A stretch of DNA of 35,049 nt, taken from contig CAJONI010000032.1 of NCBI GenBank assembly GCA_905235995.1, forward strand, positions 1 to 35,049, read 5' to 3'. Each line of letters begins with the position of its first letter. Positions within the stretch are counted from its first letter, which is position 1. Below the pieces are notes generated by a model. It searched no databases and was not told the origin of the DNA. It saw only the letters and a program-made list of their open reading frames with translations. A program made the position numbers and the translations under genes. Below, piece after piece: positions 1 to 35,049 of the stretch. This DNA comes from an uncultured Bacteroidales bacterium (GTDB taxonomy: Bacteria > Bacteroidota > Bacteroidia > Bacteroidales > UBA932).

Positions 1-1
1 A

Positions 2-211
2 CGCGTCGCCTACGACTATGCACTCAAACGCTACCGCGACTATTACAGCGGAATAAAGACCGCCGAAGAAAAAGGCCGTGAAGAAGGCCGCATCGAAGGC
101 GAGGACTACCAGAAGAAAGAGATCGCCAAAGCGATGAAAGAAAAAGGTCTTGAAGTCCAGCTTATTATTGATTGTACCGGATTATCAGAAGAAGATATAG
201 CAGCACTGTAA
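2..211 (+). CDS. C-terminal end of a Rpn/PD-(D/E)XK nuclease transposase family protein (5' end outside window)
   Basis: The reading frame is open from the first base of the window and stops at TAA 209-211, giving 70 residues. It has the charged GREEGRIEGE linker and then a short helical tail with EKGLEVQLIIDCTGLSEEDI, which resembles the C-terminus of Rpn-type recombination-promoting nuclease / PD-(D/E)XK transposase-family proteins common in Bacteroidales (family knowledge). The catalytic domain would lie upstream and is not visible. The codon mix is more A-rich than that of the neighbouring genes, which fits an accessory, mobile gene (inference). A strong terminator follows within 30 bases. 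The family call rests only on the tail, so a different protein with a similar tail is possible. Confidence 0.6.
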   Translation, partial: RVAYDYALKRYRDYYSGIKTAEEKGREEGRIEGEDYQKKEIAKAMKEKGLEVQLIIDCTGLSEEDIAAL

Positions 212-240
212 AGGTTATTTACAGACTTCTATTAAAAGCT

Positions 241-279
241 GGAGCCGCATAGTGATTAATGCGGCTCCGATTTCTTTTT
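241..279 (+). terminator. Rho-independent terminator after the nuclease-family gene
   Basis: A 10-bp perfect stem, GGAGCCGCAT / ATGCGGCTCC, with an 8-base loop is followed by a T-rich run (TTTCTTTTT). It lies 30 bases after the stop of the partial gene at 2-211. Confidence 0.85.
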
Positions 280-285
280 GTGTGC

Positions 286-307
286 GTCCCGGGCTTGATC
301 CGGGATC
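286..307. repeat. Dispersed palindromic repeat, copy A
   Basis: The core CCCGGGCTTGATCCGGG matches the dispersed element seen again near 29523, 33741, 33761 and 34347 (consensus roughly CCGGGCTTGACCCGG followed by AATC). It is a short imperfect dyad between a terminator and the end of the lolA-like gene. Confidence 0.6.
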
Positions 308-310
308 TAT

Positions 311-829
311 TTAATACGTGAAGATATATTCGGTCGAGATGCCGCCGAATTCCTCGAGGACCATGCGCGTAGGCAGGTTCTTGCTGTTGTATTCCATCAC
401 GATCTTGGAATAGCCGCGGGGAGCGGCCTTGCGGGCTGTCATCTCCACCGTCTTGACACCGCTTTTTTCCGAGACCTTGAGTTCGGCGTCGTTGTCCTGT
501 GCGGCCTGCTCCACGTTGCCGGTGATGCAGTTGAGCAGGGTGTTCTTCATAGTGCGGAAGCGGGCGTTGTTGTCGGTGTTGACCGAGATCTGCTGTCCGT
601 TGGAGTTGGAGCGGAGCATCGGGCCGGAAATGACCAGGTAATCGCCTGCAGGCTGGGTGTAGGTCATCGTCAGCTGGTCGGGATTGATGAAGGAGATGAC
701 GCCCTCGGAGCGGACAACCTTGCCGGAGGCCTTGATGGTGCGGGCCTGGGTGAAGGAGCAGTCGAGTTGCTGGGCGAACGCGAGGGCTGCGCTGCAGAGA
801 AGGAATATGGTCAGAAAAGTCTTTTTCAT
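311..829 (-). CDS. LolA-like outer-membrane lipoprotein carrier
   Basis: A 172-residue protein with a clear signal peptide (MKKTFLTIFLLCSAALAFA, cleaved before QQ). The mature part has the single-domain LolA-like pattern: an early FTQARTIKASGKVVRSEGVISF strand pair, a QLTMTYTQPAGDYLVI strand, and a C-terminal half ending in NLPTRMVLEEFGG. LolA-family proteins are periplasmic carriers of lipidated cargo (family knowledge). The upstream in-frame extension has no signal peptide, so ATG at 829 is chosen; a -7 box lies about 23 bases before it. In aryl-polyene and related clusters, LolA-like proteins occur with MMPL exporters and thioesterases, as here, so the cargo may be a lipid rather than a lipoprotein (inference). 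Confidence 0.8.
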   Translation of the reverse strand: MKKTFLTIFLLCSAALAFAQQLDCSFTQARTIKASGKVVRSEGVISFINPDQLTMTYTQPAGDYLVISGPMLRSNSNGQQISVNTDNNARFRTMKNTLLNCITGNVEQAAQDNDAELKVSEKSGVKTVEMTARKAAPRGYSKIVMEYNSKNLPTRMVLEEFGGISTEYIFTY

Positions 830-852
830 TGTCTTGTCGTTTTTTGGAAGGG

Positions 853-860
853 CAAAGGTA
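853..860 (-). promoter_or_regulatory. -7 box for the lolA-like gene
   Basis: TACCTTTG on the minus strand matches the Bacteroidota -7 consensus TAnnTTTG, 23 bases before the ATG. It lies between the thioesterase stop and lolA, so lolA can be transcribed on its own. No convincing -33 element was seen. Confidence 0.5.
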
Positions 861-872
861 AGACAATTCTTT

Positions 873-1628
873 CTAATTTCGTACCAAAACGATCTCGACG
901 CAGAAAGCCGAAACGCCTTCCACTCGTCCTTCCACTGCCCAGCCGCCGGGTATCTCCGCACGGAAGAACTCCACATTGGAGCCGGGGCGGACCTCCTTGT
1001 TGAAGTTGATGGTCAGGCTCCGTACACGGTTGTGCGCCACCAGGTCAAAATCGAGGCAGTCCATGGCCCAGGCCACGTAGCGGGCGTTGTTGGCATGGCC
1101 TAGCATGTCTACGTCGGAATAGGCTGCGATGCGGCTGCCGGCTGGTTCGACGCCCTCGGAAGGCAGCGCTACTTTCGGGCAGGGAGTATCGATGGCGCTG
1201 TCGGGGTATTCGGTATCGACGGGGAGTTCGGAGGGAAGATGTTCGCGTCTGACAAGCCGCCGCGTGTCGGTGTTGATCACCAGCCACGACGATGTCGCCA
1301 GCACTGCGGGATGGCCCTGAGCGTCGAGCATACGGAAGTCGCGCACGTAGAACGGACCTTCGAAACCCTTGTGCCAGGTCTGGAGTTCTACCTCATCCCT
1401 CCAGCGGGGCATGGCCGGAAACTCGATGTGCATGCGCGAGAGGACCCACGCAAGCGAGGAGCGCTGCAGGTCGTCGAAGCCGAAGCCCAGATGCGTTGCG
1501 GAAGCATTGGCCATCTCCTGCGCCAGGTCCATGAAGGAACTGGGTTTGAGGAAACTGTCGGCGTCGGTGCCGTAGCTCGGGATACGGATCTGCTGGCGTG
1601 TCTTGTTGTCTTCGTTCGCGGAAATCAT
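873..1628 (-). CDS. Acyl-ACP thioesterase (FatA/FatB-like double hotdog)
   Basis: A 251-residue protein, the usual length for bacterial acyl-ACP thioesterases, which hydrolyse acyl-ACP to free fatty acid in the cytoplasm. The first hotdog domain (about 10-125) carries the family-like segment LAWVLSRMHIEF at 59-70. The second (about 165-250) carries SDVDMLGHANNARY at 171-184, with D174, H178 and N180 at the catalytic positions, then INFNKEV at 207-213. ATG 1628 is used because the upstream in-frame extension is basic, lacks homology-like features and contains the promoter. The gene sits just beyond a fatty-acid activation operon (FakAB, PlsX, ACP), which would act on the free acids this enzyme releases (inference). 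Confidence 0.88.
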   Translation of the reverse strand: MISANEDNKTRQQIRIPSYGTDADSFLKPSSFMDLAQEMANASATHLGFGFDDLQRSSLAWVLSRMHIEFPAMPRWRDEVELQTWHKGFEGPFYVRDFRMLDAQGHPAVLATSSWLVINTDTRRLVRREHLPSELPVDTEYPDSAIDTPCPKVALPSEGVEPAGSRIAAYSDVDMLGHANNARYVAWAMDCLDFDLVAHNRVRSLTINFNKEVRPGSNVEFFRAEIPGGWAVEGRVEGVSAFCVEIVLVRN

Positions 1629-1647
1629 TTTCTTGGTAGAGTTTTTG

Positions 1648-1655
1648 CAAAAGTA
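1648..1655 (-). promoter_or_regulatory. -7 box for the acyl-ACP thioesterase gene
   Basis: TACTTTTG on the minus strand matches TAnnTTTG and ends 19 bases before the thioesterase ATG, inside the 76-base divergent gap with the DUF3108 gene. Confidence 0.5.
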
Positions 1656-1704
1656 CGGAGAATTTTTGCTTTTTTTGCAGTCCCGTTTGCGGAAGCCATA
1701 ATAG

Positions 1705-2418
1705 ATGAAACGCATCCTTCCCCTCATATTGCTCTTTGTGAGCTGCCTGGCCCAGGCCCAGGATCATTCCCTCGGCACCGAGACCCTCAGTTATACCATA
1801 CGCCACAATCTCTTCCCCGGAAACATCGGCACGATGACCTTCGACGGCCGTCCGGACGGGGAGAATTATCGTCTGGAAGCGACGCTCACCGCTGCGGTTG
1901 GCGGAATCTACACGCTTGACTGTCAATACGGTTCGACCTTTATCATGGACGAGGCCCTCACCCCCGTGGCGGCAGACCGTTCGCAGACCGAGAAGAAATA
2001 TTGGGCGAAGGGAATCTACGACTGGGAGACCCCCGGCAAGGTTCACCTCGACGTGACGAAGAGTTCCAGGCCTCATCGCGACGAGATTCTCGAATGGGAC
2101 GGCATCGTCCGCGACCTGCTCGGCATGCTCTGGCGCATCCGCACCCTCGACTACGGCTCCGACAGCACAGCCATGGTTCCGGAATGGCCCGCGACTGCCC
2201 TGCTTCTCGACCACGACCCGCTGCCCGTGAGCATCGCCTCCTGCAAACGCAAGACCATCAAGTTCGAGGGCAAGCCTACTCCCGTCATTGTGGTCGTCCT
2301 CGTCCAGGACGGCAAGGAAGCCCTCAGCATGACCATCACCGACGACGCCACCCACACCCCCCTGCGCTTCTCCATCGGCCTCTCCTTCGGCACGATCAAA
2401 GGTACGCTGAAGAAATAA
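1705..2418 (+). CDS. DUF3108 domain protein, secreted
   Basis: A 237-residue protein with a signal peptide (MKRILPLILLFVSCLAQAQ). The mature part is strand-rich, with the DUF3108-like order: an early YTIRHNLFPGNIGTMTF segment, a YRLEATLTAAVGGIYTLDCQYGS segment, RDLLGMLWRIRTLDYG in the middle, a KTIKFEGKPTPVIVVVL strand, and a TPLRFSIGLSFGTIKGTLKK end. DUF3108 proteins are periplasmic and of unknown function, often encoded near envelope genes. The Cys at residue 14 is followed by LAQAQ, so ordinary signal peptidase I cleavage seems likelier than lipidation. It is the only plus-strand gene inside a minus-strand lipid block, separating the thioesterase/lolA pair from the FakAB-PlsX operon. No clear promoter was found for it. 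Confidence 0.75.
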   Translation: MKRILPLILLFVSCLAQAQDHSLGTETLSYTIRHNLFPGNIGTMTFDGRPDGENYRLEATLTAAVGGIYTLDCQYGSTFIMDEALTPVAADRSQTEKKYWAKGIYDWETPGKVHLDVTKSSRPHRDEILEWDGIVRDLLGMLWRIRTLDYGSDSTAMVPEWPATALLLDHDPLPVSIASCKRKTIKFEGKPTPVIVVVLVQDGKEALSMTITDDATHTPLRFSIGLSFGTIKGTLKK

Positions 2419-2451
2419 AGGCCCTGGATCAGGCTCCGGGAAGACGGTCGC

Positions 2452-2685
2452 CTACTGGGCTGCTTCCTGTTTTTCGAGGTAGTCGACTACGTCGCCGACG
2501 GTTTCGAAGGTGGCGAGGGCGGCGTCGGGGATGACGATGCCGTACTGGTCTTCAACTTTCATCAGGAGTTGGAGGATGTCGATGGAGTCGGCGCCAAGGT
2601 CGCGCTTGATCTTGGATTCGCGGGTGATGATGGCCGGGTCTTTCCGGAGCTGTTTGGCCAGTATGGCCTGCACTTTGTCAAACAT
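2452..2685 (-). CDS. Acyl carrier protein
   Basis: A 77-residue acidic protein of normal ACP length. The 4'-phosphopantetheine attachment site is Ser34 in DLGADSIDILQLLMKVED, followed by the acidic helix and the IPDAALATFETVGDVVDYL end. It begins 6 bases after plsX stops and is the last gene of the six-gene operon. The DSID form of the site, rather than the DSLD common in housekeeping AcpP, and the location apart from fabF suggest a dedicated ACP that exchanges acyl groups with PlsX and possibly with the GNAT acyltransferase two genes upstream (inference). Whether it is the only ACP of the organism cannot be seen here, so no symbol is given. Confidence 0.92.
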   Translation of the reverse strand: MFDKVQAILAKQLRKDPAIITRESKIKRDLGADSIDILQLLMKVEDQYGIVIPDAALATFETVGDVVDYLEKQEAAQ

Positions 2686-2691
2686 GACGGG

Positions 2692-3711
2692 TTAATCTTC
2701 GTAGTGTTCGTATTTTGCAATTTCGCTTTCGATCTTGGCGGAGAGACGGGAGGTCTCCATCCTGTAGGCCTGCTCGATACATTTTTCCACGGCGACGGCG
2801 CGGCTGCTGCCGTGGCCCTTGACCACGACCTTCTGAGTGCCCAGCAGTACGCTGCCACCGTAGTTCTGGTAGTTCATGAACTCCTTCTCTTCCATGAACA
2901 TGCGCTTCATCAGCAGCGCCCCGAACTTGTAGAGGTTGCGGGAATATATGTCCTTCTTCAGCTTCTTGAGCAATTCGACCGCAGTGCCCTCGGTGGTCTT
3001 TACCAGAACGTTGCCTGAGAAACCGTCGGCCACCACAAGGTCGTAGGAACCCGACAGCAGGTCGCGGCTCTCCATGTTGCCCACGAAGTTGACCGAAGGA
3101 GTCTCCTTCAGCAGCGCGTAGGTCTCGCGCCGCAGATCGTCGCCCTTCTCCGCCTCCAGGCCCACGTTGAGCAGGGCCGTGCGCGGAGAGGCGATACCGT
3201 AGACATTTTCCAGATAGAGGCTCGCCATGATGGCGAACTGCCGCAGATGGGCGGACGTCACCTCGGGGTTCGCACCGCTGTCGCAGATGCCGACAATGCC
3301 GCCCGTCATGGTGGGCAGCAGCGGGCAGAATGCCGGACGTATGACGCCCGGGATGCGGCCCAGACGTACCAGGGCCCCCGTGACGAGCGCCCCGGTGGAG
3401 CCGGTTGATACCATTCCGGCGATGTCGTCGCAGTCGCGCAGCATGATGATGGCCTTCATCATCGAGCTGTTGCGCTTGAGACGTATGGCGTCGGTGGGCT
3501 TCTCGTCGCCGCCAATGACCTCGGGCGCATGGACGATCTCCAGCCTGGAGGCGTCGTAGGACTTGCCGGCGAGTTCGGCCCGGATCAGGGCTTCGTCGCC
3601 CGTCAGCAGCAGGTGCAGTTCGGGATTCTTCGCCAGTGCGGCGACGGCGCCGGCGACCGGCGCTTCGGGGCAGTGGTCGCCCCCGAAGCAGTCGATGAGG
3701 AGCTTTATCAT
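2692..3711 (-). CDS. plsX: Phosphate acyltransferase PlsX
   Basis: A 339-residue protein of standard PlsX length. It starts MIKLLIDCFGGDHCPEAPV (family: DAMGGDxAP) and has STGALVTGALVRLGRIPGVIRPAF at about 104-128, GICDSGANPEVTSAHLRQFA, NVGLEAEKG, and DLVVADGFSGNVLVKTTEG. PlsX is a soluble, membrane-associated enzyme that interconverts acyl-ACP and acyl-phosphate for phosphatidate synthesis. Its start overlaps the stop of the GNAT gene in an ATGA, and ACP follows after 6 bases, so translation is probably coupled. Next to FakAB, PlsX can run in reverse and load activated free fatty acid onto ACP (known for FakAB/PlsX systems of Firmicutes; inferred here). The typical plsX-rpmF-fabH context is absent. 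Confidence 0.93.
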   Translation of the reverse strand: MIKLLIDCFGGDHCPEAPVAGAVAALAKNPELHLLLTGDEALIRAELAGKSYDASRLEIVHAPEVIGGDEKPTDAIRLKRNSSMMKAIIMLRDCDDIAGMVSTGSTGALVTGALVRLGRIPGVIRPAFCPLLPTMTGGIVGICDSGANPEVTSAHLRQFAIMASLYLENVYGIASPRTALLNVGLEAEKGDDLRRETYALLKETPSVNFVGNMESRDLLSGSYDLVVADGFSGNVLVKTTEGTAVELLKKLKKDIYSRNLYKFGALLMKRMFMEEKEFMNYQNYGGSVLLGTQKVVVKGHGSSRAVAVEKCIEQAYRMETSRLSAKIESEIAKYEHYED

Positions 3712-4829
3712 GACAGTTTCTTCATATAGGCGCGGCGGCGCTTCACCTGCCTGGCGTCGAAACGGTGCCAGAGGTTGAGGATGGCGTAGTTGTCCTCGAG
3801 GTTGAGGTTCGTCTCGCAGTACTCGACGCCGGTGTCGCGCAGCATGTGCATGATGGCCGAGGCGAAGGCTACCGACACCCCGCGGTTGAGATATTCCGGA
3901 TCTACGCCCACAAGGCAGAGGTCGATGATCTTCGGATTGCGGATGCAGCGCAGCAAGCGCAGCAGGGTGCGGGGAGTGTAGCGTCCGCGCGTGCCTGCCA
4001 GCGCAGGCGCGAGCGCAGGAATCGCGAAGCCGAAGCAGACCACCCTCTCGTTCTCGTCGAGGATGACCGCGGTGTATTTCGGGCTGATGACGATGCGGAA
4101 ATTGTCGATCATCAGTTTCTTCATCCCCTCGGTGAAGGGGACGGTGCCGTAGAGGCCCTCGTACGACTTGTCGAGGATCTCAAAGATGCCGTCGGCGTAG
4201 CGCTTCAGGAAATCGGCGGTGCCCCTGGAAGGTCCGAAGTGCAGCTTGTAGCGGCGGAAAATGAAATCGGTGAGCTTGTCGAGATCCTCCTCGTCGGTCT
4301 CGGGGGCGTAGATGCGCGACTCAGTCCAGTCGACCTCCTTGGCGTAGCCCAGCGCTTCGACGTGGTGCTGATAGTACTCGGCATTGTACTGCTCCTCGAA
4401 GGTCTGCGGCTGGTCGAAACCCTCCACCAGCAGGCCCTCGCGCTCCAGGTCCGAGAAACTCAGCGGGCCGCAGGCCGTGTCCATCCCCTTCGAAAGTGCC
4501 CAGGCCTCGAAAGCCCCGAAGAGCGCCCTGGAAACCTCAGGGTCGTCGATGGTGTCGAAACGGCAGAAACGCGCGCGCTTCTCCTTCCTCTTCTCGTTGG
4601 AGGCCCTCTGGATTATGCCCTGGATGCGGCCGGCGATCTTCCCGTCGCGATAGGCGTTCCAGCAGGTCCAGTCGCAGCAGTCGTTGTAGACGAAGTTCCT
4701 GGAGAACATCTTCTTCTCGTCGGCATAAAGCGGCGGGACGAAGAACTTGCTGCCGCGGTAGAGGTCGAGCGGGAAGCTGAGGAACTCCCGCTGCTCGCGC
4801 CGCGTCTTTACTTCCCTGACTTCTACCAT
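3708..4829 (-). CDS. GNAT-fold N-acyltransferase, YghO / bacterial ceramide synthase-like
   Basis: A 373-residue cytoplasmic protein with no signal peptide or membrane segment. Segment 88-139 contains FDTIDDPEVSRALF, then GPLSFSDLEREGLLVEGFD, a pattern I associate with the YghO-like GNAT family; the C-terminal GNAT half has CLVGVDPEYLNRGVSVAFASAIM followed by a NYAILNLWHRFDA end. From memory, this family includes the bacterial ceramide synthase described in Caulobacter; I cannot verify the match here. ATG 4829 is chosen because it lies 1 base after the fakB stop; the upstream extension would run into fakB. The plsX start overlaps its stop. Sitting between acyl-phosphate and acyl-ACP enzymes, it plausibly uses an acyl-ACP donor to N-acylate an amine (inference). 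The acceptor is unknown. Confidence 0.65.
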   Translation of the reverse strand: MVEVREVKTRREQREFLSFPLDLYRGSKFFVPPLYADEKKMFSRNFVYNDCCDWTCWNAYRDGKIAGRIQGIIQRASNEKRKEKRARFCRFDTIDDPEVSRALFGAFEAWALSKGMDTACGPLSFSDLEREGLLVEGFDQPQTFEEQYNAEYYQHHVEALGYAKEVDWTESRIYAPETDEEDLDKLTDFIFRRYKLHFGPSRGTADFLKRYADGIFEILDKSYEGLYGTVPFTEGMKKLMIDNFRIVISPKYTAVILDENERVVCFGFAIPALAPALAGTRGRYTPRTLLRLLRCIRNPKIIDLCLVGVDPEYLNRGVSVAFASAIMHMLRDTGVEYCETNLNLEDNYAILNLWHRFDARQVKRRRAYMKKLS

Positions 4830-4830
4830 C

Positions 4831-5700
4831 TTAGCGATTTTTGGCGTGGAAGCACACACTCACCCCGTTAGGCCCGGCGTGGCTGCCGGCGGTGGGGTTG
4901 CAGACCACGAATTCGATGTCAAGGTCTTCCCCGAAGCGCTCCCTGATCATCCTGGCCTCCTCTTCGGCGAGCTCCGGCGCATCGGTGTGCCCGATGTAGA
5001 AACGGTAGGACTTGATGGCGTCGCCCAGCTGGAGAACCTTGTCCGAAAGGTATTCCATGGCCTTGGCGCGGCCCTTGACTGTGCCGCACGAGACCATCTT
5101 GCCCTCTTCGGACATGTAGATGATGGGCCTGATGCCGATGAGCGTGCCCATGGTGGCGGCCAGGCCGCTCACGCGACCGCTGCGGCGGAAGAATTTCAGG
5201 TCGTCGGCGAAGAAATACATGGCGTAGTGGTCGACTTCGGTCCTGGCCCACTCCATCATTTCGTCGAGAGTCTTTCCCTCGAGGAAGAGGTCGCCCACGG
5301 CGCGGACTATGGCGTAGCTGATGGTGGTGATGCCCTTGGTGTCGATCTCCTCGAAGCGGCGTTCCGGATACCTGGCGCGGAGCTCGGCCACGGCCTGGTC
5401 CATCGCGTCGAAGGTGTTGGTCATGGCACGGGAGAAGTGCACGTAGAGTATGTCCCTGCCGGCCTTGAACTCAGGCTCGAAATACTCGATGTAGCGTTCC
5501 CTGGAGATGGCGCTGGTGGTGGGCAGCACTCCTGAGCGCAGCATGTCGTAGAAACTGCGCGAGTCGAATTCCTTGAAGTCTACGTATGGGTAAACGGTCT
5601 TTGCGTCCACGCTGTAGGGCATGCTGATGAGCTTGTAGCCATATTGAGCAGCCACTGCAGGGGTGATGTCGGTGTCGGTGTCGGTGTAAAGTGTCAGCAT
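4831..5700 (-). CDS. DegV family fatty acid-binding protein, FakB-like
   Basis: A 289-residue, two-lobed EDD-fold protein of normal DegV length. Expected features in order: YTDTDTDIT at 5-13 (family: TDSSSDL), PTTSAIS at 60-66 (TSxxS), HFSRAMTNTF at 88-97, DDLKFFRRSGRVS at 166-178, GTLIGIRPI at 185-193, GHTDAPELAEE at 237-247 and the end segment GSHAGPNGVSVCF at 272-284. T62, S63, H238 and H274 fall at positions that bind the fatty-acid carboxylate in FakB proteins (family knowledge). The start overlaps the end of the FakA gene by 7 bases, as expected for partners. FakB holds the free fatty acid while FakA phosphorylates it. The N-terminal loop is encoded by a short hexanucleotide repeat. Confidence 0.87.
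   Translation of the reverse strand: MLTLYTDTDTDITPAVAAQYGYKLISMPYSVDAKTVYPYVDFKEFDSRSFYDMLRSGVLPTTSAISRERYIEYFEPEFKAGRDILYVHFSRAMTNTFDAMDQAVAELRARYPERRFEEIDTKGITTISYAIVRAVGDLFLEGKTLDEMMEWARTEVDHYAMYFFADDLKFFRRSGRVSGLAATMGTLIGIRPIIYMSEEGKMVSCGTVKGRAKAMEYLSDKVLQLGDAIKSYRFYIGHTDAPELAEEEARMIRERFGEDLDIEFVVCNPTAGSHAGPNGVSVCFHAKNR
5665..5688 (-). repeat. Hexanucleotide tandem repeat in the fakB-like gene
   Basis: Two perfect GGTGTC units flanked by one-mismatch units (plus-strand reading) encode the TDTDTD stretch in the N-terminal loop of the DegV/FakB protein. Confidence 0.6.
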
Positions 5701-7298
5701 AGCAGTAAGATATAATCGTAAACGGGTTGGCCTCCGGGGATGAGGGTTACTTCGGTGCGGGGAAAGGCGGCCTGCAGGGCTCCGGCGGCGGCCTCGGCCT
5801 CGTCGGCCGGCACGTCGCCTCCCTGGAAGAGGAGTGCAAGGTCGTGGCTGTCGGTCCCGAGCCTGCGGGCAAGCTCCAGGATGGTCTCCTGCCGCTCGGG
5901 GGAAGCGCAGAGTATGTCCTTCCCGCTCATGCCGAGATAGTCGCCGGTATGCCCGGCTTCGCTGTCGCGAATGGCGCGGGACACGTTGCCGCTGACGCAG
6001 TCGCCCAGCGCCTCTTCCAGCGCGGGGACTATCTCGTCGACGGTCTGCGAGACGTCGAGGTTCGCCATGGCGAAATAGCCTTCGCCGAGGCTCCGGGTGG
6101 GGATGACCTCGACGCGCGACTTGCCGTACATCTCGGCGGCCTGTCTGGCGGTGAGGAGTATGTTGCCGTTGTTGGGGAAGACGAGCACGCTTTCGGCGCC
6201 TATGCTGTCGAAAGCCTCGATGAAGGCCTGCACCGGCGGGTTCATGGTCTGTCCGCCCTCTATCACCACGTCGGCGCCCATGTCGCTGAAGGCCTGCTGC
6301 AGGCCCGCCCCTGCCGCCACCGTCACCACCCCGAGGACCTTGCCGCGGGTGCGGAAGCGCTCGTCCATGTGGTTCCCGTGGTGCTGGAGCGTCATGTTCT
6401 CGATCTTGAGGGTCAGGAACTCGCCCCACTTCTGGCACTGGTTGAGTATTTCGCCGGGGGTGCGGGTGTGGACGTGCACCTTGATGATGCTTCCGTCGCG
6501 GAAGAACACCAGCGACTCGCCGTGGGCCGAAAGCCAGTCGGATATCTCACGCTCGTCGAAGTGCTCCAGGTCGACCTTGCTGCGCTGCAGCCTGAGCAGG
6601 AACTCGGTGCAGTAGCCGAACTCCAGGGTGCTGTCTTCCGAGAAGGCATCCAGGTCGACGGCGTGCGCCGCGGGAAGGTTTGCTTCTTCCGGCAGTAAGG
6701 CGGCCTGTCCGTGCAGCGCGGCCCTCATGCCTTCGGCGATGTAGAGAAGCCCTGCGCCTCCGCTGTCCACCACTCCTGCGCGCTTGAGCACGTAGAGCAG
6801 CTCGGGAGTATGCTGGAGCGAGAGGTCCATGGCAGATATCAGCAGGTCGAAGTATTCGTCGAAATTGCGGCTGTGCGAGGCGGCGGCCACTCCTTCCCTA
6901 AGGACGGTCAGGATGGTGCCCTCCACGGGCTCCGGCACCGCGCCGTAGGCCGATTCCACTCCGCAGGCCATGGCTTTCTCGAAAGCCTCGAGTCCCGCCT
7001 CTTCGCATCCGTCCAGCCCTTTGGCTATGCCGGCGAATATGCGGGAGAGTATCACCCCGGAATTGCCGCGGGCTCCCGTCAGCATCCCCCGGGAGACGGC
7101 GGCAGCGGTTTCCCCGAGCGTACCGGCGGCGGCACGGTATCCCGCCTCGATGGTCATGTACATGTTGTCGCCCGTGTCTCCGTCGGGAATGGGGAAGACG
7201 TTCAGGTCGTTGACGATCTTCCTGTTCTCGCCCAGACGCGCGGCGCCGCCGCGGACCAGCGAAAGGAAACGCTTTCCATCCAGTGTTTCTTCCGTCAT
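5694..7298 (-). CDS. Fatty acid kinase catalytic subunit, FakA-like (DAK2/YloV)
   Basis: A 534-residue protein matching the full FakA/YloV layout. The N-terminal DhaL kinase domain (1 to about 200) has NVFPIPDGDTGDNM at 33-46, with D39, D41 and D44 as Mg-ATP ligands, GARGNSGVILSRIFAG at 75-90 and DSGGAGLL at 178-185. The middle domain has GYCTEF (C230) and KVHVHT (H275, H277), matching the Cys-His-His metal site of FakA. The C-terminal domain has GGQTMNPP and FPNNGNILLTA, typical of the FakB-interacting part. FakA transfers phosphate from ATP to FakB-bound fatty acid to make acyl-phosphate. Its ATG shares ATGA with the stop of the MMPL gene, and the FakB gene overlaps its 3' end. A DAK2 protein on dihydroxyacetone is unlikely given the partner. 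Confidence 0.88.
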   Translation of the reverse strand: MTEETLDGKRFLSLVRGGAARLGENRKIVNDLNVFPIPDGDTGDNMYMTIEAGYRAAAGTLGETAAAVSRGMLTGARGNSGVILSRIFAGIAKGLDGCEEAGLEAFEKAMACGVESAYGAVPEPVEGTILTVLREGVAAASHSRNFDEYFDLLISAMDLSLQHTPELLYVLKRAGVVDSGGAGLLYIAEGMRAALHGQAALLPEEANLPAAHAVDLDAFSEDSTLEFGYCTEFLLRLQRSKVDLEHFDEREISDWLSAHGESLVFFRDGSIIKVHVHTRTPGEILNQCQKWGEFLTLKIENMTLQHHGNHMDERFRTRGKVLGVVTVAAGAGLQQAFSDMGADVVIEGGQTMNPPVQAFIEAFDSIGAESVLVFPNNGNILLTARQAAEMYGKSRVEVIPTRSLGEGYFAMANLDVSQTVDEIVPALEEALGDCVSGNVSRAIRDSEAGHTGDYLGMSGKDILCASPERQETILELARRLGTDSHDLALLFQGGDVPADEAEAAAGALQAAFPRTEVTLIPGGQPVYDYILLLC

Positions 7299-9778
7299 GG
7301 CTTGATCTTAAGGCTGTTGCGGAAGAATTTCGTTTTCAGCAGAAGCCGGAAGATGAAGGGCTCGAGCGAGTAGGCCATCCAGATGGTAGAGATCATGCCG
7401 ATGAGCGTGATCATGCCTATGGAACTGATGGCCGGATGGGTGGCGAAGATGAGCGAAGCGACGGTGATTATCAGCACCAGGGCCGAGAAGAAGATGGCCA
7501 CCTTGTGGTATTCCAGCTTGTCGGAGTCGCCCGTCCGCGCCTGCTGCAGCAGGCCCTCCATCACGAATATGCTGTAGTCCACACCTATGCCGAAGACGAA
7601 GGTGGATATCACTATGTTGATCATGTTGAATTCCAGCCCGAAGATGGCCATCAGGCCCTGCAGCACGTACCAGGAGAGGAACATCGGCAGGAAGGCCACC
7701 AACGCTACCAGGATGTTGCGGAAGGCGATGAGCAGCACTATCAGCACGAAGAGCGAAGATATGAGGAGGGTCGTGTTGAAGTCGTCGTGGACCACCTGCA
7801 CTATGTCGCGGCAGTAGTAGAAAGGCTCGAGCACCATGATGTGGGGGTTGCGGACCAGGTTGTCCGACACTGCGTCCATGTCTTTCGGCTCGAACGTCAC
7901 AGTCGTGAATACGAAAGTCCTGCCTTCCGGCTGCACCTCGACGAAGTTGAGCAGCAGTTCTTCGGGGATGAAGCCCGCTTCCAGCAGCGAGCCGGGTTCA
8001 TAGTCGGCTTCCACCAGGGCGAAGAAAGGCTCGAACAGCGAAGCGTCGAGTCCGGTCCTGCTGCACTCGCGGTTGAGATTGGTGCGGGCCTCTGCGATGC
8101 GCTGCCGCGTCCAGAAAGCCTTCCAGGCGTCGATGCGGAGCTGCTGGTCCCGGGTGTTCTGGAAGAGCAGCGGCACGATGGAGGAATAGTTCTTCACCAG
8201 GCCGGTCTTCTTGAGCGAGTCGAGGCTCGCCATCAGGGCCTTGTTGTATTCGAGGGCCTGGTCGATGTCGTAGTCGTAGGCGGCGTAGTAGAGGTGCTTG
8301 TAGCCGTCTTCGTTCTTTTCGCTGTAGAGCCTGGCGCTTTCGCGTACGTTCTCGTTGTCGTAGCCGAGGTTGCGCAGGTCGCTGTCGAACTTCACCTTCG
8401 GGCTCATCACCACTCCGGCGACCATCACCACGGCCAGCAGCCCGAGGATCACGGGGCTGGTGTCCCATGGCAGGTCGTTGAATTTCTGGATGACGGGGAA
8501 GCCTTTGGACTTGCGGAACTTGATGTCGCTCTTCTTCATGTTGTGGGGCAGGAACACCAGTGCGTAGGCGGTGCTTCCCACAAGCAGGAAGGTGGCGAAG
8601 AGGCCGAAGTCCTTGAGCATGTCGCTGTCGGTGAAGAGCAGGCCGAGGAAGGCGCCAATGGTGGTCAGGCAGCCCAGGAATATTGGCGTGGACTCTTCCT
8701 CGATCACCTTCTCGATATCTTCCACGTAGTAGTAGTGGATAAGCAGGTGCAGGCAGTAGCTCAGCGCCACGCCCAGGATGATCGCGCCGCAGCCGAAGGC
8801 CATGAGCGACATGTAGCCCTTGATCCAGTAGATGCAGGCCAGCGAGAACACCGTGCCGTAGGCCACGGGCATCACCATGTGGCGGATGAACGAGAGCCTG
8901 TGGAAGCAGAGCAGCAGGATGACCAGGATGATCAGCAGCGAGATGCCCACCGTCCGCAAGAGGTCCATCTTGATGGTGCTGGCGTTGGAATATCCGCTCA
9001 GGGGAGCGCCGTGCGCCAGGACGCGGATGTCCGGATGTGCCGCCTCGAAGCTTTTCCGTTCCTTGGAGAGGATGCGGTTGAAGGGGGTGGCCATGCCGGA
9101 GTTGGTGTGGTGGAAGGTGGGGGAGAGGAAGGCCATCACCACAGTGGTGTCGGGGCTGAAGAAATGGCCGTCCACAATGTTGTAGCCTCCTGCCATGCCT
9201 TCTCCTGAGAGGAGGTCGCCCAGCAGGGCTTCGCGCAGGTTGAAGGGGTCGGAGCATACCATCTGGGTGACGGTGCCGGTCATGTCTTCGGCGATAAGCT
9301 CGACGTTGCGTTCCATCTGGGCGCGTATGGCGTCAGGCTCGAGGGCTGCGGCGAGGGCTTCGTAGACCGAGGTGTCGACGAAGGAGGGAAGGTGCTCGAA
9401 GCCGTAGTCCATGGCGTTGAGTCCCACCTCGAGGTCGAGCGAGTGGAGTATGCCCGTATAGTATTTGCCTGCGGTGTCGCGGGCGAGGAGGTTCTGCGAG
9501 AATTCGTCGATGTACTCTCCTAGGGTATAGGGATCGACGGGATTTTCGGGGTCGGCCGAGGTGATCTGTATGAAGAGCTTGTCGACCAGGCCTATGTCGC
9601 TGAATGCGACTTCATTCTGTTTGAGCCCCGATTGGGGGAGGAGTTTTATGACGTCTTCCTCGAGCCTTATCTGCAGGCTGAAAAACAGGAATACGATGAA
9701 AGAGACCGCCAGGATTGCGTAGCGCAGCGCCTTATGGTCGCGCAGGAACCGGTATAGCGGCAGGAAAATACGATGCAT
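7295..9778 (-). CDS. MMPL/RND-family exporter
   Basis: An 827-residue inner-membrane protein with the two-fold MMPL plan: TM1 at about 18-36, a large periplasmic loop to about 275, a TM2-6 bundle at about 275-412, TM7 at about 442-459, a second loop to about 660, and a final five-helix bundle to about 818. The proton-relay-like motif GVDYS lies at 732-736; its first-half counterpart reads GVALS at 336-340, lacking the Asp, so the halves are asymmetric. Family members (COG4258-like, HpnN-like) move lipids or polyketide-lipids using the proton gradient. It is the first gene of the six-gene operon and its stop overlaps the FakA start, implying its substrate is a product of the acyl enzymes downstream (inference). 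A LolA-like carrier lies nearby. Confidence 0.85.
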   Translation of the reverse strand: MHRIFLPLYRFLRDHKALRYAILAVSFIVFLFFSLQIRLEEDVIKLLPQSGLKQNEVAFSDIGLVDKLFIQITSADPENPVDPYTLGEYIDEFSQNLLARDTAGKYYTGILHSLDLEVGLNAMDYGFEHLPSFVDTSVYEALAAALEPDAIRAQMERNVELIAEDMTGTVTQMVCSDPFNLREALLGDLLSGEGMAGGYNIVDGHFFSPDTTVVMAFLSPTFHHTNSGMATPFNRILSKERKSFEAAHPDIRVLAHGAPLSGYSNASTIKMDLLRTVGISLLIILVILLLCFHRLSFIRHMVMPVAYGTVFSLACIYWIKGYMSLMAFGCGAIILGVALSYCLHLLIHYYYVEDIEKVIEEESTPIFLGCLTTIGAFLGLLFTDSDMLKDFGLFATFLLVGSTAYALVFLPHNMKKSDIKFRKSKGFPVIQKFNDLPWDTSPVILGLLAVVMVAGVVMSPKVKFDSDLRNLGYDNENVRESARLYSEKNEDGYKHLYYAAYDYDIDQALEYNKALMASLDSLKKTGLVKNYSSIVPLLFQNTRDQQLRIDAWKAFWTRQRIAEARTNLNRECSRTGLDASLFEPFFALVEADYEPGSLLEAGFIPEELLLNFVEVQPEGRTFVFTTVTFEPKDMDAVSDNLVRNPHIMVLEPFYYCRDIVQVVHDDFNTTLLISSLFVLIVLLIAFRNILVALVAFLPMFLSWYVLQGLMAIFGLEFNMINIVISTFVFGIGVDYSIFVMEGLLQQARTGDSDKLEYHKVAIFFSALVLIITVASLIFATHPAISSIGMITLIGMISTIWMAYSLEPFIFRLLLKTKFFRNSLKIKP

Positions 9779-9804
9779 CAGTCAGTTTTAGGTTTAGTAT
9801 CTTA

Positions 9805-9812
9805 CAAAGATA
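9805..9812 (-). promoter_or_regulatory. -7 box for the MMPL-FakAB-GNAT-PlsX-ACP operon
   Basis: TATCTTTG on the minus strand fits TAnnTTTG and ends 26 bases before the MMPL ATG. It lies in the 40-base gap after the cca stop, so the operon has its own promoter rather than depending on cca. Confidence 0.6.
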
Positions 9813-9818
9813 ATAAAA

Positions 9819-11231
9819 TTATCCTTTAAGGCCAAGTTCGGAGGCCTTGCGTTCCATCAGGGCGTAGGCGGCGTCGAAGTCGTTGGGGATCTCGCCTTCA
9901 AGGATTGCTTCCTTGACGGCTTCCTTGATGACGCCTATCTCGCGGCAGGGAGGGATGCCATATTTCTCCATGATGAGTTCTCCCGTGATCGGATTCTTGA
10001 AGTTGCGGACCGCGTCCTTGGCCTCCACTTCCACGAGCTTCTCGCGCACATGGTCGTACTGCCGCTTGTAGCGGTCGACCTTCTGCTCGTTGGCCGAGGT
10101 GATGTCGGCCTTGCAGAGTATCATCAGGTCGTCAATATCGTCGCCCGCGTCGAAGAGCAGGCGCCGGACCGCCGAATCGGTCACCTCGTCGGTCACCAGG
10201 GCGATGGGCCGCATGTGCAGGCCTACGAGCTTCTGCACGTAGCGCATGTCGTCGGTCTGCGACATCTTCAGACGTGAGAAGACCCCCTTGACCATCTTGG
10301 AGCCCACGTATTCGTGGCCGTGGAAGGTCCAGCCGGTGCCCGGCTCCCAGCGCTTGGTGGCCGCTTTGCCTATGTCGTGGAGCAGGGCCGCCCAGCGGAG
10401 CCAGACATTGTCGCTCACCGCCGCCACGTTGTCGAGCACCTGGAGAGAGTGCCTGAAATTGTCCTTGTGCCCCCTTCCGTCGACGGATTCCACCCCCTTG
10501 AGGTTCGCCAGCGCCGGAAGCACGTATGGCAGCAGCTCGCACTCGTCGAGCAGCAGGAAGCCCACCGAAGGCCTGGGCGTCTTCATGATCTTGTTCAGCT
10601 CGTCGGCGATGCGCTCTGCCGAGAGAATCTCGAGCCGGGCCTTGTTGCGGCGCATCGACTCCATGGATTCAGGCACTATGGTGAAGCCCAGCTGGGTGGC
10701 GAAGCGCACGGCCCGAAGCATGCGGAGCGGATCGTCGCTGTAGGTCGTGTCGGGATCGAGAGGGGTGCGGATAAGGCCCAGGTTGAGGTCGCGTATGCCG
10801 CCGAACGGGTCGACCAGGGCTCCGTAGTCGCTCTCCTGCAGGCTGAAAGCCATGGCGTTGATAGTGAAGTCGCGGCGCTCCTGGTCCTCTTCCAGCGAGC
10901 CGTCCTCCACTATGGGCTTGCGCGAATCGCGCCTGTAGGACTCCCGTCGTGCGCCCACGAACTCCACCTCGATGACGACGTCCTTCTCGCGACAGTGCAG
11001 CATTGCCGTGCCGAAACTCTTGAATACCGACACTTTGGTGTGGAGTTTCGCCGCGACGGCCTCCGCCAGCTCGATGCCGCTGCCCTCGACCACTATGTCG
11101 ATGTCGTTGTTGGGCCGCTGGAGGAAGAAGTCACGCACGTAGCCGCCGATGACGAAGGCACGCACGCCCTGCCGCCGCGCTTCTTCAGAAACGATGCGGA
11201 ATATCCTGCCGTTCAGTGCCTGGTCGATCAT
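9819..11231 (-). CDS. cca: CCA tRNA nucleotidyltransferase with HD domain
   Basis: A 470-residue cytoplasmic enzyme that adds or repairs the CCA end of tRNA. The N-terminal class II nucleotidyltransferase head has FVIGGYVRD at 26-34 and NNDIDIVVEG at 41-50 (catalytic D43, D45), then RRDFTINAMAF and DDPLRMLRAVRFATQLGF. The tRNA-binding region follows and a C-terminal HD domain has LLHDIGKAATK, as in bacterial CCA/poly(A) polymerase-like proteins. A poly(A) polymerase function cannot be fully excluded by sequence. ATG 11231 is chosen because a -7 box lies only 4 bases upstream; the longer frame starts beyond that promoter and runs through the divergent holA control region. Confidence 0.92.
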   Translation of the reverse strand: MIDQALNGRIFRIVSEEARRQGVRAFVIGGYVRDFFLQRPNNDIDIVVEGSGIELAEAVAAKLHTKVSVFKSFGTAMLHCREKDVVIEVEFVGARRESYRRDSRKPIVEDGSLEEDQERRDFTINAMAFSLQESDYGALVDPFGGIRDLNLGLIRTPLDPDTTYSDDPLRMLRAVRFATQLGFTIVPESMESMRRNKARLEILSAERIADELNKIMKTPRPSVGFLLLDECELLPYVLPALANLKGVESVDGRGHKDNFRHSLQVLDNVAAVSDNVWLRWAALLHDIGKAATKRWEPGTGWTFHGHEYVGSKMVKGVFSRLKMSQTDDMRYVQKLVGLHMRPIALVTDEVTDSAVRRLLFDAGDDIDDLMILCKADITSANEQKVDRYKRQYDHVREKLVEVEAKDAVRNFKNPITGELIMEKYGIPPCREIGVIKEAVKEAILEGEIPNDFDAAYALMERKASELGLKG

Positions 11232-11235
11232 GACG

Positions 11236-11243
11236 CAAAGATA
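11236..11243 (-). promoter_or_regulatory. -7 box for cca, 4 bases from its ATG
   Basis: TATCTTTG on the minus strand matches TAnnTTTG. Transcription would begin at or inside the start codon, predicting a leaderless mRNA. Confidence 0.6.
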
Positions 11244-11254
11244 CAAATTTTTAG

Positions 11255-11262
11255 TACCTTTG
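11255..11262 (+). promoter_or_regulatory. -7 box for holA, 6 bases from its ATG
   Basis: TACCTTTG matches TAnnTTTG and is followed by CTTCCT then ATG. With the cca box it makes a compact divergent promoter within 37 bases. Confidence 0.6.
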
Positions 11263-11268
11263 CTTCCT

Positions 11269-12327
11269 ATGGCAAAGACGACCACCGACACGGTTCAGCA
11301 GTTCAAGGCGCTTCGCGAAGAGATACTTGCGGGCGTCATCAAGCCCTTCTACCTGCTGTTCGGAAAGGAGCACTACTACCTCGACGAGCTGTGCCGCCTG
11401 CTCCAGGAGCGGGTGGTACCGGCCGAGCAGCGCGATTTCGGGCAGCTGGTGTACTACGGGGCCGACGTGTCGGCCAGCCAGGTGGTGAGCGCCGCCCGCC
11501 AGTTCCCCATGATGGTGGAGAGGCAGCTGGTGATGGTCAAGGAGGCCCAGATGATGCGCAAGGTGGAGGAGATAGGCGTCTATTTCGAAGGCGTCCAGCC
11601 CACTACCGTGCTGGTGGTCTGCTACAAGACCAACAACGACCCGACCCGTACCGGCCGCAACATCGACAAGCGCTCCTCGTTTTACAAGCAGGCCGCGAAG
11701 GTAGGGGTCGTCTTCGAGTCGAACCCCGTGCCCGACTACCGCGTGGCCCGCTGGATCGACGGCTACCTGGCCGAAGAGGGGCTTTCCATCGCGCCCGACG
11801 CCGCAGCCCTGCTTGCAGAATACGCCGGCAGCGATCTCCAGAAGATAGTGCTGGCCGTCGACAAGTTGCGGAAAGTGCTCCCTGAAGGCCGGACCCACAT
11901 CACCGCCCCCGACATCGAGGACAACGTGGGCATGAGCCGCGACTACTCCGCCTTCGAGCTGACCAAAGCCCTTTCGCTCAAGGACGCCGCCAAAGCCTTC
12001 CGCATCGCGGCCTTCTTCGCCGACTCGCCGAAACGCTTCCCGATCCAGATGACGATGGCGGCCCTCACGAGCCACTTCCTGCGCCTGCTGCGCTTCCACG
12101 CCCTGCTCCAGGCAGGAGAATCCCGGGCCGAGATACTTTCGCACTTGGGGATAAATCCCTACTTCGCAGGCGAATACGACACAGCCATCCGCAACTATCC
12201 CATCAAGAAGACCATGCGGGTCATATCCCTGTTGAAGGAATACGACCAGCGCTCCAAGTCGAACACGCGGGGCGAAGCCACCGACGGCGACCTCCTCAAG
12301 GAATTGACAGCCAAAATCCTAGCGTAA
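11269..12327 (+). CDS. holA: DNA polymerase III delta subunit
   Basis: A 352-residue AAA+-like clamp-loader subunit. The N-terminal part has KPFYLLFGKEHYYLDEL (the degenerate nucleotide-binding region of HolA), RQFPMMVERQLVMVKEAQ, and TTVLVVCYKTNNDPTRTG; the middle has AALLAEYAGSDLQKIVLAVDKL, a HolA signature, and IEDNVGMSRDYSAFELTKAL. HolA opens the beta clamp during replication. ATG 11269 is chosen because a -7 box ends 6 bases before it; the longer open frame begins inside divergent cca. The 3' end overlaps the convergent HsdR_N gene by 9 bases. The neighbour pair holA/HsdR_N is common in Bacteroidetes. Confidence 0.92.
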   Translation: MAKTTTDTVQQFKALREEILAGVIKPFYLLFGKEHYYLDELCRLLQERVVPAEQRDFGQLVYYGADVSASQVVSAARQFPMMVERQLVMVKEAQMMRKVEEIGVYFEGVQPTTVLVVCYKTNNDPTRTGRNIDKRSSFYKQAAKVGVVFESNPVPDYRVARWIDGYLAEEGLSIAPDAAALLAEYAGSDLQKIVLAVDKLRKVLPEGRTHITAPDIEDNVGMSRDYSAFELTKALSLKDAAKAFRIAAFFADSPKRFPIQMTMAALTSHFLRLLRFHALLQAGESRAEILSHLGINPYFAGEYDTAIRNYPIKKTMRVISLLKEYDQRSKSNTRGEATDGDLLKELTAKILA

Positions 12328-12717
12328 GCTTTCCGGCATGGAAGGCAGGTAGTCGTAGCCCGAACCGTCGCTGCGCCGCTCCAGCAGGTGCGTTTCCGAG
12401 CCGTTGGTCACCATCACATACCTGACCGCCAGCACCCTCGTATAGCGGACCACTTGTTCGACTACGGCCGCGTCGAGCCTTATGCCCGGCGCCTTGCACT
12501 CCACCAGCATGTAGGGCTGAAGCTGACGGTCGAACACCAGGATGTCGGCACGGTAGCGGAGGCGGTTGTAGGTGAAGCCGTATTCGCTTTCCATAAGGGA
12601 AGGGGAGAAGCCCTGCACGTCGCGCAGCCATGCTATGACCTTCTGGCGCACCTCCTCCTCGGGAGTGCGGGCCACGTCTTTTTTCCTCAAGGGATCGAAA
12701 AGGGTGTCGCGGGTCAT
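12319..12717 (-). CDS. Stand-alone HsdR N-terminal-like (HSDR_N_2) PD-(D/E)XK protein
   Basis: A 132-residue protein with a recognisable PD-(D/E)XK nuclease core: RADILVFDRQLQPYMLVECKA, with D58 followed after 14 residues by E73 and K75 in ECK. It matches the small type I restriction enzyme R-subunit N-terminal-like proteins (PF13588) found next to holA in many Bacteroidetes. No helicase, methylase or specificity gene is present, so this is not a restriction system; its role is unknown. The start codon shares ATGA with the stop of the lipoprotein gene upstream, and the 3' end overlaps holA by 9 bases tail to tail. Confidence 0.82.
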   Translation of the reverse strand: MTRDTLFDPLRKKDVARTPEEEVRQKVIAWLRDVQGFSPSLMESEYGFTYNRLRYRADILVFDRQLQPYMLVECKAPGIRLDAAVVEQVVRYTRVLAVRYVMVTNGSETHLLERRSDGSGYDYLPSMPESLR

Positions 12718-13166
12718 ATCCGCTGCACTATCATGCCCACCTTCTGGAACTCGTTCCAGAGCCACAGGTATTCGTCGGAGACTTTGACGACTATGAGTTT
12801 CACTATCAGCGTGGTGGACTCGCCGGCGGTAAGGCGGTAGTGGATCTCGCATCCGACTTCCGCATTCTCTGCGGCCGACACTTCGCCCTGGTAGCTCACG
12901 TGGAGGAAGCGGGTCTGGTCGTCGCTCTGTATGCGGTAGGTCTTGCGGACCGGGTTGACGGCTCGCTGGAACTCGTTCAGGTCGAAGGCCAGGGCGCAGG
13001 AGCCCTTGAGGTAGAGACCTTCCACGTAGGCCGATTCGAACTGCTTGCGTTCGGTGGACTTGGTGTCTACCACGGGGGGATCGGGCGGCTCCGGCGGATC
13101 GGGCTGGGGGCACGAAACTGCCATCGTCGTGGCCACGGTCACGAGCGCCAGCGCGAAGCGCAGCAT
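12714..13166 (-). CDS. Putative small lipoprotein of unknown function
   Basis: A 150-residue protein that I do not recognise. It starts with a hydrophobic signal segment ending AVSC, a weak lipobox, so it may be anchored in a membrane through Cys19. A proline-rich linker (PQPDPPEPPDPP) follows, then about 110 residues of predicted strands with paired aromatic residues. ATG 13166 gives a compact signal peptide; an in-frame ATG at 13193 would add nine residues and overlap the M6 protease stop. It sits between the secreted M6 protease and the HsdR_N gene with ATGA coupling to the latter, so the three are probably co-transcribed. A carrier or inhibitor for the protease is possible but unproved. 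Confidence 0.6.
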   Translation of the reverse strand: MLRFALALVTVATTMAVSCPQPDPPEPPDPPVVDTKSTERKQFESAYVEGLYLKGSCALAFDLNEFQRAVNPVRKTYRIQSDDQTRFLHVSYQGEVSAAENAEVGCEIHYRLTAGESTTLIVKLIVVKVSDEYLWLWNEFQKVGMIVQRI

Positions 13167-13182
13167 GAAAGCAATGTTCCCC

Positions 13183-15189
13183 TTACTCGCCATCTTTCAC
13201 TTCCAGTATTTTGGTGAGGGTTTCCCTGGAGCCGTCGACATAGCTTATGGTCGCGACTATCCTGTAGCTGCCGGCATGGTCGAAGGTAAAGACCTCGCTT
13301 CTGCAGGTCTGTCCGTCTATGCTCCATTCCACGCTGGCTTTTTCCTCGGTCAGGTTGAGGACGTACAGGCGGAAACTGTCTCCCTTGTGCCAGACGTGGT
13401 CGGCCCCGCCTATGAGAGGGTAGTCGCTCAGTCGCGAGAGCGCCTGGAATTCTATGCGGTAAACCTTGCCGGTGATGTTCCAGCGGGTGTAGAAGAGTTC
13501 GCAGAAGTATGAATCGCCGGGCACCAGTCCTTCGAATACGTAGCTGGTCTTGGAGTTGGCCACGACGGTCTCGGTCGATAGTCCGCTGACCGGGCCCCAG
13601 CGCAGGTTCCACTGCCCTGTGCCGCTCTTGTCGGCCTGCCACTCCAGCAGGGCGGAAGTCTGGTAGGGCGTCACCGACCATCCCGTTACCAGGGGGAGGT
13701 CCCAGCCCTGGTCGGATATGACCTTCACGTGTATGCCGTCGGCGCTGCGGGCGATGCCGGTCAGGCCAAGCCCGACGCCGCGACCGTCCCAGCCGCAAAG
13801 CGGGAACGAGATCGAGGAGTGGATGGCCTGCACGTTGCCGTAGCCCGGGAAGAAAGCGTCGGCGACGCCGGTCGTGCTTTCACCCTGTGAGGACACGAAA
13901 TAGACGCATGGATGAGCGGCGCAGGCGTTCACGGCTCCTGCGGTCCAGCGCTGCCGTGCGGTCATCGATCCGGCGGAATTCATGCTCCTGTCGATATGGT
14001 AGACCACAAGGCCCGATCCGCCGATGTAGGAGTCCCAGCGTGTCCCGTCGCGGTATTCGAGCCAGAAATCCTCGCCCGAAGTTCCGGTGGGAAGCAGCCA
14101 GGCCTGGCCGGCGGCATGCACGGGAGGCACGGTCAGTTCCTGCTCCTGCTTGAGGTTCTGGGTCTTGACGAGCCCCACCATCTGCCGCTCGAAGATGGTA
14201 AGGTAGGGCGGTGTACGGCCTTCGTTGTTGTAGTTGCCCATATCCATGACGGAAAGAGTGCCGTACAGACCTTGCGACAGGCCCTCCTTGTCGTCGTTTA
14301 CGTCGTAAAGGTCCTGGAGGCCAAGGAAATGGCAATATTCGTGGCAGATGGTCCCGATGCCGGCGAACTGGTAGCCGGACGGGCCCTTGAATTCGGAATA
14401 GAGCGAGAAGTTGGAAATCTTCTTGCCGTCGAGTTCCAGCCCCGAGTCGGCTATGTTCCACGACTGGGGCCAGAGGGTGTTGTCGCCGCCGCCTTCCGCC
14501 TCGTTGTGTCCGGCGACGAAGAGGAACACGTTGTCCACCACCCCGTCGCCCTCGAAGTCGAAGCGGGAGAAGTCCACCCCTGCGGCGTCGGCCGCATAGC
14601 ATGCGTCTTCCACCAGCTGGCGGACGTTCTTGTCGGTGACCCCTCCTATATTTGCGCCGTATGACGCCAGCGTCCCGGGGACAGTCACCACGTCGCACAC
14701 TTCGAAACTGAAGTTGCCGTATTGGCCAAGGTTGTCGCGGAACCAGTCGAGGACGCTGCCCGTGGCTCCGTTTTCAGCATAGTTCTGCTGGTTGAAGAGG
14801 TTGTAGATGGCGCTGCGGGGGGTCGGGACCGTGAACCTGAGGTCGCTGAACTGCACGGGGATGACCAGTGTCCGCACGTGCACGCTGGCCTTGGTCGCCA
14901 GATACGGGGCTATCGCCCCGCCGACCGGGTTGAGTTCTTTCATCAGAAGAGGCCGCGTTGGCAGGGAGTCGGTGGTCTTCCACCATCCGTCGCCGGCCTG
15001 GTAGACCGGCTTCCCGTCGAGGGTGGTCTTCCAGGAGTGGTTCTCGTCGCCGAAGATGCGGATCGTGAGCCTGGAGCCGTCGGGCTGGGTGACCGTCACA
15101 GGATACGGATAGGCCTTCACCGCCTTGAGGGCAGGGGCGGCGGCAAACAGTGCTAAGGCTGCCAGTGTGATGGCCAGAATCCGTTTCAT
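13183..15189 (-). CDS. M6 family (immune inhibitor A-like) metalloprotease, secreted
   Basis: A 668-residue protein with a signal peptide (about 1-26). The M6 catalytic domain has the zinc motif HEYCHFLGLQD at 283-293 (H283, E284, H287, third ligand D293), followed by SVMDMGNYN as the met-turn region and a FERQMVGL end. An upstream FDFEGDGVVDNVF segment is typical for M6 calcium binding. After it come a fibronectin type III-like domain (about 510-590, WSVTPYQTSALLEW) and a C-terminal PKD-like strand domain. No T9SS sorting domain was seen, so the location may be periplasmic or surface by another route. ATG 15189 is chosen for the signal peptide and because a palindromic promoter lies just upstream. 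Confidence 0.9.
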   Translation of the reverse strand: MKRILAITLAALALFAAAPALKAVKAYPYPVTVTQPDGSRLTIRIFGDENHSWKTTLDGKPVYQAGDGWWKTTDSLPTRPLLMKELNPVGGAIAPYLATKASVHVRTLVIPVQFSDLRFTVPTPRSAIYNLFNQQNYAENGATGSVLDWFRDNLGQYGNFSFEVCDVVTVPGTLASYGANIGGVTDKNVRQLVEDACYAADAAGVDFSRFDFEGDGVVDNVFLFVAGHNEAEGGGDNTLWPQSWNIADSGLELDGKKISNFSLYSEFKGPSGYQFAGIGTICHEYCHFLGLQDLYDVNDDKEGLSQGLYGTLSVMDMGNYNNEGRTPPYLTIFERQMVGLVKTQNLKQEQELTVPPVHAAGQAWLLPTGTSGEDFWLEYRDGTRWDSYIGGSGLVVYHIDRSMNSAGSMTARQRWTAGAVNACAAHPCVYFVSSQGESTTGVADAFFPGYGNVQAIHSSISFPLCGWDGRGVGLGLTGIARSADGIHVKVISDQGWDLPLVTGWSVTPYQTSALLEWQADKSGTGQWNLRWGPVSGLSTETVVANSKTSYVFEGLVPGDSYFCELFYTRWNITGKVYRIEFQALSRLSDYPLIGGADHVWHKGDSFRLYVLNLTEEKASVEWSIDGQTCRSEVFTFDHAGSYRIVATISYVDGSRETLTKILEVKDGE

Positions 15190-15206
15190 CGTTCGATAAT
15201 TACCTA

Positions 15207-15222
15207 CAAAGTTATAACTTTG
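15207..15222. promoter_or_regulatory. Perfectly palindromic bidirectional -7 element (M6 protease / GT2 module)
   Basis: CAAAGTTATAACTTTG is its own reverse complement and supplies TAACTTTG, a TAnnTTTG -7 box, on both strands. The M6 ATG lies 17 bases away on one side and the GT2 ATG 40 bases away on the other. The ATG one base after the box on the plus strand is too close to be inside the transcript, which favours the start at 15263. Confidence 0.6.
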
Positions 15223-15262
15223 CATGGTTTTCGCAAACGAATCCTGCGAAAACCCCCGGACC

Positions 15263-15997
15263 ATGAACCCCACCAGTTCCTACGCCTTCACCATAATGGT
15301 TCCTCTCTACAACGAGAGGGACAACCTGGCGCGTCTCGAGGAGCGGCTGTCGGCCTATGTCGCCGCTACGACGGCCGGTCCTGCATGCGTGCTGCTGGTG
15401 GACGACGGTTCGACGGACGGGGGCGGAGAACTCGTCGCTGAAATCTGCGCCAGGCACAAGGATTTCTTCTACCTGCGCCTTCAGCGCAACAGCGGCCTGA
15501 GCGCTGCGCTGAAAGCCGGTTTCGAGGCCTGCGCTTCGCCTTTTGCCGGCTATATCGACGCCGACCTTCAGACAGACCCGGAAGATTTCGAGCTGCTGCT
15601 TCCCTATATTGCTAATTATGAGATGGTCACGGGCATACGTACAAAGCGCGAGGACGGTCTGGTAAAGCGGATTTCCTCCCGCATAGCCAATGCATGGCGG
15701 CGCATGATGACGGGGGACGGCATGTCCGACACGGGCTGCCCGCTCAAGCTCTTTCAGACCGGCTGTGCGAAGCGCCTCCCCATGTTCAGCGGCATGCACC
15801 GCTTCCTTCCCGCCCTGGTGCTGGCTTCCGGTGGTCGTGTGAAGCAAGTGCCTGTGCACCACCATCCCCGCATCTCCGGACATTCCAAATACCATCTGTC
15901 CAACCGGCTATGGGGTCCGTTCGTCGACTGCCTGGCCTACCGCTGGATGCGCCGGCGCTGGATCGACGTCCGTATTGAATCCGACAACCTGCACTGA
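15263..15997 (+). CDS. Glycosyltransferase family 2, polyprenyl-phosphate sugar transferase-like
   Basis: A 244-residue GT-A protein with FTIMVPLYNERDN at 9-21, VDDGSTDGG at 46-54, RNSGLSAALKAGFE at 75-88 and the DADLQTDP metal-binding motif at 99-106, then SDTGCPLKLF. This is the DPM1/ArnC-like group that puts a sugar onto polyprenyl phosphate at the inner face of the membrane. Unlike ArnC it lacks C-terminal membrane helices, so it may be held at the membrane by the LAB_N protein that follows. ATG 15263 is preferred over 15224, which touches the -7 box. Its stop overlaps the next start as TGATG. Confidence 0.87.
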   Translation: MNPTSSYAFTIMVPLYNERDNLARLEERLSAYVAATTAGPACVLLVDDGSTDGGGELVAEICARHKDFFYLRLQRNSGLSAALKAGFEACASPFAGYIDADLQTDPEDFELLLPYIANYEMVTGIRTKREDGLVKRISSRIANAWRRMMTGDGMSDTGCPLKLFQTGCAKRLPMFSGMHRFLPALVLASGGRVKQVPVHHHPRISGHSKYHLSNRLWGPFVDCLAYRWMRRRWIDVRIESDNLH

Positions 15998-16632
15998 TGG
16001 AAGCTCCCTGGGTCTATGCTGTAGGGTTCCTTGCCCAAGGTCTCTTCGCCGCGCGCATGCTGGTGCAGTGGATCGGGTCTGAGCGTGCGCAGAAGGTGGT
16101 CAATCCCACCATGTTCTGGATGCTCAGCCTGGTCGCGTCGCTGCTGTACTTCATCTATGGCTGGCTCCGGGCCGATTTCGTGATCATGCTCGGGCAGATA
16201 GTGGGCTACTGCGTATATGTCTGGAACCTTGGAGTAAAGGGCGTATGGAAGCGGACCGGCAGCATGCGCATCCCTCTGCTCGCCCTGCTCGTGGCGGTTC
16301 CGGTGGCCGTGCTCTGCGTGATCCTGGCCCACGCCCCTGAAGTGGCGGAGCGGCTCTTCCACAACGATGCGATTCCCGGAGCGCTGCTGGCGCTGGGCCT
16401 GGCGGGCCAGACCATCTTCTCGCTGCGCTTCGTCTATCAGGCGGCCTACTCGGCCCGAAGGGGCGAATCGCTCCTGCCTCCGGGCTTCTGGATCATCAGC
16501 CTCACGGGTGCGGTCCTGCTCCTGGCCTACGGCATACTGCGCAGCGATCCTGTGATAGTGGTCGCGCAGGTATTCGGCATAGTGACCTATTTCCGCAACC
16601 TCGTCTTATGGAAACGAAGCGCACTCTCCTGA
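15997..16632 (+). CDS. Duplicated LAB_N (lipid A biosynthesis N-terminal domain) membrane protein
   Basis: A 211-residue membrane protein made of two LAB_N units: residues about 8-78 (FLAQGLFAARMLVQWIGSER, then PTMFWMLSL, YGWLRAD, GQIVGYCVYVWNL) and about 131-203 (GLAGQTIFSLRFVYQ, then PGFWIISLTG, YGILRSD, AQVFGIVTYFRNL). LAB_N domains are found at the N-terminus of some LpxB proteins and alone beside GT2 and GT39 genes. The two units with paired helices resemble small multidrug/flippase-like halves, so a role in flipping polyprenyl-phosphate-sugar is plausible (inference). Starts inside TGATG with the GT2 gene and overlaps the GT39 gene by 25 bases. Confidence 0.88.
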   Translation: MEAPWVYAVGFLAQGLFAARMLVQWIGSERAQKVVNPTMFWMLSLVASLLYFIYGWLRADFVIMLGQIVGYCVYVWNLGVKGVWKRTGSMRIPLLALLVAVPVAVLCVILAHAPEVAERLFHNDAIPGALLALGLAGQTIFSLRFVYQAAYSARRGESLLPPGFWIISLTGAVLLLAYGILRSDPVIVVAQVFGIVTYFRNLVLWKRSALS

Positions 16633-17750
16633 GCCGTTTGCTGGCCGACGGCAGGGTACGCTACTGCCTCTGCTTCCTGCTCCTGCTGCCCCTGCTGCTG
16701 AGGCGCGACCTCACGTCGGGCAACGAGCTGAAATACCTTGAGATAGTCGACGAGGCCCTGAGCGACGGGCATTTCTGGTGCCTGTATCTCGACGGAGCCG
16801 CCTATGCCGACAAGCCGCCGCTGTATTTCTGGCTGCTGATGGCCTGCCGGCGCCTGCTGGGCTTCCACAGCGCCCCGCTGCTGGTGTTCCTTTTCTCCAT
16901 GCTTCCCGCCTTCGGGGTGCTGGCCATCTTCGACCGCTGGTCCTCCGGCCTGGGCCTGCGCTGGCGTATCGTCGCGGAAGCGGCGCTGCTCACCACAGCC
17001 TACTTCCTCGGAGGAGCCCTGGTGCTGCGCATGGACATGCTGATGACCTTTTTCATCACCCTGGCCATGTGGCTGTTCTGGCAGATCGACCGGGGAGGCC
17101 GGAGCCCGGGACTGCAGGCTGCTTTCGCCGTGGCCGTGTTCCTGGCGATCTTCACTAAAGGACCCGTGGGCTTCATCTTCCCCCTGGCAGGCACCCTGGC
17201 CTTCCTGGCTTCGGAGCGCCGTCTGCGCGACTTCCGGCGTGCCTGGGGCTGGAGGACATGGCTCATCCTCCTCGCGTTGTGCGCCATCTGGTGGGGAGGC
17301 GCGTATCTTGAAGGGGGACGCGCCTATATCGACAACCTGCTCGTGCACCAGACCTTCGGCCGTGCAGTCAATTCTTTCCATCACGCAAAGCCTTGGTACT
17401 ATTACCTTTATACTATCTGGTACGCCATGGGGCCCTGGGCGCTGCTCACTATTCCCGTCGCCGTCTGGGGTGCCGTGCGCCGCGTGGGCATGAGCGCTTC
17501 AGTCCGCTTCTCCCTAGTGGCTTCTGCCGCGTTCTTCCTTATCATGACTGCTTTCAGCGGCAAGCTCCAGATCTACCTGCTTCCGATGTTCGGCTTCGTG
17601 AACATGGCCGCATTCCATATACTCCGGGCTGCCGACGACGGGACGCGCCGCTGGCCGCGCAGGGTATGGACCGGGGCCTGCATCGTCGCCGCCATCATGC
17701 TGCTCGCCTGCACCGCCGCAGGATTCTTCTTCCCTGACATATTTCAATAA
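16608..17750 (+). CDS. Glycosyltransferase family 39, ArnT-like, short form
   Basis: A 380-residue protein with about nine to ten membrane helices. The first periplasmic loop keeps GNELKYLEIVDEAL at 38-51 (the acidic catalytic loop; ArnT has DE here, this has NE) and YADKPPLYFWL at 66-76. A later helix-loop has FTKGPVGFIFPLAG. GT39 proteins move a sugar from polyprenyl phosphate to lipid A or another envelope target on the periplasmic side. ArnT is about 550 residues; this lacks most of the C-terminal periplasmic domain. The 25-base overlap with the LAB_N gene and TGATG coupling before it argue for a single donor-synthesis, flipping and transfer module. The sugar and acceptor are unknown. Confidence 0.85.
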   Translation: METKRTLLSRLLADGRVRYCLCFLLLLPLLLRRDLTSGNELKYLEIVDEALSDGHFWCLYLDGAAYADKPPLYFWLLMACRRLLGFHSAPLLVFLFSMLPAFGVLAIFDRWSSGLGLRWRIVAEAALLTTAYFLGGALVLRMDMLMTFFITLAMWLFWQIDRGGRSPGLQAAFAVAVFLAIFTKGPVGFIFPLAGTLAFLASERRLRDFRRAWGWRTWLILLALCAIWWGGAYLEGGRAYIDNLLVHQTFGRAVNSFHHAKPWYYYLYTIWYAMGPWALLTIPVAVWGAVRRVGMSASVRFSLVASAAFFLIMTAFSGKLQIYLLPMFGFVNMAAFHILRAADDGTRRWPRRVWTGACIVAAIMLLACTAAGFFFPDIFQ

Positions 17751-17777
17751 AAAGGTGCATATTATCGCCTCTTTCCT

Positions 17778-17785
17778 TATTTTTG
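17778..17785 (+). promoter_or_regulatory. -7 box for alr
   Basis: TATTTTTG matches TAnnTTTG and ends 16 bases before the first alr ATG, suggesting that alr can be transcribed independently of the glycosylation module. Confidence 0.5.
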
Positions 17786-17801
17786 CGCCGCAAACCGAAG
17801 A

Positions 17802-18914
17802 ATGATGCTACAGAATCCGCCTCTTGCGCGGCTCGAACTCAGCCGCAGCGCCATACAGAACAACTTCCGTCATTTCCGCTCCCTGCTCAAGCCTTCGACC
17901 AGGATACTGGTGCTGGTAAAGGCCAACGGGTATGGACATGGCGCAATTCCCTTCGCGCGCGAGATGGAGGCTGCCGGCGCCGACTATCTCGGCGTGGCGC
18001 TGCCGGGCGAGGGGGTGGAGCTCCGCGAAGCAGGGGTGAATCTTCCCATCCTCGTGCTGACCACCGGCACGGAAGGCTATCCCGAGGTCATACGCTACGG
18101 GCTGGAACCTGGCGTTCCTGACATCCGCACGCTGCTGCGCCTGCGCGACGAACTCCGCAAGACCGGCCGTCTCGACTATCCCGTGCACATCGGCCTGGAT
18201 ACCGGCATGCACCGCCTGGGATTCATGGAGCGCGACCTTCCCGCCCTCATAGAGCTCATCAGCGAAAGCCCGGAGATCCATGTGGAGGGCATCTACACGC
18301 ATCTGGCCGCGGCCGACGACCCGCAGCACGACGCCTTCACCCGCGGCCAGGCCGCTCTCTTCGAGCGCATGTGCTCCAGGATCATGGATGTGATAGCATA
18401 CCGTCCCATACTCCACATGCTCAACTCCGCCGGAACGGAGCGCTTTCCCGAGTATCAGGGAGACATGGTCCGTCTGGGCATAGGCGCCTACGGCATCAGC
18501 CCCGTGGGCTCCGAATCTCTCCGCCCCGTGGCCGCATACCGCTGCCCCATACTCCAGATCAAGGACCTGCAGCCGGGCGACGGCACCGTGGGCTACGGCC
18601 GTCACGGGGTCGTGGGCCCGTCCGGCACCCGCACCGCCACCATCTGCGTGGGCTATGCCGACGGCATCAACCGCCACCTGGGCTGCGGCCGTGCGGCTTT
18701 CGAGGTCAACGGGCAGATGGCTCCCACCATAGGCAACATCTGCATGGACATGTGCATGCTCGACGTCACCGGAATCGACTGCCGCGAGGGCGACATCGTG
18801 ACGATCTTCGGCGACAGGCCCACCGCGGCCGGGCTTGCGCGCATCCTCGACACTATTCCATACGAGATACTCACTTCCGTCCCCCTGCGTGTGAAGCGGG
18901 TGGTAGTAGATTGA
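17802..18914 (+). CDS. alr: Alanine racemase
   Basis: A 370-residue fold type III PLP enzyme that makes D-alanine for peptidoglycan in the cytoplasm. PLP lysine is K40 in VKANGYGHG (39-47). The barrel continues with GLDTGMHRLGF (131-141), THLAAADD (166-173), HMLNSAGTERFP, VRLGIGAYGISP and the C-terminal domain with GYADGINRHLG, where Y285 is the second catalytic base, and GNICMDMCMLDV. Length and motifs are complete. Many Bacteroidetes carry a MurF-Alr fusion; this one stands alone. Two ATG codons occur in a row; the first is used. Confidence 0.94.
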   Translation: MMLQNPPLARLELSRSAIQNNFRHFRSLLKPSTRILVLVKANGYGHGAIPFAREMEAAGADYLGVALPGEGVELREAGVNLPILVLTTGTEGYPEVIRYGLEPGVPDIRTLLRLRDELRKTGRLDYPVHIGLDTGMHRLGFMERDLPALIELISESPEIHVEGIYTHLAAADDPQHDAFTRGQAALFERMCSRIMDVIAYRPILHMLNSAGTERFPEYQGDMVRLGIGAYGISPVGSESLRPVAAYRCPILQIKDLQPGDGTVGYGRHGVVGPSGTRTATICVGYADGINRHLGCGRAAFEVNGQMAPTIGNICMDMCMLDVTGIDCREGDIVTIFGDRPTAAGLARILDTIPYEILTSVPLRVKRVVVD

Positions 18915-18946
18915 TTTGGATATTGCGCCGATTTTTCCTATATTTA
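18915..18946 (+). promoter_or_regulatory. -33/-7 promoter for the membrane protein gene at 18989
   Basis: TTTG at 18915-18918 and TATATTTA at 18939-18946 are 20 bases apart, which fits the Bacteroidota TTTG-N19-21-TAnnTTTG promoter except for the last base. The leader would be about 35-40 bases. Confidence 0.5.
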
Positions 18947-18988
18947 CATAACGTATCCGGAAATACAACCTAAATCTATAATCTACAC

Positions 18989-19654
18989 ATGGAAAACGAG
19001 AAACTCGACATCATGCAGACCATCAAGGACGGTATCCAGTATGGCCTGAAAAACTTCTTTCCGCTCCTGCTTACGGTCATCCTCTATGTGATCACCATCT
19101 GGATCCCGTATCTCAACGTAGGAACGACCATCGGTATCTACAAGATCGTCATCGGAATCGGCCGCGGCGAGAAGATCGACCCGACCTCCATCTTCGCCAG
19201 GGAGAACTTCGTGAACCTCAGCGGTTTCTTCCTGCTGCTCGGCCTGTTGACGATGGGTATCTTCGTGGCGATGATGTTCATGTTCATCCCCGCCATCGTC
19301 ATCAGCATCGCATGGGGCTTCGCCATCTACTTCCTGATCGACAAGAAGGTTTCTCCGCTCAAGTCGCTCCAGCTCAGCTATGACTCCACCTACGGCAACA
19401 AGTGGCGGATCTTCGCGGTCCAGCTCCTCTGCGGCATCCTGATCGGCCTGATCTGCGGTCTTCTGAGCGCAATTCCCCAGGTCGGTGAGGTCCTGACGGC
19501 CGTCGCCAGCATTCTCTGCGCCGCCATCATGGTGGCAGTCGACGGTGTGATGTACAACTTCTTCTCGAAGAAGGCCGACGTGATCATCGCCGAGAAGCGC
19601 GCCGCCAAGGCCGCCTGCACCGCCGCCCCCGTCGAAGACGCCCCCGAAGCATAA
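18989..19654 (+). CDS. Integral membrane protein of unknown function
   Basis: A 221-residue protein with about five membrane segments: roughly 22-42, 76-95, 97-117, 140-161 and 166-190. Short polar stretches between them include the positive segment KIDPTSIF and GNKWRIF. The N-terminus (MENEKLDIMQTIKDGIQYGLKN) is a polar helix and the C-terminus is an Ala/Glu-rich tail. The layout resembles glycerophosphodiester phosphodiesterase membrane-domain or DUF975-like proteins, but no diagnostic motif was found, so no function is given. It has its own promoter and ends at a strong bidirectional terminator. Confidence 0.7.
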   Translation: MENEKLDIMQTIKDGIQYGLKNFFPLLLTVILYVITIWIPYLNVGTTIGIYKIVIGIGRGEKIDPTSIFARENFVNLSGFFLLLGLLTMGIFVAMMFMFIPAIVISIAWGFAIYFLIDKKVSPLKSLQLSYDSTYGNKWRIFAVQLLCGILIGLICGLLSAIPQVGEVLTAVASILCAAIMVAVDGVMYNFFSKKADVIIAEKRAAKAACTAAPVEDAPEA

Positions 19655-19670
19655 TCTTCAATCGTTGCAT

Positions 19671-19701
19671 AAAAAAGCCTGCCGAGCGGCAGGCTTTTTT
19701 T
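19671..19701. terminator. Bidirectional terminator between the membrane protein gene and manA
   Basis: The stem GCCTGCC / GGCAGGC with loop GAGC is flanked by six A on the left and seven T on the right, so it can end transcription from both strands. It touches the manA stop codon at 19700-19702. Confidence 0.9.
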
Positions 19702-20671
19702 ATTCCGGTTTGGGGCCGTCGTAGACGTCTTCTTTCGGAGGCTGGGGGAGGTGGGCCTGGAGGAGTCTGGCCCCCTTGGGACCGGGTACCAGCAGAAGGT
19801 TGTCGAGCGAAGCAGGGACGAGCATGGTCTCTCCGGCCGCAAGCGGATAGTCCGCACCGTCGGCCTTTACCACCAGCCCGCCTTCCAGGCACTGGTAGAT
19901 GATAAAGCTCCTGAACGACTCCATGGGGACCTTCGCCGGCCCGTGCAGGTCGAGGCTCGTGATTACGAACTGCTCGCACTGAGCCACCACCTGGACGCCC
20001 TCCGGACGGTAGCGGTGGCAAGCGGACTCATCGTATTTCTTGTAATCGATGCAGTCGAGAGCCTGGTCGAGATGCATCTCGCGACGCGTCGCCGGATTGT
20101 GCTCCCGGCCCCAGTCGTAAAGCCTGAAAGTCATGTCGGACGATTCCTGGATCTCGGCGATCTTCAGACCGCCGCCCGCGGCATGGACAGTTCCAGCAGG
20201 GATGAAGAAGCAGTCGCCTGGCCGGGGGATGAATACGTTCATCAACTGGTCCACCGTGCAGTCCTGGCAGGCCTTGTAGAGCTTCTCCGCATCGATGTCC
20301 TCGCGGAAGCCCATGAAGATGCGGGCGTCAGGCCCGGCTTCGGTCACATACCAGAATTCGGTCTTGCCGTAGGAATCGAAGCGCTCGGCGGCGACCCTGT
20401 CGTCTGGGTGGACCTGCACCGAGAGGCGGTCTTGTACGTCCAGTCTCTTCACCAGCAGGGGGAAGTGGAGGTTGTGCCAGTCGAAGATTTCGTCGCCCAC
20501 AAGGTCGCCCATGTAGGTCTCGAGTATGTCGGCGACGTCGTTCTCGGCCAGGAAGCCCTCCGCTACGATGGATGCGTCGTCGTCGTTGAAACCGCAGAGG
20601 TCCCACCATTCTCCGCCCCAGGCCTTAGGCTTCCAGACGGGTTTGAATTTCAGGGGATAGAGTTTTTTCAT
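19700..20671 (-). CDS. manA: Mannose-6-phosphate isomerase, class I
   Basis: A 323-residue cupin enzyme that interconverts fructose-6-phosphate and mannose-6-phosphate for GDP-sugar supply. Zinc ligands are all visible: Q86 and H88 in LSVQVHPDD, E105 in GKTEFWYV and H163 in PAGTVHAAGGG. The N-terminal segment KPKAWGGEWW is typical of the short class I form in Bacteroidetes and Firmicutes. The C-terminal cupin has YPLAAGETMLVPA. Its ATG lies within the last 47 bases of the CPBP protease gene upstream, so translation is likely coupled. The stop lies in the arm of a bidirectional terminator. Confidence 0.93.
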   Translation of the reverse strand: MKKLYPLKFKPVWKPKAWGGEWWDLCGFNDDDASIVAEGFLAENDVADILETYMGDLVGDEIFDWHNLHFPLLVKRLDVQDRLSVQVHPDDRVAAERFDSYGKTEFWYVTEAGPDARIFMGFREDIDAEKLYKACQDCTVDQLMNVFIPRPGDCFFIPAGTVHAAGGGLKIAEIQESSDMTFRLYDWGREHNPATRREMHLDQALDCIDYKKYDESACHRYRPEGVQVVAQCEQFVITSLDLHGPAKVPMESFRSFIIYQCLEGGLVVKADGADYPLAAGETMLVPASLDNLLLVPGPKGARLLQAHLPQPPKEDVYDGPKPE

Positions 20672-21446
20672 GAAGTAGATAGAGTATTAGTATCAGGAGG
20701 AGGAATGACACGCCGTAGACCGTCCAGTACACTGTCGGAGGCAGGATGTCGTTCAGGCCGGCGTCTATGCTCAGGTCGGGGTACAGACGGGAGATGACTG
20801 TCGAGACGCTGTTGTTGAAACAGTGCAGGAATATCGTGGCCCAGAGGCAGCGCGTGCGCCAATACACCCAGCCCAGGAAGATGCCGATGAGCAGCGCGGG
20901 GATTGACTGCCAGGGATTCATGTGCATCAGGGCGAAGAGGAATGCCGACCAGAAGATCGCCTTCCAGGGCGCCATGCCGCGGGAGTGCATGCCGCGGAGC
21001 ATCATCCCCCGGCAGAGCAGTTCCTCCAACAGAGGGGCCAGGATGCAGGTAGAGAGCACGATGTCCCAAAGCGCAGAGTTCAGGAACAATCTCTCGAAGA
21101 TTGCCTTTACTGAGTCGGGCATGGGAATTGCTCCCGTAACAGGTTCGATGACCACCGAGAGGGCCAGAAGCGCGACGGCAGAGAGAAGCAGGAATGCCCA
21201 GGCTGGAAGTTTGCCGAAATCGGGCGCATTGACCGGTACCGGACCGCCCCCTGAGAGCATGGCTTCCGAGCCCAGCCACCAGCAGAAGGCCAGCGGAAGG
21301 AGCATCATCAGCAAGTAGCTCAGCGACAGCGAGGCGTGGGGAAGGGCGATGCCTGTGAGCAGGCTGCCCACGAAAATGAGGGCTACCAGCAGCCACGACT
21401 GGCCTAGCGAAGGCTTGCACCAAAGGAATGCTTTGAAGGATTTCAT
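20625..21446 (-). CDS. CPBP family intramembrane glutamic protease
   Basis: A 273-residue membrane protein with about eight helices. The CPBP (Abi) motifs are present: LLEELLCRGMML (EExxxR), FLFALMHMNPWQ (FxxxH) and the third motif IFLHCFNNSV. CPBP proteases cleave within the membrane and some process prenylated or bacteriocin-related substrates; the substrate here is unknown. ATG 21446 is used; the only longer start is TTG. The 3' end runs 47 bases into manA in another frame, and the extra tail (after the last helix) appears non-conserved. Confidence 0.88.
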   Translation of the reverse strand: MKSFKAFLWCKPSLGQSWLLVALIFVGSLLTGIALPHASLSLSYLLMMLLPLAFCWWLGSEAMLSGGGPVPVNAPDFGKLPAWAFLLLSAVALLALSVVIEPVTGAIPMPDSVKAIFERLFLNSALWDIVLSTCILAPLLEELLCRGMMLRGMHSRGMAPWKAIFWSAFLFALMHMNPWQSIPALLIGIFLGWVYWRTRCLWATIFLHCFNNSVSTVISRLYPDLSIDAGLNDILPPTVYWTVYGVSFLLLILILYLLHEKTLSPEIQTRLEA

Positions 21447-21491
21447 GGAAGATTTCAACTCAGTTTAGCAAACAACATCAAAATTAATCAT

Positions 21492-21499
21492 TATTTTTG
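21492..21499 (+). promoter_or_regulatory. -7 box for the divIC/S41 operon
   Basis: TATTTTTG fits TAnnTTTG and lies 18 bases before the DivIC-like ATG, in the divergent gap with the CPBP gene. Confidence 0.5.
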
Positions 21500-21517
21500 T
21501 GAAAAACATCCGTCGTC

Positions 21518-21844
21518 ATGTCCATCTTTACGAAAATCGGGGAAACATGGCGCCAGCTTAAACAGAAGCCGGCAGGAAAGGTGCTGCTCAACAAGTATTT
21601 CATCGTTGGGGCGTTCTTCCTGGTCTGGATATGCTTCTTCGACACCAACAATGTCTGGCAGATGCTCCGCTCCAGGGCGACAATCCGCAGCCAGAGGCGC
21701 CAGATAGAGTTCTACAAGCGGGAGATATCCCAGATGGACCGCAAACTCGAACAGCTCCAGTCGGTACGCGACACCCTCGAGACCTTCGCCCGCGAAGAAT
21801 ACTATTACCATATGGACGATGAAGATGTTTACGTGATAGAATGA
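21518..21844 (+). CDS. Septum formation initiator, FtsB/DivIC-like
   Basis: A 108-residue bitopic cell-division protein. A short cytoplasmic N-terminus is followed by one membrane segment (about 28-44, YFIVGAFFLVWICFF), then a charged coiled coil (about 50-92, SRATIRSQRRQIEFYKREI and onward) and a FAREEYYYHMDDEDVYVIE end, where the FAREEYY motif matches the ARExFxM-type end of FtsB/DivIC. The stop overlaps the start of the S41 protease gene as ATGA. Confidence 0.87.
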   Translation: MSIFTKIGETWRQLKQKPAGKVLLNKYFIVGAFFLVWICFFDTNNVWQMLRSRATIRSQRRQIEFYKREISQMDRKLEQLQSVRDTLETFAREEYYYHMDDEDVYVIE

Positions 21845-23331
21845 AAACGATCAAGACAAACCTGAAGGGCCTCCTGCGCCGTTGCGTACCGGCCCTTATC
21901 CTTCCCTCCTTGCTTCTGCTACAGGGATGCCCCAACGAAGTGGAGCCCGAAGTCGATACCGAGCAGCAGAAGATAAACGCCGACCCCGACTACAAGGCGA
22001 AGTCGTTCCTGCGCAAGGAATATATGGACGTTTACTACTACTGGAACGACCAGGTGAAGAGCCGCAACGCCTCCTACAAGCCCTACGACTACAGTAGCAT
22101 CTACGACTGGTTCGACGCATTGCTTTACAGCAAGGACCACTGGAGCTGGATGATGGACAAAGATACCTACATCTCCGAGGAGACGGGAGTCATGACAGGC
22201 ACCTGGGGTGTGAGCATCGGCCAGGCCGTGGAATACTACGGCGACTACAGCATGCGCGTGCGCTACATCCATCCCGGCTCGCCCTTCGAGCAGTTCGGGG
22301 TGACCCGTGGAGCCAAGATATTGAAGATCAACGGTGTCGACGTTGAAGACAGGGCCGATTCGCCCTTCGACTCCGACAAGCTTGCCTATTTTAACGAAAG
22401 TTTTTACAAGAGTCCCCAGACCTTCACCTTCCGCCTGGCGAACGGCCGCGACACCACCTTCAAGGCTACGATGGCCACTTCGCTCGCTACGCGTACCTGC
22501 CTCAAGGCACAAGTGTTCCAGCCCGATGAATTCGAAGGCCTCCCCGGTCCGGTGGGCTACTTCCATTTCCTGAGCTTCACCTATGGCCCCGACGGTGAGT
22601 TCCTGAAAGACATCAGGGAACCCATGCAGACTTTCCGTGAGGCAGGCGTGCGGAACCTGATAGTAGACCTCCGTTACAACGGCGGAGGCGACTCCAGGGT
22701 CAGCGACCTGCTCATCTCGTACCTGGCCCCCAAGGAAGCGCAGGGGAGGGCATACGTCATCCGCAAGCACAACAGCAACCTGTCGGGTGAAGACCAGACT
22801 ACTTCCATAAAGAAGAACGACGAGAGTCTCGAGCTCGACCACATCTATTTCATCACCGGCCACGGCACGGCCTCCGCCAGCGAAATGGTGATGAACGGCC
22901 TGAAGCCTTACATGGGCGACAAGATGAAGATGGTCGGCCAGACCACCTACGGCAAGCCCAACGGCATGTATGTGCTCATGTATCCCGGATCCGACAGCGA
23001 CTACGAGAGGTACAACCGTGACGATTACTCGAAGCTGCAATGGGTCTTCCTGCCCATATGCTTCTACAACCAGAATTCCCTCGGCCAGAACATCCCTGAC
23101 GAAGGATTCACCCCCGACAACTCCCGCCCCGACGACCTTTTTCACGATTTCGGCGTGAACGAGGGCGACATCAATGCCTGCCTGACGCATCTGGTTTCGG
23201 GCAACTGGCCGGCACTTCCTTCCGTATCTACCGTCCGCACGAAAGCTTCTGTCCGCAAAGATTATCTTATTGAAAAGGAGGAAGATGCGGCCGGATATGG
23301 CCGTTATGTGGTCCGGAAGCAGGTTTTTTAA
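21841..23331 (+). CDS. S41 family C-terminal processing-type protease, lipoprotein
   Basis: A 496-residue protein with a lipoprotein signal peptide: LLLLQGC, with lipid attachment at Cys30. A region rich in Tyr/Trp (about 60-105) is the S41 N-terminal domain, followed by a PDZ-like domain (about 112-175, with HPGSPFEQFGVTRGAKILKINGVDV) and the protease core, with VGYFHFLSF, NLIVDLRYNGGGD, and the catalytic GTASASE (S345, E348) and YGKPNG (K372). It probably acts in the periplasm on misfolded or envelope proteins. It is translationally coupled to the divIC-like gene, an arrangement I have seen in other Bacteroidetes. No clear terminator follows. Confidence 0.88.
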   Translation: MKTIKTNLKGLLRRCVPALILPSLLLLQGCPNEVEPEVDTEQQKINADPDYKAKSFLRKEYMDVYYYWNDQVKSRNASYKPYDYSSIYDWFDALLYSKDHWSWMMDKDTYISEETGVMTGTWGVSIGQAVEYYGDYSMRVRYIHPGSPFEQFGVTRGAKILKINGVDVEDRADSPFDSDKLAYFNESFYKSPQTFTFRLANGRDTTFKATMATSLATRTCLKAQVFQPDEFEGLPGPVGYFHFLSFTYGPDGEFLKDIREPMQTFREAGVRNLIVDLRYNGGGDSRVSDLLISYLAPKEAQGRAYVIRKHNSNLSGEDQTTSIKKNDESLELDHIYFITGHGTASASEMVMNGLKPYMGDKMKMVGQTTYGKPNGMYVLMYPGSDSDYERYNRDDYSKLQWVFLPICFYNQNSLGQNIPDEGFTPDNSRPDDLFHDFGVNEGDINACLTHLVSGNWPALPSVSTVRTKASVRKDYLIEKEEDAAGYGRYVVRKQVF

Positions 23332-23368
23332 AAATAATTCAATTTTTTTGCAGATTTTTTGATGAAAA

Positions 23369-23400
23369 TTTGGATTGTCAGTAGAATCTACCTATCTTCG
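23369..23400 (+). promoter_or_regulatory. -33/-7 promoter for the Hc1-like gene
   Basis: TTTG at 23369-23372 and TATCTTCG at 23393-23400 are 20 bases apart, fitting the Bacteroidota promoter with one mismatch in the -7 box. It predicts a leader of about 55 bases. Confidence 0.6.
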
Positions 23401-23459
23401 CTGACAGTTAGTTACAAGAAAAACAATCCACATAATTTATTAACACAAACCACTAAACC

Positions 23460-23633
23460 ATGAAAGAACTCGTCGAAAAAATCAATGCCGAGATCGCCGC
23501 TTTCCAGGTGAATGCGAAACTTCAGGTCGAGAAAGGCAACAAGGCCGCCGGTACCCGCGCCCGCAAGAACGCCCTCAACATCTCCAAGTTGATGAAGGAC
23601 TTCCGCAAAGCCTCCGTTGAGGCCGCCAAATAA
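23460..23633 (+). CDS. Histone H1-like (Hc1) small basic protein
   Basis: A 57-residue protein, MKELVEKINAEIAAF at the start and a KAAGTRARKNALNISKLMKDFRKAS segment after it, rich in Lys, Arg and Ala. It matches the small Hc1-like proteins of Bacteroidetes, thought to bind DNA in the nucleoid. It is a single-gene unit with its own canonical -33/-7 promoter and a strong terminator, typical of a highly expressed small protein. Confidence 0.85.
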   Translation: MKELVEKINAEIAAFQVNAKLQVEKGNKAAGTRARKNALNISKLMKDFRKASVEAAK

Positions 23634-23653
23634 GCGTATTTTTTGGTAAAAAA

Positions 23654-23684
23654 GGGCCGCATCCTTTGATGCGGCCTTCTTTTT
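23654..23684 (+). terminator. Rho-independent terminator after the Hc1-like gene
   Basis: A 9-bp perfect stem, GGCCGCATC / GATGCGGCC, with a 4-base loop is followed by TTCTTTTT. It begins 20 bases after the stop codon. Confidence 0.92.
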
Positions 23685-23717
23685 GCATCCATGCGGGAGC
23701 GATAATAACCTGTCATC

Positions 23718-24101
23718 ATGGATTCCGTACGAATAGACAAATATCTCTGGGCCATCCGCATCTATAAGACTCGCACCGACGCAACCGAAGCCTGCCGTGG
23801 CGGCAAGGTAAGCGTTGGCGGAGTGTCGGTCAAGCCTTCGCGTGAAGTGAAGGCGGGCGAGGTGGTGGAGGCACGCAAGGGCCCTGTCATCTATACCTAT
23901 AAGATATTGGCTCCGCTGGAGAAGCGCGTGGGGGCGAAGGAGGTGGAACGTTATGCCGAGAATCTCACCCCTCAGTCGGAACTGGACAAATTGAAAACGC
24001 CGGTGGAGACCTTCTTTATTCGCCGGGACCGCGGGACTGGTCGTCCGACGAAGAAGGAGCGTCGGGAGATGGATTCGCTTTACGACTCGATTTTTGATTG
24101 A
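23718..24101 (+). CDS. hslR: S4-domain RNA-binding protein, Hsp15-like
   Basis: A 127-residue protein with an N-terminal S4 domain: VRIDKYLWAIRIYKTRTDATEACRGGKVSV pattern at 4-33, then SVKPSREVKAGEVVE. The C-terminal basic tail has RRDRGTGRPTKKERREMD, as in Hsp15, which binds 50S subunits carrying stalled nascent chains. It sits tail to tail with pth, whose product acts on peptidyl-tRNA, and the two overlap by 86 bases on opposite strands. Confidence 0.87.
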   Translation: MDSVRIDKYLWAIRIYKTRTDATEACRGGKVSVGGVSVKPSREVKAGEVVEARKGPVIYTYKILAPLEKRVGAKEVERYAENLTPQSELDKLKTPVETFFIRRDRGTGRPTKKERREMDSLYDSIFD

Positions 24102-24654
24102 AGCGGGTCATGGCCCGGCCTATGCCTTCCGTGCCATAACACTTGATGCATTCGACAGCCCGGTCCAGAAGTTCGGGCATGGCCCTTTTCTCTTCCAGCA
24201 GCAGTTCGCCCAGCACGAAGTCCACCTGATGGCCTTCGGCGAAGCCTCCGTTGCCCGTACCTATCCTCAGGCGGGCGTAGTCGTCGCTGGCGAGGCAGTA
24301 GTCCACGCTCTTGAGTCCGTTGTGGCCGCCGTCCGAGCCGCGCTGCCTGAGGCGTATCGTCCCGAAGGGAATGGCCAGGTCGTCGACTACGACCAGCAGG
24401 TTTTCACGGGGGATATGCAGTTTCTGCAGCCAGTAGTTGACTGCCTTGCCGCTCAGGTTCATGTAGGTCGAGGGCTTCAGGAGAGTGAATTTGCGGCCCT
24501 TGTAGGAGACTTCCGCAGTGGCTCCGTAGCGTCCGGTCGTAAAAACAGCATTGGATGCCTGTGCCCAGGCATCCAATACCATAAAGCCCATGTTGTGCCG
24601 GGTTGAGGCGTACTCTTCGCCAATATTGCCAAGCCCGACGACAAGATAGTGCAT
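24016..24654 (-). CDS. pth: Peptidyl-tRNA hydrolase with C-terminal tail extension
   Basis: A 212-residue enzyme that cleaves peptidyl-tRNA released from stalled ribosomes. Catalytic residues are intact: N10 in VGLGNIGEEY, H20 in STRHNMGF, N66 in TYMNLSG, D92 in VVVDDLAIPFG and N112 in GGHNGLKS. Usual Pth proteins stop at about 187-195 residues, near MTRFNQ; this one has about 25 more residues (SSRKANPSPDAPSSSDDQS and onward), low in hydrophobic residues and encoded opposite the hslR 3' end. The stop is thus inside hslR. It lies 9 bases after the L25 gene and is likely co-transcribed with it, a familiar rplY-pth order. Confidence 0.93.
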   Translation of the reverse strand: MHYLVVGLGNIGEEYASTRHNMGFMVLDAWAQASNAVFTTGRYGATAEVSYKGRKFTLLKPSTYMNLSGKAVNYWLQKLHIPRENLLVVVDDLAIPFGTIRLRQRGSDGGHNGLKSVDYCLASDDYARLRIGTGNGGFAEGHQVDFVLGELLLEEKRAMPELLDRAVECIKCYGTEGIGRAMTRFNQKSSRKANPSPDAPSSSDDQSRGPGE

Positions 24655-24663
24655 AGGTCGCTA

Positions 24664-25248
24664 CTATTCGGCAGGCGTTTCCGCGGTGGCGGCAGCGGCG
24701 GAGTTGCGGGTGGCGCGGACGGCGCACACCAGCGTGCCCTTCGGCGAGACGATCTGGATGCCGTCGTACTTGAGGTCGCCGGCATTGATCTGAGCTCCGA
24801 GGCCGAGTTCGGTGATGTCGACCGGGAGTTCGTCGGGAAGGTTCTGCTGCATTCCGCAGACGCGGAGCTTGCGGGTGTTGAGGCTCAGCTTGCCACCCTG
24901 GCGGACACCGATGGAGTTTCCGGTAATCTTGACGGGGACGTCGATGACCACGGGCTTGGCGGGATCGAGGGCCAGGAAGTCCACGTGAAGCGGGCGGTCG
25001 TTGACCGGATGATACTGGATGGCCTTGAGGACAGCCTGGTACTTCGTGCCTTCAACGTCGAGGTCGACGATGTGGGAGAACGGGGTGTGGGTCAGGCCCT
25101 TGAGGTCTTTCTCGTCGACCGAGAAGGAGGTGTTCTCGACACCGGCGCCGTAGATGACGCAGGGGACGCGGTCTTCTTTGCGAACGCTCTTCACGTCGGC
25201 CTTCTTGCCGGTGACGCGCTTCTTGCCTTTGAGTTCGAAATGTTTCAT
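24664..25248 (-). CDS. rplY: 50S ribosomal protein L25/general stress protein Ctc
   Basis: A 194-residue L25 of the long (Ctc/TL5) type. The N-terminal 5S rRNA-binding domain has KGKKRVTGKKADVKSVR and VPCVIYG, then the L25 region with HIVDLDVEG, and the C-terminal beta domain with KPVVIDVPVKITGNSIGVRQGGKLS and ELPVDITELGLGAQINAGDL. The tail is Ala/Glu-rich (AAAATAETPAE). It heads the rplY-pth unit with a -7 box and a structured leader of about 80 bases that could serve for autoregulation (inference). Confidence 0.94.
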   Translation of the reverse strand: MKHFELKGKKRVTGKKADVKSVRKEDRVPCVIYGAGVENTSFSVDEKDLKGLTHTPFSHIVDLDVEGTKYQAVLKAIQYHPVNDRPLHVDFLALDPAKPVVIDVPVKITGNSIGVRQGGKLSLNTRKLRVCGMQQNLPDELPVDITELGLGAQINAGDLKYDGIQIVSPKGTLVCAVRATRNSAAAATAETPAE

Positions 25249-25275
25249 GTTACTGTTTTTAAAATGTGTTACTCA

Positions 25276-25294
25276 AGCCGGATCGGGTCCGGCT
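25276..25294 (-). promoter_or_regulatory. Hairpin in the rplY leader (start-proximal)
   Basis: AGCCGGA-CCCGA-TCCGGCT on the minus strand makes a perfect 7-bp stem. It lies 27 bases before the rplY ATG in the predicted 5' leader. Confidence 0.45.
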
Positions 25295-25305
25295 CCCATT
25301 GCACC

Positions 25306-25323
25306 AAAAAGGTTTCCCTTTTT
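25306..25323 (-). promoter_or_regulatory. GAAA-capped hairpin in the rplY leader
   Basis: AAAAAGG-GAAA-CCTTTTT on the minus strand makes a perfect 7-bp stem capped by a GAAA tetraloop, a hairpin near the 5' end of the predicted mRNA. Together with the second hairpin it gives the leader of rplY a defined fold. Confidence 0.45.
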
Positions 25324-25333
25324 CAGCGGACCG

Positions 25334-25341
25334 CAAAGGTA
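25334..25341 (-). promoter_or_regulatory. -7 box for rplY-pth
   Basis: TACCTTTG on the minus strand fits TAnnTTTG. It ends 85 bases before the rplY ATG and predicts a leader of about 80 bases. Confidence 0.55.
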
Positions 25342-25369
25342 TGAAAAATATTTGGTTATGCAATAAAAA

Positions 25370-26518
25370 TTACTGGACCAGCCCGGTATCCCGGTTCCAG
25401 TCGAGGGTCTTGTAGAAGTTGTTGAGCACCGTGTATTCGGGGCGGGGGATGTAGACGCTCAGTCCGCAGCAGTTGACCATGTCTATGCCCAGGAACTGCT
25501 CCGTGGCGTCGGCGAAGACCACTGTCCTGCCGAGGGCCGAGGCGAAGGTCGCGTATTCGCTGTCGGATGCGAGCCTGCCGACGAAATCGTCGAGGTCGTA
25601 GTACCAGTGCTTGTTGTGGCGGAAATAAGGTTGGATCTGGCTGCGGTCGATGGTCATGATCTGGTCTTGACGGGCCTGGAACACCGGCCTGCAGGCGGCT
25701 GCAAGACTGGGGAGGGGTTCGGTGCGGATCACCGTGACGGTGGCGGAGCGGTAGGATCCCGACTGGGCCCGGTAGTGGTTCATGTAGCTGGTCGCAACCG
25801 ACTTGAGGGCCGGTTCGGTGGACATCGTCATCAGGGGTTCGGTCATGGACTCATAGGGGAAGCCGTCGACCAGGATCTCGGTGGGGGAGAAGAGAATGTA
25901 GTCGGTCACGCCGCGCAGTTCGTAGGCCAGTTCCACGTTGGCCATCAGGCAGCAGTCGAAGAGCAGGAACTGGTAGTGGCGGGAGGAAAGTGCGTCGCGG
26001 AGTGCGACCAGCTCCATCTCGGACTGGGTGTCCTCATCGTAGCCGAAACTCCTGAGCGAGGCGCCCGGAGCCTTTTCCTGGGGGTTCTCGTAGTAACCTT
26101 CGGGCAGGAAGCCGCTGCCGTGCGACCAGAGGATCAGCCCGCGGTATCTTGCAGGCCATGCGTTCTCGGCGTCCGCGAGCACGTCGGCAAGGGTGGCGGA
26201 GGAGGCCGAGTTGGTTCCCTGGGGATATTCCATTATGATATCTTCCTCCAGCACTCCTTTCTTGCTCCTGCTCAGCCTGCTCAGCACCGGGGTCTGGCCG
26301 GCGAAGTCGCGGTACACCAGCACTATCTTCTCCTTGTTTTTGGTTTCCGGAAGCCAGGAATCGCGCATTGTCTCGAAATCCCTCTCGCCTTCAGAAGAGA
26401 TGTTGTTGTTGCCTGCAATGTAGACGAGCAGCACCTGCCTGTCCTTCTCGGATGGCGTGAACCACTCGCAGGAGCATGCGCAGAGCATCAGCAGCAGCAT
26501 TGAGGCGATCCTTTTCAT
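25370..26518 (-). CDS. Clostripain (C11) family cysteine peptidase, lipoprotein
   Basis: A 382-residue protein with a lipoprotein signal (LMLCACSC; lipid site Cys15 or Cys17). The C11 catalytic pair is visible: H133 in LILWSHGSGF and C189 or C190 in FLLFDCCLMANVE. Other family features are LLVYIAGNNN at 30-39, then SMELVALRDAL-type and YILFSPTEI segments. C11 proteases are Arg- or Lys-specific and self-activate by cleavage; many Bacteroidetes carry surface lipoprotein forms. The gene follows tsaE by 10 bases and is likely co-transcribed with it from the tsaE promoter, although the functions appear unrelated. Confidence 0.87.
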   Translation of the reverse strand: MKRIASMLLLMLCACSCEWFTPSEKDRQVLLVYIAGNNNISSEGERDFETMRDSWLPETKNKEKIVLVYRDFAGQTPVLSRLSRSKKGVLEEDIIMEYPQGTNSASSATLADVLADAENAWPARYRGLILWSHGSGFLPEGYYENPQEKAPGASLRSFGYDEDTQSEMELVALRDALSSRHYQFLLFDCCLMANVELAYELRGVTDYILFSPTEILVDGFPYESMTEPLMTMSTEPALKSVATSYMNHYRAQSGSYRSATVTVIRTEPLPSLAAACRPVFQARQDQIMTIDRSQIQPYFRHNKHWYYDLDDFVGRLASDSEYATFASALGRTVVFADATEQFLGIDMVNCCGLSVYIPRPEYTVLNNFYKTLDWNRDTGLVQ

Positions 26519-26528
26519 GGGCAGGGGG

Positions 26529-26942
26529 TCAGAAGAGCAGTGTGCGGGTTTCTTCGTCTTCCACGAGTATCTGCACCTTCAGGGTGTCTTCGGGAAGCAG
26601 TTCCTCTATCATCTCCGGCCACTCGACAAGGCAGAGCGCCCCGCTGTCGAAATATTCGAAGACGCCGATGTCCAGGGCTTCCGCCAGACGGTTGATGCGG
26701 TAGAAGTCGAAGTGGAAGACGGGATTGCCGGCGGCGTCGCGGTATTCGTTGACCAGGGTGAAGGTGGGGCTGACCACCGTGTCGCTGACGCCCAGCTCGC
26801 GGCAGAGCGCGGTGATGAACGTGGTCTTCCCGGCCCCCATCGAGCCGTAGAAGGCCACTATGGAAGCGGGACCCTTGTGCGCGAGGAAAGCCTTTGCGGC
26901 CCTCGGAAGGTCGGACGTACCGTTGATGTGAATCTCGGTCAT
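26529..26942 (-). CDS. tsaE: tRNA threonylcarbamoyladenosine biosynthesis ATPase TsaE
   Basis: A 137-residue P-loop protein of standard length. Walker A is GSMGAGKTT at 33-41, followed by SPTFTLVNEY at 59-68, HFDFYR at 77-82 (family HxDxYR) and CLVEWPE at 104-110. TsaE works with TsaB and TsaD to make t6A37 on ANN-decoding tRNAs. ATG 26942 is chosen because the -7 box TAACTTTG ends 6 bases before it; the longer frame starts upstream of that box. Confidence 0.92.
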   Translation of the reverse strand: MTEIHINGTSDLPRAAKAFLAHKGPASIVAFYGSMGAGKTTFITALCRELGVSDTVVSPTFTLVNEYRDAAGNPVFHFDFYRINRLAEALDIGVFEYFDSGALCLVEWPEMIEELLPEDTLKVQILVEDEETRTLLF

Positions 26943-26948
26943 CGAGGG

Positions 26949-26956
26949 CAAAGTTA
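26949..26956 (-). promoter_or_regulatory. -7 box for tsaE, 6 bases from its ATG
   Basis: TAACTTTG on the minus strand fits TAnnTTTG. As at cca and holA, the short spacing predicts a leaderless or nearly leaderless mRNA. Confidence 0.6.
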
Positions 26957-27043
26957 GCAAATATTCTGCCGCACTCATCACCATTTGTTGGTATTGTCTT
27001 TCCGGGACGAAATGCCGACATTTGCACATCAAATCGGGAAGCT

Positions 27044-29374
27044 ATGAGATTGGATGAACTGCATGTGGGCCAGTGGGCCAGGATACTGCACGTGGGAGGC
27101 GGCGGCTCGCTCCGCCAGCACTTCCTCGACATGGGCCTGATTCCCGGCACGATAGTGAAACTGGCGAAGCTGGCACCGCTGGGCGATCCCATGGAATTCC
27201 TCGTGAGCGGCTACGCCCTGTCCCTGCGCAAGGCCGATGCGGCGAAGATAGAGGTGGAGCTCTCGGCCCCCGGACAACGCACCGTACCGCCGGCAGAACC
27301 GCACGAAGACGAACACCCGGGCTTCGGTGAGGAAGGTCGCTACCACGACAGGACCCATGAGCAGGCGCTTCCCAAAGACACTGTCCTGAACTTCGCCCTG
27401 GCCGGCAACCAGAACAGCGGCAAGACCACCCTCTTCAATCAGCTCACCGGCGCCAACCAGCACGTGGGCAACTTCCCGGGAGTGACGGTAGACCGCAAGG
27501 ACGGAGTGATACGCCATCATCCTGAAACACGCCTGACCGACCTGCCCGGCATCTATTCCCTTGCCCCGTATACCTCTGAGGAGGTGGTTTCGCGCGAATT
27601 CATCCTGCATGAGAAGCCTCACGGCATCATCAATATCGTCGACGCTTCCAATATCGAGCGGAACCTCTACCTGACCATGCAACTCATGGAACTCGAGATT
27701 CCCATGGTCCTGGCCCTGAACATGATGGACGAGGTCAGGGGCAACGGCGGCTCCATCCGCGTGAACGAGATGGAGGAGGCGCTGGGCCTGCCTGTGGTGG
27801 CCATCTCCGCCGCCAGGGGGGAAGGTATCGAGGAGCTGGTGGAACACGCGGTCCATGTGGCGCGCTATCAGGAAAAGCCTGCGCGTCAGGACTTCTGCGA
27901 CCGCGACGACCATGGCGGAGCGGTGCACCGCTGCCTCCACGGCATCATGCACCTGGTGGAAGACCACGCGCAGCGGGCCGGGATCCCGGTGCGTTTCGCG
28001 GCCAGCAGGCTGGTGGACGGCGATCCCGAGATTGAAAAAACCCTCGGCCTCGACGCCAACGAGAAGGAGATGGTGGAGCACATCATCGTCCAGATGGAGC
28101 AGGAACGGGGCCTCGACCGCCATGCGGCCATGGCCGACATGCGTTTCGCCTTCATCCGGAAACTCTGCGGCAATACCGTCGTAAAGCCGCACGAAAGCCG
28201 GGAATACCGCCGCAGCCGCCACATCGACAGGGTGCTGACCGGACGCTGGACCGCCCTCCCGATCTTCGTGCTGGTCATGTCGCTGGTCATCTGGCTGTCG
28301 ATCGACGTGCTGGGCGCTCCTCTCCAGGACTGGCTCGACCAGGGCATAAGCTGGCTGGGCGCGCAGACCGCAGTGGCGATGGAGAGCTGGGGCGTGGCTC
28401 CCTCGGTCCGTTCGCTGGTGGTCGACGGCATCTTCGGCGGCGTGGGCACGGTTGTGAGTTTCGTGCCCATCATCATAATACTCTTCTTCTTCCTGTCCAT
28501 GCTGGAAGACAGCGGCTACATGGCCCGCGTGGCCTTCGTCAGCGACAAGCTGCTGCGCCATCTGGGCCTGACAGGGCGGAGCATAGTGCCGCTGCTCGTG
28601 GGCTTCGGCTGTAGCGTACCTGCAGTCATGGCCACCCGTACCCTGCCTTCGGCCCACGACCGTCGCCTCACGGTCCTGCTGACGCCCTACATGAGCTGTT
28701 CGGCGAAGATTCCCATCTACGCCTTCTTCACGGCCGCCTTTTTCCCGGGCCGCGGCGGCCTGGTGCTGGTGATCCTCTACATGTCGGCAATACTGATAGG
28801 CATAGTGGTCGCGCTGGTTTCCAAGAAGGTGCATCCCGACGACCATCCCGCCCCTTTCGTCATGGAGCTGCCGAACTACCGCATGCCCGGCGCGAAGAAC
28901 GTGGCCCACTTGCTTTGGGACAAGACCAGGGACTTCCTCCAGAGGGCTTTCACGGTGATCTTCGTGGCGTCGATCATAATATGGTTCCTGCAGTCGTTCA
29001 ATTTCCGGCTTCAGATGGTGGAAGGAGGCGAGGGCAGCATGCTGGCGCAGATCGCCGGCCTGGTCGCTCCGCTATTCGCTCCGCTAGGGCTGGGCGACTG
29101 GCGCATAGTCACTTCCCTGGTCACGGGCTTCCTTGCCAAGGAGGCCGTGGTCTCGACCATGGAGGTGCTTGATGTGACGGCGGCGCTGACGACGCAGACC
29201 GCCATCTCCATGCTGGCCTTCTGCCTGCTCTACACTCCCTGCGTGGCTGCGATAGCGGCCGTAAAGCGGGAACTGGGAGGCAGGCTGGCCTGCTGGATGG
29301 TGATTTTCCAATGCTTCGTGGCCTGGCTGGTGGCGTGGCTGGCGTATCTTGTAGCGGGATTCATCCTGGGATAA
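27044..29374 (+). CDS. feoB: Ferrous iron transporter FeoB with fused FeoA domain
   Basis: A 776-residue FeoA-FeoB fusion. Residues 1-75 form the SH3-like FeoA domain (RQHFLDMGLIPGTIVKLAKLAPLGDP and VSGYALSLRK). A linker rich in His and Glu/Asp (about 84-108) follows. The G domain has G1 GNQNSGKTT at 121-129 (family GNPNSGKT), GNFPGVTVDRKDG, G3 DLPG at 166-169 and NMMD at 226-229. The inner-membrane domain starts at about 400 and includes the two Gate motifs, GFGCSVPAVMATRTL and TPYMSCSAKIPIYAF. FeoB imports Fe2+ and depends on GTP hydrolysis. A small Cys-rich membrane protein gene follows after 4 bases. No Fur box was identified. Confidence 0.94.
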   Translation: MRLDELHVGQWARILHVGGGGSLRQHFLDMGLIPGTIVKLAKLAPLGDPMEFLVSGYALSLRKADAAKIEVELSAPGQRTVPPAEPHEDEHPGFGEEGRYHDRTHEQALPKDTVLNFALAGNQNSGKTTLFNQLTGANQHVGNFPGVTVDRKDGVIRHHPETRLTDLPGIYSLAPYTSEEVVSREFILHEKPHGIINIVDASNIERNLYLTMQLMELEIPMVLALNMMDEVRGNGGSIRVNEMEEALGLPVVAISAARGEGIEELVEHAVHVARYQEKPARQDFCDRDDHGGAVHRCLHGIMHLVEDHAQRAGIPVRFAASRLVDGDPEIEKTLGLDANEKEMVEHIIVQMEQERGLDRHAAMADMRFAFIRKLCGNTVVKPHESREYRRSRHIDRVLTGRWTALPIFVLVMSLVIWLSIDVLGAPLQDWLDQGISWLGAQTAVAMESWGVAPSVRSLVVDGIFGGVGTVVSFVPIIIILFFFLSMLEDSGYMARVAFVSDKLLRHLGLTGRSIVPLLVGFGCSVPAVMATRTLPSAHDRRLTVLLTPYMSCSAKIPIYAFFTAAFFPGRGGLVLVILYMSAILIGIVVALVSKKVHPDDHPAPFVMELPNYRMPGAKNVAHLLWDKTRDFLQRAFTVIFVASIIIWFLQSFNFRLQMVEGGEGSMLAQIAGLVAPLFAPLGLGDWRIVTSLVTGFLAKEAVVSTMEVLDVTAALTTQTAISMLAFCLLYTPCVAAIAAVKRELGGRLACWMVIFQCFVAWLVAWLAYLVAGFILG

Positions 29375-29378
29375 TGCC

Positions 29379-29555
29379 ATGAACCTTCCTACCGCCATAG
29401 TGCTTGCCGTAGTCGCCGGGCTGGTTTTCCTGGCGGTCCGCTACCATGTGCGGAGCGGCCGCAGACTCACAGACTGTGGTTGCGGCCGCTCCGCGTCGTG
29501 CAAGGGGTGTCACGGATGTGACGGGATGCCGGGTCAGGCCCGGCATGACGTTTAG
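29379..29555 (+). CDS. FeoB-associated Cys-rich membrane protein
   Basis: A 58-residue protein starting 4 bases after feoB. One membrane segment (residues 5-20, TAIVLAVVAGLVFLAV) is followed by a basic stretch and a Cys cluster, C33-G-C35, C41, C44 and C47 (DCGCGRSASCKGCHGCD), typical of the small FeoB-associated Cys-rich proteins that may aid iron transfer. The last ten residues (GMPGQARHDV) are encoded by a dispersed repeat, and a 13-bp inverted repeat lies under the Arg/Cys region. The stop overlaps the stop of the convergent S9 peptidase gene by 4 bases. Confidence 0.8.
   Translation: MNLPTAIVLAVVAGLVFLAVRYHVRSGRRLTDCGCGRSASCKGCHGCDGMPGQARHDV
29451..29493. repeat. 13-bp perfect inverted repeat inside the Cys-rich protein gene
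   Basis: CGGAGCGGCCGCA at 29451-29463 is repeated inverted at 29481-29493 (TGCGGCCGCTCCG). The 17-base loop itself contains CACA-GAC-TGTG. The total would form a very stable RNA hairpin between the membrane segment and the Cys cluster of the small FeoB-associated protein. Confidence 0.8.
29523..29550. repeat. Dispersed palindromic repeat, copy B, encoding the tail of the Cys-rich protein
   Basis: The minus-strand reading is CGTCATGCCGGGCCTGACCC followed by GGCATC, which lines up with the copy at 33761. It lies at the 3' end of the Cys-rich gene and supplies its last codons. Confidence 0.7.
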
Positions 29556-32017
29556 TCGTTGTTCAGTTCCCTGATATCCACCTGGTCGCGGTGGGAACTT
29601 CCGAGGAGCCACTCGCTGTACCAGTCGGCCATTCTCCAGAAGAAATATTCGTTCATGTCGCCGAAGCCGTGCCTCTGGCCCGGAAGGACGAGCATGTCGA
29701 AACGCTTGTTGGCCCGGATCAGGGCGTTGACCACGCGGATGGTGTTGCTCGGGCTCACGTTGTCGTCGATGTCGCCCGTCACCAGGAGAAGGTGTCCCTT
29801 CAGGTTGCCTGCGATGTCCTGGTTCTTGTCGATGCTGTATCTGAAGGTCGTGTCGCCCGCGGCGGATATCTCCTCGAGGATGCCGTGGTGCTGCTCGCTC
29901 CACCAGCGGTTGTAGATGCTGTTGTCGTGGTTGCCGGCGCAAGAGACCGCCGCCTTGAAGAAGTCGGGATACTTAAGGATGGCCGCGGTCGACATGAAGC
30001 CGCCGCCGCTGTGACCGTGGATGCCCACGCGGTTGATGTCGATGAAGCCGTGGCGTGCTGCCAGCTGCTGGATGGCGTATTTCTGGTCTTCAAGGCCGTA
30101 GTCGCGGAGGTTGCCATAGCCGAAGTTGTGGTACCACTTCGAGCGGTTGGGGTGGCCGCCGCGGTTGCCCACGGTGATGACTATGAATCCTATCTGTGCG
30201 AGGCGGTCGGTGCGGGTGAAGCCTTTCGACCAGACTTCGCTGTTGCCCTCTACCTGCGGACCGGGATAGACGTAGTCGATGATGGGGTAGGTCCTGGTGG
30301 AGTCGAAGTCGTAGGGCTTGTACATGTATCCGTAGAGGTCGGTCACTCCGTCGGCGGCCTTCACCTTGAACGGGGTGGGGAACTTGTAGCCAGCGGCCAG
30401 CAGCTGCGAGAAGTCGGAGTCGTGGAGGTGCATCACCTTGCGGCCGGTGGCGTCGAAGAGCGCTACAGCAGGGATGGTCTCGACGCGGGAGTAGTTGCTC
30501 ACGAAGAACCTGGCGTCGTCGCTGAAGCTGTTGGTGCTGGCGTTGAAGCCTTTTTCGTCGATCTGCCTGAGTCCGGTGCCGTCCATTCCGATGCGGAACA
30601 CATGGCCGTTGTAGGGATTCTCGTCCTTGTTCACCCCCATGGCCTGGAAATAGATGGTCCTGGCGGCCTCGTCGACGGCCAGCACCTGCTCGACGTGGAA
30701 GGCTCCGTCGGTGATCTGGCGCTTGAGAGTGCCGTCGGCTCCGTAGAGATAGAGCTGGGCCCAGCCGTTGCGCTCGCTCCACCACACTATCTCCTTGCCG
30801 CCGTTGACCAGGCGGGGATTGCGGGTCTCGACATAGGTGTTGAGGGTCTCGTGGATCACGGTGCGGGCGGTGTCGGCCGCAAGGTCGACGCGCAGCAGGT
30901 CGGTGCGCTTGAGGTCGCGGCTGCGGCGGATGAGGTAGAAGCCGTCGTTGTCGCCCATCCAAACGCTCTTGCGCCAGTCATCATAGCGCTCGGCGTTCCT
31001 GGAGGTGCGGCGCAGGATTTCGGTGTCCTGGTCCTTGTATGCGGAATAGTCGATCTCGCGGAAGGAGCCGTCGGATGCGTCGAACACGAAGAGATGGTTC
31101 ACCGGGCCGGGCTCGCCGGGCATCTGGTACTTGTAGGTCTGCAGGGTAGGACGGGGTTGGGCGACCGAATTAATCACCCAGAGTTCCTTGACCTTGCTCA
31201 TGTCGTATTTCTCCACTGCGAAGTGCTTCGAGTCCGGCGACCAGAACACATAGTTGGAGATGCGTTCAGTGGTGTCCTTCACTTCGGCGGCGCGGTAGTT
31301 GCTGCCACCCCAGTAGAAATCCTTGGTACCGTCGAAAGTGAGGCGATGGTCCACTACGGTGGAGTCCTTGTCGTCCTCCATCAGCTTGCGCACGTCGGCG
31401 ATGTCCATCCAGTAGAGGTCGTAACCCTTGGAATAGACGGCCTTGGATCCGTCGGGCGAGATGCAGGCCCAGCCGGGATAGTCCTTCTCCTCCTCGTTCT
31501 CCGTCACGTCGACCAGCTTGCCAGTTGCAAGTATGTACTCGAAGCGATATACTTTCTTCTCTTTCTGGGGCTTGCCATTGGGCTTTTCCGGCTTGGAAGT
31601 GTCGGCTTCGGCTTTCTTCTTTTCCTTCTTCTCGACCATCTCGGTGCTCTGGATCTCGAAGGTGAACTTCTCGTCATCCTTCAGCTTAAACTTGCGGAAA
31701 GGGATGTGCTGGGCGTCGAACGGGTCCTTCACTATGGCGGAGAGTTCCATGGCCAGGCGCTCCATGTCGAATGCTTTGGTGCGCGTCTTGGCGACGGGGT
31801 CGACGATGTAGTACTCGGTCCCGGCGGAGGTCTTCCAGCTATACCAGAACTTGTCGGAATTCTTGAACCAGTTGGGGTAGATGGCCGTGCTGTAGACCAT
31901 GTTGTTCACCTTCTTTGCCGAAAAGCGGTCGGCCAGGGCGTAGTTTGGCTCCTGGGCGGAGGAGATGCCGCCGCAAAGCAGCAGGGCAGCCAGCAGAAAG
32001 ATTCGCATTTGTTTCAT
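29552..32017 (-). CDS. S9 family prolyl oligopeptidase, DPP IV-like, secreted
   Basis: An 821-residue protein with a signal peptide (about 1-21, ending SSAQ). The N-terminal two-thirds are a beta-propeller with repeated FxxSPDSKHFA and WSERNGWAQLYLYG-type blades; a Lys/Glu-rich, low-complexity insertion at about 127-155 interrupts the first blades. The C-terminal alpha/beta-hydrolase domain has GNRGGHPNRSKWYH, the nucleophile S670 in GHSGGG, the Asp at about 751 in GDIDDNV and H783 in GQRHGF. Family members remove dipeptides from peptide N-termini in the periplasm. GHSGGG replaces the commoner GWSYGG, but this variant exists in Bacteroidetes S9 enzymes. It is probably co-transcribed with the phosphodiesterase gene 23 bases upstream. 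Confidence 0.92.
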   Translation of the reverse strand: MKQMRIFLLAALLLCGGISSAQEPNYALADRFSAKKVNNMVYSTAIYPNWFKNSDKFWYSWKTSAGTEYYIVDPVAKTRTKAFDMERLAMELSAIVKDPFDAQHIPFRKFKLKDDEKFTFEIQSTEMVEKKEKKKAEADTSKPEKPNGKPQKEKKVYRFEYILATGKLVDVTENEEEKDYPGWACISPDGSKAVYSKGYDLYWMDIADVRKLMEDDKDSTVVDHRLTFDGTKDFYWGGSNYRAAEVKDTTERISNYVFWSPDSKHFAVEKYDMSKVKELWVINSVAQPRPTLQTYKYQMPGEPGPVNHLFVFDASDGSFREIDYSAYKDQDTEILRRTSRNAERYDDWRKSVWMGDNDGFYLIRRSRDLKRTDLLRVDLAADTARTVIHETLNTYVETRNPRLVNGGKEIVWWSERNGWAQLYLYGADGTLKRQITDGAFHVEQVLAVDEAARTIYFQAMGVNKDENPYNGHVFRIGMDGTGLRQIDEKGFNASTNSFSDDARFFVSNYSRVETIPAVALFDATGRKVMHLHDSDFSQLLAAGYKFPTPFKVKAADGVTDLYGYMYKPYDFDSTRTYPIIDYVYPGPQVEGNSEVWSKGFTRTDRLAQIGFIVITVGNRGGHPNRSKWYHNFGYGNLRDYGLEDQKYAIQQLAARHGFIDINRVGIHGHSGGGFMSTAAILKYPDFFKAAVSCAGNHDNSIYNRWWSEQHHGILEEISAAGDTTFRYSIDKNQDIAGNLKGHLLLVTGDIDDNVSPSNTIRVVNALIRANKRFDMLVLPGQRHGFGDMNEYFFWRMADWYSEWLLGSSHRDQVDIRELNND

Positions 32018-32040
32018 GTTCAGAATATTAAAAATTTATT

Positions 32041-32538
32041 TCAGTCGTTCTTGGGCCATTCGCCGACTTCCATGTCTTTGAGCCGGCCGTCTTCGATGCG
32101 GAAGCGGAGGGCTGTGCGGACCAGGTGGAAGCCCTGCAGGCCGGCGGCGCCGGGGTTGAGCACCATCATGTCGTAGTGCTTGTCGTGGACCACTTTCAGG
32201 ATATGCGAGTGCCCGCACACGAAGATGTCGGGACGGCAGGCTTCGATCAGCTGGAGGGCGCGGGCGTCGTAGCGTCCGGGATAGCCGCCTATATGGGTCA
32301 TCAGCACAGTCATCCCGTCCTGCTCGAAGCAGCGCATGGACTTGGTGAAGTCGCGTACGTCGTAGCCGTCGCAGTTGCCGAACACGCCCACCAGAGGCTT
32401 GAAGGTGGCTATCTCCGAAAGGGTCGCCTCGTTGCCTATGTCGCCGGCATGCCACACCACGTCCACCGGTTCGAGGAACGAGCGGACCTTGCGGTCGAAG
32501 TAGCCATGGGTGTCGGAAATGAGACCTATGTAGGCCAT
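32041..32538 (-). CDS. YfcE/MJ0936-type metallophosphoesterase
   Basis: A 165-residue calcineurin-like phosphodiesterase with all metal ligands visible: D9 and H11 in SDTHG, D33 in HAGDIG, N55 in FGNCD, H82 in MTHIGG, and H110 and H112 in CGHSH. YfcE-family enzymes hydrolyse phosphodiesters in vitro; the physiological substrate is unknown. ATG 32538 is chosen because the longer frame extends into the upstream gene and the short start begins directly with MAYIGLISDTHG. It lies 2 bases after the NagX-like gene stop, so the two are coupled. Confidence 0.9.
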   Translation of the reverse strand: MAYIGLISDTHGYFDRKVRSFLEPVDVVWHAGDIGNEATLSEIATFKPLVGVFGNCDGYDVRDFTKSMRCFEQDGMTVLMTHIGGYPGRYDARALQLIEACRPDIFVCGHSHILKVVHDKHYDMMVLNPGAAGLQGFHLVRTALRFRIEDGRLKDMEVGEWPKND

Positions 32539-32540
32539 TG

Positions 32541-33716
32541 TCAGAGTTTTATGATGATCTTTTTGCGATATAGCCACATGGCCATCGCGACGAAGAGCGC
32601 CACATAGCAGAGGGCGTACAACAGCGAAGCGTATTCATTGTCGCCGCCGCAGACAGTCATGCAGCAGTTGCGGTAGAACCATGAGAGAGGGGTCATGTGG
32701 CTGCCGTCGGCAGTGGTCCAGTGGATCATGCGGCCCAGGATCTTCACGGTCAGGCCCGCCATCACGAAAGCGAAGAGCGGGTTCATGCCCATGGCCTTGA
32801 AAGGCACGAACGGTTTCTCGCAGCCCTTCACGTCGATGAAATACACGAAGAAAGCCAGGCAGAATATGGCCCAGCCGCCCGCATAGAGCACGTAGGAACC
32901 AGTCCAGAGCGGCTTGCATACGGGCAGCCAGATGCTCCAGACGCAGCCGAGCGCCAGGCAGATTGCCGCTATGGTGTAGAGCTTTGCCACGACCTCGATC
33001 CTGCTTTCGGTGTTGCGGATGGTCTGGCCTATGTAGTAGCCCAGCAGCACCGTGCCGGCCCCGGAAAGGGCGCCGAGCAGGCCTTCAGGGTCGAAGGGGA
33101 TGCCGTAGCCGTGGTAGATGTGGTTGTCGCCCGCCAGGGCGATGTCAATCTTGCCGGAGATGTTGCCCTCGAGGGTCGCCCAGCCAGGCTCAGTGCCGAA
33201 GACGTAGAGTATCAGCCAGTGCAGGCAGGTGACTGCGGCGATCCCTGTGAGTATCTTTTTCGGGGTCTTGAGCCAAAGGGCGAGGAAGCCGCCCAGGACG
33301 TAGCACATCGCGATGCGCTGCAGGATTCCGAAGATGCGGACATGCTGCAGCCAGTACACCCAGTTCTGGCCGAAGGTCCAGGAGGCGTCGTGGGGTGAGG
33401 TGGGGTAGAAAGGGAACATGTTGAGGCCCAGTCCCACCAGGAAAATCAGTATGCCGCGTTTGATGAGCTTCCTGGAGCTTTGCCTGTTTATGGCGTCGCC
33501 GTATTTGGCGAAGGAGAAGGCCATGGAGACGCCTACGCAGAACAGGAAGAAGGGGAACACCAGGTCGGTAGGGGTGCAGCCTGTCCAGGGGGCGTGCCGG
33601 AGGGGCGGGAACACGTGGCTCCAGCTTCCAGGGTTGTTGACCAGTATCATGCCTGCCACTGTCATGCCGCGCAGCACGTCCAAGGCAGTATAACGTTGTG
33701 TCGTACTTTTTGCCAT
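32541..33716 (-). CDS. NagX-like (HGSNAT/DUF5009) multi-pass membrane acyltransferase family protein
   Basis: A 391-residue protein with about ten membrane helices. The family N-terminus reads QRYTALDVLRGMTVAGMILVNNP, followed by FPFFLFCVGVSMAFSF, and a KAMGMNPLFAFV segment near the end, which match the heparan-alpha-glucosaminide N-acetyltransferase-like membrane family of Bacteroidetes (NagX, DUF5009). The substrate is unknown; sugars from host or cell wall are candidates (inference). ATG 33716 is used; the longer frame reads through a dispersed repeat and past a -7 box 6 bases upstream. Confidence 0.87.
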   Translation of the reverse strand: MAKSTTQRYTALDVLRGMTVAGMILVNNPGSWSHVFPPLRHAPWTGCTPTDLVFPFFLFCVGVSMAFSFAKYGDAINRQSSRKLIKRGILIFLVGLGLNMFPFYPTSPHDASWTFGQNWVYWLQHVRIFGILQRIAMCYVLGGFLALWLKTPKKILTGIAAVTCLHWLILYVFGTEPGWATLEGNISGKIDIALAGDNHIYHGYGIPFDPEGLLGALSGAGTVLLGYYIGQTIRNTESRIEVVAKLYTIAAICLALGCVWSIWLPVCKPLWTGSYVLYAGGWAIFCLAFFVYFIDVKGCEKPFVPFKAMGMNPLFAFVMAGLTVKILGRMIHWTTADGSHMTPLSWFYRNCCMTVCGGDNEYASLLYALCYVALFVAMAMWLYRKKIIIKL

Positions 33717-33722
33717 AAACCA

Positions 33723-33730
33723 CAAATATA
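33723..33730 (-). promoter_or_regulatory. -7 box for the NagX-like operon, 6 bases from its ATG
   Basis: TATATTTG on the minus strand fits TAnnTTTG. The spacing predicts a leaderless mRNA and argues against the longer reading frame. Confidence 0.55.
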
Positions 33731-33740
33731 TAAAAAAACG

Positions 33741-33756
33741 CGTCATTCCCGGCATC
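33741..33756. repeat. Dispersed palindromic repeat, short copy C1
   Basis: CGTCATTCCCGGCATC is an abbreviated copy of the element whose fuller form follows at 33761 after four intervening bases. It looks like the element with its centre deleted. Confidence 0.6.
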
Positions 33757-33760
33757 TTTT

Positions 33761-33789
33761 CGTCATTCCGGGCTTGCCCCGGAATCCAA
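33761..33789. repeat. Dispersed palindromic repeat, full copy C2
   Basis: CGTCATTCCGGGCTTGCCCC followed by GGAATCCAA is the fullest plus-strand copy of the repeat. It fills the intergenic space between the divergent promoters of the NagX-like gene and rsmE. Confidence 0.7.
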
Positions 33790-33796
33790 TCTTTCG

Positions 33797-33804
33797 TATC
33801 TTTG
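33797..33804 (+). promoter_or_regulatory. -7 box for rsmE, 7 bases from its ATG
   Basis: TATCTTTG fits TAnnTTTG and is followed by CCTTCCG then ATG. The spacing predicts a leaderless or near-leaderless mRNA. Confidence 0.6.
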
Positions 33805-33811
33805 CCTTCCG

Positions 33812-34540
33812 ATGGAACTCTTCTATTCAAAAACCATATCCGACGGCGGCCGCGTGCTCGATTCCGACGAATCGGCGCATTGCGTGAGAGTGCTGCGTCA
33901 CCGCGCTGGCGACCGCATCCACGTGGTCGACGGCCGGGGAATGCTCTACCACTGCACGATAACCGACGACAACCCCCGCGCCGTGGGGTTTGAGGTAGAA
34001 GAGTGGATAGAGCACTACGGCAGTCATCCCTACCGGCTCCATATGGCTGTCTGTCCGCCGAAGAACATCGATCGTTTCGAGTGGTTCGCCGAGAAGGCGA
34101 CGGAGATAGGCGTCGACCGCATCACGCCGCTCTTCGGCGATTATTCCGAAAGGAAGGTATTCAAGGGGGAGAGGATTGAAAGGTTGCTGGTTTCGGCGTC
34201 GAAGCAGTCTCACAAGGGTGCCATCCCCGAGCTCGCGGCAGCGACGGCGGTGTCCGGCTTCCTCCGCCAGGACCATTCTGGCTTGAAGCTCATCTGCTAC
34301 TGCGATGAGGTGGAAGGGAAAGTCGACATAAAAGAAGCATTGTCTGTGTCCGGGTTTGACCCGGAATCCCTCCCCGAGCTGACGATAATGATCGGACCCG
34401 AAGGCGATTTCTCCCGCGCCGAGATGGCGCTGGCGCTGGAGCGCGGCTGGCGGCCCGTCTCCCTCGGCGACAGCCGCCTCCGCATAGAAACGGCGGCCAT
34501 TGTCGCAACGGCCGCCGTCTATCTGACATTCAGCAAGTAG
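33812..34540 (+). CDS. rsmE: 16S rRNA (uracil(1498)-N3)-methyltransferase RsmE
   Basis: A 242-residue SPOUT methyltransferase. The N-terminal PUA-like domain has HCVRVLRHRAGDRIHVVDGRG; the knot domain has KNIDRFEWFAEKATEIGVDRI at about 89-109, ASKQSHKGAIPEL at about 129-141, the SAM site IGPEGDFSRAEM (family GPEGGFS) and LGDSRLRIETAA, typical of RsmE. It methylates uridine 1498 of 16S rRNA using SAM. The segment just before the SAM site (residues about 179-187, SGFDPESLP) is encoded by a copy of the dispersed repeat. Only 2 bases separate its stop from the convergent permease stop. Confidence 0.93.
   Translation: MELFYSKTISDGGRVLDSDESAHCVRVLRHRAGDRIHVVDGRGMLYHCTITDDNPRAVGFEVEEWIEHYGSHPYRLHMAVCPPKNIDRFEWFAEKATEIGVDRITPLFGDYSERKVFKGERIERLLVSASKQSHKGAIPELAAATAVSGFLRQDHSGLKLICYCDEVEGKVDIKEALSVSGFDPESLPELTIMIGPEGDFSRAEMALALERGWRPVSLGDSRLRIETAAIVATAAVYLTFSK
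34347..34371. repeat. Dispersed palindromic repeat, copy D, inside rsmE
   Basis: GTCCGGGTTTGACCCGGAAT followed by CCCTC (plus strand) matches the repeat core of copies A and C2. It lies wholly in the coding sequence of rsmE and keeps its frame, in the linker before the GPEG motif. Confidence 0.65.
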
Positions 34541-34542
34541 CC

Positions 34543-35049
34543 TTATTTGTTCTTCCGGGCATTCTGGCCGATGAAGAAGCAGATGGCAGCGACGACCATG
34601 CCGTTGATGGCGGGGAAGCCCCACTTCACGAGGTTGGCCACGACGGCGCCTAAGACGACGCCGGCAATGGCGAACCAGTCGACCTCTTTCACGGGTACGG
34701 TGTCGTCCAGATAGGCCTTGCGGTTCATGAAGTAGTGGAGGATCAGGATGATACCCACTGGCGGCAGGGTGCAGTTGAGCACGTTGAGCCAGTCGCAGAA
34801 GTTCCAGTAGAGCCACACGGCGGCGAGGGTACCGATGATGCCGGAGATGATGACCATCATCTTCTTGGAGAAGCCCGTGATGTTGGAGAGGCCCAGGCCG
34901 CCCGTGTAGAGGGCGTTGTCGTTGGTGGTCCAGATGTTGAGGCCGAGCACCAGCACGGCGAAGTAGAAGAGGTTGAGGTTGAGCATCACCTCGAAGATGT
35001 CGTTGCCACCGGCGTAGATGCTGGAGACGGCACCGAAGAGGAACATCAG
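34543..35049 (-). CDS. Cytosine/purine permease, CodB-like, C-terminal part (5' end outside window)
   Basis: The frame runs through the window edge and stops at TAA (34543-34545 complement), giving 169 residues. It has at least five membrane helices and the segment VLVLGLNIWTTNDNALYTGGLGLSN, followed by FMNRKAYLDDTVPVKEVDWFAI, as in NCS1-family cytosine permeases. It should import cytosine with a cation. The N-terminal helices are outside the window. Which partner gene (such as a cytosine deaminase) it has cannot be seen. Confidence 0.88.
   Translation of the reverse strand: MMFLFGAVSSIYAGGNDIFEVMLNLNLFYFAVLVLGLNIWTTNDNALYTGGLGLSNITGFSKKMMVIISGIIGTLAAVWLYWNFCDWLNVLNCTLPPVGIILILHYFMNRKAYLDDTVPVKEVDWFAIAGVVLGAVVANLVKWGFPAINGMVVAAICFFIGQNARKNK

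Follow-up and report, generated by a model that had tools for sequence, protein, structure and literature searches.

The closest described systems are known from Enterococcus faecalis and from Rhodobacteria. In E. faecalis, the fatty acid kinase FakAB and PlsX load an auxiliary acyl carrier protein, AcpB, which is a better acceptor than AcpA for acyl groups coming from acyl-phosphate, and acpB appears to be cotranscribed with plsX (PMC6509188); conversion of fatty acids to acyl-ACP by FakAB and PlsX has been demonstrated in vitro (PMC11586512). The Rhodobacterial aasR-acpR-spt-epi-aca genes encode a dedicated activating enzyme, a dedicated ACP, and an N-acyltransferase, and the last gene, aca, which is needed for dihydroceramide synthesis, is equated with yghO and with Caulobacter CC_1154 (PMC9386255). 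The Caulobacter enzyme, named bCerS, is a cytoplasmic peripheral membrane acyltransferase (PMC11087976).

The locus studied here lies in a 35,049-nucleotide stretch of DNA from an uncultured Bacteroidales bacterium (the window). It shares with E. faecalis the genes for FakA, FakB, PlsX, and a second ACP (the one fed from acyl-phosphate in that species), and the ACP gene likewise adjoins plsX both in the window and in 56 of the 58 Bacteroidales loci among the best 80 found. The E. faecalis system differs in that AcpB serves FabT repression, N-acyltransferase is absent, and PlsY is present. In common with the Rhodobacterial set, the locus has its own activating enzyme, its own ACP, and an N-acyltransferase belonging to one family with aca. 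In Rhodobacteria, however, an acyl-ACP synthetase activates the fatty acid instead of FakAB-PlsX, the dedicated ACP has been shown to work for serine palmitoyltransferase (SPT), and the set has SPT and reductase genes that our locus lacks. The parts are known and both halves have precedents (FakAB-PlsX-AcpB, and a dedicated acyl-ACP with YghO), but no paper in the open-access literature searched was found to describe their union in one mobile cassette, FakA-FakB-GNAT-PlsX-ACP; the first-pass annotation of this DNA had also known of no described system with its six-part order.

We consider it fairly probable that the locus is a horizontally exchanged cassette leading from fatty acid to N-acyl lipid. 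More tentatively, and with somewhat less confidence, we suggest that this mobile, cross-phylum combination of a fatty acid kinase with a ceramide-synthase-family enzyme could allow herbivore-gut bacteria, including Gram-positive Clostridia, to turn free fatty acids, via acyl-phosphate and then acyl-ACP, into N-acyl lipids, perhaps sphingolipids.

Gene content of the locus

The first-pass annotation had described six genes on one strand behind a single -7 box. The ORF coordinates agree with this layout and with its overlaps and gaps, and Pfam and NCBIfam domain searches confirmed the identities of MMPL, FakA, FakB, PlsX, and ACP. The features, with two neighboring genes, are as follows.

9805..9812, - strand: -7 box TATCTTTG of the TAnnTTTG type before the MMPL gene, read at 9812-9805 (sequence reading; a consensus match only)
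7295..9778, - strand: MMPL/RND-family transporter, 827 aa, first gene (PF03176, E 3.5e-13; weak HpnN similarity)
5694..7298, - strand: FakA (534 aa), the catalytic subunit of fatty acid kinase (Dak2, FakA-like_M, FakA-like_C)
4831..5700, - strand: FakB, fatty-acid-binding DegV protein, 289 aa (DegV PF02645, E 2.9e-49; TIGR00762)
3708..4829, - strand: proposed N-acyltransferase, 373 aa, a tandem-GNAT member of the YghO/CC_1154 (bCerS) family (YghO homology; predicted fold)
2692..3711, - strand: cassette-type PlsX (339 aa), an acyl-ACP:phosphate acyltransferase (TIGR00182, 320.7 bits, cut-off 243.4)
2452..2685, - strand: acyl carrier protein, 77 aa, DSI attachment motif (PF00550, E 4.9e-14; TIGR00517, 78.4, cut-off 70.45)
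873..1634, - strand: acyl-ACP thioesterase-like protein beside the cassette (PF01643, E 3e-20)
311..829, - strand: LolA-like periplasmic carrier beside the cassette (PF03548, E 8e-10; LolA2_flexi, E 2e-17, below cut-off)

The MMPL-FakA and GNAT-PlsX junctions are ATGA overlaps, FakA and FakB overlap by 7 bases, and gaps of 1 and 6 bases separate FakB from GNAT and PlsX from ACP, respectively; a GTG at 4859 is also open as an alternative GNAT start. All three Pfam domains of FakA exceed their cut-offs, as does TIGR03599 YloV (480.5, cut-off 396.1), while the NCBIfam FakA equivalog scores 381, below its cut-off of 975. Alignment of FakA with PDB 7w7h (E 1e-100) shows conservation of PDGDTG, GYCTE, and VHVHT, the kinase/metal motifs. 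FakB matches solved FakB1 chains (E about 1e-14), and PlsX matches PDB 6a1k (E 1e-78). Given its DegV family and FakB1-like sequence, FakB is predicted to bind fatty acid for phosphorylation by FakA.

The GNAT protein has no Pfam or NCBIfam match at E 0.001 and aligns over its full length with E. coli YghO (28% identity, 378 aligned columns, E 2e-44). On this homology we assign it to the YghO/CC_1154 (bacterial ceramide synthase, bCerS) family, in which YghO was the sequence compared directly and CC_1154 is tied in through the gene listing of PMC9386255. The N-acyltransferase homology proposed earlier thereby found its basis in a family that had not been named. The AlphaFold model, built from 41 sequences (pLDDT 88.6), is a predicted tandem GNAT; its best structural matches are tandem GNATs (7q3a, Z 21.5, rmsd 3.5, 301 aligned; 5kf1, Z about 20), and it also resembles N-myristoyltransferases (Z about 15). 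A PDB sequence search with GNAT alone gave nothing credible, and a profile search gave weak GNAT matches only. A fold in common is no proof of the reaction, and N- rather than O-acylation is the predicted activity.

Conservation and horizontal movement of the cassette

About 85,000 species genomes were scanned, and the best 80 loci, with GNATs 59-82% identical, were kept. By taxa taken mostly from labels of metagenome-assembled genomes (MAGs), 58 of them are Bacteroidales, 21 Clostridia, and one Sphaerochaetaceae; the named hosts are mostly ruminants or other herbivores, and many of the cassette-bearing genomes are incomplete MAGs. As the arrangement recurs in nearly all of these 80 loci, it is not due to chance. 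The first-pass annotation had called for a search for the gene order in Bacteroidota. It is nearly invariant for five genes in the 58 Bacteroidales loci (FakA in 56, FakB in 57, PlsX in 57, and ACP in 56, with some absences being contig ends), yet it is not restricted to that phylum, as it also occurs, with gene losses, in the 22 Clostridia and Sphaerochaetaceae loci (FakA in 18, FakB in 19, PlsX in 17, and ACP in 13). The ACP is not always encoded at the cassette: nine of these 22 loci have no adjacent ACP gene, and three loci (L159, L160, and L095) consist of FakA-FakB-GNAT without adjacent PlsX-ACP. Two others (L145 and L150) have the GNAT-ACP pair only, without FakAB or PlsX.

The core unit is therefore the five genes FakA-FakB-GNAT-PlsX-ACP, and MMPL is a Bacteroidales-only addition. 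Among the best 80 loci, it is found upstream of FakA in 46 of the 51 Bacteroidales loci whose sequence extends far enough in that direction and in none of the 11 testable Clostridia and spirochaete loci, the spirochaete locus included. Of the six-gene unit proposed earlier, the five-gene order thus stands, but MMPL is an optional member. Neighbor clustering revealed no additional gene widely common to the Clostridia and Bacteroidales cassettes. In three Clostridial loci (L121, L131, and L136), a TetR-type regulator is encoded directly upstream of FakA, with the TetR_C_8 domain in L121 and L136.

A YghO-family gene of some kind is present in 55 of 60 sampled genomes from the family of the window's bacterium, but the cassette-type GNAT (at least 55% identity) in seven, the genome of the window included. 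FakA is present in exactly the same seven genomes.

The cassette PlsX proteins of Clostridia and Bacteroidales share a median identity of 63%, whereas identity to the cassette PlsX is 37-43% for the housekeeping copies in those Clostridia, which indicates that the cassette moved horizontally. Cassette PlsX proteins group together across phyla, apart from housekeeping PlsX, which supports a PlsX dedicated to the cassette. Pairwise distances of FakA, FakB, GNAT, and PlsX correlate across loci (r 0.59-0.85; the maximum of 499 permutations was 0.27), and the GNAT tree places the sequences from Clostridia and the spirochaete in a single group (support 0.84) among lineages of Bacteroidales. Individual loci labeled as Clostridia may come from mislabeled MAGs; two of the contigs are plausibly Clostridial, as one (L139) encodes a further, dissimilar FakA within a few kilobases and the other (L154) has, by sequence reading, GrpE, DnaK, and DnaJ genes near the cassette.

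Proposed pathway and the acceptor amine

We infer the following catalytic steps in the cassette-bearing organisms. FakB would bind free fatty acid, either scavenged or released by a thioesterase, for phosphorylation by FakA; PlsX would then move the acyl moiety from its phosphate onto the cassette ACP, and the YghO/bCerS-family tandem-GNAT enzyme would use this acyl-ACP to acylate an amine. Where the host is Gram-negative, the product would probably reach the outer membrane through MMPL and LolA. If this is true, the fatty acid kinase, known from the Gram-positive phospholipid route, also provides gut bacteria, both Gram-negative and Gram-positive, with acyl groups for amide lipids, and such a pathway crosses phyla as one block. 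It would further imply that the rumen contains undescribed N-acyl lipids, and would give a testable answer on the acyl source of bCerS-family enzymes, for which a relay from acyl-phosphate to acyl-ACP has not been reported.

As to the amine, a sphingoid base is the leading candidate, although a doubtful one. In this narrower form of the proposal, GNAT would N-acylate sphinganine or 3-ketosphinganine, giving ceramide or a related sphingoid lipid or sulfonolipid, with SPT encoded elsewhere; we regard this as possible rather than probable. Besides the YghO/CC_1154 family membership itself, it is favored by the neighborhoods of GNAT paralogs. Within the same bacterial family, paralogous YghO-family GNATs adjoin SPT-like genes in five genomes (G005, G008, G011, G015, and G016), and an SDR reductase is also present at several of these loci; together with the YghO homology, these neighborhoods also speak for N-acyl transfer in the broader proposal. 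The Bacteroidales sphingolipid-type loci L277, L225, L232, and L235 share with the cassette a YghO-family GNAT, about 30-36% identical to the cassette one, and differ in having SPT-like and SDR neighbors. For instance, in L277 a split AMP-ligase and an ACP precede the GNAT and, together with it, face an SDR-SPT (AOS) pair, an arrangement that follows the logic of the cassette, with the AMP-ligase standing in for FakAB-PlsX. SPT-like genes are also found in the genome of the window (C50), in most cassette Bacteroidales tested, and in nine of 20 Clostridia cassette MAGs, several of them with an adjacent SDR gene and without an adjacent GNAT; sphingoid bases are probably available in many cassette hosts.

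Against this narrower form, the cassette GNAT would come in addition to C29, a further YghO-family gene in the genome of the window that clusters with the SPT-linked clade. Moreover, SPT-like genes were not found in G052 (99% complete), G465, and 11 of the 20 Clostridia cassette MAGs, and therefore a sphingoid base is not demonstrable as the general acceptor. The Clostridial frequency of nine in 20 is not clearly above that in the order as a whole (about 75 of 248 members by a rough bit-score-range count; p 0.21). No SPT-like gene adjoins the cassette in the loci whose neighbors were examined, but such adjacency of spt and reductase genes is not required for the family, since in sphingolipid-producing Bacteroidota the genes are reported not to be close together (PMC11334938). 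The Clostridial SPT loci examined have no cassette GNAT alongside, only distant DegV matches.

In the order of the genome carrying L136 (G455), SPT-like genes occur, by bit score, in dozens of 248 genomes and are often SDR-adjacent (examples are L307, L310, L315-L321, L323-L325, and L342), which suggests sphingolipid-type synthesis in Clostridia. G456 and G477 encode a protein of approximately 1100 aa in which AMP-ligase, ACP, and SPT-like domains are fused (L251, L252, L338, and L339; domains checked in L251), and about 20 of the 248 Clostridial genomes contain frames of similar length with an SPT-like domain (e.g., G549:C175 and G719:C33).

Acyl donor, phospholipid synthesis, and possible export

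We infer that acyl-ACP is the acyl donor of GNAT. Alternatively, GNAT could take acyl-phosphate directly, with PlsX converting acyl-ACP to acyl-phosphate whenever free fatty acid runs short. Acyl-phosphate normally goes to PlsY, for which it is an established acyl donor; the three loci that keep FakA-FakB-GNAT without adjacent PlsX-ACP would also fit. However, the two loci reduced to GNAT and ACP, as well as the paralogous GNATs that directly adjoin or overlap ACP genes (L148, L193, L206, and L277), point to ACP, and, to our knowledge, GNAT-fold acyltransferases use thioester donors. We consider the direct use of acyl-phosphate unlikely.

The relay through acyl-ACP agrees with the absence of PlsY from the cassette Bacteroidales. 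PlsY was found in none of 14 such genomes (seven in the family and seven further), with the window assembly 88% complete and relatives at 98-99% in agreement. Within the family, it is present in 25 of 30 other PlsX-bearing genomes and in none of the seven with the cassette. The Fisher tests applied in this analysis count genomes as independent, an assumption that does not hold. Hence acyl-phosphate cannot reach phospholipid by the usual route in these bacteria and probably goes through PlsX to ACP, in line with the earlier proposal that the activated fatty acid is placed on a dedicated ACP. That proposal had also asked for another plsX in the genome. Here the outcome is divided: the cassette PlsX is the sole PlsX in each of the seven cassette genomes of the family, that is, in the 88% complete assembly and in its more complete relatives (the G002 copy is split over two contigs), but as the same genomes lack PlsY, a sole plsX does not imply the usual phospholipid PlsX. 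The search for another acpP was successful, since the genome of the window encodes other stand-alone ACPs, two of them with downstream FabF-type synthase-like ORFs; the cassette ACP is therefore probably dedicated, as had been suggested. By analogy, the Enterococcus FakAB-PlsX-AcpB experiments support a relay from fatty acid to ACP in the cassette.

An ordinary Firmicute-type FakAB-PlsX-PlsY route of exogenous fatty acid into phospholipid, with GNAT incidental, has its precedent in Gram-positive bacteria, where FakAB and PlsX work in this way (PMC10146087, PMC12594616). It is highly improbable here given the missing PlsY in the 14 Bacteroidales, the position of GNAT in the middle of a cassette whose surrounding order is kept, and the second, housekeeping-type PlsX and PlsY that most cassette Clostridia possess. 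Equally improbable is that GNAT is an O-acyltransferase replacing PlsY as the glycerol-3-phosphate acyltransferase, for, while the cassette Bacteroidales lack PlsY and the protein comes from an acyltransferase family, PlsY is kept in 15 of 17 cassette Clostridia tested, many relatives without PlsX, PlsY, and the cassette must use another enzyme for this step, and the studied relatives of GNAT make amides. Neither PlsX nor PlsY is seen in 20 of the 60 family genomes, some of them incomplete assemblies, which implies that the first acylation of glycerol-phosphate there is performed by another enzyme.

Returning to the proposed N-acyl-lipid cassette, MMPL and LolA are its putative export partners in Bacteroidales. 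MMPL and LolA export flexirubin and aryl polyene type lipids, and the cassette shares with these systems an MMPL transporter and a LolA-like carrier beside an ACP; unlike them, it has no ketosynthases, and the Clostridial loci showed neither MMPL nor LolA. Among the best 80 loci, 29 of 55 from Bacteroidales and none of 15 from outside that order have a LolA gene close to the cassette, and in six (L135, L146, L148, L153, L157, and L161) this gene overlaps the ACP gene on the same strand. The confinement of MMPL and LolA to Gram-negative hosts suggests export towards the outer membrane. A thioesterase-like gene lies near the cassette in 12 close relatives, and its product is a possible source of free fatty acid. 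The block of LolA, thioesterase, and DUF3108 genes (window positions 311-2418) is inverted relative to L087. Finally, a second MMPL, 25-27% identical, is encoded with esterase-like and AMP-ligase-like genes approximately 5 kb downstream of the cassette in L105, L106, L107, L113, L120, L127, and L143 (at about 14-20.7 kb).
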